In this document: piece after piece, positions 1 through 64,000 of the stretch
Layout of the letters: the number at the start of each line of letters is the position of its first letter
How positions within the stretch are numbered: position 1 is the stretch's first letter
Source: Massariosphaeria phaeospora
Lineage: Eukaryota > Ascomycota > Dothideomycetes > Pleosporales
Direction of reading: 5' to 3'
Assembly: GCA_011032825.1 (NCBI GenBank)
Contig: JAADJZ010000008.1
Location: 1 to 64,000 of the forward strand
DNA: 64,000 nucleotides
Notes under the pieces: generated by a model
What the model was told of the DNA's origin: nothing
The model's input: only the letters and a program-made list of their open reading frames with translations
The model's database searches: none
Position numbers and translations under genes: made by a program

Positions 1-1618
1 GCCTACTACAAATAGCTATACTTCTATCAACGTACGCCTTAGTTTTATTGCTAGTATATTAATAATATTCTCGTTTTTAACTTATCTAACGAGGCTTCTG
101 AAGCTATCTGCGTTTTAGGCTTGCAAATCTTGTAAACGCACTTTGCTTACGAACTTTCGTTTCTCGACGTACGCTTCTACACGCACTTCGAGTTAGCAGC
201 AGTGTATTTCGCACTTTTCAACAAAGTGCTAAACCACTATTAATACCTCTTATAGGCAAGCTTTTACTTTTTTTTAGTTAAAAAAGGGCTAGTTAAAGGC
301 GAGCTCTGCTAGATCCGCGCAATATGCTACAAGAAAACATACTTTCTAACATAAAAAGCGACATTTATGTTGAAGCTCTAAGCGCGCGGCTAGCTAAAAC
401 AAGTGTTACACTCTTAGAGACAACAGGTCCAATAGCAATTGTACTTCTTTAGTTTTAGGCTAAAAACTAGAGTTGCACGTAATGCAATTATTGCCGTCTC
501 TAAATATAACTTTGTGTAGAACTAAGTTTCTTTCTTCGCTATCTAGAACGACATGCGATCGAAATAAGTTTGAGCTAGACTTTCGAACCTACTGTACCTA
601 CCGCAGTGTATCGTTGCCAAAAAACGGACTAGATTCATGTAGAATCTTGTTCGGGCGGTAAATCAAAGCATCTTTTACAAGGAAATCAAAGAAACTGACA
701 TTAAAAAGCTGTTAGTAAATGTGTTTTTTTTAGATACTAGATTATTCTACTCTTTGCTCTAAGCTTGTTTAGTTATCTAGGTTGCAGCTTTAGCGCATAG
801 CATTCTTGTTTCTTTTTCCTTCTTTGCATGCGCTTTCTCTAGAGAAAGTGCGTCGCGAAAGTTGAGTTAGGTTTAAAATGTAAGACTTGTAAAACCTGTT
901 GCTGCCTTTGCTAGTTTCACTGCTTCGCATGCTTTTTCGAGTATAATACTTCCCCTAGGGGGAGAGCGTCGCGGAGTAGCGTTGCCTTTGCAATTCAAGA
1001 ACTTTAGAAAACGGCAAAACGACTGCTGCGCTTGTAAAGTACTTAAATAGACAAATAAAAGTGCTAGCAACGGCGCGAACGCTTGAAAATCTAGAGAAAC
1101 ACTCGCGCAACGGACAACTACGCGTGAAAACAACTTGTTTCAAAAGAAAGCTGCTAGCTTGTAGGAAAAGTCTGTTAGTAATATAAAAGTATTGTTTCGA
1201 TCTAGGTCAACTATTGCGGTTTTTGGAAATAGAAGATTTGGGTAAGAGCCTAGCGCTAAGACGCTAACTCTAACTCAAACCTTAAGTAACCCTAGTACCT
1301 ACTAATTACTAACAAACTTTTAGAGCTGCTTATTCTACAGCACAACGTTTTGCATCGTTTTAGCTTCTCTACTCGCACTTAGCTTTTGCAAAGGCTAGGC
1401 AGCAGCTAGAAGCTCAAACTTCCGGCAGCGCAGCAAGTAAACAACTTGAAAGAACTTCCCCTTAATTTTAATGTATATAAACAGCTTTTTTTTTATTTCT
1501 AATAAGTTTCTTTTTGTAGATACAACAAGAAACGAAAAGTGTCTTGCGAACTAAGGCATTTCGACGACTCTTCTTTGCAGAAAGACTAAATCTAATCGAA
1601 TTATTTTACTTTACATAC
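1..1618. other. AT-rich decayed DNA, no gene recognised
   Basis: No coding region could be supported on either strand. Short open frames (for example about 473-661 plus and 873-1133 minus) show no recognisable motif. The base composition matches the RIP-decayed transposons that follow. A CTAACTCTAACTC-like stretch near 1264 resembles the satellite at 1619. It may be an old transposon too decayed to name. Confidence 0.5.
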
Positions 1619-1705
1619 AACTCTAACTCTAACTCTAACTTCTAACTCTAACTCTAACTCTAACTCTAACTCTAACTCTAACTCTAACTCTAACTCTAAA
1701 CTCTA
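1619..1705. repeat. (CTCTAA)n hexamer satellite
   Basis: About 13 tandem copies of a CTCTAA hexamer, with one 1-base slip near 1640 and a slip at the right edge. The unit is one base from the C-strand telomere hexamer CCCTAA used by most filamentous fungi. It also resembles the TAACTCTAACTCAACTT-like subterminal motifs of the hAT elements in this window (J and MITEs K1-K3). It could be a decayed interstitial telomere tract or an expansion of a hAT subterminal repeat; the sequence does not decide. Confidence 0.85.
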
Positions 1706-2054
1706 GCAATACTAGTTCTAGCTAGGTAAATTATAGTAGATCCGAAAGCGCTAGATTAAGGCTTTAAAATAGTCTAAAAATTATCTAGATAGCTATACTA
1801 CTAGTAAAGTTATTAAGCTTTAAACGTAAAGATTTAATGCTAAGCAATTTTAAGCTGCTTGGTAGTGTAGGCTGCTCGGTAGTGCTTTACGTTATACAGA
1901 GTATGTTAAATTTGTATTAAAATTAATTTTGTTTTTATAATGTTATTCTATATTTAGAGGTAACTAAACTGTTTTTGAAGTGTATACGGTTATTCGGACT
2001 ACACAATAAAGCTAGTTTCGGCGCTAGAAGCGTTTTGGCTAACTAAACAAGCAT
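1706..2054. other. decayed DNA with a scrap related to the right-end hAT element
   Basis: No gene is visible. Around 1965-2015 a GTGTATACGG-centred stretch, preceded by an AAACTGTTTTTGAA-like run, resembles 62284-62330, just 5' of hAT pseudogene S. This suggests the A-D nest landed in or next to a remnant of the same family. The match is short and interrupted. Confidence 0.35.
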
Positions 2055-2420
2055 TACTATGTCCGTGCACTTAATGCTCGCGTTTAGTTAATGCCTGCGC
2101 AACACTATAATTGCGATTTTGAACATAAAGCTGTATAGCTACATACAATTGCTATAAGTATATAATTTTATAGTAGAATAGTAAATACAGTGCGCTCTAC
2201 AGTTTGGCTTATTCAAATTTCTTTGAAAGATTGATAGAGCGACTACGGCGTGTAGTAGGCGCTAGAGTAGGCACTAGCGTTGCAACAGAAGCTGCAGCAG
2301 CACTAACACGTTTCTAGCGCTTGTTGTTATGTAGAGAAGCGCGTAAAGCTTTTTTCTTTTTCTTTTGAAATAATTGTATAGCTTTCTTAGCGTTGCGAGC
2401 TGCTTTTTAGGCAGCTTGCT

Positions 2421-4534
2421 TACCGTGTCCGTGCACTTAATGCACAGATTCAGCTAATGCACGCCGAACACCAAATACGTTAAAACTCTTTAATTTTCAA
2501 CACGCAACAACTCTACTACTATGAACCCTATTTAGGCTGCAATTGATGAAATCGAATTGCGAAAGCTAGAAGAAGATTTCTTATATACAGAAATTGCTAC
2601 TAGACGTAGTGTCAATCGCAGTATACTATTGCGAAGACACTAAAGTGTTACAGCGTTACGTGCAGCTACTGCAAACAATTAACAAAAGCTTAACCTACAG
2701 CAAGAGTAGGAGCTTGTGCGATATATTAAAGAACTTACAAAGAAACATATACTTTCTACAAAAGAAATAATACAAAATTTTGCATTAACAATAGCTAAAG
2801 AGCTAGTTAGCAAAAGCTAGGTTACCTGCTTTATCAACTAACACAGCATTTATTTTATATTACAATAGACAGTCGGCATAGACAGCAATTGCTACAAAGC
2901 TAATTTAGAGAATAAATATTGTTTCTACTTTTATTTTCTACACAGCAAGATTGAGCAATATTAGATAAATCCTCGTTATACCTACAATATAGACGAGAAA
3001 AGCTTTCTAATCGGCATTATTAGTAGATTAAAAAGAATATTTAGTAAACGAATGTAGAAGAAAAAGAAAGTTAGAGCATTAATTTAAGATAGAAATTGTG
3101 CATAGATTACGCTTCTAGCATGTATATGCGCTAATAGATCTGCTTTGCTTCTAAGCTTTATCTATAAAGCTGCTAACAAAGGCATTTAATCAAGCTAGGT
3201 AGACAATATCTAAGCAGAAGAACACCTAGTTTTTATTACTTTATTACTATCTAGCTAGACGAACAACGATATTGGACTTGCTTAGTTTAAGCAGGTGTTT
3301 AATTGCTGTACAAAAGAGAAAACCTAACGATTCTATCGACTTCTAATCCTAGATGGCTACGGATTCTATATTACTATAGATTTTATTAACTACTGTAATT
3401 AAAACAAGATTCTCTTTGCTATTTTACTTTTTTATTTGACTTATACGCTTTAGCTACTCGATGTAGCAATGTTCAAGCCTCTATCAACTGCCTACTTAGT
3501 AGAACTATCAAACTACTTTTAAACAAGCTAAGGTTTCTTTTCTATTACTAAAGGCGATTTTTTTCTACTATTCTAGAAAGCGTAGGAGACCTCCTTTAAA
3601 GAATTAACAATTTTTAGCTCTTTTAGAGCAACAGGCATATTACTTCTTAATTCTAATCCTATCCTTAATAGATTTACCAAAACTTAAGAATTAAAAGAAA
3701 ACTTCTTATTATTACTTAGCGATTATAATTGGAGAAATATAAATAGGCTTGTACGCTTTGTAGCAAGTAATTAGAGTAGTAAAAATACACAGAAGCTTCG
3801 TCAATTGCTCTACTACTAATCTATTTAAAATAACTTACTTAAGCATAAGATAGATAGTCTTAAGCAGGCTCTATCTATTAAGAAAAAGCGTAAAAAGAAA
3901 AGCAAAGCTCTAGACTTTCAACAGCGCTAGGAGTATTATAGTAGAGCTATTTTCTAGTTACCAAGGAAGGTAAAGGAAGCACGTGTTCGTTAGTCAATCA
4001 AAGAGCAGGAAAATTAGAAGCAGCAACTTTAAAAAGCAAAGACAGCAGAGCTAAGGAAAGCAGCTAAGCTGTACAAAAAGAAAATTGCAAAGAAAAAGCG
4101 TGTAGCGCGGGAAGCAGCTAAGGTAGCGAAAAAAAAAGAGAAAGCAGAAAAAGCAGCAGAACGCGCTTGCTAGAAGAAAGCTCGCGACGCTACAAAAGCT
4201 CTACAATTTTTTTAAAAAAGTAAGAGAAAAGCTTTGCAGCTATTTCTACAGAGCAAAAAGCGTTACAAACGTAGCGTTAATACTAGAAATGCTGCGAAGG
4301 CCTTAGAGAGCGTATCTGCTGCCCTAGCTATTCTAACGCGTCGCGGCCGCAACGTTAAGCTTCTAGATAAATATAAGTAGCACAAGTTAATCGCAAGTAT
4401 CAATATAGTACTCTTCTAGAATATTTTGTAATAATATTAATTGTAGGTAGCTCTACAGCTTTATTTCTAATAGAGCGTTTATAGTGTTCGGCGTGCATTA
4501 GCTGAATCCGTGCATTGAGTGCACGGACACGGTA
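2421..4534 (+). mobile_element. Fot1/pogo-like element B, nested in A
   Basis: A complete 2.1-kb element with 51-bp inverted repeats at 2421-2471 and 4484-4534, ending in TACCGTGTCCGTGCACT, with TA at both ends. It lies inside the C-terminal coding part of element A in opposite orientation. The A sequence rejoins cleanly across it (GCAGCTTGCT to GTAGTCTTGT). Confidence 0.93.
2521..4431 (+). pseudogene. element B transposase, RIP-decayed
   Basis: The ATG at 2521 begins MNPI, then a stop from a Gln codon, then AAIDEIE, matching the better preserved element D start at 8838. An N-terminal HTH and a CENP-B-like HTH (around 2690-2790) are followed by a DDE domain and a Lys/Ala-rich tail (about 3840-4330). 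There are dozens of in-frame TAG/TAA codons at positions where D has Gln or Trp. No frameshift is needed over most of its length, so decay was mainly by C-to-T and G-to-A change. Confidence 0.88.
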
Positions 4535-5589
4535 GTAGTCTTGTTAGCTTTCTCTCTTTTCTTCGCTGCTTTCGCTGCCTCTCGAGCTACACGCTTCTCC
4601 TCTGCGATCTTTTGCTTGTATAACTTATTAGCCTGTTGTAGCTCTCTTATCTTAGCCTTTTAGAGTTGCTGCTGTTGTTTTTCCTATTAGGTTACTGTCT
4701 TGCGATACCGCGCTTCTCTTATCTTGCGCAGCGACTAGAAAGTAGCTTCGCCGTGGTACTCCTACTGTTGCTGCAAATTGAGAAGCTTGCTTTTTTTGTT
4801 ATAGCGTTTCTTAACCTGTAGAGCTTCTCTTAGGCCGGTAATTTCAGTGCGAAGAAGCTCATTTTGTATAGAAATGTAGTAGAGCGAGCTGCGCAGCTTA
4901 CGGGCGTCGTAACTACTCTAATCTCGCACTAAAGAGCGTACAAGGCGGTCTATTTTGCGCCAATCCTCTGCGCTAAGCGCTGAAGTAGAGCTTTCGCGAG
5001 ATAGGGCATCGTAGGCGAATCTCTTAAGAATTACCGCGCTGTCAAGCGGCGCTATCCCGGTGTGCTTGAAAGCGCTAAGTATTGTCTTTTCTACAAAGGA
5101 AAAGCGCCAAGCTCGCTAGAAAAGCTCAAAGAAGTTGCTTTTCTTTACTGCAAGCTGGCCTTGGGCGCGGTAGAGGTAATCTAATAGCTCTTTTGCGTAC
5201 GCGGTAGAGAGAGGCTTAAAGAGCGCTACATCGAGCAGCTGCAATGTTTAGGTAGAGTGTAGTAAAAATACACACAGCAGAATCTTGTGTCGATCGCAGT
5301 AGTTAATAAAACTACTTGTTATGTGCGAGCTATGGCTGTTAAGGATAAGTAAGCGCTAGCTTAAGCGAGTCTTTACTTTTGTTTCGCGATTAAAAACCTG
5401 TTTAAGCTATGCTAAGCCGATATCGTCGTTCGTCTAGCCTAATAGAGATGAGGTAATAAAAATCTAATACTCGCTAGCTTGTATACAGTGTTGGCGCACG
5501 TGCCAACCGAAACGCGTAACGATTGCTTTATCGAGATTATTACTACTACAAACATGAGGATGTAACAACAGCAGCAATAGCTATTATTG

Positions 5590-7863
5590 CAAGACCTTTT
5601 AGTAGATTGATACATTGATTATAATAAACAATTTGTACTACTTAGATTATGTGTATCTAGTTGGCAGCTTGACAGCGCAGCCGCTGCGAGCAACTTTGGC
5701 TAGAACAGCAGGTACGACTTTAGCAGGTGCTGCAGCAGCACTAGAACGCTTCTGTTGCTTTGCCTTTAGAGTAGTTGTAGCCAAAGCTTTGCGCTTAGCT
5801 GTTTAAGAAGTTTGAATAGGTTTCTAAGTGTTTTGGAGCGCTTTTCGAGCTGCCGCAGAAGCTGCCTTTTCTGCTTTCTCTTTCTTACGCTTCTTTCGCT
5901 TTGCTGCAGTTGCTACACGCTTTTTCTCTTTAAGCTTTTTGTTGTATAAAGCGTTAGCAGCTTGGAGCTGCTTTATCTAAGCTTTTTGAAGTTTCTCTTT
6001 TTTAGCTAGTTGCTTGTTCGTGCGCTTACGTGCTTTACTTTTAGCCATCTTACGCGGTAACTAGAACACAGCTCTACTATAATACTTCTTTTTCTGCTGC
6101 AAGTTAAAGACTTTGCCTTTTTTATTGTGCTTTTTTTTAGTAGTAAGAGCCTTGCGTAGGCTCTTATTCTTATTAGTAAAAAGCTCGTTTTGGTTGGCTA
6201 AGTAGTAGATCATGGAGAACACTTGTTTGAGATTAAACAACAACGTATTAGCTGCTGCTCGTAAGAGACGATCGGCTTTACGCTAGGTAGAGCTAGGCTT
6301 GTTTGCTAGCTTGTTTAGAAGCTTTGGCGGAAAGCGCTTTATAACTTTTTCTTGATTTATAGGCAGCGTTCTGCATGGATAGAAATTCTATCTAGCCTAT
6401 TCCGCTTACCTTCGCTTCTAGACTTTGGATTTTCTCTAAGGTAGCTAAGCTTATAGATTTGTAATACAATTAGCTACTTTAGGTTTAATAAATCGTTAGG
6501 CCAAGGCGCGAAGGGGTTTAGTTTCTAAGATTAGTAGCAGATAAGGCGCAGCTAGCCTACATCTTCAATGCGTTATCGATTTATTAATATTTCCTCTTCA
6601 ACCGCTTATAGATAGCTAACCTATACAAGTTACTATAAGCGGGATATTCAACTTAGCGCCTATAGAAATCTCCGAAGGTTGCTTATAAGCAAATAGAAAA
6701 TTTCTTTTCTATCTATGCCGAACGCTGTTTATAGGCTATATACTAGTAGCAGCAAAAAACTGCAAGATTGTTTGCTTCTTGAAGCTTGCCTGCTAGGCGT
6801 CCTAGAACAACAAAAAGAAGTTGCTTTTCTTGATTGGAACTAGCTCTTGGCTGCGCTAGGTGTGTTCTGCAAGCTTTTTAGAGTAAGCTTTACTTAGCGG
6901 CTCGAAGCAAACTACATCTAGCGGCTGCAGCGTATAAGTACTATAAAGTAGAAATACAGCAACATAGATCTTGTAAGTAAAGCAGTAGTATAAAAATTCC
7001 TTCGTAAAGTAGCTGCTGTAGCCGTTGAGAATAAGTAAGCGCTAGTTTTTTTTATGCCGCGCTTTTTTCTTCGTGCAGCGGTCGAAAACCTGCTCTAACT
7101 AGGCTAATCCTACGTTATTATTCGTCTATCTAGATAGTGTTGAAGCTACAAAAACGTCGTGTACGCTAGGCTTGATATTAGCTACCTATAACAATTGTAG
7201 AGTACAGTTTGCAAACTCGTAGATTAGGCCAAGCAGCAGCGCAGTTCTATTAGCGCAAACTGCAGCGACAGTTGTTATCTAGGTACGTAAGCTATCTTAG
7301 AGGGCTGCAGTAACTTTACGCTTCTCTTATTGGGCCCTTGTGAAGGTCCTTTTCAATCGTCCGATTACACCTATTATAAAGCCTTTTTCGTCTATATTGT
7401 AGCTATTCTCGGGCAGAATCTTATGCTCCTCTATCTTGCTGTGTAGCAGGTCAAAGTATAGCTTGTACTTGATATATAAGTCGGCTGTGTGGCGCGTAGC
7501 GTCCATGGCGGTGGTGTATTTTGAGATGAGCTCGTCCTTGTGGCGGTGCTTGAAGCGCGTTACCTAGGCCAAAGAAACGCGTTCGTGAGCTATCGTAGAG
7601 GCAAAATTTTGTATCATGGCTCGAGTAGGTGGTAGCCCACGCTTAGTCAAGTCTCTAATGTAGAGTACAAGCTCCTCCTCTTGTTGTAGCGTAAGTTTCT
7701 TCTAGTCGAAGATTTTAGCTGTTCTTGAGCCCTGACGGCCTTGGTGTCTTCGCGCCAACGTAACTCGATCTACGCCAAACTAGTTAGCATACTTCTAGTA
7801 TACAAGATTATCTCCTAGAGCGCGCGATTTAATTGCTGCAATTGCTTCTTCAACTGGGGTCAT
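5590..7863 (-). pseudogene. element C transposase, RIP-decayed, split by MITE T
   Basis: It begins MTPVEEAIAAIKSRALGDN at 7863, then an HTH (YQKYANQFGVDRVTLARRHQ) and the CENP-B-type segment (EEELVLYIRDLTKRGLPPTR). The first catalytic block is YNIDEKGFIIG; the second is seen as LILNGYSSYF, with Asp changed to Asn; the third is LQPLDVVCFEPL. MITE T breaks the frame at 6727-6364, after which coding resumes. The tail is Lys-rich. The N-terminal 900 bases carry few stops, so this copy seems younger than A. Confidence 0.88.
6364..6727. mobile_element. MITE T (hAT-type, 364 bp), inserted in element C
   Basis: A non-coding insert with terminal inverted repeats CAGCGTTCTGCATGGATAGA (left) and CAGCGTTCGGCATAGATAGA (right, reverse complement). 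It is flanked by perfect 8-bp duplications TTTATAGG at 6356-6363 and 6728-6735. The 8-bp duplication and CAG start are hAT hallmarks. Its ends differ from J, so another hAT transposase must have moved it. Confidence 0.9.
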
Positions 7864-8737
7864 GGTGGTAGAGTTATCGCGTGTTGAAGTTGGGGTGTTA
7901 GTGGCGTCGATTGAAGTTCGGCGGTCGGCACGCGTTCCGGTCGGCACGTGCGCCAACACGGTAGCATCTACCTAGCTCGATTGTATACTCTTGTTTGCAC
8001 TCGAATATATCAAGCTTGGCAGCAAAGCTAAGCCATCGGCGCACACACAAGCTAGAAGAGTTATCTAATCGCGATTGCTATCTTAAAGAGATTGCTTTAA
8101 TTCCTTTGCCTTCTATATTGCCTTACTGAACACTCGTTTCGACCTGCCCGTGATACCGATTATGAAGCTTTTCTCATCTATATTGTACGTGTGCCGAGCG
8201 TCAACGTGATACTTTTCAATTTTACGCTGTAGCAAGTCGAAGTACAGCTTGTACTTGCCTGCAAACTCGGCTGCGTAGCGATTCTAGTCCATCCCGGTCG
8301 CCCATTTTGATATAAGATGGACGTTGTTTTGGTTGATAAAGCGCGTAACCTAGGTCTCAGAGACCTCTCGTTTGGCTATATGGGAGGCGAAGTTCTGAAC
8401 TATGTCTTTAGTAAGTGGCAAGTAACGCGCTGAGAGTCTTTCTATGTATCTTACAAGCTCTAACTCTTCGTGTAGAGTAAAGTTGCGTCGCTGTTGTGCC
8501 TCAACGTCTCGTGGCTTTGTAATGCCTTAGTGCCTTCGAGCGAGCGTACGTCGATCACAGCCATATTTTGCTGCAATTTCTGTATACTGAAAAAATTCGC
8601 TAAGATTTAGCAACTCTAAAGCTGCAAGCGCTTTATTAATAGGTAGCATGGCTGTAGAGTTATCGTGTGTTGAAGTTTTGGTGTTTTGATGTTGCGCGGG
8701 CATTGGCTGAACGCGGGCATTGAGTGCACGGACATGG

Positions 8738-10879
8738 TACCGTGTTGGCGCGCGTAGCGCCTCCATTCGCGTAACGCCTTACTAACATCAAAACAACAAT
8801 CCTTTACCATACTTCGACACGCGATAACTCCATTAATATGGAACCGATTCAAGCTGCGATCGAAAACATTGAATCGCGCGAAGAAGGCGCATCTTTTTCA
8901 TATAAAAAAGTCGCCGATCAGTTCGACCTAGAACATTCTACACTGCGGCGGAGGCACCAGGGGTTGCAGGCTACGCGTGCAACCAAGGCACTGAATCAAC
9001 GAAAACTCAACCTACGACAAGAGGAGGAGCTTGTACGATACATTGAAAGCTTAACAAAGCAAAGGCTACCTCCTACGCGCGAAATGATACAGAATTTCGC
9101 GTCTTCTGTAGCGGAATCAGCAGTCTCGAAGGCCTAGGTTTCGCGATTTCTGACGCGAAACAAAACCAATCTTACATCTAAATAGACAACTGGAATAGAT
9201 CGCAATCGTCACAAAGCTAACACTGAGGATAAATACCGCTTGTACTTTGATCTACTTTATAGCAAGATGCGAGAGTACGACGTTGACGCGAAAAACGTGT
9301 ACAATATAGACGAAAAAGGCTTCCTCATCGGCATTACAGCGCGCTCAAAACGAGTATTTTCCAAGGCAGTGTAGGAGCGTAAGGAACGTACAGCTGCACT
9401 CCAAGATAGCTCCTGTAAATAGATTACGGTTATAGCTTGTGTTTGTGCTAATAGGAAAGCGCTGCCTTCGGCTGTTATCTACGAAGAAAAACAAAGGCTT
9501 CAAAGCTCATGGTTAGAGGACGTGGAAGCAGGAAAACACCAGGTTTTCTTTGCCAATTCACCCTTCGGATGGTTAAACAATGACCTCGGGCTAGCATGGC
9601 TTGAGCAGGTGTTTGACCGAAGCACGAAGAAGAAAGCGCGGCAAAGGTAGCGCCTCTTTATTCTTAATAGCCACGCATCTCATCTCACTATAGATTTTAT
9701 TAATTATTGCAACGCTAATAAGATCTTTCTTGCTGTCTTTCTCTCTTATTCAACTTACAGCCTTTAGCTACTTGATGTAGTGTTGTTCTCGCCGCTTTTA
9801 ACTTTCTATTCGAAGAAACTTACACTGCACCTTCACCGCTCCTAGGGCCTTATTAGAGTTAAGAAAGGCAACTTCTTTCTAATATTCTAGGCTGCCTAGA
9901 TGTCTACCTTTAAGGAGGAGACTATGCGCAAGTCTTTTGAAGCTACAGGCATTATTCTCGCCAATGCAGACGCTATCCTAAAACGCTTCAAAAGCACAAC
10001 TTCGGAGCAAGATAAGAGCCTAACCTTAGAGCTAGAGGGTGATAGAAGTACTTGGAAATAGCTTCGTCAATTGTTTAATGTTGCTGTAAAGGATACAGCC
10101 GCAACAGAAGCGCAGCGGTTGAGTTCATTACTTCATTCGCTGCAGGTGCAGAACAAGCTACTACACTACAAAAATAAAAGCTTACGCAACGCTCTTACAG
10201 TTAAAAAGAAACACAAAAAGAAAAGTAAAGTCTTAGACTTGCAGCAGCGTTAAGAATATTATAGTAGTGCGGTGTTCTAGAGTCTTAAGAAAGTGAGAGA
10301 AGCACGCGCGCGCAAAGTCGTGAAACAAAGAGATGCAAAGTTAAAAAAATTACAGAAAACAAAAGCAAGACAGCTAAAAGAAGCTACAACTTTGTATAAA
10401 AAGCAGCAGCAAGAAAAAGCAAAGGCAGAGCAACAAAAGGTTAAAAAGACAAGAGAGAAAGAGAGGGCTACAAGGGCTGCGGAACTTCAAGCGTTCTAGG
10501 CAAGCAAACAACAAGAAAAAGACGCCGCAAACGCTAGAAAATCTCTACAATTAGTCTAAAGAGGCAAGAAGCCAGCTTTAAAACAAAAAATCTTAAAAAA
10601 TCGAAGCAAGGCGCGTGTTGTGGAGGCTGCAAGTAGTAAGAAAGCTGCATTGGCCGCACTAGAGCTATCCCCTAAGGTAACTACGCGCGGCCGCAGCGTT
10701 CGCTTCCTATTAAAATTCAAGTAGCCCAAGTTAATTGCATGTATTAATAGTTTATTCTACTATAATCTATCGTGATAATAGCTACTGTAGGTAGCTGTAC
10801 AGCTTTATCTTTGCAAAGGCCGCGATGCTGCTTAGTAGAGCGTTACGCGAATAGAAGCGCTACGCGCGCTAACACGGTA
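8738..10879 (+). mobile_element. Fot1/pogo-like element D, best preserved of its clade here
   Basis: Inverted repeats of about 48 bp start at 8738 (TACCGTGTTGGCGCGCGTAG) and end at 10879, bounded by TA. Length is 2142 bp. It abuts the right end of A, sharing one TA. The ends share TACCGTGTTGGCGC with element C, so C and D are close relatives. Confidence 0.93.
8838..10775 (+). pseudogene. element D transposase (HTH plus CENP-B HTH plus DDE), lightly decayed
   Basis: The ATG at 8838 opens a clean 99-codon stretch starting MEPIQAAIENIESREEGA, containing the HTH (SYKKVADQFDLEHSTLRRRH) and the CENP-B-type helix region (EEELVRYIESLTKQRLPPTR). One frame then continues through YNIDEKGFLIG (Asp 1), LFILNSHASH (Asp 2 now Asn), LQLLDVVLFSPL (Asp 3) and a Lys/Arg/Gln-rich tail to TGA at 10773. 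About 10 in-frame stops replace Gln/Trp codons; the open pieces at 10071-10253 and 10293-10499 belong to the same frame. Length is about 645 codons. Confidence 0.9.
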
Positions 10880-10943
10880 CTAGTACGCCGTCCCGGTAGC
10901 CACGGCGTCCGCTTCGGTAATAATAGATAAGTTAGTTATTAAC

Positions 10944-12811
10944 TAACGTACCTTACGGGCTCGCTGGACACACGGGTTCGCCGAACACTTTTGCCAAGCT
11001 CCTACCAAAACTACTCTATTCTAGCGCAAAACAGCTTACTTTAGCTCTATATAGAGCAATCTAACCTAAGATATTATTTAGAGTTTACTTCTGCTACTTG
11101 CTTACACGTACGTGCGTTATGCTCGGTCTAACTGCACTGTCTACACTGCCTTTGAGATAGTTTACTTGCTTTAGCGCGCACCTGCGTTTTTAGCTTTTTT
11201 TTATTACTACGCGCTCTAAACTCTTTTAGAGCAGTTAGACAAGCTCTATTTTCAACTATCAAAGTCTTTTCTGCTTAAACCTGCTTTCTTTTATGCGATC
11301 TACGTCGCGTAGCAGCTTTATTTGCTGCTCGAAGCTTTGCGATTTCTTTTTGCGCTAACACTAGCTTGTGCGCGATAATAGCTGCTCTTTTTAAAACTTT
11401 TTTAAAGGCTTTTACTATAGACGTTAGTAAGCTATCTATATACCTTTAAATTCTTGCTTTTACAAGCGTTAATTGCGACTTTAGTTTAAGAGTATTGCTT
11501 AGAGTTTGCAACTGCTAGGGCTCGTTGTTAATAAACAGTAGTAGTAATAGAGTACGCAACCGAACGTTAAAAGCTGTTATAACCTGTTTTAGGTTAAATA
11601 GAACTAATCTAGCGCTTCAAAACCTTTCTTGGATATTACTAAAAGTAATTGCTGCATTATAGGCGCGTATAAAGTATAGTAAAAACTTAAGTTTTGTAAT
11701 GTAAGTAATCTAGTTGCGCATAAAATTTTTGGCTTAGCGCTCGTACGCTTTCTTTAGAGAAGCAAAACAACCTACATTAAGAAGCTATAAAAAGTGCGAT
11801 AAGTGCGAAAGCATACAAATAGTAATAATCTTGTTCTCTTTGCAGTATTGCTAGAATGCGAGCGAGTTATAGCTCTTATAGCTATTAATTGCGAGTAGTT
11901 AGTAGGCACTAACTACTCTTTTCTTTGTATACTTATTAAAGTGCTTTAACTACTGCAAGCTAAGCTTATTTGTTGTCTAGCTGTTTTTAGAGACTACAAT
12001 AACCTAGTCCTAAAGCAGATTCTTCTCTTAGTACTAAGCAAAGAGGTAATAGCAGCTTTTAAAAATAATAAAAAGTAGAATAGCTTACTCTATTGCGTTA
12101 ATGCTTTGGATAACTGTTGTTTATTTTCTATTGCTTTGCTGTATTGCTTTTAGCTGTTCTCGTTTCTCTAAAGCTGTAACAACTGCTTTAGTTGTTATCT
12201 AGCCTATTATAAAGCCTGTTTTGTTAAAGTTGTACGTATTTTCATTCTAGATGCCGTACTTAGCCTTAATGTTAGCTACTAGGCTAAACTAGCTTTGAAT
12301 AACCTCTAGGTTTTTGCAAAGCGCTTTTTTATAATTGTACTTGCGATTAAACTTTATTGTAAACTCAAAGCAGTGCTTAACCTACGTACTAGGCTAGTTT
12401 AAGCTAACTTAGCCTAGATTGCGCTTTGCGCGCAAGGAATTGGCTATATTAGCTACAGCTGCGAGCTTAGAAAGAAATTCGCGCGTAATAAGCTTAAGTA
12501 TATACTTAACAACTACGCTCTCTTTAGTTTTTGTTAGATTTATTAATTTAAGCTTGTAATCTACTTGTAAAAGCTGTCTAGCGCGTTAATTGCTTAGTGT
12601 TGCTTAAGAGATGTTATAGATAGCTGCAGTGCGTTGCAAAAAAAGTGTCGCGTTTTGTTTAAGAGCTTAAAAAGCAGTTTGTATCTAACGTTTATTAGAA
12701 AGCTTTATCTAGTGTTGTTGTAGAAGCATCGTGTACATAGGTAGAGTTAGTAGAAGCTTAGCAAAAGTGTTCGGCGAACTCGTGTGTCCGGCGAGCCCGT
12801 AAAGTACGTTA
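10944..12811 (-). mobile_element. Fot1-like element E (1.87 kb)
   Basis: Inverted repeats of about 48 bp begin TAACGTACCTTACGGGCTCG at 10944 and end at 12811, bounded by TA. The 1868-bp length matches classic Fot1/Pot2-type elements and is shorter than the A-D clade. The same ends occur on MITEs F1 and F2, so E's family is their likely mobiliser. Confidence 0.92.
11074..12729 (-). pseudogene. element E transposase (Fot1 type, zinc-knuckle tail), RIP-decayed
   Basis: The minus-strand start MLLQQHQIKLSNKRQIQTAF is at 12729. It goes on with an HTH_psq-like region (AAIYNISQATLSN), a DDE domain with blocks YNFNKTGFIIG (Asp lost), LLAINSYKSYNS (Asp lost) and LLNVGCFASLKKAYE, and a basic tail. A CxxCxxxxHxxxC knuckle, seen as CRQCSQTEHNARTC, lies near the end. 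The stop is at 11074. Stops are TAG/TAA at Gln/Trp positions relative to element G. Confidence 0.87.
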
Positions 12812-14194
12812 TTTTAATAAAAGTATTAATTAGTATAAATAGAAGTTAGAAGTATAGTTAAAAGTACGCTAGCGAATAGGTAAAGAGTACCTATCGTTGG
12901 GTAACGTAGATTCCTAGCGAGTCGCTTACCTAAGCGAGTTGCTTACTTGCGCTAAGCTTTTTTTCTACTACCTACTTCTTTCTTTCTACTACTTTCTCTC
13001 TAGCACCTAGTATAGGTTAAGATAACTTAAATTACTTAGAATTAACTGCTGCATCTAACCTACACGTGCGCTTATTGTGCCTTAGCTCGCCGCAGCGTCC
13101 ACAGCGTCTTGAAAGCTAGCTGCTCTAATTACTAGCATTACTACGAGCTCTTTTCTTCGCTTTTTTTTTATTACTGCGCGCTTCAAACGCCTTAAGGGCT
13201 GTTAAGCGCACGCTTTTTTTAACTGTAAAAGTACTTTCTTGCTGCACACGCTTTCTCTTGTGCAATCTTCGTTGCGAGAAAGCTTCGTTGGCAGCTTAGA
13301 GTGCCCGTGCGCTACAGTGCCCGTGCGCTAGATAAGCCGGTACAGCCGATAAGCTACCTCAACTAAAATTAGCAACCGCGAAAATAAGGCTGTACAGCTA
13401 CATATCAATTTAACTATTATAAAAATTTTTAGTGTATTACTATATAGAGGCTTGCGCATCTTTTGCACTATTTGAATTTTTGTAGTACCTTGATTTAGCG
13501 GCTTCGCGTAGTGGTTTTGGGTGGAAGCTGCGGTAGTAGAGATGCAGCATTAACACTACTTGCAGCACCTACAGCACGACGCTTTTTTGTAAATTTTGCT
13601 ACAGCGCTGCGTAAAACTGCTTGCTTGCTTTTGTTTAGTGTATCGCGAGATTTTTGTAAAGTTGCAGCGTTGCGTTGCTGCTTTTTAAGCGCGCGCGCAG
13701 CAGCTAGCTTTGCAGCTTTCGCTTTCTTACGCTAGCGAATAGGTAGGAAGTACCTATTAATAGGTATAGGTTAGGTTATAAGTCGCATAGACTTTAGGTT
13801 AAAGTTAAGTTATAGTTACTCTAGCGTAGGTAGAGGTTAGGTTAGAGTTATTAAAGCGTTAGGTTATAGTTTAGTTAGAGTAATCAAAGCTTGAAGTTAG
13901 AGTTGAGTTAAAGGTTACATCTAAGTTATAGAGTTATGTGTTAGCTTAGAAAGTTGCTAAGATTTAGAAAGTTATTACAGCTAGTTATTACATTTAAGAA
14001 CGCGCAAATTGTATTTACAAAGTTCTGTTATTACAGCTACTATTCACGTACAAAAACACAAGTAGAGTAAAAAAAGTTGTATTACTACAGATATTAATTA
14101 CAGTAGCGTAGAAGTCGAGCGCGCTTCCGTAGCAGAAGTAGCGAATTCTTTTTTTCTAAATTATTATCTAACAAAGTTATTCTTAATTGTAAAG

Positions 14195-14310
14195 GCCTAG
14201 ATGTAGGCCTAGATGTAAGCCTAGATAACAAGCTAAGTATAAGCCCAAATGTTAGCCTAGGTATTAACTCAAATAACGGGCTAAGTGTAGGCGTAGATGT
14301 AGGCCTAGAA
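14195..14310. repeat. imperfect 12-bp tandem repeat (GGCCTAGATGTA)
   Basis: Several imperfect copies of a GGCCTAGATGTA-like unit lie just 3' of the conserved hAT dimerisation region. On the minus strand they read as a Thr/Ser/Arg/Pro-rich stretch. It may be low-complexity tail coding sequence of the transposase or non-coding subterminal repeats. Confidence 0.6.
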
Positions 14311-14319
14311 GTAGAGTTT

Positions 14320-16965
14320 ACATACTGCGCTCAAAAGTTAAGTAAGTTCTTAACTTCGTTACATAGTAGTTCTTTATTATCTGCTTTTGCAAACTAAAAA
14401 ACGCTGTCCTGTCCTTTCTCTTAAGCAATATAGTTTTTTAATATTATAATTCGCCGAATTGTCTAGGCAGCAAGTTGGTGCTTTCTATTGCTAATAACAT
14501 TCTTAGCAACGTTAAATTCGCGCTCGACTTCAACCTAGGCAATTTGTACTGCAAGTACATTTTTTGCAACTTGTAATAAGCGTAGATACGTTTTTTCATT
14601 TACTTGCTACTATTTAAAGATATTAAAAAAGGCACTAGCGCGTACGCAGGCAATGCTTAGATAAGCCTCCTTTTCTTAGCAAGTTAAGCTCTTTTTTTTT
14701 CTATTTCGTCTAGGTTAACAGATGAAAAACTGCTTGGCAGCAACTAGAGCAAAAGCTTTAGTTTCTAAAACTATTTACTACTTTAGGGTCTAGTTGTACA
14801 GAACGGAGAAATAGAAGTAAAAGCAAAGCGAGTATTATCGTTATAGCAATCGAAGTAATCAAGAAACTCTTTGCAGTAGGTGTGCTTATTTTGATTATTC
14901 TAAGTTTCGTCCTAAACGCGCAGTTAGCATATAACTGTAATAAGTAACTGTAATAACTATACCTCGTACGCCGTAAGCTTTTAGCTAGAGTCTAGAATAG
15001 TAGCACAATTAAATAAAAACTCTTGTTTATCGCTAGTCTTTTTATAATACTTGCTAAGTTTAGCTTTTTTTTTATCTGCAGCAGCTCGTACAACTGTAGG
15101 CTACTTAAAAGTATCTCGATTTTCTATGTCGTTGTTAAGTTCGTCCTGCATACTATTTAGAAAGTTGAAAAAACAGTTGTACATAAGCTAGATATACTAG
15201 ACTTGTAGCCTATAGTTTTTACTTAAAAAGTTTGTTGCGTCTTTAAAGTTTTTAAGCATATTAGTAATTAACTTTAAGTAGTGCTATTTGTCTAGTGTTA
15301 ATTTTAGTTGCTTAAAGTCGCAGAAGTTTACTTTTACTATATTCTTATTATCTAGGATACTGCTTGCACTAATTGTTATCTTAAGTGCAATCTCTTTTAC
15401 TAGCTATTTGTTAATAAATCTTTGAATCTTAAGTGCGCGCTCGCACATATTGTAGGTTAAATTCTATTGTGTTTTAACGTCGCGAATAACAGACATCTGT
15501 TGTTTTAGTAGCAAGTGTAGTTGCGTAGCGATAAACCGCTTGTATTGTTAAAACAACGAATTAATTGCTATGCAGATAGCTCGAAGCTAGGTGTATGTTA
15601 GGCTGTAATAAAAGTATGTAATAACGCACTATATACCTTGCAAAAAGAGTTTAGAACAAAGATATTCGCTTGCACGTCGCTTAAATAGCGTCTCTGTAGT
15701 ATTTCTCTTAGTTTAACGTTAGCACCTGCTAATGCTACAAGCTTAAAGTGTAAAATAATATTTTAAACAACAAGATTAATAATGTAAGCAAGACACAGAA
15801 TTGAGTTTTTTAATAAGCTCTAAAGTATGTCCTTTGCTTCTAGTTGCTATTCAATAACACGACTAAGCGTTTTGTTTTTTTTAGCATTATTTGCAGTAAT
15901 TGCTAGAAAGCGTAATTTAATGCTAGTGTCTAAGAGTACTTGCAGTATATTAGCAGCTGCAGCAGCACTAGTATGTCTTTCGCGTAGAGAAATAAAATCT
16001 AGCAACTTCTTTTAAAGCTGCTAGTTGCAGTTAACGTAGTATTCTTTAACTGCAAGGAAACTAAGATAATTAGAAGCAAACTACCTATCTATCGCAATTG
16101 AGATCTTGGTTAACTAGCTAATGTTATTAAGAAGTAATGCTTTAGCCTTTTCAAATCGTTTATAGAACATTTCCTAGAATTTGAATTAGCTAATACTTGG
16201 AATATTAGGTCGAAGAAATTAAAGAAATTGCTAGAATAAGAGCCGCTTAATTGTTTAAAAAAACTAGTTGCTATATATAACTACTCGTACTAGTTCTCGT
16301 TCAAAGGCCTAGGTTAAATATAGTAGTACAATAGTAGTAAATTAAAGTTAACGTAGTGCTAGCTGTAGACGAGGTTGAGAGTAAACAAAAGCAAGCGTTC
16401 TTTAGTAGGTTCTAGATTCAAGGTAGTTAAGTAAGTGTTTAGTTTCAATAGTTTTAACTGCTAGGTGCTAAAAAGCAAAGCCGCAATTATAGCAGAATAC
16501 GTAGAAGTAGCTATTACTAGAATTAGCAGCTTTTTCAAACTGTAGCTATACCTAACTAGTGCGTATAGCAAAGTTCTATCGCGGATTTGCTATTTCTAGG
16601 TCTAGAGCCTACTTAGTAGAACTCTACTACATTTTTTACGTAGTTACTACTGCCTCTTGTTCTGTATCATTCTTAATATGCGTAAAAGAATATTTTACTA
16701 GATGTAGTTTATTTCTTTTTCTCTCTCAAACGAATTGCTTAGCGTTGAATTTAAATAAACGAACAAGTAGCGAAAGTTCTGCTATGTTTATAACAAAAGG
16801 TATAGTACAAAAGCGCAGGTACTGTAATAATAAACTGTAATAATTAGTGTTAGAGTAGACTAAAGATAGAGAATAAGTACATTGCCAAAGAAAAACACGC
16901 AGATTGTTAAAGAAAAACAGAACATGCCTTTTTGCTTGCGAAATATTGCTAACGTCCAAGCGCAA
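14320..16965 (-). pseudogene. hAT transposase of element J, RIP-decayed, with at least one intron
   Basis: The central RNase-H-like region reads KLSKYYKKT, then NCATILDSS, KLTAYE. An intron (14962-14912: GTATAG donor, GCTAAC branch, TTTAG acceptor) joins KLTAYE to DETWNNQNKHTYCKEF. The C-terminal hAT dimerisation block is clear: VAKNVLAVQIA, VEVEREFNVAKNVISNRKHQ, TIRRIIILKNYIA. Upstream LITNMLKNFKDATNFLS fits the helical insertion domain. A BED zinc finger was not found. Start and stop positions are approximate. Stops fall at Gln/Trp codons. Confidence 0.85.
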
Positions 16966-19013
16966 AGGCTAAGGCAGTAATGCAACCGAGATTAGAGCTA
17001 GAATTAAAGCTGCAGTAGTAGCGCTTTAATTTTACAGTTCTAATTAGGTTATACTTGCTAATTTGTTAATCGCAATGTTATGCACGTTTTAGGCCGCGTT
17101 ATAGATAGTAGATACTAGCTGTGTTTATGCTAGCAACGTTTTAATTTACATAGAAAGTAGAGAGCTTTAGGTCTGCGCTTTTTTATAAGCGTTACTATCG
17201 TTAGAGAAACTTTTCTAATCTAAATACTCTACTAACTTAGTTTGCTCTACTACTTTAGTTTGCTCTACTATCTTAGTTTGCTCTACTACTTTATCTACTA
17301 CCTTATTCTACTCTTTATTTTTATTTTTATTCTCAACTTTTTCTTTATTTTCACTAGAGGACTCGTTTGCTTCTGCTAACGCTTTTCTTTACTAATTTTC
17401 TGTTTTATATTTGTCTTTACACTTATTGTAGAACGCATTAATTTCTAAGTTGCTACTTGCTTCTTCCTTACACTTATTAATTGTAGGCGCTGAAATATAC
17501 GAGCTGTTGATATTTTTATAAGCATTGTCGCCGTTAACGCGTAGTTCGAAAGAGAGCGTAGGCTTGCGTAGGCTAGTGCAGTTAGTATAGGTATGTAATA
17601 AACTGCTGTAATAACTTACTTCTAGTCTTTAGCAGTTACTAGTGTTAGATTCTCTAAAGTCAACGTCTTTACAAACTTTTGCTAATCTATTTTAGCTTTC
17701 TCGTTCTTAAACGAATTATTCTTTAACTTAGCTAATTTGTCTAAGTAGATATGTCGCATAATTCTATCAGTAGCCTCGCTAGCGCCAAATATTCGCGACA
17801 TTAGCTAATTCTTAATTTTTCTTTTGTTTTTTAGTGCTTTGGCGATTTGTTTAAGAATGTTTCTGTACTGTTAGAAGTTAACATTGTAATAAATACGAGC
17901 CTACTTTTTATAGGCAAGGCCAAGTTTTGCTTAAAGCTACTCAACTACGTATTGTAAGTACAATAACGTAATAAACTAATATAATAACTTACTACTTTTT
18001 TGTGCGCAGTAGCGTTGCTTATCTAAAAGCTTAAGTTTAGTTGCTAACTGCTTTTTCTAGTCGTGCGCAGACAACGCAGTAAACTTTTTCTTCGCCTTAA
18101 GCTTCTTTTTAAGCTAGTATTTTGCTTGCTAATCTCTTGCACTAGCATTTGCAATAGCTTTTCCTTTAGCACTTAAGTAAGCTGTTTGATTTCTCTAAGC
18201 AGTCGCGCAGGCAGTATTGCTTAATTAACTCTTAGACAGTAGCTTGTAATGTGTAGAGCGCTTTTTTTGTAATTCAACGCAACCGCGATTTGCTAGTACG
18301 CTAAGAAATTCGTGCTTTTTAAACTTAAAGCTCTAGGTCTGTTAGCAGATGCTGTAATAAACTTTTATAATAATTACATTTGTAAGCGCTTTTTACTTTG
18401 CTAGCTTAAACCTAGTTAGAACCTCAATCTCGTAAGGCAGAAGCAACTTATTATTAAGCTCGTAGTCTATCTCGTCGTTAAGCTTCTGCTTAATTGCAGC
18501 TATCGTATTTGTAATAAATGTAGGTAATAATGAAGCTAGTTGTAGTACGTAGGTAGGTAGAGGCAGAAAGTAAAGTAGTAGAAAGTTAAGTAGCGAATTT
18601 ACAAGCTAAATTCTGTGTAGAGTAGCTTGTGCGCTGCTGCAAAAGCTGCAGCCTTAGCTAGCGCTTCGCTGCTAGCTACTTAAAACACGCACCTTTGCTG
18701 CAGCCTCTGCAGCTTCCTTACCTGCCGTAATTATTACAAATAATTATTACAACTTTCTACTCTCTACACTACACCTATTACGCATTAATTCTTTTGCAAT
18801 AGCCCGCACCAAGCAAACTAACTGCTACTACTTTGCTACTAGCGGCAAGGTTCCGCGAAAGCTTTTCGCAGCAAAAGCAGCTCGCAAATCTAGCAATCTG
18901 TACAAGAACAAGAAGAAACTAACAACAAGTAGTGTAAAAAAGCTTTACTGCTAAAAGCAAAGAAGTAAGTTATTACAGTAGTTAATTGCAGCTTTGTTTC
19001 TAACAACATGCAG
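14912..19013. other. family of related short introns in element J
   Basis: Introns on the minus strand at 14912-14962 (transposase), 17573-17619, 17945-17992 and 18333-18377 (second ORF), and on the plus strand at 18965-19013 (histone-like gene), are 45-51 nt long. They share a 5' half close to GTAAGTTATTACAG, followed by an AGTTTATTACA-like block. Most have CTAAC-type branch sites and AG acceptors. Further TTATTACA motifs lie at about 13970, 14035, 16820, 17890, 18510, 18730 and 19470, where no intron could be proved. Confidence 0.65.
17170..18540 (-). pseudogene. second ORF of hAT element J, lysine-rich, function unknown
   Basis: A minus-strand frame runs across three GTAAGT-type introns. 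Recognisable stretches include NDEIDYELNNKLLLPYEIEV, KKHEFLSVLANRG, KKLKAKKKFTALSAHDWKKQ (Trp inferred from TAG), LMSRIFGASEATDRIMRHIY and INAFYNKCKDKYKTENQ, then a Lys/Glu-rich low-complexity end with VEQTK repeats. I do not recognise a family; the INAFYNKCKDKYK part faintly recalls Myb/SANT-like helices but that is weak. It lies between the transposase and the histone-like gene, transcribed like the transposase. Ends are approximate. Confidence 0.6.
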
Positions 19014-19351
19014 CTGTTGCGTTGCGCAAAATTTAACGATACTAGAAATTAACTAAGCTCTTTATGCGCAAACTGCTATTTAGTCGGCTAGTTCGCAAGA
19101 TTGCGCAAGAGTTTAAGCCTAATCTGCGCTTTCAAGCTAGTGCAATTGAAGCTATACAAGAAGTAACGAAAGCTTTTCTAATTAGCATCTTCGAAAGTAT
19201 AGCTTTCTACCTGTTGCTAGGTGCAAAGCTAACTTTAACAAATACCAATATTAACGCTATACACGCGAAATGAGTAACGATTAACACAAGAAACATAAAT
19301 CTAGCACAAAGATACTACAAGAAGTACAAGAAGAGTTTGCAGCAAATGTAA
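18799..19351 (+). pseudogene. histone H3-like gene inside hAT element J, three exons, RIP-decayed
   Basis: Exon 1 (18799-18964) reads ARTKQT, then a divergent NCYYFATSGK, then PRK, AAKAARKS and SVKK, tracking the H3 tail; its start codon is ATA where ATG is expected. Intron 1 is 18965-19013. Exon 2 (19014-19196) gives [50 protein letters not shown]: the alpha-N to alpha-2 histone fold, with canonical H3 loop-1 length. Intron 2 is 19197-19241, with a CAA acceptor where CAG is expected. Exon 3 gives [10 protein letters not shown], a TGA in place of Arg, VTI, and a basic extension. Phases agree exactly; about 152 codons against 136 for H3. Decay stops all fit C-to-T/G-to-A. The K9 ARKS context is not conserved. 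Retained introns argue against a processed retrocopy. Loop-1 length argues against CENP-A. Confidence 0.88.
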
Positions 19352-21490
19352 AAGCTAAAGTCTAGTTGCTACTTGTTCTAGCGGTATAAGGCTATAATAA
19401 TTTTGAATTTTTTAGCAATACCTAGCGTAGACGTTGCTTTGTACTTAGCTATTAAAATGCAACTAATTCTACGCTGTAATAACAATTTGTAATAAACTTA
19501 AGCAACTTGTACTTTGCTAACGTCGAAATACAACATGTAAACTCTAAATATAACAACTTAACTATAACCTAACTATAACCTAGAGCCTGTGCGAGATAAC
19601 TCAACTTTAACCTAAAGTCTATGCAACTCAACTCAACTATAACTCTATACTAGCGTTGAAAGATTAGGTATATAAGTAGAGTTGAGTTAGAGTTATAAAA
19701 AAAGCAACTCAACTTTAACTCAACTTCTACCTATTCGCTAGCCTACGCTTTTTGCTCTTTATTAGCACGCTCTTTTGCAATTTGTCGCAGCGCTTTTGCT
19801 TTCTTTGCTATCTGCTTTTTGTATAGTGTAGCTGCAGCTTTAAGCTTTCTTTAGTAAGTTTTTTAGAGTTTTCTCTACTTCTTTTTGTGTTGTTTGACTA
19901 TCTTGCGCACTTAAGCTTTTTAGATTTTGCAAGAACTTTATAGTATAGCGCTGCTATAGTACTCCTTGCGCTGCTGTAAGTCTAGAACTTTACTTTTCTT
20001 CTTATGCTTTCGTTTAGTAGTAAGTGCTACGCAAAAGCTATTGTTTTTGTAGTAAAGTAGCTTGTTTTAAACCTATAGAGAGTGTAATGTCTTAGCAAAG
20101 CGTTTAGCTTTATCTTTTGCCTTATTTAGGACCGCAGCGTTTAGAATTTTTCGTATATTATTCTAACTATTTCTATTACTAAGCTCTTGCAGTTCTATAT
20201 TTTTATCTTAATTCAAAGTAGTAGTGTTAAAGCGTTTGAGTATAACTTTTGCATTCATCGGCTACACGCTTGTAGCTTTAAAACTCTTTTGTATAGTTTT
20301 TCTCTTTATTGTAGTACCCCACGCTAACTAGAATATTAGAAAAAAGTTGCTTTTCTTAACGCCAATAAGCCTTTGCAATTAGTGTAGGTAGCAGTTGAGT
20401 TCTTGCGAGTAGTAATTCGAAAAAAGAGAAAACAATACTACATTAAGCAGCTGTAAAGTGTAAGTTAAATGAGAAAAAAAAACAGCTAGTAGAATTTTAT
20501 TAGCGTTGCAAAAGTCTATAAACTTGCGCGTAAAGTAGCTACTATAGCTATTAACAAAAAAGAAGCGCTATTGCTAGCGCGCTTTTTGCTTTGTGTAGCG
20601 CTCGAACAGCTGCTTAAGCTAGAGTAATTCGATATCGTTATTTGTTCATTCTAAAGTTGAGTTGGCTATAAATACTTAGTGTTTTCTAGCTTTAACGTTG
20701 TTAACCTAGCTTAATTGCAAGCTAGCTTTTCTTTCGTAGATAAAAGCAGGCGGCAGCGCTTTACTATTAGCGCAAACACAAGCTAAAAGCGTAATCTATT
20801 CTCTATTGCTATCTTGTATAGCCGCTGTACGCAGTTTTGCCTACTAAACTGCTTTAAAAAAGACGCGTTTTGAGCGTGTAGTAATGCTAACAAAAAAGCT
20901 TTTTTTATTTATATTATAGGTGTTGCGCGCTTTAACGTCGTACTTTTGCATTTTTCTATGCAGTAGTTAAAAGTATAGGTTGTATTTCTTATGTAAGTTA
21001 GCTTAGTAACGATTGCAATTAATTTTAGCGCTTTATTTGGTAGTAAGCTTAGCTTTATAGCGATGTAGAAAGCGCGAAACCTACGCATGTAAAGCCTTCT
21101 GTTTTGCAACTGCGCTAGCGAAATTTTGTACTATTTCTTTTGTTAGTAGCAAGCTTTGCTTTGTGCATTTTTTTATGTACTTTACAAGTTTCTGCTTTTG
21201 TTGTAAGTTAAGTAGTTGCCGTTGTTTTAATGCAGCTGTATAAAACTGCGTTTTGCTTTTATGCCGTTGCAACAGTGTAGTGCAATTAACACTAAACTAT
21301 TGCGCAACTTTGTAGTAAAAAAAAGATGTGCTAGCTTTACGTAATTTAATTGCTTTAATTGCAGCTTTAATTAAGTTCATGTTAGTAGAAATGCAACGCG
21401 TTAAAGTTGAGATAATGCATATGTTTTGATGCGAGGTAGCTTATTAGCTGTACTAGCTTATTCGACGCATAAGTACTGTACACGAGCTAT

Positions 21491-23580
21491 TACAGTACAC
21501 GAGCTACTTCTTCTAAAATTAGCGCGCGCAAAAATAAAGCTGTAGAGCTACATACAAATTGTATTATTATAAGATTTTCTAGTGTAGTACTATATAAAGC
21601 CTTGCGCAGCTTTTGTACTACTTAAATTTTTGTAGTACCTTAATTTAGCGGCCGCGCGTAGTAGTTTTAGGTAGAAGCAATAGCGGCGGAGGTGCAGCAT
21701 TAACACTACTTTTAGCACCTACAACACAACGCTTTTTTGTAAATTTTAAAGCAGCGCTTTGTGAGGCTTTTTGCTTGCTCTTGTTTAGTGTATCGCGAGA
21801 TTTTTGTGAAGTTGCAGCGTTGCGTTGCTGCTTTTTGAGCGCGCGCGCTGCGGCTAGTTCTGCAGCTCTTGCTTTACGCTCCTTCGCTGCGCGCTCCCTC
21901 GCGATTTGCCGCAGCGCCTTTGCTTTTTTTGCTATCTTTTTCTTGTATAGTGTAGCTGCAGCTTTGAGCTCGCAATTGTGAGTTTTTTAGAGTTTTTCTT
22001 GCTTTTTTTCGCGCTGTCTGACTGTCTTGCGCGCACGAGCTTCTCGAACTTTGCGAGAACTCTATAGTATAGCACCGCTGTAAAACTTCTCGCGCTGCTG
22101 CAAGTTAAAAACTTTACTTTTCTTCTTATGCTTCTGTTTGGTAGTGATCGCGGCGCGCAAGCCTTCGTTTTTGTAGTAAAAGAACTCGTTCTGAACCTGT
22201 AGAGAGTGTAATGCAGCAGCAACGCGTTTGCCTTTAGCTTTTCCTTTATCCGTAACCGCAGCGTCCAATTTTTTTTGCAGGTTTTTTTAACTATTTCTAT
22301 TACTTAGCTCTTGTAGTTCTGTATTTTTATCTTGATTAGAGGTAGTAGTGTTAAAGCGTTTTAGTATAACTTTCGCATCTATCGGCTACACGCTTGTAGC
22401 TTGAAAACTTTTTAAAATAAGCTTCGGCCTTATTGTACTGCCCCACGCTAACCAAAATATTAGAAAAAAGTTGCTTTTCTTGACGCTAATAAGCTCTTGC
22501 GATTAGTGTAGATAGCAGTTGAGTTTTTAAGTATAGTGCTTTAAAAGCGGTAAAAACATTACCACATCAAGCAGCTGTAAAGTGTAAGTTAAATAAAAAA
22601 AAAAAACAGCAAAAAGAATCTTTTTAGCGTTGCAGTAGTTGATAAACTTGCGCGTAATGTAGCTGCCGTAGCTGTTAACAATAAAGAAGCGCTATTGCCA
22701 ACGCGCTTTCGTTGCAGTATAGCGCTTAAACAACTGCTTAAGCTATGCTAATTCAATATCGTTATTCGTCTATTCTAAAGTTGAGTTAGTAACAAAAACC
22801 TTGTGTTTTCTAGCTTTAATAGAGTTAACCTAGCTCGATTGCAACCTAGCTTTTCTTTCGTAGATAAAAGCAAGCGGTAGTAAGCTCTTATTGCTACAAA
22901 CGCAAGCTAGAAGCGTAATCTATTTTCTATTGCTATCTTGTATAGCTGCCGTACGCAGTTTTGCTAGCTAGATTGCTTTAGAAAAGACGCGTTTAGTGCG
23001 TGTAGTTATGCCAACGAAAAAGCTTTTTTTATCTATATTGTAGGTATTGCCTAGCTCTACATCGTACTCTCGCATTTTCTTATAAAGTAGTTGAAAGTAT
23101 AGGTTGTATTTTTTATATAAATTAGCTTAGTAACGATTGCAATTAAGCCTAGCGCTTTATTTAACTGTAAGCTTATTCTTGTGTTAATGCAAAAAGCGCG
23201 AAACCTACGCATCTAAAGCTTTTTATTTTGCAACTGCACTTGCGAAATTTTGTACTATTTTTTGTGTAAGTAGCAAGCTTTGCTTAGTGCATTTTTCTAT
23301 GTATATAACGAGTTCTGCTTTTTGTTGTAAGTTAAGTAATTGCTAGTGTTTATAGTACTTCGTTTGAGACTGCGATGTGCTTTAGTGTCTTCGCAACAGC
23401 GTCGTGCAATTAACGCCAAACTGTTTGGCAACTTAGCAGTACGAGAAAGATGCGCTAGGTTTGCGCAAGTTAATTGCTTTAATTGCAGCGTTGATTAGAT
23501 TCATATTAGTAGAGTAACGACGTGTTAAAGTTGAAATAGATTATATGTTTTGAAGTTAGAGTAGCTTGTGTACTGTAATA
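21491..23580 (-). mobile_element. Fot1/pogo-like element I2, middle tandem copy
   Basis: It lies head-to-tail between I1 and I3. The left end (21491) keeps only a shortened terminal repeat (TACAGTACACGAGCTAC, then a jump to internal TTCTAAAATTAGC). The right end (about 23560-23580) is also a shortened repeat ending in TA. Length is about 2.09 kb, with no nested insertion, so it serves as the uninterrupted reference for I1 and I3. Confidence 0.82.
21567..23504 (-). pseudogene. element I2 transposase, RIP-decayed
   Basis: The start is at 23504 (MNLINAAIKAIKLRKPSASF); the HTH, CENP-B-type segment (VIYIEKCTKQSLLLTQK), DDE domain with YNIDKKSFFVGITTRTKRVF, and a Lys/Arg-rich tail follow to about 21567. 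The first catalytic Asp survives here. Open stretches at 22268-21932 are pieces of the tail. Several stops at Gln/Trp codons and probable small frame breaks make it inactive. Confidence 0.84.
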
Positions 23581-24735
23581 GCTCGCGTACAGTGCTCGTG
23601 CGCTAAATAAGCCGGTACAGCCGATAAGCTACCTCAACTAAAATTAGCAACTGCGAAAATAAAGCTGTACAGCTACATATTAATTTAACTATTATAAGAT
23701 TTTTTAGTGTATTACTATATAGAGGCTTGCGCATTTTTTGCACTATTTAAATTTTTGTAGTACCTTGATTTAGCGGCCTTGCGTAGTAGTTTTGAGTAGA
23801 AGCTGCAGTAGTAGAGATGTAGCATTAACACTACTTGCAGCACCTACGGCACGACGCTTTTTTGTAAATTTTGCTACAGCGCTGCGTAAAGCTGCTCGCT
23901 TGCTTTTGTTTAGTGTATCGCGAGATTTTTGTAAAGTTGCAGCGTTGCGTTGCTACTTTTTAAGCGCGCGCGCAGCGGCTAGCTTTGCAGCCTTCGCTTT
24001 TTGCTTTTTATTAGCACGCTCCTTTGCAATTTGTCGCAGCGCTTTTGCTTTCTTTGCTATCTGCTTTTTGTATAGTGTAGCTGCAGCTTTGAGCTCTCTT
24101 TAGTAAGTTTTCTAGAGTTTTCTTTGCTTTTTTTTGTGTTGTTTAACTATTTTGCGCACTTAAGCTTTTTGGATCTTGCAAAGACTCTATAGTACAGCGC
24201 TGCTATAGTACTTCTTGCGCTGCTATAAGTCTAGAACTTTACTTTTTTTCTTATGCTTTCGTTTAGTAGTAAGTGCTGCGCAAAGGCTATTGTTTTTGTA
24301 GTAAAGTAGCTCGTTTTGAACCTGTAGAGAGTGTAATGTACTAGCAAAGCGTTTAGCTTTATCTTTTGCCTTATCTAGAACCGCAGCGTCTAGAATTTTT
24401 TGTATATTATTTCAACTATTTCTATTACTAAGCTCTTGCAGTTCTATATTCTTATCTTAATTTAAAGTAGTAGTGTTAAAGCGTTTGAGTATAACCTTTG
24501 CATCTATTAGCTACACGCTTGTAGCTTCAAAACTCTTTTGTATAGTTTCTTTTCTTATTGTAGTACCCTACGCTAACTAGAATATTAGAAAAAAGTTGCT
24601 TTTCTTAACGCTAATAAGCTTTTGCGATTGGTGTAGGTAGCAGTTGAGTTCTTGCAAGTAGTAATTCGAAAAAGAAAAAAACAATACTACATCAAGCAGC
24701 TGTAAAGTGTAAGTTAAATAAAAAAAAAAAACAGC

Positions 24736-25172
24736 TAACGTACCTTATGGGTTCGCCGGACACATAGGTTCGCCGAACACTTGTTTTTACTAAAGAAAAT
24801 TAATAATCTAAGGCTTAATAACTCTAGATCTACTTAATAGAATTTTCTAAAAATTTAATATGTTATTTCTGTATACATTAACTTTTTAATTCTAATATTA
24901 CTAAGCTTTACCTAGTCTAATTCTAGAGATACAAAAAATACGCTAAAATAATTCCTGTAATTTAAGCTTTCTTTAATAGCTTTTTAAATACTAAGGCTAG
25001 AGCTTAGTAACTTTAGAATCTTAAAGTTTATATAGATGCAGCTTAGTAGTGAAATTTTTAAAGAATTCTATAAAGTAGATCTAGAGTTATTAAGCCTTAG
25101 ATTATTGATTTTCTTTAGTAAAAACAAGTGTTCGGCGAACCTGTGTGTTCGGCGAACCTATAAGGTACGTTA
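24736..25172. mobile_element. MITE F1 (437 bp, Fot1-type ends), inserted in I3
   Basis: TAACGTACCTTATGGGTTCG and its inverted partner bound the element, with TA duplicated; I1 keeps the empty site (CAGCTAGTAGAATTTT at 20482). The first 45 bp are nearly identical to the ends of element E. The inverted repeat extends inward past the E-like part to well over 100 bp per arm. No coding potential. The second copy is F2 (50581-51017). Confidence 0.92.
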
Positions 25173-26318
25173 GTAGAATTTTATTAGCGTTGCAAAAGTT
25201 TATAAACTCGCGCGTAAAGTAGCTGCTATAGCTGTTAACAAAAAAAAGGCGCTATTGCTAGCGCGCTTTTTGCTTTGTATAGCGCTCAAACAGCTGCTTA
25301 AGCTAAGCTAATTCGATATCGTTATTCGTTTATTCTAAGGTTGAGTTGGCTATAAATACTTAGTGTTTTCTAGCTTCAACGTCGTTAACCTAGCTTAATT
25401 GCAAGCTAGCTTTTCTTTCGTAAATAAAAGCAAGCGGCAGCGCTTTACTATTAGCGCAAACACAAGCTAAAAGCGTAATCTATTTTCTATTGCTATCTTG
25501 TATAGCCGCTGTACGCAGTTTTGCCTGCTAAACTGCTTTAGAAAAAACGCGTTTTAAGCGTGTAGTAATGCTAACAAAGAAACTTTTTTTATCTATATTA
25601 TAAGTGTTGCGCGCTTTAACGTTGTACTCTTGCATTTTCTTATGCAGTAGTTAAAAGTATAAGTTGTATTTCTTATGTAAGTTAGCTTAGTAACGATTGC
25701 AATTAATTTTAGCGCTTTATTTAGTAGTAAGCTCGGCTTTATAGCGATGCAGAAAGCGCGAAACCTACGCATGTAAAACTTCTTGTTTTGCAACTGCGCT
25801 AGCGAAATTTTATACTATTTCTTTTGTTAGTAGCAAGCTTTGCTTTGTGCATTTTTTTATGTACTTTACAAGTTTTTGCTTTTGTTGTAAGTTAAGTATA
25901 GGCTGGCGAATAGGTATAGGTTGAGTTAAAGTTAGGTCAGATCCGCACGAACTAGAAAACGAAAATCAAAATCTTTACTTTTTAATATCTTACCTAATAC
26001 TATAGATATACTAATGCAAACTTAACACGTGCTGCAGATGTATAAACACAATTATATATAAAATTATTAGAGAATTCTAGCTAGTCTAGCTTCTTTAATA
26101 TAGCTTTTTATTTATTAAATCTATAAAAGATAAATGAAATATACTCTAGACTAGGTAGAATTCTCTAATAATTTTACATATAATTGTGTTTATATATTCG
26201 CAGCACGTGTTAAGTTTGCATTAGTATATCTATAGTATTAGGTAAGATATTAAAAAGTAAAGATTTTGATTTTCGTTTTCTAGTCCGTGCGGATCTGACC
26301 CAACCTTAACCCAACCTA

Positions 26319-28957
26319 TACTCGGGCCCAAAAGGTTTCTCCGAAAAATCTCAAGAGATTGCCCGTGCGTAGCACGGGCCTATTTTCTTAATAGAAATAA
26401 TCCCCCCAATGCAAACAGTACACTGCAGTCTCAATTTGTTAGCTAGCTACGCGTAATTCAGACATTGTAAACCCGTAGAATTAATCTATACACATTATTA
26501 AAGGCCCTAGTTATTTTGCGCATTATTAGGCGAGGCGTGGGTTGCGTCGCTGCTCTTAGCGTCGGATGAGGCCTTATCAGAGACCTCATCCAGCAACTCT
26601 GTAGGGGCAGGTTGAGACTCGTTTTTGACGCTTTGTAAACGAGATTGCTAAGCCAGCAGTAAGTCCTCTTCTTCTGCTCTTCTCTAGCTGTCTTGCTCCT
26701 CTCGTAGTTGATTTTCTGCCTGTAGTTTCGCGATGACGAGTTTGTTGTACGGGTCAATTAGGCAACGCACCTGGCCAGCCACGTCAATAGCTAGCGTCAA
26801 CTCGTCAGTTACTTTGCGCCTATATTTGAGGCTGCTCGGCTGCTGTATATACTCCAATTTGCTCGCTGCTATAGTGTTGTAGCGCTCGTCGTCAAGAGGG
26901 TGTACCCAGCGGGCGACGTTGCGGTAGGCTACAACCTTTGCCTTTCTTCGATTGACGTACTTTCTGCCCCAGTTCCTCACAGGAGGCAGTACCTTGAGGT
27001 ATTTGTTAAGTAAAACTGTAATCTGGCGAAGTTGTTTAGCTGTAACGTCTCGTACAGCGCGAGCAGCGTCGTTGACGACCCGCTGCTGTACCATCGCGCG
27101 CGCGTCTTGGGCGTAGATTGGGCCACCCTTGACGTCAAGCGCACGCCGTTTTCGGCGCCGGCGCTCATCTTTAGCAGTCACAGCTGCCTCTGTTTTACGC
27201 AGCTCTCGCTGCAGGCCACCCGCCGCGCGAGCGAGCGCTGAGACGCCCCGCTGGTGTTTGATAACGCTGGCAGCAACCTCTCGAGGGAGGTGTTGACGCA
27301 GCACAGCTTGGACGAAAGGCTCCTGCGCCTGTATTTAGCGTACAGTCTTTGGCGTGCGCCAGGCAGCGTCCCCCAGCTTTGGCTCTGCTGGCTCTAGCGT
27401 TGTAGGCGTGTAGGCGCGGCGGACGAGCTGCGCCTGTTGTAGGTCAATCTTGACGTGGTTGTAGCGCCGGATGGGCGCGCGAGATGGCTCGCGAGATAGC
27501 GACGAGCCAACCTTTGGCGGCGAGGAGAGTACTATAGGCGTTGTAGAGCGTACAGGTAGCGAAGGCGTAGGCGAGCGCTCGTCGTCGCTAGAGTTGCAGT
27601 TTTCTAGTAGCTTCAATTAACGAAGTACAATATTAGGTTTGAACGGCGCAAGCCCTGTACGTTGCCAACCGCTTAGTATAGTGCTGCGGGTGAACGTGAG
27701 ACGTCGGATCTCTGCTACAGTCGCTAGAAAGTTAGCTTTGCTTATATCTTTAGACCTAGCGCGAGCAGCCCAGTCAAGCTGGCAACCGTGATACCATTTA
27801 AGTGGTTGAAAACAGCCAACGTCAAGTGGCTGCAACATGTGAGTTGTGTGAGGTAGCAGCGAGTATAGCAGGATACGATTATCCTCAGCGTATTGAGCAA
27901 ACTCTCTCGTCTCATGAGATCCGTGGCTATCAACGAGTAGTAGCCGCCATACGCCTTGCTGTCGCCTAGCTGTCATCTTATCAAAGTGTTTGAGCCAGTC
28001 AAGCGCTATCTGATCGTTGCTGTAACCGCTGTTGCTAACGTCAATAAAGTAGTCTTCAGGCAAGTCAGGTATCCAGTGCTCCATTACTGTAGTTGCTTTG
28101 ATAATAACTAGAGGCGTTATTGCCTCGCCGTCAGCGCTTACGCACTCTACGAGAGTCATCAACTCGCGGTTGTTAGCGTTAGGTATAAAAATCTAGCGCC
28201 CATATCGGCTGTAAACGTACTAGCTGGTTGCGACGCCAATCTAGCAGCCAGTTTCGTCTATATTGTACGTATCGCGAGGCAACACGCCCAGGCGTTCAAT
28301 GTGGCTCTCTAAAGTCGTGAACCAGGCGCGCAGCGCCTCTGGTTGCTAGGCGAGTTTCCTCGCTATCTCCATTGGCTTTGCCTTGACGCGCTTGTATTTT
28401 GGGTGCCTCTGTAGCCAGCGGCGCGCCCAATGTTTGCCCAACGGCGGAGGGGCCTCATCAACTCCCAAATACGACTCTTGAAGTATCAGGTTTGCCTGCT
28501 GCTCAACCTGCACCCGGTGTATCCCCAAACCGATAGCGTCAATCGAGTCGATAAAGCGCACGAGAGCGAGATCTTGGGCAGGCGACAGCAGCTAAGTTGC
28601 CTCACAATCAGATCGCGTTGGGAGCTTGAGATAGGCACGGCGCAAGCGAGCGTAAAAGAGGTTGTAGACTGTAGCGTACGATTTGAGGTTGGGCGCTGTG
28701 TAGGTGCGAAGGTGCGACGCGTGCAGCTGCAAATCTACCGCCTCTCTGGCGTATTTTTTCGCGTTAGCAAGGTTGCGAGGCATGTTTAAAAGATTTCTAC
28801 CGCTTTAGAAATTAATTATATAGCGTTGTAGCAGGTGTTGATTTATATAGAAGTATTTTGTTTGCATTAGAGGGATCATTTCTATTGGGGGGATAGGCCC
28901 GTGCTACGCACGGGCAATCTCTTGAGATTTTTCGGAGAAACCTTTTGGGCCCGAGTA
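26319..28957 (-). mobile_element. Fot1/pogo-like element L (2.64 kb), lightly decayed, nested in N
   Basis: The 62-bp-plus terminal inverted repeats start TACTCGGGCCCAAAAGGTTT and are essentially perfect, bounded by TA. Each repeat contains an internal palindrome, GCCCGTGCGTAGCACGGGC. GC content is visibly higher than in every surrounding element. It is the innermost layer of I3 > N > L, consistent with being one of the last arrivals. Confidence 0.94.
26507..28783 (-). pseudogene. element L transposase (pogo DDE), few stops
   Basis: A single frame of about 759 codons begins MPRNLANAKKYAREAVDLQL at 28783. The CENP-B-type HTH follows (GKHWARRWLQRHPKYK), then the catalytic blocks YNIDETGCWIG, LLLVDSHGSHETREFAQYAE and LQPLDVGCFQPLK, all three Asp retained. 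A Ser/Pro-rich linker (about 27616-27335) and a long Arg/Lys-rich helical C-terminal part ending near 26507 complete it. Only about eight in-frame stops are seen (TAG/TAA at Gln/Trp), dividing it into open pieces 28346-28561, 27617-28162, 27335-27616 and 26684-27304. Larger than the other families here. Confidence 0.9.
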
Positions 28958-29509
28958 CCCATTCGCTAGCCTAGTTAAGTAGTTGCCGTTGTTTTAATGC
29001 AGCTGTATAAAACTGCGTTCTGCTTTTATGCCGTCGCAACAGTGTAGTGCAATTAACACCAAACTGTTGCGCAACTTTGCAGTAAAAAAAAGATGTGCTA
29101 GCTTTACGCAATTTAATTGCTTTAATCGCAGCTTTAATTAAGTTTATGTTAGTAGAGATGCGACGCGTTAAAGTTAGAATAATGCATATGTTTTGATGCG
29201 AGGTGGCTTATCGGCTGTACTAGCTTATTCGGCGCACGAGCACTGTAGCGCACGGGCACTCTAAAGTTTAGCAACTTGGTTGCGCAGTAGCAGCACAGAA
29301 GCTGCTGCATACTTTGCGCCTTTAGAAAGCTTTGCAAGGGCATCAACTATTGAAGTAAAAAAGCTATCTACATGCCTTTGAATTTTCTCTCGAATTAGCG
29401 TTGATTGCGACTCAAATTCCAAGGTATTGCTTGGGGTTCGAGACTGCTAGGGACCGTTCTCTACGGTGGGTAATAGTAGGGTGCGAAGCCGCACGTCAAG
29501 CTTCGAGAT

Positions 29510-31636
29510 TACCATGCAGGTCGGGCTTGTGCCCCACTCGGGCTCGTGCCCTACCAAACAACTTGCTTACTACTACAAAGATGCGGTTATTGCAACAGCA
29601 GTACAAGCTATTATCGCGAGATTTATTGTTTTTATTACTCTGTAGAGGCGTACGAATAAGTTTTACTATCTAAGTTTTCGCGAGAGAGTGATCGCGCGGC
29701 CCTGAGAGCTGACTTTGGGTAGAGGTGCTGGTGCAGCTTCTAGGAACGACGGACGAGCTGCAGCACCGCCCTTGGCTCGTTTTAGCTTGCACTTTGCTAG
29801 AGGTGCTTCTGAAGCTTTACGCTTGCCTCTATAAGAAATTATAAAAGCCTGCCTAGTGTTTTAAGTAGCTTTTCTAGCCTTCTAAGCAGCTACCTGTTCT
29901 GCCTTCATCCGATCTCGCACCTCCTTGGCTCTCTCTCTCGCAACACGACGCTTTTTTTTCTCTTGCTCTTTAAGGAGCTTGGCAGCAGCTTAAAGCTCCT
30001 TTTTGTTTGACTTTGCTAGCCTCTCCTACTTCTCTTGGTGTTGCTTTTTTACTTTACGCTTACGTGCTCGCTCGAACTTAGAGGGCAACTAGAAAGTAGC
30101 ACCACTGTGGTACTCTTTTTTACGCTGCAAATCGAGAGGTTTGCCAGCGTTCTTGCGCTGCTTCTTGGTAGTAAGAGCATTTCTCAGGCCGCTGTTCTCA
30201 TAGTGTAGTACCTCGTTTTGAACCTAAAGTTGGTGTAGCGTTTGAGAGAGCTTTTGCAAAGTTTCTGCTAAGGTATCTTTTACTGCAGCACGTATAAGAC
30301 GATCCATTTGCTTCTAGTCTTTAAAAAAGAAGGCTAAGGGCCGTGCTTTACTCTTATTGTCGTCCTGTTTGCGGAAACGCTCGAGTACAACGTTAGCCTT
30401 TATAGGGGCAATACTAGTAGCTTCAAACGCCTTGAGAACTAGTTTTGTCGTGAACGTAGACTCCTAGGCACTTTAAAACAGCGAGAAGAAGTTTCCTTTC
30501 TAGACGGCTAGCAACCTCTGCGTTTTAAAGAGGTAATTGGTGAGCTTAGCGGAGTAGTTGCTGCTAAGAGGTTTAAAGCAAACCACGTCGAGAAGCTGCA
30601 GCGTATAGGTCGAGTAAGAGAGAAACACAGCTAGCAGTATTTTGTAAGCCTCGCAGTATTCGATAAAGTCTATTGAGAGGTAGCTGCCGTAGCCGTCGAG
30701 TATAAGAAGACGCTAATCTCGGCCGAAACGTGCTTTCTGCTTCGTTTCACAGTTAAAAACCTGCTCTAACTAGGCTAATCTGATGTTATTATTCGTCCAT
30801 CCTGTTGGTGAGGAGCTCACAAACACGCTGTGCTTTCTTGCTTCAATTTGAGCTACCTATAAGGCTTGAAGTGTGCAGTTAGCTAACGAGTATATAAAGG
30901 CCAGCGACAAAACACTTCTATTTGCTTCAATAGTTGCCACGACTGTCACTTACTTTTGAGAGCTATCTTGAAGCGCCGCTCGGACTTTCTTTTGCTCTTA
31001 TTGAAGCTAACTGAACACTCGTTTTAAGCGTCCTGTGACACTAATTATAAAGCTTTTTTCATCTATATTGTAGGTATTACAAGGCTCTACTTTATACTAA
31101 ACGATCTTGTGATGTAGAAGGTTAAAGTACAACTCGTACTTGCGTCGTAAGTTAGCCTAGTAGCGTACAACGTCCATGCCAGCGCTCTATTTAGAGATAA
31201 GATAGTCGCGATTGCGGTTGATAAAGCGCGTAACCCAGCCATTGCCAACGTGTTGTTTTGATATATTCGACGCAAAATTTTGTATCATCGCCCTCGTAGG
31301 AGGTAGCCTACGAGCCGTTAGCTCTCTAATATACTGTACGAGTCTCTTCTCTTGTTGTGAGCTAAGTATTTGTTGCGAGGCGTACCCGGCTGCCCGAGAG
31401 CCTGTCTAGCCCGTCCACCTCCGCCGCAGCGTTGAGTACTCGACACCATGTTTTTTCGCGATACCCCGGATACTGAAATCTTCGTCTTGTTCGTGCGATT
31501 TCAAATCTGCAATCGCCTTATCAATCGGTGCCATAGTTGTTGAGTTATCATGTGCTGAAGAAGATAGGATGGGTGTGTTGTTTTGGTGAGAGTGGGGCAC
31601 GAGCCCGAGTGGGGCACAAGCCCGACCTGCATGGTA
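29510..31636 (-). mobile_element. Fot1/pogo-like element H (2.13 kb), nested in G
   Basis: Inverted repeats begin TACCATGCAGGTCGGGCTTG at 29510 and end at 31636, bounded by TA, about 43 bp long. G's coding sequence rejoins across it. It belongs to the same 2.1-kb clade as A-D and I. Confidence 0.93.
29570..31534 (-). pseudogene. element H transposase, moderately RIP-decayed
   Basis: The start at 31534 gives MAPIDKAIADLKSHEQDEDF, then SIRGIAKKHGVEYSTLRRRW (HTH). After a stop the CENP-B-type and DDE regions follow on the minus strand down to a Lys-rich tail near 29900. The first catalytic block lies around 31060 (TYNIDEKSFIIS). The left limit is approximate. Stops are at Gln/Trp codons as in its relatives. 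Confidence 0.83.
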
Positions 31637-33176
31637 CCGCCTTTGAGTCGAATAGAACTAATCTAGCACCTTGAAAGCCTCTTTGGATATTGCTCTCTGT
31701 AATAGAAGCGTTGTAAGCGCTAATAAAGCATAGCAGGAACTCAAGTTTGGTGATGTAGTTGATCCGGTTGCGCATTAGATTCTCGGCTTGGCAGCCGTAC
31801 GCCTTTTTCAAAGGCGCAAAACAGCTAACATTAAGAGGCTGCAGAAGGTGCGACGAGTAAGGAAGCATGCAGAAAGTAATAATGCTGTTATCCTTGCAGT
31901 ACTGCTAGAAAGCGAGCGAGTTATAGCTCTTATAGCTGTCGATAAAGAGTAAACGTACTATCTCAATAGTACGTCTCTTTGTATAGGCGTCAAAGTGCTT
32001 TAACTACTCTAGACCTAGCTCGTTGTTTGTCCAGCCGTTCTTAGAGACTGCGATAACCTAGTCGCAAGGTAGGCCATCCTTCTCGTACTAGGCAGAGAGG
32101 TAGTTCTTGCCCTAGAAGATAATAAAGAGTAGGATAGCTTACTCCATCGCGTTAACGCCTTGTACCACCGTCGTCCACTTTCTGTTACTCTGCTGCACCG
32201 TTTTCGGCCGTTCTCGACGCTCTAAGCTAGTAATTACTGCACCCGTTAAGATCTAGCCTATTATAAAGCCCGTTTCATCAAAGTTGTAGGTGTCCTCGTC
32301 TACTACGCTGTACTTGGCTTTCATGTTCGCTACAAGCCTGAACTAGTCGGCTACAAGCTTAGAATCTTTACAGAGGGCTCTCTTATAGTCGTACTTTCGA
32401 TTGAACTTGATTCAAAGCTTAGAGTAACGCCTAACGAACGACGTAACCTAGTTCTTTCTAACTAGTAGCTAGCCCCGCGCTGCGAGCAGTAGGTTAGCTT
32501 TATTCTCTAACCTAGCAGGCCTAAGTGGAAAGCCTCGCGCGTTAAAGTTGACGGCATACTCCTTGATCACTGTGTCTTCTGTTAAACGGAGCTTTATTAA
32601 GTTAAGTGTGCAATCGCGTCGTGGGAGTTTTCTAGCAAGCTGATTGCTTAGTGTTTTTTGAGGAACGTTGTAGATTGATGCAGCGCGTCGCTGAGAGAGT
32701 GTCGCGTTGCGTTGGATAGCCTAGATCGCAAGCTGTATTTGGCTCTCGTTTGAAGCGCGTAGCGCGTTGTGTGGTTGAGCCATCGCGTAGTAGAGAAAAA
32801 GAAGCAGGTGTTGGTAGGAGGCTTGGCGCAGGTGAGCAACTCGCCTAGGTAAGCGACTCGCTAGGGATCTACGTTATAGGTTGAGTTAGAGTCGCATAGA
32901 CCTAAGGTTAAAGTTGAGTTAGAGTAATCTAAGCGTAGGTTAAAGTTGAGTTATAGGTACTACCTTTAGGTTAATAAACCTGTTATAATTAGCTGTTATA
33001 ATTATAAAGAGAAAATATATTAAAATATAGAATTGTAGAGGTCTGTGCTAACCTAACCTATACCTACGCTAAAACTAATTAGCGTAGGTATAGGTTGAGT
33101 TAGCACTAACTAAGGTCTTACGTAAGCTAACCTAACTTTAACTTAACTTATACCTATTTACTACTCTAGTTAAAAG

Positions 33177-33470
33177 TTTTTATTATAGCTATAAATAAGT
33201 AGTATATAGTTAGTAGATATTACTATAGCTAGTAGATAGTAGTATAGCTAGTAGTTAGTTATTTAGCTAGTAGTTAATAGTATAACATTTAGTAGTACTA
33301 TATCTAGTAGTTAGTTATTTAGCTAATTATTAATATTATAGAGAGTTTGTTCGTACCTAGTGCGGTTGAGACTCTGCGCGGCTTCGGGTTATGTAAGCTT
33401 GCTTTACCTAATGCTCGTGCGCAGCTAAAAAGTCTTTCGTTCTATTCGCACGTAGATAGAATGTGTTACG
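33177..33470. other. AT-rich TAGCTAGTAGTTAG-like repeats, then transition to higher GC
   Basis: From 33187 to about 33345 imperfect repeats of a TAGCTAGTAGTTAGTTATTT-like unit fill the sequence. Around 33350 composition changes to that of the non-decayed island. From about 33473 a TGTTACGG... to ...ACCAACA stretch of roughly 80 bp might be a fragment of a retrotransposon LTR, but no partner was found. No gene is seen. Confidence 0.5.
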
Positions 33471-33671
33471 GTTAGAGGTACTAGATTTCATCTAGTCTCT
33501 ATCGGGCCTAGTACATCTCTGCTATCTATATAGTGTTCACTTCGTAGACTACCAACAATCAACTTAGTTCTTATTCTTTGCATGATTTCTCAATCCTTTA
33601 CATAGTATAACGTAAAGCACCACCGAGTGGCCGCGAAATCCTTGGCGCAACCATCTCAACTTGATCTCAGT

Positions 33672-35301
33672 ATGTCTCAACAAACTAACGCGCTAGCTAT
33701 CCAACGACAAGGGAGAATTAAGATTGCTATTCAGGCTCTTCAATCTAAACAATTTCCACACGCTACCGCCGCTGCTGCCGCTCGTTACTGGAATCCAATC
33801 ACGACGCGATTGTACCCAAAACAGCCAGAAGCTTACTGCGACTGAAGAGCGAACGATTATCCAATATATCCTTAACCTTGATTCGCGAAAATTTGCACCC
33901 CAGCTGTCTGAGGTGGGAGACATGGGAGATAAACTAATAGCTGCGCGGGGTGGAGAGCCAGTGGGCAAGAAATGGGCTACAAGATTTGTAACGCGGTCAG
34001 GCGAGCTCAGGATGGGCTTCAATCGAGCAAAGGACCGGCAGAGATACAACAGGAAGATCCTGAGGTGATTTTCGCGTGGTTCAAGCTTGTTCGGGATACC
34101 AAAGCCAAGTACGGCATCAACGAGGATGACGTGCACAACTTCGATGAAACTGGCTCCCAGAGGGGCGTAATTGGATCTATGAAAGTCGTTACAGGCTCTC
34201 AAAGACGTACTCGACCTAATCTAATCCAGCCAGGCGATCGGGAGTGGGTAACAGTGATCCAGAGCATCTGCGCTGCAGGGTACGCGATCCCGCCTTTTAT
34301 TATCTACAAGGGCGCGTCCACATCTCAGCGTGGTACGAGGAGGACTCTATACCTGGCAATTGGAAGCTCTTAGTCTCTGAGAACGGCTGGACAAACAACT
34401 CTCTTGGTCTTGAGTAGTTGAAGCATTTTGACGCGCATACAAAGACGCGCCAGGTAGGGGGGTATCGGCTGCTTATTCTAGACAGCCATAAGAGCCACAA
34501 ATCTCAGGATTTCAAGGACTATTGCCTTGAGAACAAGATCCTTACGCTCTGCATGCCGGCTCATTCATCCTATATCCTCTAGCCGCTAGATGTGGTATGC
34601 TTCTCGCCGTTAAAGCTGAAGTACTCCCAACGCGTTCGGTATTTAGCGCGCAAGCGCGTCTTCTATATCAACAAGGAAGGCTTCCTGCTAGCCTTTAGAG
34701 ACGCGTTTTTCGAGGTGTTTACAGCAGAGAACTGCAAGAAGGCCTTTGAGGCCTCAGGGCTAGTCCCTATCAATGCGCAGGTAGTACCTAATCGCCTTGA
34801 AGTACGGCTACGTACCCTACCACTACCCCTCGCACTAGAGACGCCGTGGCAGTCAAAGACTCCAAGCAATCAAAGCTTATTACTACTAAGCTTGGTTCCT
34901 CTCCATCATCTCTAAAGGATGGGGTTAACCAGCTTGTCAAAGGGTCCCACCAGATGGCCCATCAGGTTGAGCTAATGCGCGATCGAATCTCTAGCTTTGA
35001 AAAGACTATTGAAGAAGCAACAAGAAGAAAATTACAAAAACAGAAGCGGATTCAGACAGGTGGCACAATAGAGTATAGTAACGGATCAGCGCAGGTAGCT
35101 GCTGAAGCGTCTACAGCACCTCAGCTATCAAAGAAGGCGCGTAGTGGAGAGGGTCAAGAAAGGGCACAACCAGCTCTACGGCGCTGTAGAAACTGTGGTG
35201 ATACAGGGCACAAAGCCCGAACCTGCCAAAAGGATACAGAAGAAGCTTCTGAATCTGGGGCTAGCACGACGTACGCAGGCTCCTTGTTCGATAGCGATTA
35301 A
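33672..35301 (+). pseudogene. Fot1-like transposase O, broken by frameshifts rather than RIP
   Basis: The start MSQQTNALAIQRQGRIKIAI is at 33672. Frame changes are needed near 33780, 34065 and 34315; in-frame TAG codons occur near 34416 and 34580. Catalytic blocks HNFDETGSQRGVIGS, LLILDSHKSHKSQDF and LQPLDVVCFSPLK (Gln as stop) are present with all Asp intact. The C-terminal part (34846-35301) has a coiled-coil-like segment and a zinc knuckle CRNCGDTGHKARTC. It resembles the E/G clade but sits in normal-GC DNA. No left inverted repeat was found, so the 5' side may be truncated. Confidence 0.87.
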
Positions 35302-35344
35302 TTTGATGTTCTTTGGGATGAGTTGGTTGTGCCAAGGAATTCTA

Positions 35345-35376
35345 GGGGGTTCGATGATCTGGGGGGTTCGATGATC
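35345..35376. repeat. two direct copies of GGGGGTTCGATGATC, possible terminal repeat of O
   Basis: Two 15-bp direct copies lie 17 bp apart, about 45 bp after the transposase stop. Fot1-family ends often carry short repeated motifs of this kind. No inverted partner was found upstream of 33672, so assignment as the right end of O is an inference. Confidence 0.45.
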
Positions 35377-35483
35377 CAATACGTTAAAAGGAAAAGACAA
35401 GGTAATAGTAGAGGTTTTAGTGTGTATAGATTAGAAAAAGAAGTTTACCTAAATAGGCAAGTTACAGAGCCTATAGATCGTAG

Positions 35484-35538
35484 TGAGATGAGATGAGATG
35501 AGATGAGATGAGATGAGATGAGATGAGATGAGATGAGG
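35484..35538. repeat. (TGAGA)n microsatellite
   Basis: About 11 uninterrupted copies of a TGAGA pentamer, followed by AGGTTCATC. Located in the island between transposase O and the 35737 ORF. Confidence 0.95.
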
Positions 35539-35666
35539 TTCATCTTTGCTTAATGGCCGAGTTGGATTTGACAGAGTAGGTTACAACCTCGTAGCTCCAG
35601 CGCACTGACTATCGGAAAGAAGCTCGCTGGGGTGAGGACTGTATGCCTTCAACGCAGCGTGGATGC

Positions 35667-35677
35667 TATATATAAGA
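35667..35677 (+). promoter_or_regulatory. TATA-box-like CTATATATAAG upstream of the 35737 ORF
   Basis: The motif lies about 65 bp upstream of the ATG at 35737, followed by an A-rich, CA-containing leader (GAGAACAAGAGCAATACACA) typical of fungal transcript starts. Position and sequence support a promoter, without proof of use. Confidence 0.5.
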
Positions 35678-35736
35678 AGACCTAAGACGCGATAGATGAA
35701 GTTACAGATAGAGAACAAGAGCAATACACAGAGAAT

Positions 35737-36321
35737 ATGGAACAGAACAACAACACATTTGCAGCACTTGTTACCCCCACCAAGCAGAAATACTCTTCAA
35801 ATTCTTCATTCCTTTCTTTGAACATTGTCCCTTCACGCCAAGGCGCGGCCTGTAGTCATAACAAGTCCTCTGTCAAACGACACAACCCGAAATTAAGTAG
35901 TGTTGATCAGACTCTGCTTGAGATAAAATCTCTTAAAGCGGCGGACCAAAACTACGAGGACACAGACCCAGATTCAGAAAATGAGCCCGCAGCCCTCGCA
36001 AGGCCGCGGGAACATAGATCTTCCACCGCTGATCCAACAACTACACCACCTCGCCCCACTGCAAAGGCAGTCACAACCGCGCCATGGGTTACTAAAAAAT
36101 TGTTCGAGGAGAAAAAAAAGATCAAGAGGCTAAGACTAAGGATACACAACGCGTGGACAGTGAGGACTCTATGCCGAGCATGTGCGAAGTTCACACGCTT
36201 GCGAGGGTACTTGCAGTTGCTTGTGAAGGCGCATAACGAAGTATACGAACATTCTTTGAAGCGTAGACTAGTCGAGAGGAAGAAGAAGAAGAATAAGAAG
36301 CAGAATAGCAAAAGGAATTGA
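35737..36321 (+). CDS. hypothetical basic protein, 194 aa
   Basis: An intact ORF starting MEQNNNTFAALVTPTKQKYS. I do not recognise it. The N-terminal half is Ser/Thr/Asn-rich and probably disordered, with an acidic patch (YEDTDPDSENEP) around residues 74-85 and a Pro/Thr-rich stretch around 95-112. The C-terminal third is strongly basic with predicted helix (LFEEKKKIKRLRLRIHNAW) and ends in a Lys/Arg run. No membrane segment or signal peptide. A TATA-like box lies 65 bp upstream. It is one of very few undecayed ORFs in the window. Nuclear or nucleic-acid binding is possible from charge alone. Confidence 0.55.
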   Translation: MEQNNNTFAALVTPTKQKYSSNSSFLSLNIVPSRQGAACSHNKSSVKRHNPKLSSVDQTLLEIKSLKAADQNYEDTDPDSENEPAALARPREHRSSTADPTTTPPRPTAKAVTTAPWVTKKLFEEKKKIKRLRLRIHNAWTVRTLCRACAKFTRLRGYLQLLVKAHNEVYEHSLKRRLVERKKKKNKKQNSKRN

Positions 36322-38264
36322 GGGCTGTGTATCCTGTTGGATCGGGCAGAGGAGGGAAAGGGCAGAAGAAGTGGGTGAGGGGGCACATTTATTATCGCTT
36401 GACGTCCATTACCGCCCACATTCTCTTATTTTTCTGGTCCACGCTATTGGTTGCCGCTGATGCCTGCGCAGCCAATAATCACCTAATATTGGCTATGTGC
36501 CACGAAACATTTTAGGCAACCGCGCACAGCCAGGTACAAAAGATCGCACGACTATGCGAAAGCTGCACTCCAGGCAACAGACCTTAGAGGCGTCAACGAC
36601 ACGATTTGTTGTTTTGTGGCTAGGTTTCCCCTTATTAGTGCATTCCTCCCGTACTTCCTTCTTATCCCCACAGCTGATGATGTTTTTGCACATAATAGCG
36701 AGGAAAAGATGCTTGTCGTTGGATTCGTTGTTGGGTTCGTTGATTTCGTTGGATTACTACTTCCTATTTATACCATTCGGGAATGCGTAATACGATACTT
36801 TGAGGGTGTCGTCCAAAGCCCTGTGGGACCACCGCAGCTCCGACCCGCTCCCACTGCCGCTACGACACGCCATCCGAGGCCTAAGCACACACCGCCTGAT
36901 CGCGCGCACGTCCTAGCGTCTGCGCACAGGAGTTTGGATACAAGTAGCGAGCAATACCGTAGATCCCTTGAATGACTCTCTTGGCCCAAGCCGACTCGCC
37001 CTCTTTTCTCCAAGCCCGCCGGCCCTTACTGCACTGCCTGCATTTCCCGTAACGTGCTAAACGTACCACCTTCCGCATATCTCAACTCACTCCAAGAGCC
37101 CCACGAGGGAGATGGCTTTTCGGCCAACACGAGACACCGACTGGTTATCTCGAAAACCCCCCTCCTCCTCCTCAATCCTGCGTCTCTGACGACAACGTCA
37201 CGCCTAAAAACGTATTTCCGCCGCCGTAAGCTATGCCCCAGCACCAGGGTGATTGAATCGAAGCGAAGCGCACCAACCTACTTCACATCTTCCCTAGCAC
37301 AGCCCTTGCCTATTACATAGCTCCTGCAAACGGTATGTGTACGACTTTCGAACTCTACCTAGCCGAAACCGCTGCCTCACTTGCGAATCTCCCATTATAC
37401 CTACTACCGTGCAACTCAACCCTAACCCTATTTAAAGTATTCCAAACCCCTTACCTTATTCCTAACCCAGACCCCACCTAACCCTTATCTTATCTAACCC
37501 TAAGGTTAGCTTCTTCGTACGACCGTGAACTTCACCCGAAACCACGCCTGTTGAACTCACTATCTATAGCATACACTTGCCGTGCTAACAAAGGACTGGA
37601 CAGCAACACAAACAGCATAAGAGACAAGGAAGAAGAACCCTGACCTGCTAGCAACACCTCTTGTCTCTATTCCCGCGATCTATCCTCTCAACGCTGCTAA
37701 ACTCATTTAGCCCTCGGCCGATGCGCACGCGCTCCACTCCAGTAACACGTTCACTACCCACTACATCTGCATCTAGCAGTCCAAGCCCATTAACGAGCAC
37801 GATGGGCAAGGCAAGTCGCGCAACAGCCTCACCTGCTGACTGCCACCAAGGCGCCACTGGATAGATATACGACTTTAAAACCCAAGACAGCCTCACCAAC
37901 TCACGGCGCCACTCGACCGCAGGTCCGCTGCGCAAGGTTCCATGTCCTGAGAGCCAACCACAGTAAACACGTGCTGCGTTTCCCACGCCTCTTAGCTATC
38001 GGCCGTGCAGCTTCAGCAGACAGTTGCCTGTGCAATATCACGATCAACGCGGCCAGAAAGTGCTGCCAGCCTGAGCGCTGCCATCTCTACGATGTGGACT
38101 GGAAGCCGGCCCTCCGTCACAAGAGCGGCGAGCAAAGCCCAGCGTACTACAGGCCGCTCTAAAAGCGCAGGGTACCAAAGCGCTGACCCAAGTCCAGCTC
38201 GACTATGTCCAGCTTGAACAGCTTGCTGATGTCATCCATACCGATGGGAGGCTAAGTCGCACGG
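36322..38264. other. higher-GC island sequence without a convincing gene
   Basis: Open frames on both strands (for example 36497-36790 and 37054-37320 plus, 37648-37986 minus) overlap each other, mostly lack good starts, and show no motif I recognise. An inverted CCAAT pair lies around 36471-36494 (CCAATAATCACCTAATATTGG). The sequence is not RIP-decayed. Short exons of a multi-intron gene cannot be excluded. Confidence 0.4.
37416..37505. repeat. degenerate telomere-like CCCTAA cluster
   Basis: Contains AACCCTAACCCTA at about 37419-37431, followed within 75 bp by several single CTAACCC or TAACCCT units (CCTAACCCAG, CCTAACCCTT, CTAACCCTAAGG). True telomere hexamers, but few and scattered, so this is an interstitial remnant at most. 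Confidence 0.55.
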
Positions 38265-38886
38265 TCAGCGCGCGAGCCTGGTTTGACGATCGTTTCCGCC
38301 AAACTGGCCGAACAGATACTCCATGATCTCACGGATAGCACGACGGTTCACGGTCGCCCAGTCGTCGCTCATCATGCCCCAGTCCGTCATGACGATGACC
38401 TCGGCGCCGGAACGGAGGCGAAGCGGAAGGCCACGCGCGCGGCGTCGAATCTCTTGCACCGCGTCCTCTCGGAGGCCGACCGTTTCGTCGGGGATGACGG
38501 TGCTTGTGGGGGCGAAGGCGCCGTCTCGGAAAACACTCAACTCGAAGAGTAGGCGGAGAGTGTTGAGGAGCGGAAAGCTACAACGTCGACAGATCCTTTA
38601 CGCCACCATAGCTGTGGACAGTGAGGTTGGTCATCATCCGGCGCACGACTTTGCCCTTGGGCGGGAGCTTGATGTTCGAGCCGGCGTTGTCGATGGCCTT
38701 CAGCATGTCGCGGTTGCTTGGGCAGTGGAGCTGACCAGCGATAGTGTCAAGGTTCAGAAGCGTCTCAGTGTGGAAATCACAGTTAGCCGCGATTGTCTGG
38801 ACAACCCTGGTTTTCTGCCAACCCTTAACTGCCTTAGCAGGCCATACAGAGGGGTGACACGAAAAAAGACTAACGATTTTTTTCAC
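38265..38886 (-). pseudogene. unrecognised gene fragment, truncated at the AT-rich border
   Basis: Two adjacent minus-strand frames read as one protein: 38886-38578 (VVQTIAANCDFHTETLLNLD, GQLHCPSNRDMLKAIDNAGS, NIKLPPKGKVVRRMMTNLTV, HSYGGVKDLSTL) and, after a frame change or short intron near 38575, 38540-38265 (SVFRDGAFAPTSTVIPDETV, GLREDAVQEIRRRARGLPLR, GAEVIVMTDWGMMSDDW). Composition and codon use look like a genuine fungal gene. The upstream end breaks off at about 38886, where the AT-rich block starts, so the 5' part is missing. I cannot name the family. Confidence 0.5.
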
Positions 38887-39352
38887 CTTTTCTAAAGCTA
38901 TATAACTCTATGAATAAAATAACTAAAACTATAAGAGATAGCTCGTTGTATAGAAGATTACACGGAGATTAATTCTGCTAGCGTACTATTTGCTTAGTAA
39001 GTAACACTAGAGAAAAGTACTAGCCTAAACTTATAAGTTTTTTTAGAGCCTTTTTTAAACGCCTATATCTTTTTAATAAATCTATAAATTTAGGTAGAAA
39101 AGTTACTAGCCTATCTAGGCCTAGAGCTAATTACTTAAGTAAATTTTTAGTATAGGTTGCTTACCTAGTCTATTTTATATCTATAGCTAAAATTTTAGGC
39201 TAATTCTAAAAATAGCTTTTATTATGTAATAATTTATTAGTACGCTAGTTTATTGCAATATCTTTTTAGATTTTAATTTTGTATTTCTATTTCCTTAAAA
39301 TTCTACCGCAATGTCTTTTTCTTTTACATAGTTTAAAGCTAAAGTTTACTTT
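38887..39352. other. AT-rich decayed DNA, nothing recognised
   Basis: The composition switches abruptly at about 38880 from the GC-richer island. No ORF, repeat copy or terminal repeat could be matched to the other elements in the window. Confidence 0.5.
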
Positions 39353-39360
39353 CTTCTAGA

Positions 39361-39687
39361 TAGAGTAGTAAATAGGTATAAGTTAAGTTAAAGTTAAGTT
39401 AGCTTACGTAAAACTCTAGTGCTAACTTAACTTATACCTACGCTAAAACGTTTTAGCGTAGGTATAGGTTAGGTTAGCACAGACCTCTACAATTCTATAT
39501 TTTAATATATTTTCTTTTTATAATTATAATAGCTAGTTATAATAAGTTTATTAACCTAAAAGTAGTACCTATAACTCAACTTTAACCTACGCTTTGATTA
39601 CTCTAACTTAACTTTAACTTTAGGTTTATGCAACTCTAACTTAACTTATACCCAACAATAAGTACTTTTTACCTATTCGCTAGCGTA
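39361..39687. mobile_element. hAT MITE K2 (327 bp)
   Basis: The ends TAGAGTAGTAAATAGGTA and TACGCTAGCGAATAGGTA (reverse complement) are flanked by perfect 8-bp duplications CTTCTAGA (39353-39360, 39688-39695). It is nearly identical in layout to K3 and to rejoined K1, including an internal palindrome TACGCTAAAACGTTTTAGCGTA at about 39439. Ends match element J. Confidence 0.94.
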
Positions 39688-40917
39688 CTTCTAGAAGCAG
39701 AAACTTCTATTAAAAAAATTGCTACTACGCTACACAAGTTTAAATCTAATATTTATAATACTATTAAGCGTATTAAAAAGAAAAAAAAGAAAGAGAATAG
39801 TCTAGAGAGAATAGAAGAAGTAAAAGAAAGTAGAATTTTAAAAATCTCTTCTAGAGATTACGCTAGCTTGTTGCTCTTTAATACTACTTGTAACTGTTTT
39901 TTTTTTACTAGTTGCATATTTTCTACAGCACTCTACACTAAAAACACCTAAAAAAACTTTCAAACGTAATCTGCTTCTTTATAGTTTTAATTGCTTTTTT
40001 AGTACTACAGCTTTTTTATTGCTAACACTACTGTATATTGTGCTCGCTTAGCTTATTCTTTGTAGCTTTGCATATTCTGCATTAATTCGCCTACTACGCT
40101 AACTGCTTCTGCAACTACTCTACGTTTGCAAATTCTTGTTATTGCTGCTATATCAACGTTTGCTGCGAGCTTTGCTGCTTCTGCTTCTACTACTAGAACA
40201 CTTGCTAGGTTTCCTTGCTTTTAGCTTTAACTATATTAATTTCGTTGTTATTGCTATTGTCTTCGCTGCTATTTTTTTTTATCTCTTTATTTGCTCTTTC
40301 GCAAACGTTACATTTTTTTTCTTTTTTTTTGCATTTCTCTTAGCTCTTTTGCTTGTTTAAATACTTATTTAACACCTACTTTTGGCACTTTATTGTTAAT
40401 TCTTTTTTTTTTACATACTATTAAGCGGATTGCTGCTTTGCTTTAGTTTGCTTGTTATAAAACAGTCGTTTGTTTTTTTTTTGCTTTATAATAATAGCTT
40501 TGCTTTGCAACTTATCTCGTTTTGCTTTGCTACTTTCTTGCGCGTAATCTAATATCGTTTGCAGCTAATTAATGTAAATAATGCACTAGATGTTAGGTAT
40601 ATCTACTTTTATTCCTAATGCGCTTGTTGCTACTATAATCTACTATTTGCTAGCTATAAAATCTGCTAACATGCTTGCTTTGCCTACGGCATCGTAAAAA
40701 TACGCGTTGCACTCTAACTGTTCTACTAACTTTTTTACTTTTAATACCGAATTGCTGTATATAACGATTTTGCTAGTTTTGTACTACTTACACTTTCGCT
40801 AGGCTATATTTACTACGACAGCTTTTACTCTTTCTTTTCTTAACACTTTGTTTACTTTAACTACGCGATATGCTACGTTCGTTTGTGTTGTTTTTACTTA
40901 AAATATCGCAACCTACT

Positions 40918-41389
40918 TGTAAAAGCTAAGCGGACTTGAAAGAGTTGTTTATTAGGCTTAAGTTAGTTCTTAAGAAATAAGTAAGTTTAATAGACTAAAG
41001 AGAGTTGTATAGCGTTTAATACTAAAGTAGTAGCAAGCTTCGTTTTGCAAAGAGTATAAAAGTCAAAGTAAAAGTTAACTTAGTAGATTAAAATTAAAGA
41101 CAATAAGCTATAAAGGTTTATTGTTTTAACTATATACGTAGGTGCGCTTTGTATAATCTCTTTGCTTTCGCAAAGCTAATAGATTAGTAAAAGTACTTTA
41201 ATCTTTTACTTTTAAAGTGCTATAGAAAGCGTAAAATTAGAAAAAGCATATAAAAAAGCTATGTTGTTAAAGAAAGTCTTTAGCTTACGTGCTAAGCTTA
41301 CCTAAAGTATAACCGTGCTCTATTACTTTAAGCGCTAAAGTAAAAGCATTTTCTTTTTTTAGCAGCTTAGCAGATTATTGATTGTAACA
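40918..41389 (-). repeat. P2 LTR, 3' copy relative to its genes
   Basis: 472 bp, TG...CA bounded, paired with 54502-54973. Differences between the two copies are mostly transitions, as expected from RIP. Confidence 0.93.
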
Positions 41390-41989
41390 CTATTTCTCTT
41401 TTTCTATGCTTCGTTTTTAAAGCTTTTTTTTGCTATGTTAAAAGCTTTTTTTTCTAATAGTACTACACGACGTTTTAACTTTGCAATATTTATTAACTTG
41501 TTTAAAGACATTATGCTTGTTGCTTGCTAAAGCTATTGTTTTGCAAGCTTAGTTTGCAAAGTGCATGTTCGTTTAAAATAGTATAATAAGTGTAATCGTC
41601 AAAATCTTTAAAAACTGTAATATTTAGATTTTAAAAAATAAATAAGTGCTTATTTGTTAAAAGCGCAAGCGTTTTTAGGCTTAGCTAAAAGTAGTAAAGA
41701 AAAAAGCAGCAAAAGTTAAGTAAGCGTTGCGCGAAAATGCAAAGCGTGCAGCGAAAGCTATTGCAGTTAAAAAAGCAAGCATTTTGTTGCTAGAATAGCA
41801 AAAAGCAACTGCGAGTTTTTTTAATAGTTTAGCAATGTTTCTTTTTACTTAGAGTGCGTTAGATAGCCTTAGTAACAAGGTATAAAAAAGCAACGTTTTG
41901 TTGTACCTAACTAGTTCTAACGATACTGTACTAAGATTTGGTAGTAGTTTGTAAAATTCGTATATAGTTCTTATGTATTCTCGCTGTCT

Positions 41990-44900
41990 AAGTAGCTTAA
42001 CTATTTAACTAAGTACTTTTTCTAGTTATTTTTAACTTAGTGTGCGATAATTTTCTTAACTTTAAATTCGTTTTTTTTTTAGTTTCGTAGCGAAAAGTTC
42101 GCTGGAGTAGCGTTTGTAAGTTAGCTAGTTTTAACAAGAATATGTAGAATACTAGGTAGATCTTTGCGTCTTTAAGCAAGTTTAATTTGTAATTAACTAG
42201 GCTTCGTTGTTTTAATATTAAAAATAGTTTAACTTTAACGTTGTTTAGACTCTTGCTTAGTCGTTTTGTGCGCAAATTCTTTGTAAAGAAATAAACTCTA
42301 TTTCTTCTTTTTAGCTAAAGTGCTATTTTTTGTTTTTAGTTAACATATAAAATGCTTTAGCGTTGTGCTATTTTAAGTTTACTTTGTAGTAACTTATGTG
42401 TTTTTTTGAGTTTCTTTACTACTTTTGTAGCAGTCTTAGCTTTTGCGCTTAAAAACGTTTTATTAAAAAAATATAAGTGTTTTTTGTAATTCGCGTAGTA
42501 AAGTGTTTGTTTTGTAAACTTTAACAACTTGTTGTTATACGCTAACTATGCTATTAGTAAAAGCTTTACTTAATTAGTTTGTCATTTATTGCTGTATATC
42601 CTTAGATATGTTTTTATAGTTTAATTTGTTTTTTCTATTTGCTTATTTATTTGTAAATAATACGCTGTTAATAGCTTGCGTTTCGTTTCAATTGCAGCTA
42701 ACAAAGTTGTCTAATAGTTTAATGTAAAAAGCTTGTTTCTGTTGCTAATAATTAATTTGAGTATTTTATAGTATTAGATAAGTCGATTTAAAAGAATAAA
42801 TTCTAGTTGTTGCGCAGTGTACGTATTCTTAAAGAGTACTATTTCTACGTACTTAGTAAATTAGTTAACTATAACTATAATAGCGTTGTAAGCTATTCTT
42901 ATAGCAAAGTCTTTTAACAAAAGCAATTTTATTACAAAATTTATAGAAATATTAGTTTAAAGCTTATTTAGTAGCTTTAGAGCTTGCATTTCTTTGTATT
43001 GTGCGTAGGTACTATGTTTGTTTTTCTAATAGTCTACACATTTTTTAACAATTGCAGTAACTTTGTTTTTTATTCTGCTAAACTTGTAGTTTTGCTTAAT
43101 AAGTTTTATTATTCGTGTAATTTTAAAGTAACTGTAAACTAAGTTATTGTAATGTTGTTGTATAATTGCTTTTTGCAATTTTTTTAAAACTATAATTGCA
43201 GTTTTTAAAAGCACATTTAGCGTTCTAGCTAGTTTTAATAATTTGTTTTAGTTAACTTTAAGTATTGCAGTATTAATAATTTTTTTTGTTTTAGCAATAT
43301 TATGTTGTTAGCTAAAAGCGTTAGCTTTGCTATTGTTTTTTTCTAGTGTGTATACGATTTTAAACTTGTACTAGCCTAACATTTCTAACTATCTAACTTG
43401 TTTTTAGTTAAGTACTTTAGTAGTTGTAAAATTAACTAAGTTTTTGTAATTCGTAAATATTGTAAGTTTTAAGTAGCTTTTTGCGTAGACTTTTTAATGC
43501 TATAAGTATGCAATAATAGCTAGCAGCTTTTTATCGTGCACGTTGTATTGTTTTTTAAGTTTTAAAAACTTGCGTAAGTAATAAGCAATAAAGTGCTATT
43601 TGCTTTTGTGCAATTAACTAGCACATTTTTTTAGCGCAAAATCTAACGCGTTAGTTTTAAAGCGTAAAAGTTATTCTGCTTAAAATATTTAAAAGCATAG
43701 TAAACTAATACTTGCGTTTTTAAGCTGTTAGAAAGCTTTTTTTGCTTTTTTGCTTTATGCGAAAGCTGTATTCTTTTGCGTAAGCTTTGTTAAAAGTATA
43801 GTAATTTTTAAGTAATCTTTAATAAACTAGCAATTAAAGTTTAGAAACTTTAAAAAAGATTGTATTTCCTTAACGTTCTTAAGTTGTAGCTATTTTTTAA
43901 CTACTTTAATCTTGTTTTCGCTTATGCGTACTTCGTTTGCTTCTACTATATATTTAAAAAATACAACTTCGCGCTTGTAAAATTCGCACTTTTTTAGTTT
44001 AAGTTAAAAGTTGAACTTGTTAAAGCACTTTAGTACTGTTTTGACATGTTTAACATAGTTCTTTTAAGTCTTAAAATAAATAAAAATGTTATTTAAATAA
44101 GCAATAACAAAGATATTTAAGTACATTTTTAACACGTTGTTAATAAGTTTTTAAAAAGTTGCTAAAGCATTTGTAAGCTTAAATAGTATAATAGTGTATT
44201 TGTAATATTTGTATCTCGTTTAAAACGCTGTTTTTTATTTTTTACTTTTTTTAATTTTAATAAAGTAGTAACTATCTTGTAAGTTAAGCGCTGTAAAAAC
44301 TTTTGCGTAAAATAATTAATCTCGTAATTCTATAATGTTTAGTAAAAAGTATTAATTCTTAACTGTAATATTGTTGAGTTTTTAATAATTAACGCATAGT
44401 CGTAGTACGCTGTTTTTTTTAGTACAAAAATAATTAGGTATTTTGCAAGTAACTATAATAGTCGTATGTAACTTTTTTTTAAGTTATTTCTTATATAATT
44501 GCAAAGTGTGTTTAACTTTTTTTTTAATAGTTTATAAATTAAGTTAAAAGTTAGTTGCTTTCTTTCTTGTAAAACAATTTTGTAGTTTTAAAGTTTGTAT
44601 TTTAGTAATGCTTTTGCATCTACTACTTTTTAAAAGAAATGTCTAAACTCTTTGTACTTGTAAAGTATTTTTAAAAGTGCGCTAATTTTTTTCTTTACTT
44701 TAACTTGTTAATTTAAAAGCTTTAAGTTGGTATTTGTTAAGTTAAACTTTTGTATTTTAAAGCCGTTCTTTGTTAATGCAATTATATTAATTGTTTTTTT
44801 ATTTGCTATTAAACTTTGCTAATGCGTAGGCATAGTGTTAAAAGCGCTAGTTCTACAACACTCTAGCAAAAGCGTATTCTTCTTTTAATTAATCTAAGAG

Positions 44901-45160
44901 TTGTGCTTTTTTAACTAAAAAAGTTTTAAAATAATATCGTAGATAGCTAGTTTAAAAACGTTGAAAGCTAACTTTTTTTAATGTTGTTTGATGTGTAATA
45001 GTACGTTATTATTTTGTATGTAACTACTAGTTGTGCTCGTATAAGCTATTTGTTAGCACTAGCAAGTAAATAAAGCTGTTGTTTCTCTAGTAAGTGTAAA
45101 CTAGCTACAAACACTGCTTAAGCGAAAACAAAGTTATTCTATGCTTTTATATCGATTAAG
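41990..45160 (-). pseudogene. P2 pol (RT, RNase H, integrase, chromodomain), RIP-decayed
   Basis: Minus-strand reading gives the reverse transcriptase around 44600-43850: YKYTIILFKLTNALATF, then FVIAYLNNIFIYFKT, where the catalytic YxDD pair has become NN. Integrase lies around 43000. The C-terminal end near 42270-41990 reads RTFRYETKKKTNLKL and the start of a chromodomain followed by KYLVK, placing it among chromoviruses. The upstream part is cut by P1 at 45160 and continues beyond 52737. Full of TAA/TAG stops. Confidence 0.82.
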
Positions 45161-45661
45161 TGTTACAAATAGAAACGATACTAAGTATTGTAAACTAAGC
45201 AACAACGTAGAAAAGTTGTTAGAGCTTGCAAGTTTGCAAAACGAAAGTACAGCAACGCGCAAAGCAGAATTAAGTTAGCAAAAGTTACGTAATGCGCTAC
45301 GAGTGCTACGAAGCTTTAGCACGTAGCACACTAAGCAATAGTTGCTACAAGCGCTACGAGTGCTACGGCGTAGCAAAACGTAGCAGGCAAAGTAGAACGC
45401 TTTTAGCAAAGAATTATAGAACTATATAGATTAGCAGAATTTTCTTTACAATTTAAATTCTTTGTAGTTAACTCTTTTAAGTACATTTTATACATAGATT
45501 AGATCTATAGGCAACAAATTGTTACTTTGTTATTCTATTTAAAATAGAATTAAAATTGTTTTCTTGTTGTTATTAAGCTTTTCGAACATAGAACAATCTC
45601 TTAGGCGGAATTTCTAAGTCTAATAACTCGTACCTTTAGTAAAAGAACACTTTTAATAACA
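45161..45661 (+). repeat. P1 5' LTR
   Basis: 501 bp, bounded by TGTTACAAA and AATAACA; nearly the same as 52237-52737 apart from transitions. Contains an internal near-palindromic run with repeated GCTACGAGTGCTACG units (about 45297-45375). Confidence 0.94.
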
Positions 45662-45699
45662 CGTTAACTACTTTAGGTTTAAAACTAAAATAACATAGC

Positions 45700-47640
45700 A
45701 ACACTTACGAGCTTACGCACAACGAGTAGCAGCGTTACTACACCTACAACGAACCTAGCAACTATAATAGCAAAGCAAGCTAATTAAATACAGCAGCAAG
45801 CAAAATAGATTTAAGAACTATTAGCAGCAGTTACGAAGCTTTAAGGTAAAACAAAAGAAAAGTTAGCAAAAGCACTCTCTTCAAAAAAATATAGCAAGAG
45901 AAAAAAAAACTTAAAACTTTTTTTTACTAACGTAGACTTTTACTGCTGTTATTATAGCAACAGCTTTTACACAAATTAAAACAAGATTCTAGTAGCTAGA
46001 ATGCATATAAAAGACAACGTAGCAAAATAGTTTTAGCTATACGCTAAAAACTACGTTACGCACGCAGAAAACGTAAAGAAAATAAAGCAAAACACGAAGC
46101 GCATTTTTAAAAATTAAAAGTTGTTTAAGCAAAAACTTTATACGATCTACGGCGAAGTAAACGAAACGCAGCAAGCAATAAACCAACTTAAACTACTTAA
46201 GTAGAAAAGCTTAGCTAGCAAGTACACAATCGAATTTAAAAGAATTTAGGCTAAAGTAGACAATGTAGAAGAACGCAGCTTGTGCGAGTTTTACTACGCA
46301 AAGTTAAAAAAACACGTAAAGAATAAAATTAGTTAAAACAAAAAACTAAAAGAACTTAACGAGCTAATTAAAACTGCGGTACAAATTAACAACTAACTAT
46401 AGCAACAATAGTAGAAACGCAAGTTTACTATCAAACTATACATACGCCTAGTAGCAACGATTAAAAAAACCTATTACTACGACTTAATAGATATCGACAG
46501 CGTTAGACGAGTTTAGAACAACAAACTACTACAAAAGCAGTTTAACAAAAAAAACGCTACTTTAACAAAGCAAAACTCTAAAAACAAGCTGTTTAAAGAG
46601 AAACGCCAAAGGCGTTACAATAATAAAGTATGTTTTTAATGCAGCAAAAACGGATACTTCTGCAAAGACTGCTTAGAAATACAATAGAAAGTAGTAGGCG
46701 CTTAAGCTGCTACTATTGCTATAGTTTAACTACAGCGAGTAGCTACACTATACTTAAAAAACCTCGAAGAATTAAAAAACAATTAGATTTAAATAGAAAG
46801 TCTCGAAGACGTTACAAAACTAACAAACTAAAACAACAAAGAACTATTAACTTTACAAGTCTAGAAAATCAACGAATAGCTATGAAACTACGAATGCTAG
46901 ATGTGCAGCTAGAAAACTTACATTGCCTAGTATTGCAAGAACAAGTTTTATACGCTTTGAATTGAAAGACTACAAAAATAGAAAGTTGCAAACGCAGCAA
47001 TAGCACAACAAAAGCTAACAAAAAAGAAAATACAGTTCGCGAATTAAGAAAATTACAAAAACTTACTTTAGTACTAGTGCAACAAAAAGAACTGTGTATA
47101 CTACGCAAACAATAAAATTCTTGCGTAGCAATAGCTAAAACTACTATTACACGTTTTGCTTAAAAATAGCGAATGTACAGTAACAGAATGCTACGTACAC
47201 AACTACAACAATTAGTTTAAAAACTACGACAGTAGCTGCGAATAAGCGTAGTATTACAATAAAAAATGTCAAACACACTAGTTCTACAAGCATATTACAA
47301 AATAGTAGCTTATAGGTCTAGAAAACAAGAACTATCTAGAATGCAACAACGAATTATGTATAGAAAACTACGATACGTGCTAAGCAGCACGCTAGCTTTT
47401 TTGCACTACAAAATGCACTATTTATAAGCTATAGAAAAATGCAACGAAATAGAATCTTAAGAACTAAAACTACAACAAGTTTTTAAAGCTTTAGAAATGC
47501 TTCGCTAGCAAATGCAACTACTACGAGCAATAGAACATTCTAAAAAAACAAGCCTTAAAGGCTTTTTTAGCAAAAAACTAGCGAGCTACTAGACTTATAG
47601 TTAGAATAGTATAAGTGCTCTTAGCACAACCGTACAAAGC
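45700..47640 (+). pseudogene. P1 gag region with zinc knuckle and an extra Cys/His-rich segment
   Basis: The plus-strand frame is Lys/Gln/Asn-rich, with a capsid-like helical part at about 46130-46600. The knuckle at 46631-46672 reads CF-stop-CSKNGYFCKDC, that is CxxCxxxxHxxxxC with His changed to Tyr. Downstream, about 47170-47460, is a second Cys/His-rich stretch (ECYVHNYNN, KKCQTHQFYKHIT, LECNNELCIENYDTC) not typical of standard gypsy gag. The open piece 46630-46965 lies in another frame and is probably not the true one. Start not resolved. Confidence 0.7.
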
Positions 47641-50600
47641 GTACAAAAAACGCAACTAAAACAAAATTACATAAAAGTAAAAGCGAAAGTTGTAGGCTAA
47701 AAGCTTACTGCACTACTCGATAGCAAAGCTGCCTAAACATTAGTTTTCCTAAAATAAGTAAAAAAAAACAGAATACTTTACTAAGTTAAAAATTAACTAA
47801 TACGAACAGTGTTAGCTAACGGACAACTACTAGAATATAGAAACAGTTTAATCAACCTAAAAACCTAGAAAGTTGAGTTAAAAATTGCGAGTATTAGATA
47901 CTAACAGTGTATTAATATTATAAACCTTAAAAGTTCTAACATGTATATTAAGTACGACTAGCTACAAAAACACAACTTTAACATTAATTAAAAAAACGAA
48001 ACAATACGCAGCTGAAGGCTTAGAAAGAAAGTTGCTGTAGTACTACAAAACAGTTTGACAATTTAGAGCTTACTTAAGAATAAAAAAATTAGTTTAATTT
48101 TACTTTACAAGATTGTAAGAATTTGTAAAAAAAACTTTTAGCAAATGAGAGTTATATAGATACGACAAGTTGCGCTTTTAAAAACAAGCAAACTGCAATC
48201 TAACCTCTTTAAAGAATAGAAAGAAAAGTTCAAAAACTTTTCTACTAAATACTAAACAGAGTTTGAAAGCTTTTTTGAAAAAAACAAAAAGCACGACCTA
48301 GCAAACTACTAAAAATAAAATCACAAGATTATTCTTAAAGAAGAAACAAAACTGCGACTAGAACTAATGTATCTTCTAACTTACGACTAGCAGAAAGAAT
48401 TAAAAAAATACATTTAAAGAAATATCTAACGAGAATATATACAACTAAGCGAAAGCTTAATAGCTTCGCTGATATTGTTTGTACTAAAGAAAAACGAAAA
48501 ATTGAAACTATGCGTAGACTATTAACAGCTCAACAACGTTACACGAAAAAACTAATACTTACTACCGCTTATTTAGAAGCTTATAAATCAACTTTAAAAA
48601 GTAAAATAAATTACAAAACTTAACGTACGAAACGGATACTATCGCATTAAAATTGCAAAAGAGCACGAATAGTTAACAGCTTTTAAGACTTAATATAGAC
48701 TTTATAAGTACTAGGTTATGCTGTTTAAACTAACTAATACCTTAGCTACGTTTTAGGCCCTAATTAACAAAGCACTATAGAAATACTTAGACATTTTTGT
48801 TACAGCGTACTTAAACAACGTATTAATATACTTCAAAGAAACGCTCGAAAAACATTAAGAGCATGTTAAGAAAGTGCTACAAAAAATAAAGCAGTACTAA
48901 CTACTACTTTACTCGAAGAAATATAAATTTCACGTTACAAAAACTAGCTACCTAGAATTTATTATTTTAAGAGAAAGTATGTTTATAGACTTAAAAAAAA
49001 TTCAAACTATACAAAAATAGCTAATTCTTAAAATAGTAAAAAACGTGTAGTTCTTCTTAAAATTTGCTAACTTCTATTAAAAGTTTATTAAGAATTACTT
49101 CAAGACTACGACACTGCTTTTAGAAGTTACTAAAAAGAATAAAAAGTTCAAGTAAACAAAAGCACAAGAACAAGCGTTTTAAGAACTTAAAAAGAAGTTT
49201 ACTACGGCACCGATGCTACAGATGCACGATCTAGAAAAAAAAACTTAAGTAGAAACTAATGCCTTAGACTATGCATTAAAAGCAATACTTTTACAACAAT
49301 AAAACGATAGGAAATAGAAACTAGTGTTTTACTATTCTAAAAAGTTCTTAAGAGCAGAACTCAACTACAACGTTTACAATAAAGAGCTATTAGCAATAAT
49401 AAACGCTTTTGAACAATAGAAAGCATAGCTAAAAAAAGCAAGGCATTAAGTACAAGTGTACTTAGATTATTAAAACTTTACTAGCTTTACTACAACTAAA
49501 AATTTAAACTAACAACAAGTCAAATAGGCTGAATTTATAGCAGATTACGACATTAAAATTTACTATCGCAAAGAAACTAACAATAGAGCCGCAAACGCGC
49601 TTAGTCGAAGATTAGATTTTATAAAAACTAACAAACTAGTTACGCACAACCTAGTATTACAACGGAACTTAAACAAAACTTTCGAATACAACTAACTACG
49701 ATTAGCTAAGATAGCTAGAACTACAAGCATTAAAAAAAGAATGCACCAAGAATAAAGCAAAAACAACTAGCAAAGATAAATAGTTACGAACAACACTTAA
49801 GCTATATAGCTTATCTAGAAATTACATGCTTCACGAGCATATAAACACTTAAGAATTAACAAAATAGTTTAACGAATCTTAAACAAGTACTTAATGCTCT
49901 ACGTACGAAACACAGTTTAAAAAGTAGTAAGCAACTATTTGAATTATTTAAAGAACAAACCTAAGAGACACAAGCTCTACGAATTACTTTAACTACTAGA
50001 ACTACTTGCACGCTTATAAATTAGCGTTACAATAGACTTTATAGTAAAGCTTTTAAAATTGTTAAAACTCAAATTAGCACGGCTATGCAACTTAATCTTG
50101 GTAATCGTAGATTGATTAACTAAAGAATTACATTTTGTACCAACAGAAAAATCAATTACGGCAGAAAAAATAGCCTACGAGGTTACAAAAGCACTCGTTG
50201 CTAATTACAAATTGCTAGAATAGTTTATTACTAATAGAAACAAGCTGTTTACATTAAAGTTTTGAGATACGTTTCTAGCCTAGTTAAGAGTTGCAAAGAA
50301 GCTATTAACTAGCTTTCACTCGCAAACAAACGGCTAGACAGAACAAACGAACTAAACGCTAGAATAGTACTTACGAATGTACACTAACAAGCTATAAAAC
50401 AACTAAGTTGAACTTCTACTAACAGCACAATTAGCTTACAACAGCACGAAGTTTACAACTACAAAACACTTGCTTTACTACGCAAATTATAAATATAAGC
50501 TAGTAGCTTATTAGAATTTAAAGAATATTAAAAGCATTTTGCTAGCAGCAAACGACAAGGCTTCTAGAATGCAAGAATTATAACGTACTTTATAAGTTCG

Positions 50601-51500
50601 CCGAACACACAGGTTCGCCGAACACTTGTTTTTACTAAAGAAAATCAATAATCTAAGGCTTAATAACTCTAGATCTACTTTATAGAATTCTTTAAAAATT
50701 TCACTACTAAGCTGCATCTATATAAACTTTAAGATCCTAAAGTTACTAAGCTCTAGCCTTAGTATTTAAAAAGCTATTAAAGAAAGCCTAAATTACAGGG
50801 ATTATTTTAGCGTATTTTTTGTATCTCTAGAATTAGACTAGGTAGAGCTTAGTAATATTAGGATTAAAAAGTTAATGTATACAGAAATAACATATTAAAT
50901 TTTTAGAAAATTCTATTAAGTAGATCTAGAGTTATTAAGCCTTAGATTATTGATTTTCCTTAGTAAAAACAAGTGTTCGGCGAACCTGTGTGTCCGGCGA
51001 ACCTATAAGGTACGTTACAACGAATTAAGCTAACAAATCGCTTAAAAAAACTTTACGACAGCTAAGTTAGCAAACAAGAAAAAACTTAAAAAACCAACTC
51101 TTAAAAAGAGAGATAAAGTTTTCCTTTTACAAAAAAACCTAAAAACTAAATAACTATGCAACAAGTTAGACAACTTCTAAATAAAACTATTCAAAATTCT
51201 AGAGGTTAAAGAACTTGTATTATTTAAACTATAGCTACTTACAAGCATGCGCATACACCTAGTTTTTTACAAATTACTTTTTAAACTAGCACTACTAGAC
51301 GCCGAAGTAGCAACTAATATCGAACTTAAAAACGAAAAGTACAAAGTTGAAGAAGTTAAGAACCTACAAAAGTTTAGACGTTAGTAGAAGTACTTAGTTA
51401 AATAGCAAGAATAGCCGAAGAGCTAGAATACATAGAAACTAATACGGAATTTTACAAACTGCAAGGAACTAGTGCGAACATATTACTAGCAAAATCTAAA
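47641..51500 (+). pseudogene. P1 pol (protease, RT, RNase H, integrase, chromodomain), split by F2
   Basis: Aspartic protease: ALLDSKAAQTLVFLKQVK at about 47708. Reverse transcriptase: LCVDYQQLNNVTRKN, then MLFKLTNTLATFQALINKAL and AYLNNVLIYFKETLEKH at 48800, the YLDD pair mutated to NN. RNase H/tether region: 49240-49620. Integrase: VTIDFIVKLLK (first Asp, about 50035), FITNRNKLFT (second Asp lost), TSFHSQTNGQTEQTNQTLE (Glu block, about 50310). After MITE F2 the frame continues to MRIHLVFYKLLFKLALL and a chromodomain, KYKVEEVKN then QKYLVKW, at about 51335-51420. Dozens of stops. Confidence 0.86.
50581..51017. mobile_element. MITE F2 (437 bp, Fot1-type ends), inserted in P1 integrase region
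   Basis: The same element as F1 with the internal sequence in opposite orientation. Ends TAACGTACTTTATAAGTTCG and TAACGTACCTTATAGGTTCG (reverse complement), bounded by TA. Both arms share more than 100 bp of inverted repeat, including ACTAAAGAAAATCAATAATC. Matches the ends of element E. Confidence 0.93.
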
Positions 51501-52236
51501 GGCAAAAGATTCAAGTTCTCTAAGAAAGTAGAAAAATTAAAAAAAAAAAAAGCGAGCAGAGAAAAGTTAGTCTGTAACTAGCTTAGGTTAGTTGAAAACA
51601 ATTCGAGTAGCAACGGTACAGGACTATTAGTAGAAGCTATACTTTTAGAATCGAAGAAAGCGCTCAACTGCGCTTTTTTAAGACGTTTTATCTTTTCAAT
51701 CGTTGCTAGCTTACGAGCAAACAACTTTTTCTTTTTACTAACAGCTGCGTTAACTTAAGCCCGAAGCTTTAAAACACGCTAACGAATTTTAAGCTTTTAA
51801 AACTCTACCGCAAGAAGCTTTCAACGCAGAAACCGCTGTTTCTTAGCAACAGCAGTAAACTTTTTTTTAAAAAAAAAAAAAACTGCATACTAAGCTAGAA
51901 GAAATACAGTCTAAACAAGTTTCTTTAGGCGAAAGAAAATACTTTAGACTCTTTAACAAGTAGCAACGGCAGAGCTTCGCTACAAAGTAATCTATTGCAC
52001 AAATACGCGCAAAACAAGCGTGCTTACAAATAGTTAACTTTGGAAAAGAAAATACAAAAACCTTAGGCATAGTTAGACTTTAAAACTTAAAAAAATACAA
52101 AAAAAAGTTACGACACGACAAGAATTGAGGTTAACTTACTTTTATACAAAAAGGCACTTTTGATGCACAGCGCAAAAGAAACTAGCACGGCATAGCAAAA
52201 CAGCTATCAAAACGATATTTTTAAAAAGAGAAATAA

Positions 52237-52737
52237 TGTTACAAACAAAGATAATACTAGGTATTGTAAACTAAGCAACGACGCAAAAAAGTTGTTAGAG
52301 CTTGCAAGTTTGCAAGACAGAAGTACAGCAACACGCGAAGTAAAATTAAGTTAGCAAAAGTTACGTAATGCGCTACGAGTGCTACAAAGCCTTAGCACGT
52401 AGCATACTAAGCAATAGTTGCTACGAGCGCTACGAGTGCTACGGCGTAGCAAAACGTAGCAAGCAAAGTAGAACGCTTTTAGCAAAGAATTATAGAACTA
52501 TATAAATTAGCAAAATTTCTTTTACAGTTTAGATTTTTTGTAGTTAACTTTTTTAAGTACATTTTATACATAGATTAGATCTATAGGCAACAAATTGTTA
52601 CTTTGTTATTCTATTCAAAATAAAATTGAAATTGTTTTTTTGTTGTTATTAAGCTTTTCGAACACAGAACAATTTCTTAGGCGAAATCTTCGAGTCCGAT
52701 AACTCGTACCTTCGGTAAAAGAACACTTCTAATAACA
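52237..52737 (+). repeat. P1 3' LTR
   Basis: 501 bp, partner of 45161-45661, followed by TTAAA (host duplication). Confidence 0.94.
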
Positions 52738-54330
52738 TTAAAGCTTTTATCGAGTAACTATTAAGCTTTACTAAAAGCTTAATCTATTTTGCTAAGTTAA
52801 TTACGTTAATCTATTTAACTCTAAAATTAAGCGTTGCTAGCCTAAAAAAAACTTTGTACTAAATTCGTTAACTTTTTTAAAAGTCTAATGTTGTGCGCAG
52901 TTAGAGTGTAAGTAGGTTTGCTATTAAGCCTAAGTGCAGTTGTTGTTTACAAGCATTTGCATTGCAAGTAATTTTGCTAAGTTGTTTTTGCTAAGAAAGT
53001 ATAGTGTATTGCGTTTGTTTTATAAATAGTATTTGCAAGTATTGTCTTTGCATTTAAACTATTTTTAAAAGCAGAATTAGCTTTTTTTTTAAAAAACCTA
53101 TTTTGTGCCTTGCTTGTTAAAGTAATAAGTAAAATAGTAGTTGTAAAAGTACACTATTTATAACATCTTCGCGTGTTTTAGATTTTAGTAGTTTAAGTAG
53201 TACTGTAGTTTGTAGAAGTTCGCGTTGTTGCGTTTTTTTCTAAAGCATTGTTAAAATTCTCTTGCTACTTTATCGTGCTAGTGTTTCTTAGTAGCTAATT
53301 TGTTTATATCTAAAAGTAAAATGTTTTCTTCAAAGCGTTTTGTTTTTTTAAGCTTTTAATAGATTCTTTGTTTGTTTTTATTTGTAAGCTTTTGTTTAAG
53401 CTTGTTAAAATAATGCTATACTAAATTCTTGTAGATCGAAATTTGTAGCTGCTCGTCTAGTAACTCGTATTTTTCGTTTATCAAAAAGTTAGAATCGTTG
53501 CAAAGCAATTTTCTTTTAGCTAAACCTGTTTTTTTAGGCAACTGTTCTCTCTAATTCTTAACATTTATAAAAGTAATTACTTTTTATTTTTTATTAATAC
53601 TACTCGTAGCATTAGATAGTACATTCAATTGTTAAACAACTTTGTTTTTCTAATAACAGTTGCTAGAAATGTAGCTTAGTTTGCTACAATTATAGCAAGT
53701 TTTTGTTTCTTTGCTATACTTTAATTGTCTATTAATTAGTTTGCTTTTGTTAAAGTTGTTAAGGTGTATAAGTTTGTATTTTTAAGCTAAGTTGTATACG
53801 CTTGCTAAGCGCAAGTGTTAAATTTGTACTTAACGCTAGCTAGTGTTAAGTGTATAACTTCTATTGCTTTTTAGTACGTAAAACTTTGCTTTAGCTTGCA
53901 TTTTAATTGCAAGTTCGTACAACTTATTGTTAAAGCGAATTAATTTTTTAATTAAGTTATTTAAAGTGTTTGTAGCTGCTTTAGAGCGTATTAGTTTTGC
54001 TTTAACATTGTTTTTTAGCTTTTGCTTGTACATGCGCATAAGTGCCTTGTTATTTTAGTTAGTCTAAATAAAGTACTATTAAAATAGGTTAGCGTAGTTT
54101 CTAACTAACTTAGTCTAGCGCATTTATTAAATAGTTTTTTTTGCAATAGCAAGTTTGTTAGCAATTGCATAAAATTGTTGCAGCTTGTTTTTAAATACAG
54201 CGCGATTTTTGAACATGCGTGTAATTATGTCTTTGTTGTTGTTGCTATCTAAGTACTTTTTTAAGTAAAGTTAAACTTACTTAAGAGCTATTTTTTTTAT
54301 ATAGAAAGCTATTAAAAATGCTTTGTTAAT
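52738..54330 (-). pseudogene. P2 gag, RIP-decayed
   Basis: Read on the minus strand from the right LTR inward. An Asn/Lys/Leu-rich capsid-like region (about 54330-53750) is followed by a zinc knuckle at about 53700-53659 reading CYNCSKLSYISSNC, CxxCxxxxHxxxxC with His changed to Tyr by a CAC-to-TAC transition. The open piece 54039-53836 (MRMYKQKLKNNVKAKLIRSK) is part of the capsid-like region. The downstream coding sequence continues into pol beyond P1. Confidence 0.72.
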
Positions 54331-54501
54331 ATTGTTAACGTAGTTATTTTTAAACTTAAAAAAAAAGTTGAACTAGAGTAACTAGTTCTTTAGCTTTAAA
54401 CGATTTTTATAGTAAAAGTTAAGCTTTGCTACTTTCGTACCGCTAGTGCGAGTATAAAAAAAAGTAGTTATTAAAGTATTACTTATTTTAAGAGTTTTTA
54501 A

Positions 54502-54973
54502 TGTAAAAGCTAAGCGAACTTAAAAGAGTTGTTTATTAAGCTTAAGTTAGTTTTTAAGAAATAAGTAAGTTTAATAAACTAAAAAGAGTTGTATAGCGTT
54601 TAATACTAAAGTAGTAGCAAGCTTCGTTTTGCAAAGAGTATAAAAGTCAAAGTAAAAGTTAACTTAGTAGATTAAAATTGAAAACAATAAGTTATAAAAG
54701 TTTATTGTTTTGACTATATACGTAAGTGCGCTTTGTATAATCTCTTTACTTTCGCAAAGCTAACAAATTAGTAAAAGTACTTTAATCTTTTGCTTTTAAA
54801 GTGCTATAGAGAGCGTAAGATTAAAGAAAGCATATAGAAAAGCTATGTTGTTGAGAAAAGTCTTTAGCTTACGTGCTAAGCTTACTTAAAGTATAACTAT
54901 ACTTTGTTACTTTAAGCGCTAAAGTAAAAGCATTTTTTTCTTTTAGCAGCTTAGCGAATTATTAATCGTAACA
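54502..54973 (-). repeat. P2 LTR, 5' copy relative to its genes
   Basis: 472 bp, partner of 40918-41389, followed by the host duplication CTACT. Confidence 0.93.
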
Positions 54974-57900
54974 CTACTTTCGCTCGAAATGCATTTGCTA
55001 GAACAACTTGTTTTTTTCGCTTGGCAGTAATATTGCTGTTAACATTACGATCTGCGTTTTAGCAGCTACTAATCTGCTTAGCTACTGCATTTGCTTGCAA
55101 AACGTGTACTATTAGTTTAACACAATATAATACTTGTTAATTACAATCTAGTCTAACTACTACGTTGCTCGCAACTAGTTTAAAAACATTGCAAACTTCT
55201 TTTTTACTGCTAACTTAAGCGTTACTAACACTACGGTAGCTGCGTTAAGTAAACAGCGTTTTTCTTACGCTGCACACAATATGCTTAACAACTTGCACTA
55301 CCGCATTATGTCTTTTTGCAACGCAATTAACAAAACTACAACTATCGTTGTTTCGCTTTGCTTTGCCTATGCTAGCAACATAAACAACAAACTTTTTTTA
55401 CTACCTATTAGCATTACAGCTACGACGAAGCTTTTGCTTGCAATAATAGCATTAACGGCTTCTTTTTGTACGCTACAAAATTTAGCTGCTTTGCTTATTA
55501 TCCGCTTCAACTGCGCTGCCGTGTTTATTTTCTTTAACTACTTTTATTAATTAATTCTCGCTTCGTCGGCTTTGCTTTTAAACGGCGCTTTTTTTTGCTT
55601 CTTGCTTGTTGTTTTCTCTACGCTTTTTTAAAACTCTAAAAATCAATGCTAATTAGTGCTCGATGTTTGAAACTACTGTTGCTTATTAGCTACTACTTTA
55701 GCCTGCTCTATAATTTCTTGCGCATATATTAACTTTGCGATATGTACTATATATTCTACCTACTCGTTAGCAATAAACGCTCTAATATTTTTCTTGTTTT
55801 ACTTTTTGTTCTTGTTTTTTTTTTTTTTTTTAAACGCGGTAGATCTGCGTAAAAATCGCTAGCTAATGCTAATAGCAATCTCGCAGTATGCTGCAACTAT
55901 TAACTTTTGCTTTATTTTTACTTAATTCTTGCGCTTTAACGCTTTTTGTAACTTCTTAGTTGTTTACTTGCGTTTATTAAAATTAGCGAGCTACATGTGC
56001 AACAAAATAGCTTTTTTTTTTCATACTATCGCTTTTAACTACTGCTAGAATAGCAATACTAACTACAAATACTACACAACCAACTCGCTTACCTTGCGTA
56101 GCAAATATTAATAAATAATCTTTACGTTGCTGCTAACGTTGTATTCTTTGTAGTACTACGTTACGAACACTACTATGCTGTTTTTAATAAATATGTTGTA
56201 GTAGCTGCTTTTAACAGCGTTGCTGTATTAAACGCTTAATATTTTAAGCTTTTTTGCAAGCTGTTTGCTTGCGATATGCATTAACATAGCTAACTTTTTT
56301 TAGAACTTAACAACGCGTTTTATGTACTACTTAACAGCTTTTTAATTTACTTTTAAACGCGTTTCTAGCTTTATAAATCTGTTTTAGATGCTAGCGTTTC
56401 TTTCTACTTGCTTAAACAACTACGTTTCTTTTTCTACAAGCATGCGCGTGCAATAGTTCTTTAAAAAATTCTAACTAAGCTATTTGTTAGTTAAGTTGTT
56501 TTGCATGCTTTTTTACAACACGCTAAGTATTAGCTTAGTAGCTTTAGTATTGCTAAACATTAACTTCTTTATTAACAACTACTAGCTTTTAGTTGCTAAC
56601 TCGTGCACTATGCTGCAAAACTAAGCTATGTTAAACTACAGCTTTTTATACAACAACTTTTTTTTACTTGTTTACTTTACATGCTCGCGCAACGTAGTGT
56701 TGTAATAGATTTTTAACTTGTACGTTTGCAAATTTAACATTTACTACATTAAGCCGTAGCTGCCTCGCACTATAAACTTGTCTATTATTTTTTTAACAAA
56801 CTGCAAACATTTTTTAGGCTAGCGTAGCTGCGCGCTGCTGCTGTTGCTTTTGTACGCGCTGTTGTTGTTAAACTCGTTGTCTAACGCGTTTTTGTTTAAC
56901 AGCTCTAATAACTCTAACGCCTACTGCACTACTATAAACTAGGTAACTTTAATAACTGCTAACAATATTAGCAAATACTACTTAGAGCTTTTTTACTTAT
57001 TTTCTTTAACGCCTAACACTGCTAATGCATATACTAACGAGCTGTTATACTTTTTGCGCGTAATAAACTAGTTTAACAACGTAATACAAAACTCTAAACA
57101 CGCTTTCTAGATTATTAACAACTTTTTAAACTTGCTAGACTTAGCGTTTTTTACTTAGCTTTGCTTTTTCTTAGCTTCTCTCTTGTCTGTTGCCTTGTTT
57201 ATTTTATCTATTATTTTTTCGTCTATATTCTTTGTCTCTTTATTTGCTTTTTCTTCGTTTGCTTTTTTTTTCTCTACTGTTTTTTCTGCTTGTTTAATTA
57301 ACGCTTTTTATGCCTTTCGCTGCTAGCGCGTGAACTAATACTTAAAGCTTTTCTACGTATGCTTTTTCTGCGTGCGTGCAAAAAGTATCAACATCTACTA
57401 CTACAGCTACACGTGCTTAATAATAGCATTTTTGTCTATATATAGCTGCAACGGCTAGAACTAGGTTTAGTATTTTTCTATTCAAATTGCTTTTAACTGC
57501 ACAAATACGCTAATGCGGTTGATAACAAACGCCTAGCTAAACCGCGCTAACTTATTTATAGCCGTTCAAATCGCTGCTTCTACTAGTTCTACTTTTTTGC
57601 TTTTTTTAGAGTTAGCGTTAGCAACGAGCTCTTTAACGCATGCTAACAAATTTAGCTTTTTTATATTTACTAAATACAGCAACTACTGCGTACGCTTTAG
57701 CTACAAGTTTACTTTGTCTTTTTCGCCGTCCTAGATAGTGTTCTACGCTTGCTTTTTAATATTTTTTTACGTTTTAGCTATTTGCTCGCTTACTTACGCC
57801 TATGCTGCGTTGCTGTTAATAAAAATAGTATTTAAGCTACCTTTTTCGTGCTGTTGCACTTTAAAATACTACGAACTCTAGCTCTAAACAAACAGTCGCT

Positions 57901-58639
57901 AGCAATAGACTACTTTGCAACTTTTTGCTATTTGCAACTGTATACTTTTTTAGACTACTTAGCTTAAGCAACATTTTTTCTTTGCAACTAAATATGCATA
58001 GCTATTTTGCTAATGTTTTTTAATTCCTTTTTTGCTTCGTAATATCTAACGGCACTAACTTAGGTTTAACTAACATATTAAGCCGTTAGTATATACTAGT
58101 AACTAGCAAACGAAAAGTATTGCACGGCTAGGTACTACTAGCTCGCTAGCGTACTTAATTAAACTAGGCTACTTGCCTACGTTGTTAGCAATGCGTTTTA
58201 CTAGCTTTTACTTAATTTTATAAATGCGCTGTAAATAGCTTTTTATATAGCTAGGTAATACACTATACTTACACTCTTTGCAAACAGCTACTAAATATCT
58301 AGCTAAATGCTTAAAATATTGAAATTTAATGCTTTTTTTTGCTATGACGTTAACGAGCACTTGTTTGTAACGTAGGCTTAACAACGAGTTGTAAGTTATA
58401 AGTTATAAGCTATAGTTTTTGCTATTTTGCTATAAAATCTTTTATTTTACACTACTTTACGCGTTTATTAATAATGCTGTATACTTTGCTTTTTTGCGGT
58501 TTAAACGCGTTGCTAGGTAAATTCCTTTTTGTTGCGTTTGTAACACGCGCGTTTCGCGTTTGTAGTACTCTACTTACTTTTTACTTTTCGCAACTTTTAC
58601 TTTTTACCTCTAACTTTAACTGCTTTTAATACTTAGGCT

Positions 58640-61600
58640 ACTTTAATGCAAATGTAATAAGCAGTGCAACTTAGTACGCTAAGCAACATATTCAAATTTA
58701 GTACAAATTAGCCTACGGAAATTAAATTAAATTAGCTTTTAAATGTAAACTAAACTAGTTTACGTAACGCACTAAACGCGCATCTATGTATATTAAGTTA
58801 CTAACACGAATAATTAACCTAAAGCTGCTTTGATTTAGAGCTTTAGAATAGAAAGTACTTAAACGCTTTAAATTCAAGCTTAGAGAACTAGACATAAATT
58901 TTAACTACAAAGTAATTGTTAACGTTATGTACTTAGATAGCAAGCTCGTTTTACACGCAGTTTACAACGCAACCGCTTTTTAAGCTACTTGCTTTTTTAA
59001 AAATCTATTAGCTGCAACTATTTAGAACGCTTTACGGCACTGCTAGATAGATACCTACGTTAAACCGCTTAAATATCTTGTTTATAATGCTAGCAAGAAT
59101 TTCGTTTTTACTAAGTTTAAGCAACTAGCTAAGGCAATGTTAATTAACGTTAAACAAGTACCTATAGAAGTTTACAACATTGTAGGCAAAATAAAGCAGT
59201 ATTACGCTTTGTTACAACGCGCTTTTGAAACTATCTAAAGTAATCTACTTGCGATAAACAAACGGCTTATTCTACAAATAGTAGTAAAAGCTGTTAACAA
59301 CACGGTAGGCTTAAATAGCTTAGTACTAATACTTTTTGTTTTCGACGCTTATCTACGTATAGCAAAAGCTTTTTTCTTGTTGCTATTAATTACTCAACGC
59401 GCCGCTGCTATTAGAAAGGCTATAAACGAGGTCTAACAAATACACGACATGCGCTAAATTAGTAACGCGCTAGCAACACGCAATAGATCTACAACAATTA
59501 AAATAACTACTTTGCTTATTAACTCTAACGTACGCGTTTGGCGCGAGAAGAATAGATAAATAAGCTTTTACAAACTTATTGCTGTAACTAACGAAACCTA
59601 TACAATACAACTTCTTTACGAACTTACAAACTTTTAATTAACAGTAGTAAAACTTTACTATACTAACAACAAAGCAGCTGCAACTTTAGCAATCGACAGC
59701 AACAACAATGCCTATTAAAACTAAAATAGTAACACTAGCAAGTTCAACTAGAAACTAGAACTAAAACTAACTTACAAGCTTTTTAAACGTAAACGCAGCT
59801 ATTTAAAAAAAAGCAAAAACAAGCTTAAATTTTATATAGCCTATGCGACTTAGCCTATTGAAACTTATATAATCGAGATCTTTATAACGCACAAAGAAAA
59901 TACTAACTAGCTACTAGCAATTTAACTGCAACAAGAACAAAGAATAACAGCACCTAGTAAACTATTCGAGCAATTTAATAACAAGAAAATTGACAGCTTT
60001 ATTGCTAATAGAGTTTTTTGCTTTAAGAAGTACAATTTCTACAAGCACTAAAGACGAATCTTTAAATCGCAACTAGTACGCGAAATCAAAAGCAAAGCTA
60101 CTACTACTTTATACAAGAAATTTTAGCTAATAGTACAAAGCTACTAGAACTAAAGTAGTAAATAGGTATAAGTTAAGTTAAAGTTGAGTTAGCTTACGTA
60201 AGACTTTAGTGCTAACTTAACCTATACCTACGCTAAAACGTTTTAGCGTAGGTATAAGTTGAGTTAGCACAAACCTCTACAATTCTATATTTTAATATAT
60301 TTTCTCTTTATAATTATAACAGCTAGTTATAATAAGTTTATTAACCTAAAGGTAGTACCTATAACCTAACTTTAACCTACGCTTTGATTACTCTAACTTA
60401 ACTTTAACTTTAGGTCTGTGCGACTCTAACTCAACTTATACCCAACAATAGGTACTCTCTACCTATTCGCCAGCGTAACTAGAACAATAGCAAAGCAACG
60501 ATTTTTACTTAATTGCTAACTATTCAACGAGCTAGCTAGCGAGCTATTTTATCAATCGCTCTATTACTTATGCGCAATAGAATCTCGCTTTAGTTGCGAG
60601 ATATTACTTAGGCTTACGTCTAGTTACGTACAAAGCTTAACTAAGTAGTAATTGCTTACTTGCCTAAAGAAATTGCTTATAAGTACTCGCTTAACATAGT
60701 TATAATAGTCGAGAAGCTTTTGTATAGCTTAGCTAAAGCTAGTACTTATTAGTAGGCAATATATAGTACTTATTACAAAAAAAAACTTTACATAAAAACT
60801 TCGACGTACAATCTATGCTTTTTTATTACTACTACTTAAAACACGTTCGACGTAGTAGGCATGCAAACTAACAATACTTTTATTTTTGCAAATAAACGTT
60901 TCTCTAAGTTAGAAAAGAACGAGTTAACGTTTATAGCAAAGCTAAAGCAAAAGTTAACACCTTGTACTCTATTAATCTTTAATAGCTGCGTTCTTTTAAT
61001 TGATTATAACAGCAAGCTTTTACTACAATAAAAAAACTAAAGTAGTAAAATCTAGCTTATTAACGCAAGCTTAACTAACTATAGGCATTAGTATATTAAA
61101 CAAAAAGCTCGCAGCGCTTATATCGCAAGCATCTGCTAACTAGAAGCTGCTTTTGACTTTTCTATTGCCGCGCAAAATTAGAAGCTTACTTAAGATAATA
61201 TTAACGCTTTAAACAAGCGCTTATAGTAGTAGTTAAACAACTTCCGCCGTAGCTTTACCTACAAAGAAATTAACTTATTTTAAGCTAAAGTCTTTGTATT
61301 TGTTAACAGCTTTTTTGCTAACAACAAAGATTTAAGTAGCTAGATTAGCTACACAATTATACTCGCTATAGAAGATACTACTAATGCTAAGTTTACAATT
61401 TATAGCAATTTTATTTACTAAAGCTCTACAAAAAGCAAACGCGTAACTCGAAGCGTACTTGCGTTAGAAATCTACGCAATAGTAAAAAGCGTTGACTTCG
61501 CTTACTCTATTACCTTAACACTCGCTATAATTACAAAGCAGCTTAGCTTACTATTTTTTTTTTTAGTAGTTTGTATAGACTTATACTTACTATACGAGTG

Positions 61601-61830
61601 TATCGTCAAGCTAGAATCAACTAAAAAAAAGCAACTAATAATTAACATTATAGCTTTTCGCTAATCGTACAAAAAAAAAAGTTGTTCAAAGTCTAATAAG
61701 TAAATAGCTAAGACAATCTTGCTAATGCTATAACAAAGGCATTACTAAACAAAGCTTTAGAAACTTTTGTTAACACTAACTTACTGCGTGTACAAATTAA
61801 CGAGTAAGTAACACGTAAAGCATCTACGAA
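58640..61830 (+). pseudogene. Ty1/copia pol (integrase, RT, RNase H), 5'-truncated, split by MITE K3
   Basis: The plus-strand integrase core shows VIVNVMYLDSKLVLHAVYNA (first Asp), YNASKNFVFTKFKQLA (second Asp changed to Asn) and a long tail with ITQRAAAIRKAINEVQQIHD, RQISNALATRN and SNVRVWREKN. After K3 the reverse transcriptase has AYLPKEIAYKYSLN and VGMQTNNTFIFANKRFSKLE, with DD changed to NN. RNase H follows: SFFANNKDLSSQISYTIILA, SKRVTRSVLALEIYAIVKSV, YLLYECIVKLESTKKKQLII. This order (integrase before RT) is that of Ty1/copia. The gag, protease and 5' LTR are missing; the break with helicase R's 5' side is near 58630. Stops mark RIP decay. Confidence 0.84.
60151..60477. mobile_element. 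hAT MITE K3 (327 bp), inserted in copia pol
   Basis: The start TAAAGTAGTAAATAGGTA and the reverse complement end TACGCTGGCGAATAGGTA are flanked by perfect 8-bp duplications ACTAGAAC (60143-60150, 60478-60485). Same length and orientation as K2, and only transitions separate most positions. The copia frame resumes after it. Confidence 0.94.
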
Positions 61831-61949
61831 CTAACTTTTTTTTCTTTTACAACTTTTTTTTTACGCTTGTTGTTTTTTTACAATTACACACACTTTTTTA
61901 CTACAAAAAAAAAGTTGCTAGTGTTTGTACTTCTTTGCTTTTACTTTTG

Positions 61950-62160
61950 TGTTTGTACTTTCTTGCTTTTGCATAGCTAGGTGCTATGTAACGTACACAC
62001 AGCGTAAGTATACAGCTTTCTTTACTACTACTTTGTATAGTAGCAAATACAAAGCAAGCTTAGAAAGAGTATATAAAGCTATTTTGTTCTATCGTAGATA
62101 GAACATACACAAACTAATATACAAAGATTAGTTACTTATGCACTTGTTTTCCCTTTCACA
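61950..62160 (+). repeat. possible 3' LTR of the copia element
   Basis: Begins near TGTTTGTACTTTCTTGC and ends near CCCTTTCACA, with a TATATAAAGC box at about 62080, after the RNase H region. No 5' partner remains, so both limits are guesses from TG...CA and position. Confidence 0.4.
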
Positions 62161-62339
62161 CCTATGAACCGACAATTTTAATATTTTATTTTTTTCGTAT
62201 TGATAAAAGAGGATTTCTGTACTAAACTAGTATAGTATAGAATATACCTATAGTGTAACTTTGTGTACATAGAAATACCTCGCACTAAACTTTTTTTAAA
62301 GTGTATACGGTATTACGAACTGCACTAATAAGATTAACA

Positions 62340-63640
62340 TTACGGCGAACAATTGCATACGCTGTGCTAGCTATATTATCAACCTCGTTGTTAAAGCAAC
62401 GATATACGAGAAAGAAGTAAGCGAGTAAAAACAGCAACTAGCTAAAGCTGCTTCTAGTAAGCAGTTTTAGTTTTAGAGAAACTTTAGTGTTGTTAGCTAG
62501 CTTTATAACTTTGTAAATGCAGTGTGTGCATTTTACAAGCGTCGCAAGCTCTTTAACATAGTGCAATTAAAAGTAAACAACAAGCTGCTATACTTATTTA
62601 ACACTTTAGAGCTTTGTCAAAATAGTAGCGTTTGCTAGAACAGCGTTTATTTTATGCTTCTTCGCTACTACGAACTTAAAGAACATATTAATTGCTTTAT
62701 TCGCTAGCTCGCTAGCTATGAAGCTTTTTGCAACGAGCTCAATTACAGCGCTCTCTACGACACAATTACTAAAAACAACTAGAATAACGTAAAAGATTTT
62801 ATTAACTTTTTTAAAGCTCTATACTAGATAACGAAGTAGCTAGAAAGCAACAATAGCAGCAATAGCTTTAGATTACTTTAGCAAACACTACTAAACTTGC
62901 AAGCTTTGTAAGTGCACTTTAAAAAAGCTTGCGAGCAGCTTTATAGTAAGTACATAGCTTCTGCGATTGCTCTTAGCTTTAAGAAGCTTAATACTTACTT
63001 TACAACTTTTATTTATAAGCCTAACGTTAGCTACTACACTATTGCTACTGCTTTCAACCTAGCGCTTCGCTTGAACTAGTTTTAAACTTAGTAAAAGCAC
63101 TATTTCTAGTAGGTAACTAAGGCGTAGAAGTTGCTTAAGAAAGTGTTTAATAACTACGTAAAGCAGGACGCTGCAGCTAACAACGACAAGCTTTAAAAAC
63201 TACTTCTATTACGCTGCAAGCTTTTAGCTAACGACTTCTACTTACGAGCTACTACTGTTAACACTTACTTCTTTACTAGCAGCAAAAACAAACAGCAGCG
63301 ACGCTTTAGGCAGGTTAATAAGTACTTTAAAGCACTTTGCGCTAACCTTAATACTACAAACGAAAAAGAAAAACTGCTTTTAAAAGAGCTGTACAAGTAG
63401 TGGCGAGCTTACGGCCGTAACTAGTACCCTATTCTCTTTAAAATAGCTACCGACTACCTCGCTATCCTATCTACGAGCTGCGACTGCGAGCGCGCTTTCA
63501 GCTCTGCGCGACGAACTATTACTAACAACTGAAACAGGCTTAGCAGCAGCACAATCGAGGCACTACAATTGCAGAAAAACTAGGTAAAAAAAGGCGTTGT
63601 AAAAAGCAGTATTACGGAGCTTGCAAAACAGGTAAAGAGC
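62340..63640 (+). pseudogene. hAT transposase S, different family from J, RIP-decayed, N-terminus missing
   Basis: The plus-strand frame reads NNCIRCASYIINLVVKAT, then FVNAVCAFYKRRKLF, LKVNNKLLYLFNTLELC, LRYYELKEHINCF, SFKKLNTYFTT, and the C-terminal dimerisation block YPILFKIATDYLAILST, CDCERAFSSARRTITNN, STIEALQLQKN. This matches the long hAT type, with the RCxxHxxNL-like start of the catalytic core. No BED finger or start is visible. Stops at Gln/Trp codons. The stretch 62284-62330 upstream resembles 1965-2015 near the other end of the window. Confidence 0.82.
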
Positions 63641-63740
63641 TTCACTAAAACGAGCAATTTTGAATTGATTAATTTCGCCTTGCCCTGCTCTTTCAGCTCC
63701 TCCTAAAACGTCACCCTGAGCCAATAGGCGGCCCGTGCCA

Positions 63741-63842
63741 CCTACGGCAGTACCTACGGCAGTACCTACGGTTACGACAGCCTTCCATACCCAAACCTTC
63801 ACCACCGTACGTAGCGTAGGCCCAATCGGGCCGTAGCGTAGG
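63741..63842. repeat. short direct repeats and a palindrome beyond hAT S
   Basis: Nearly three copies of CCTACGGCAGTA (63741-63772) are followed by two CGTAGCGTAGGC units around a GGCCCAATCGGGCC palindrome (about 63812-63842). They may be subterminal repeats of element S or host DNA; no matching opposite end was found. Confidence 0.5.
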
Positions 63843-64000
63843 CTGACTACCCCACTAGTAGCCGTACTACGGACTGCTGGCCACGCTGTTCAATGCCATC
63901 GCATCTCGTCTAATCTCATAGCCATCACCGAACTCCTTGATTGATAACGATCATGTGCCCTAGGGGTTCTTTCCGTCTCTAGTTCCTGAACGACAAGGCT
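63843..64000. other. higher-GC flank, no feature recognised
   Basis: Composition returns to that of the 33.3-38.9 kb island and shows no RIP decay. Too short to assign. Confidence 0.5.

Follow-up and report, generated by a model that had tools for sequence, protein, structure and literature searches.

Why a DNA transposon should carry the gene of a core histone, and whether such a gene does anything for the element, are the questions raised by a locus of the Pleosporales fungus Massariosphaeria phaeospora. The window, i.e., the whole stretch of 64,000 nucleotides that was analysed (contig JAADJZ010000008.1 of assembly GCA_011032825.1, positions 1 to 64,000 of the forward strand), contains a hAT element, here called J, with a damaged histone H3-like gene (H3L) close to its right end. 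The initial annotation knew of no description of core histones as transposon cargo. Such descriptions exist: hATs with an H3-like gene entered the literature with Manning et al. (2013; PMC3538342) and again with Dhillon et al. (2019; PMC6710886), and an H3-homologous repeat in 2010 (Hane and Oliver, 2010; PMC3017866). So far, these elements appear in print mainly as carriers of a captured gene that drifts or dies. The reading favoured here, probable though held with limited confidence, is that J represents a hAT family with three genes, inactivated here by RIP, and that H3L has long worked for the element and is not a passive passenger. With an intact, intron-bearing and K9-less H3 beside a conserved acidic protein, the cargo becomes a candidate for a function of the element, and whether a parasite can escape heterochromatin by its own histone becomes directly testable in a laboratory fungus.

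Element J occupies positions 13728..19745 (6,018 bp; given, like the duplications and the empty site below, without strand), as defined by its terminal inverted repeats, its target site duplication and a full-length alignment to a sister copy, L031. Its terminal sequences are TACGCTAGCGAATAGG and CCTATTCGCTAGCCTA, and an inverted GCTAGCGAATAGG at both ends constitutes the short terminal inverted repeats typical of hATs. The 8-bp target site duplication of this superfamily is also present: CGCTTTCT on the left (13720..13727) and, with one transition, CGCTTTTT on the right (19746..19753). The element is hosted by a 2.1-kb tandem repeat, another unit of which contains the empty site CGCTTTTT at 23995..24002. 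Segments of this repeat (unit 2,124-2,125 bp) are found at 13341-13640, 21491-21790 and 23616-23915, and further ones at 19747-20046, 21871-22170 and 23996-24295. The order of the genes in J is transposase (14094..16785, minus strand; introns 15587-15636 and 14912-14962), central gene (17167..18503, minus strand; introns 18333-18377, 17945-17992 and 17573-17619) and, nearest the right end, H3L on the plus strand, the first two being RIP-damaged genes delimited by alignment to L031.

The sister copy L031 (the same copy as L003) is the least damaged of the J copies. It extends over 6,001 bp (positions 1389-7389 of locus L031, on contig C23) between exact duplications of AATGTACC. This intact copy has three genes that are open after splicing: the transposase gene with two introns (863 aa), the central gene with three (392 aa) and H3L with two (152 aa). 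The introns of the transposase and central genes are a reading of the L031 sequence, and public-protein support concerns the splicing of H3L. The L031 transposase contains the C-terminal dimerisation domain of hATs (Pfam Dimer_Tnp_hAT, E 4e-16, 59 bits against a cut-off of 21.4). The spliced H3L matches Pfam Histone with an E of 3.1e-36 and is 100% identical to the public protein P0002, 'histone H3 [Massariosphaeria phaeospora]', which independently supports the exon model. The transposon is presumably autonomous.

Compared with L031, the window copy has 822 substitutions, comprising 429 C>T, 388 G>A, 4 A>G and 1 C>A. Since 817 of them are C-to-T or G-to-A, it was RIP that destroyed this copy; the C>T changes affect CpA most (175/379, against 112/460 in CpT, 76/296 in CpC and 66/286 in CpG), which is the RIP signature. 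H3L, introns included, differs from the sister by 31 C>T, 35 G>A and 3 A>G changes, so that the RIP-type inactivation put forward in the initial annotation stands. The lesions amount to four stops, the change of ATG to ATA, and the change of the second 3′ splice site from AG to AA. For the family, 26 of the about 40 copies were aligned (the window copy and the 25 further J-type loci among L001-L030), and 25 of them are broken, with 3 to 7 internal stops each, L003 having none. At an A>G site in the K27 context, L031 has T (TRKS), unlike 22 of the 26 aligned copies, which suggests that L031 itself is probably not wholly RIP-free.

H3L (18799..19351, plus strand) is separated from the right end of J by 394 bp and has, as noted initially, three exons; they lie at 18799-18964, 19014-19196 and 19242-19351. 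Even the broken window copy gives a Pfam Histone match (E 3.9e-13) in a six-frame genome scan, and its identification as a histone H3-like gene was borne out by the Pfam result and by the identity of the spliced sister to P0002. Intron 1 (18965..19013, plus strand, 49 nt) has a CTAAC branch-like site and GT..AG borders kept in 26/26 aligned copies, and splits codon T45 (H3 numbering). Intron 2 (19197..19241, plus strand, 45 nt) splits codon D106; its GT is present in 26/26 copies and its 3′ AG in 11, the other 15, including the window copy, having AA, which we take as probable damage. The length of intron 2 in L031, 45 nt, is a multiple of three and contains no stops, so that an unspliced intron 2 would appear as a 15-aa insertion. 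The introns of the host H3 lie in codons R8 and Q120. That the gene has introns is thus correct, while the conclusion previously drawn from it, that the gene was not captured as a processed cDNA, was too strong: the introns do not alone exclude transcript capture, because their positions differ from those of the host H3 and later gain is possible.

The 42.08-Mb genome (51 contigs) has 46 matches to PF00125. Of these, 39 fall on H3L DNA of J copies, and six belong to five other loci: the canonical H3 (L001), CENP-A (L002, with two of the matches), H2A (L013) and a CBF/NF-Y-like protein (L007), all four named by sequence reading, and an open frame of 119 aa at C38:36708; the match at C2:1333531 contains six stops. 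The H3L DNA matches number 43, with three copies split in two, which indicates about 40 J copies. A DNA search with the transposase segment gave 42 matches, some of them only pieces. Of these transposase matches, 28 span 900 bp or more, and at 24 of the 28 H3L follows downstream on the same strand, at a spacing of 3,035-3,096 bp in 18 cases and of 3.4-6.4 kb in six; at the other four, a 2.1-kb stretch at the expected place of H3L (L050-L053) is without element DNA, and we take these copies as having probably been cut or interrupted. At the right ends, where the best 40 of 82 candidates were scored and the counts are hence lower bounds, H3L is found within 700 bp on the same strand in 36 of 40; two more have H3L at about 2 kb, and two are without it (one contig end and one fragment). 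No clear case of a full-length J sibling without H3L exists among these 40 right ends. A separate insertion of H3 into J was also considered and rejected, given the continuous alignment to the sister and the presence of H3L near 36 of the 40 right ends. Insertion boundaries of its own, which the initial annotation had set against its claim of cargo, were not seen. The linkage to transposase and right ends, together with this absence of own boundaries, indicates that H3L belongs to the element; an H3-like gene between terminal inverted repeats and amplified with the element is the trait of H3-carrying hATs.

The protein encoded by H3L is not a canonical H3. It is identical to the host H3 at 96 of 136 aa (65 of 92 in the fold), and the intact copy keeps the lysines K4, K14, K18, K23, K27, K36 and K37. 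In the alignment with host H3, K9 is replaced by H and accompanied by a 2-aa insertion, another insertion of 8 aa lies between K27 and K36, KPHRY has become KPYCW, and the C terminus is different and longer. The loss of the K9 context and the retention of those of K4 and K27, reported initially, were thereby confirmed. The encoded protein has no K9, and a lysine codon at this position is found in 0 of the 26 aligned copies. Since, in addition, the AAC CGC CAC CAC of L031 is not derivable from AAG by RIP, the loss of K9 precedes the amplification of the family.

Canonical histone H3 is near-invariant, K9 included, and that of the host hardly changes. Between H3L and host H3, dN is 0.24 and dS 1.81 (Nei-Gojobori), values from a single pair near saturation, with a GC3 of 0.79 vs 0.57, and in which the share of the H3L branch is not separable. 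Given the near-invariance of the host protein, the 40 replacements should mostly have arisen in the line leading to H3L. Four-fold sites with a conserved amino acid differ at 31 of 54 positions. The frame and the histone fold are intact while synonymous sites are near saturation, which we read as purifying selection that probably acted on H3L over a long time, and which suggests that H3L is a working gene of the element.

The alternative that retains most weight, possible though rather unlikely, is passive transduplication, in which a hAT acquired an H3 sequence of the host, as transcript or gene, and multiplied it as a passenger from which it gained nothing. This is the view in print for Pseudocercospora and its relatives (PMC6710886), and passengers are known from hATs and other DNA transposons (PMC3538342). 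The death of 25 of the 26 aligned copies is in keeping with it. However, it leaves unexplained the introns at positions other than those of host H3, the absence of internal stops and the preserved fold of the intact H3L despite the 31 changed four-fold sites, and the lack of a clear full-length sibling without the gene among the 40 scored right ends. A second alternative, judged improbable, is that H3L goes back to a host gene for a diverged H3 variant, which had introns of its own and was only recently captured from genomic DNA, the constraint being then the host's. The introns, the open frame and a long branch in the tree of H3 folds would suit such an origin. Against it, 39 of the 46 PF00125 matches are J-borne H3L, and those read among the remainder are H3, CENP-A, H2A and a CBF/NF-Y-like protein. 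In addition, all candidates from a search of public proteins with the H3L tail (3/3) come from M. phaeospora and none from another species, which confines the observation on K9 to this host. In a search with the whole H3L protein, ordinary H3s dominate among the matches listed (the best 120 of 7,991).

CENP-A has a longer loop 1 and no ARTKQT tail. That H3L, as a diverged H3 with a changed tail, is a CENP-A homologue which steers insertion to centromeres or works there is hardly credible and was rejected, since its loop 1 is of H3 length (EIAQEFKPDLRF), unlike that of the host CENP-A, its tail starts with ARTKQT, and in the fold it is closer to host H3 (72% identity) than to host CENP-A (55%). 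The placement between H3 and CENP-A that had been suggested as a check was achieved by these features and not by the tree of H3 folds, in which no fork is supported, H3L and CENP-A both sit on long branches, and several public rows are fused or rearranged gene models.

The interpretation of H3L as a working element gene has to consider its neighbour. The only relative of the central protein found in a protein search is P0123 of Bipolaris sorokiniana (38% identity over 96% of the query), which is listed with seven contigs. Both proteins have a body of balanced charge and an acidic end, with 55 D/E and 5 K/R in the last 132 residues of the central protein and 38 D/E and 3 K/R in the last 87 of P0123; the conservation of the central protein in Bipolaris thus extends to the acidic tail. 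A GRPT stretch common to both is, we assume, AT-hook-like. The L031 central protein gave no Pfam match above the cut-off and no match to PDB sequences up to an E of 1, and a single-sequence structure model of P0123 consists mostly of helices at low confidence (mean pLDDT 62.6, pTM 0.23). One source names P0123 after the AGC-kinase C-terminal domain, though no Pfam domain is listed there. A chaperone or loading role of the central protein is a guess.

How could a K9-less histone serve the element? H3K9 methylation marks RIPed repeats in Neurospora. The genome of the host has one Pre-SET match, presumably that of an H3K9 methyltransferase; its DNA methylase matches number four, of which two are neighbours. 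In the proposed mechanism, H3L would pair with host H4 and enter nucleosomes on or near the element, possibly loaded or targeted with the help of the central protein, and, being K9-less, would be unable to receive the methyl mark at H3K9 by which repeats in fungi are designated for heterochromatin. We infer that H3L may enter nucleosomes, that it may do so at the element and that the element would benefit. Escape from H3K9 silencing through H3L would be plausible; the mode of action taken as a whole, nucleosome entry at the element with escape from H3K9 marking, is advanced tentatively. The stronger version, that a transposon-encoded K9-less H3, perhaps with its acidic partner, replaces host H3 on the element and blocks H3K9-methyl heterochromatin, is speculative and would rank as rather doubtful. 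RIP, which acts on DNA repeats, killed the window copy all the same; because the J family is heavily RIPed, any protection by H3L would be at best partial. Against a functional reading also counts that only one J copy is intact, with no sign of its moving, and, for Pyrenophora, the statement that the H3Ls 'may have undergone drift' (Manning et al., 2013; PMC3538342).

Transposon genes thought to act against silencing have been described elsewhere, such as the TET/JBP dioxygenases of fungal DNA transposons and the SET genes of HarbingerS (Kojima, 2025; PMC12730594) or the VANDAL anti-silencing proteins of plants (Hosaka et al., 2017, PMC5735166; Kojima, 2025, PMC12730594). As described there, these cargoes resemble H3L in being related to chromatin or DNA modification and in residing in DNA transposons; they are, however, enzymes or regulators, whereas H3L is a subunit of the nucleosome. 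If true, the mechanism would thus be counter-silencing by histone substitution rather than by an enzyme. Neither a loss of K9 in, nor an anti-silencing role of, transposon-borne H3 was found among the matches listed in the literature search, nor was the element of this host, and the words lysine and H3K9 are absent from the main texts, supplements aside, of Manning et al. (2013; PMC3538342) and Dhillon et al. (2019; PMC6710886).

The kinship of J to the H3-carrying hATs of Pyrenophora and the Mycosphaerellaceae is set by published descriptions and not by sequences. The multi-copy hAT of Pyrenophora tritici-repentis, also of the Pleosporales, has the same layout, with a transposase, a central ORF whose function is unknown, and an H3-like gene with tail insertions (Manning et al., 2013; PMC3538342). 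It measures about 5.6 kb (PMC3538342), compared with the 6,018 bp of J. In that species, 23 of 26 copies appear functional, a figure given by Dhillon et al. (PMC6710886), and RIP appears inefficient or lacking (PMC6710886), whereas the J family is RIPed and has one intact copy among about 40. The Pyrenophora H3 is called a captured transcript by Dhillon et al. (2019; PMC6710886), in contrast to an H3L with two introns; a figure legend of Manning et al. (2013; PMC3538342) marks introns on ESTs. Dhillon et al. (2019; PMC6710886) described the second system, in Pseudocercospora fijiensis and, besides it, in five Mycosphaerellaceae. According to this source, the P. fijiensis hAT shares with J the terminal inverted repeats, the 8-bp target site duplication, the H3-like cargo, the RIP-killed copies and a canonical H3 kept by the host. 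It differs in its size of about 9.5 kb and its one or two H3 copies (vs 6.0 kb and one H3L), in a dimerisation domain reported as not found (vs found in the J family), and in premature stops in all extra H3 copies (vs one intact J copy) (PMC6710886). Its H3 insert is reported to be without introns, from which transcript capture was inferred (PMC6710886); J has no such intron-less insert, its H3L having two introns. The second H3 copy of P. fijiensis is described with a 16-aa 'insertion' (PMC6710886), to be compared with the in-frame 45-nt intron 2 of H3L, and we suspect that this insertion may also be an intron. Introns at non-host positions speak against the 'captured transcript' account for other species, and the in-frame 45-nt intron offers a simple check on both the reported 'insertion' and that claim. 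The repeat R25 of Stagonospora nodorum, also RIP-damaged, has weak homology to DNA transposons and to histone H3 (Hane and Oliver, 2010; PMC3017866), to which J adds the anatomy of an element. What the present analysis may add to print are the two introns at non-host positions, the in-frame 45-nt intron 2, the absence of K9 in 26/26 aligned copies and an open frame that looks maintained over a long time.

A further feature of J is a paired motif, TTATCACA-N5-TTATCACA, identified in L031 by a relaxed pattern with a 13-nt period and placed on the window from there; some of the pairs deviate from the motif in one letter or more. The left subterminal pair is at 13972..13992 (plus strand), and the others are at 14936-14956, 15604-15624, 16823-16843, 17594-17614, 17967-17987, 18353-18373, 18731-18751 and 19475-19495. 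Five of the nine pairs lie in introns (in five of the seven introns of the element), four outside genes and none in exons. The pairs in introns had suggested an introner-like, mobile origin of the introns, which was rejected, as the TTATCACA pairs occur also between genes and in short repeats elsewhere in the genome that share the left end of J. We would rather guess that the motif may serve the element in cis, perhaps as a binding site of an element protein. The exact motif has 35 matches in the genome, five of them in the J copies L031 and L035.

Some additional observations concern the remains of the family. A little-damaged left-end fragment, L054 (G000:C1:630300-631000), has the first 201 bases of the element, 95% identical to L031, followed by non-matching DNA. 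Two pairs of H3L matches have identical scores, G000:C28:2409-2876 with C50:1646803-1647270 and G000:C18:14620-15164 with C14:738035-738579, and each perhaps reflects a duplicated stretch of assembly or genome. Finally, a TTATCACATTTACTTATCACA-type pair occurs in the same flanking sequence in seven of eight stretches inspected (L055-L061), the eighth, L062, having no match to J. All five of those seven repeats that were compared share the left end of J at 84-87% identity, and the L055-L061 repeats are likely, from this similarity, to be short non-autonomous relatives of J.
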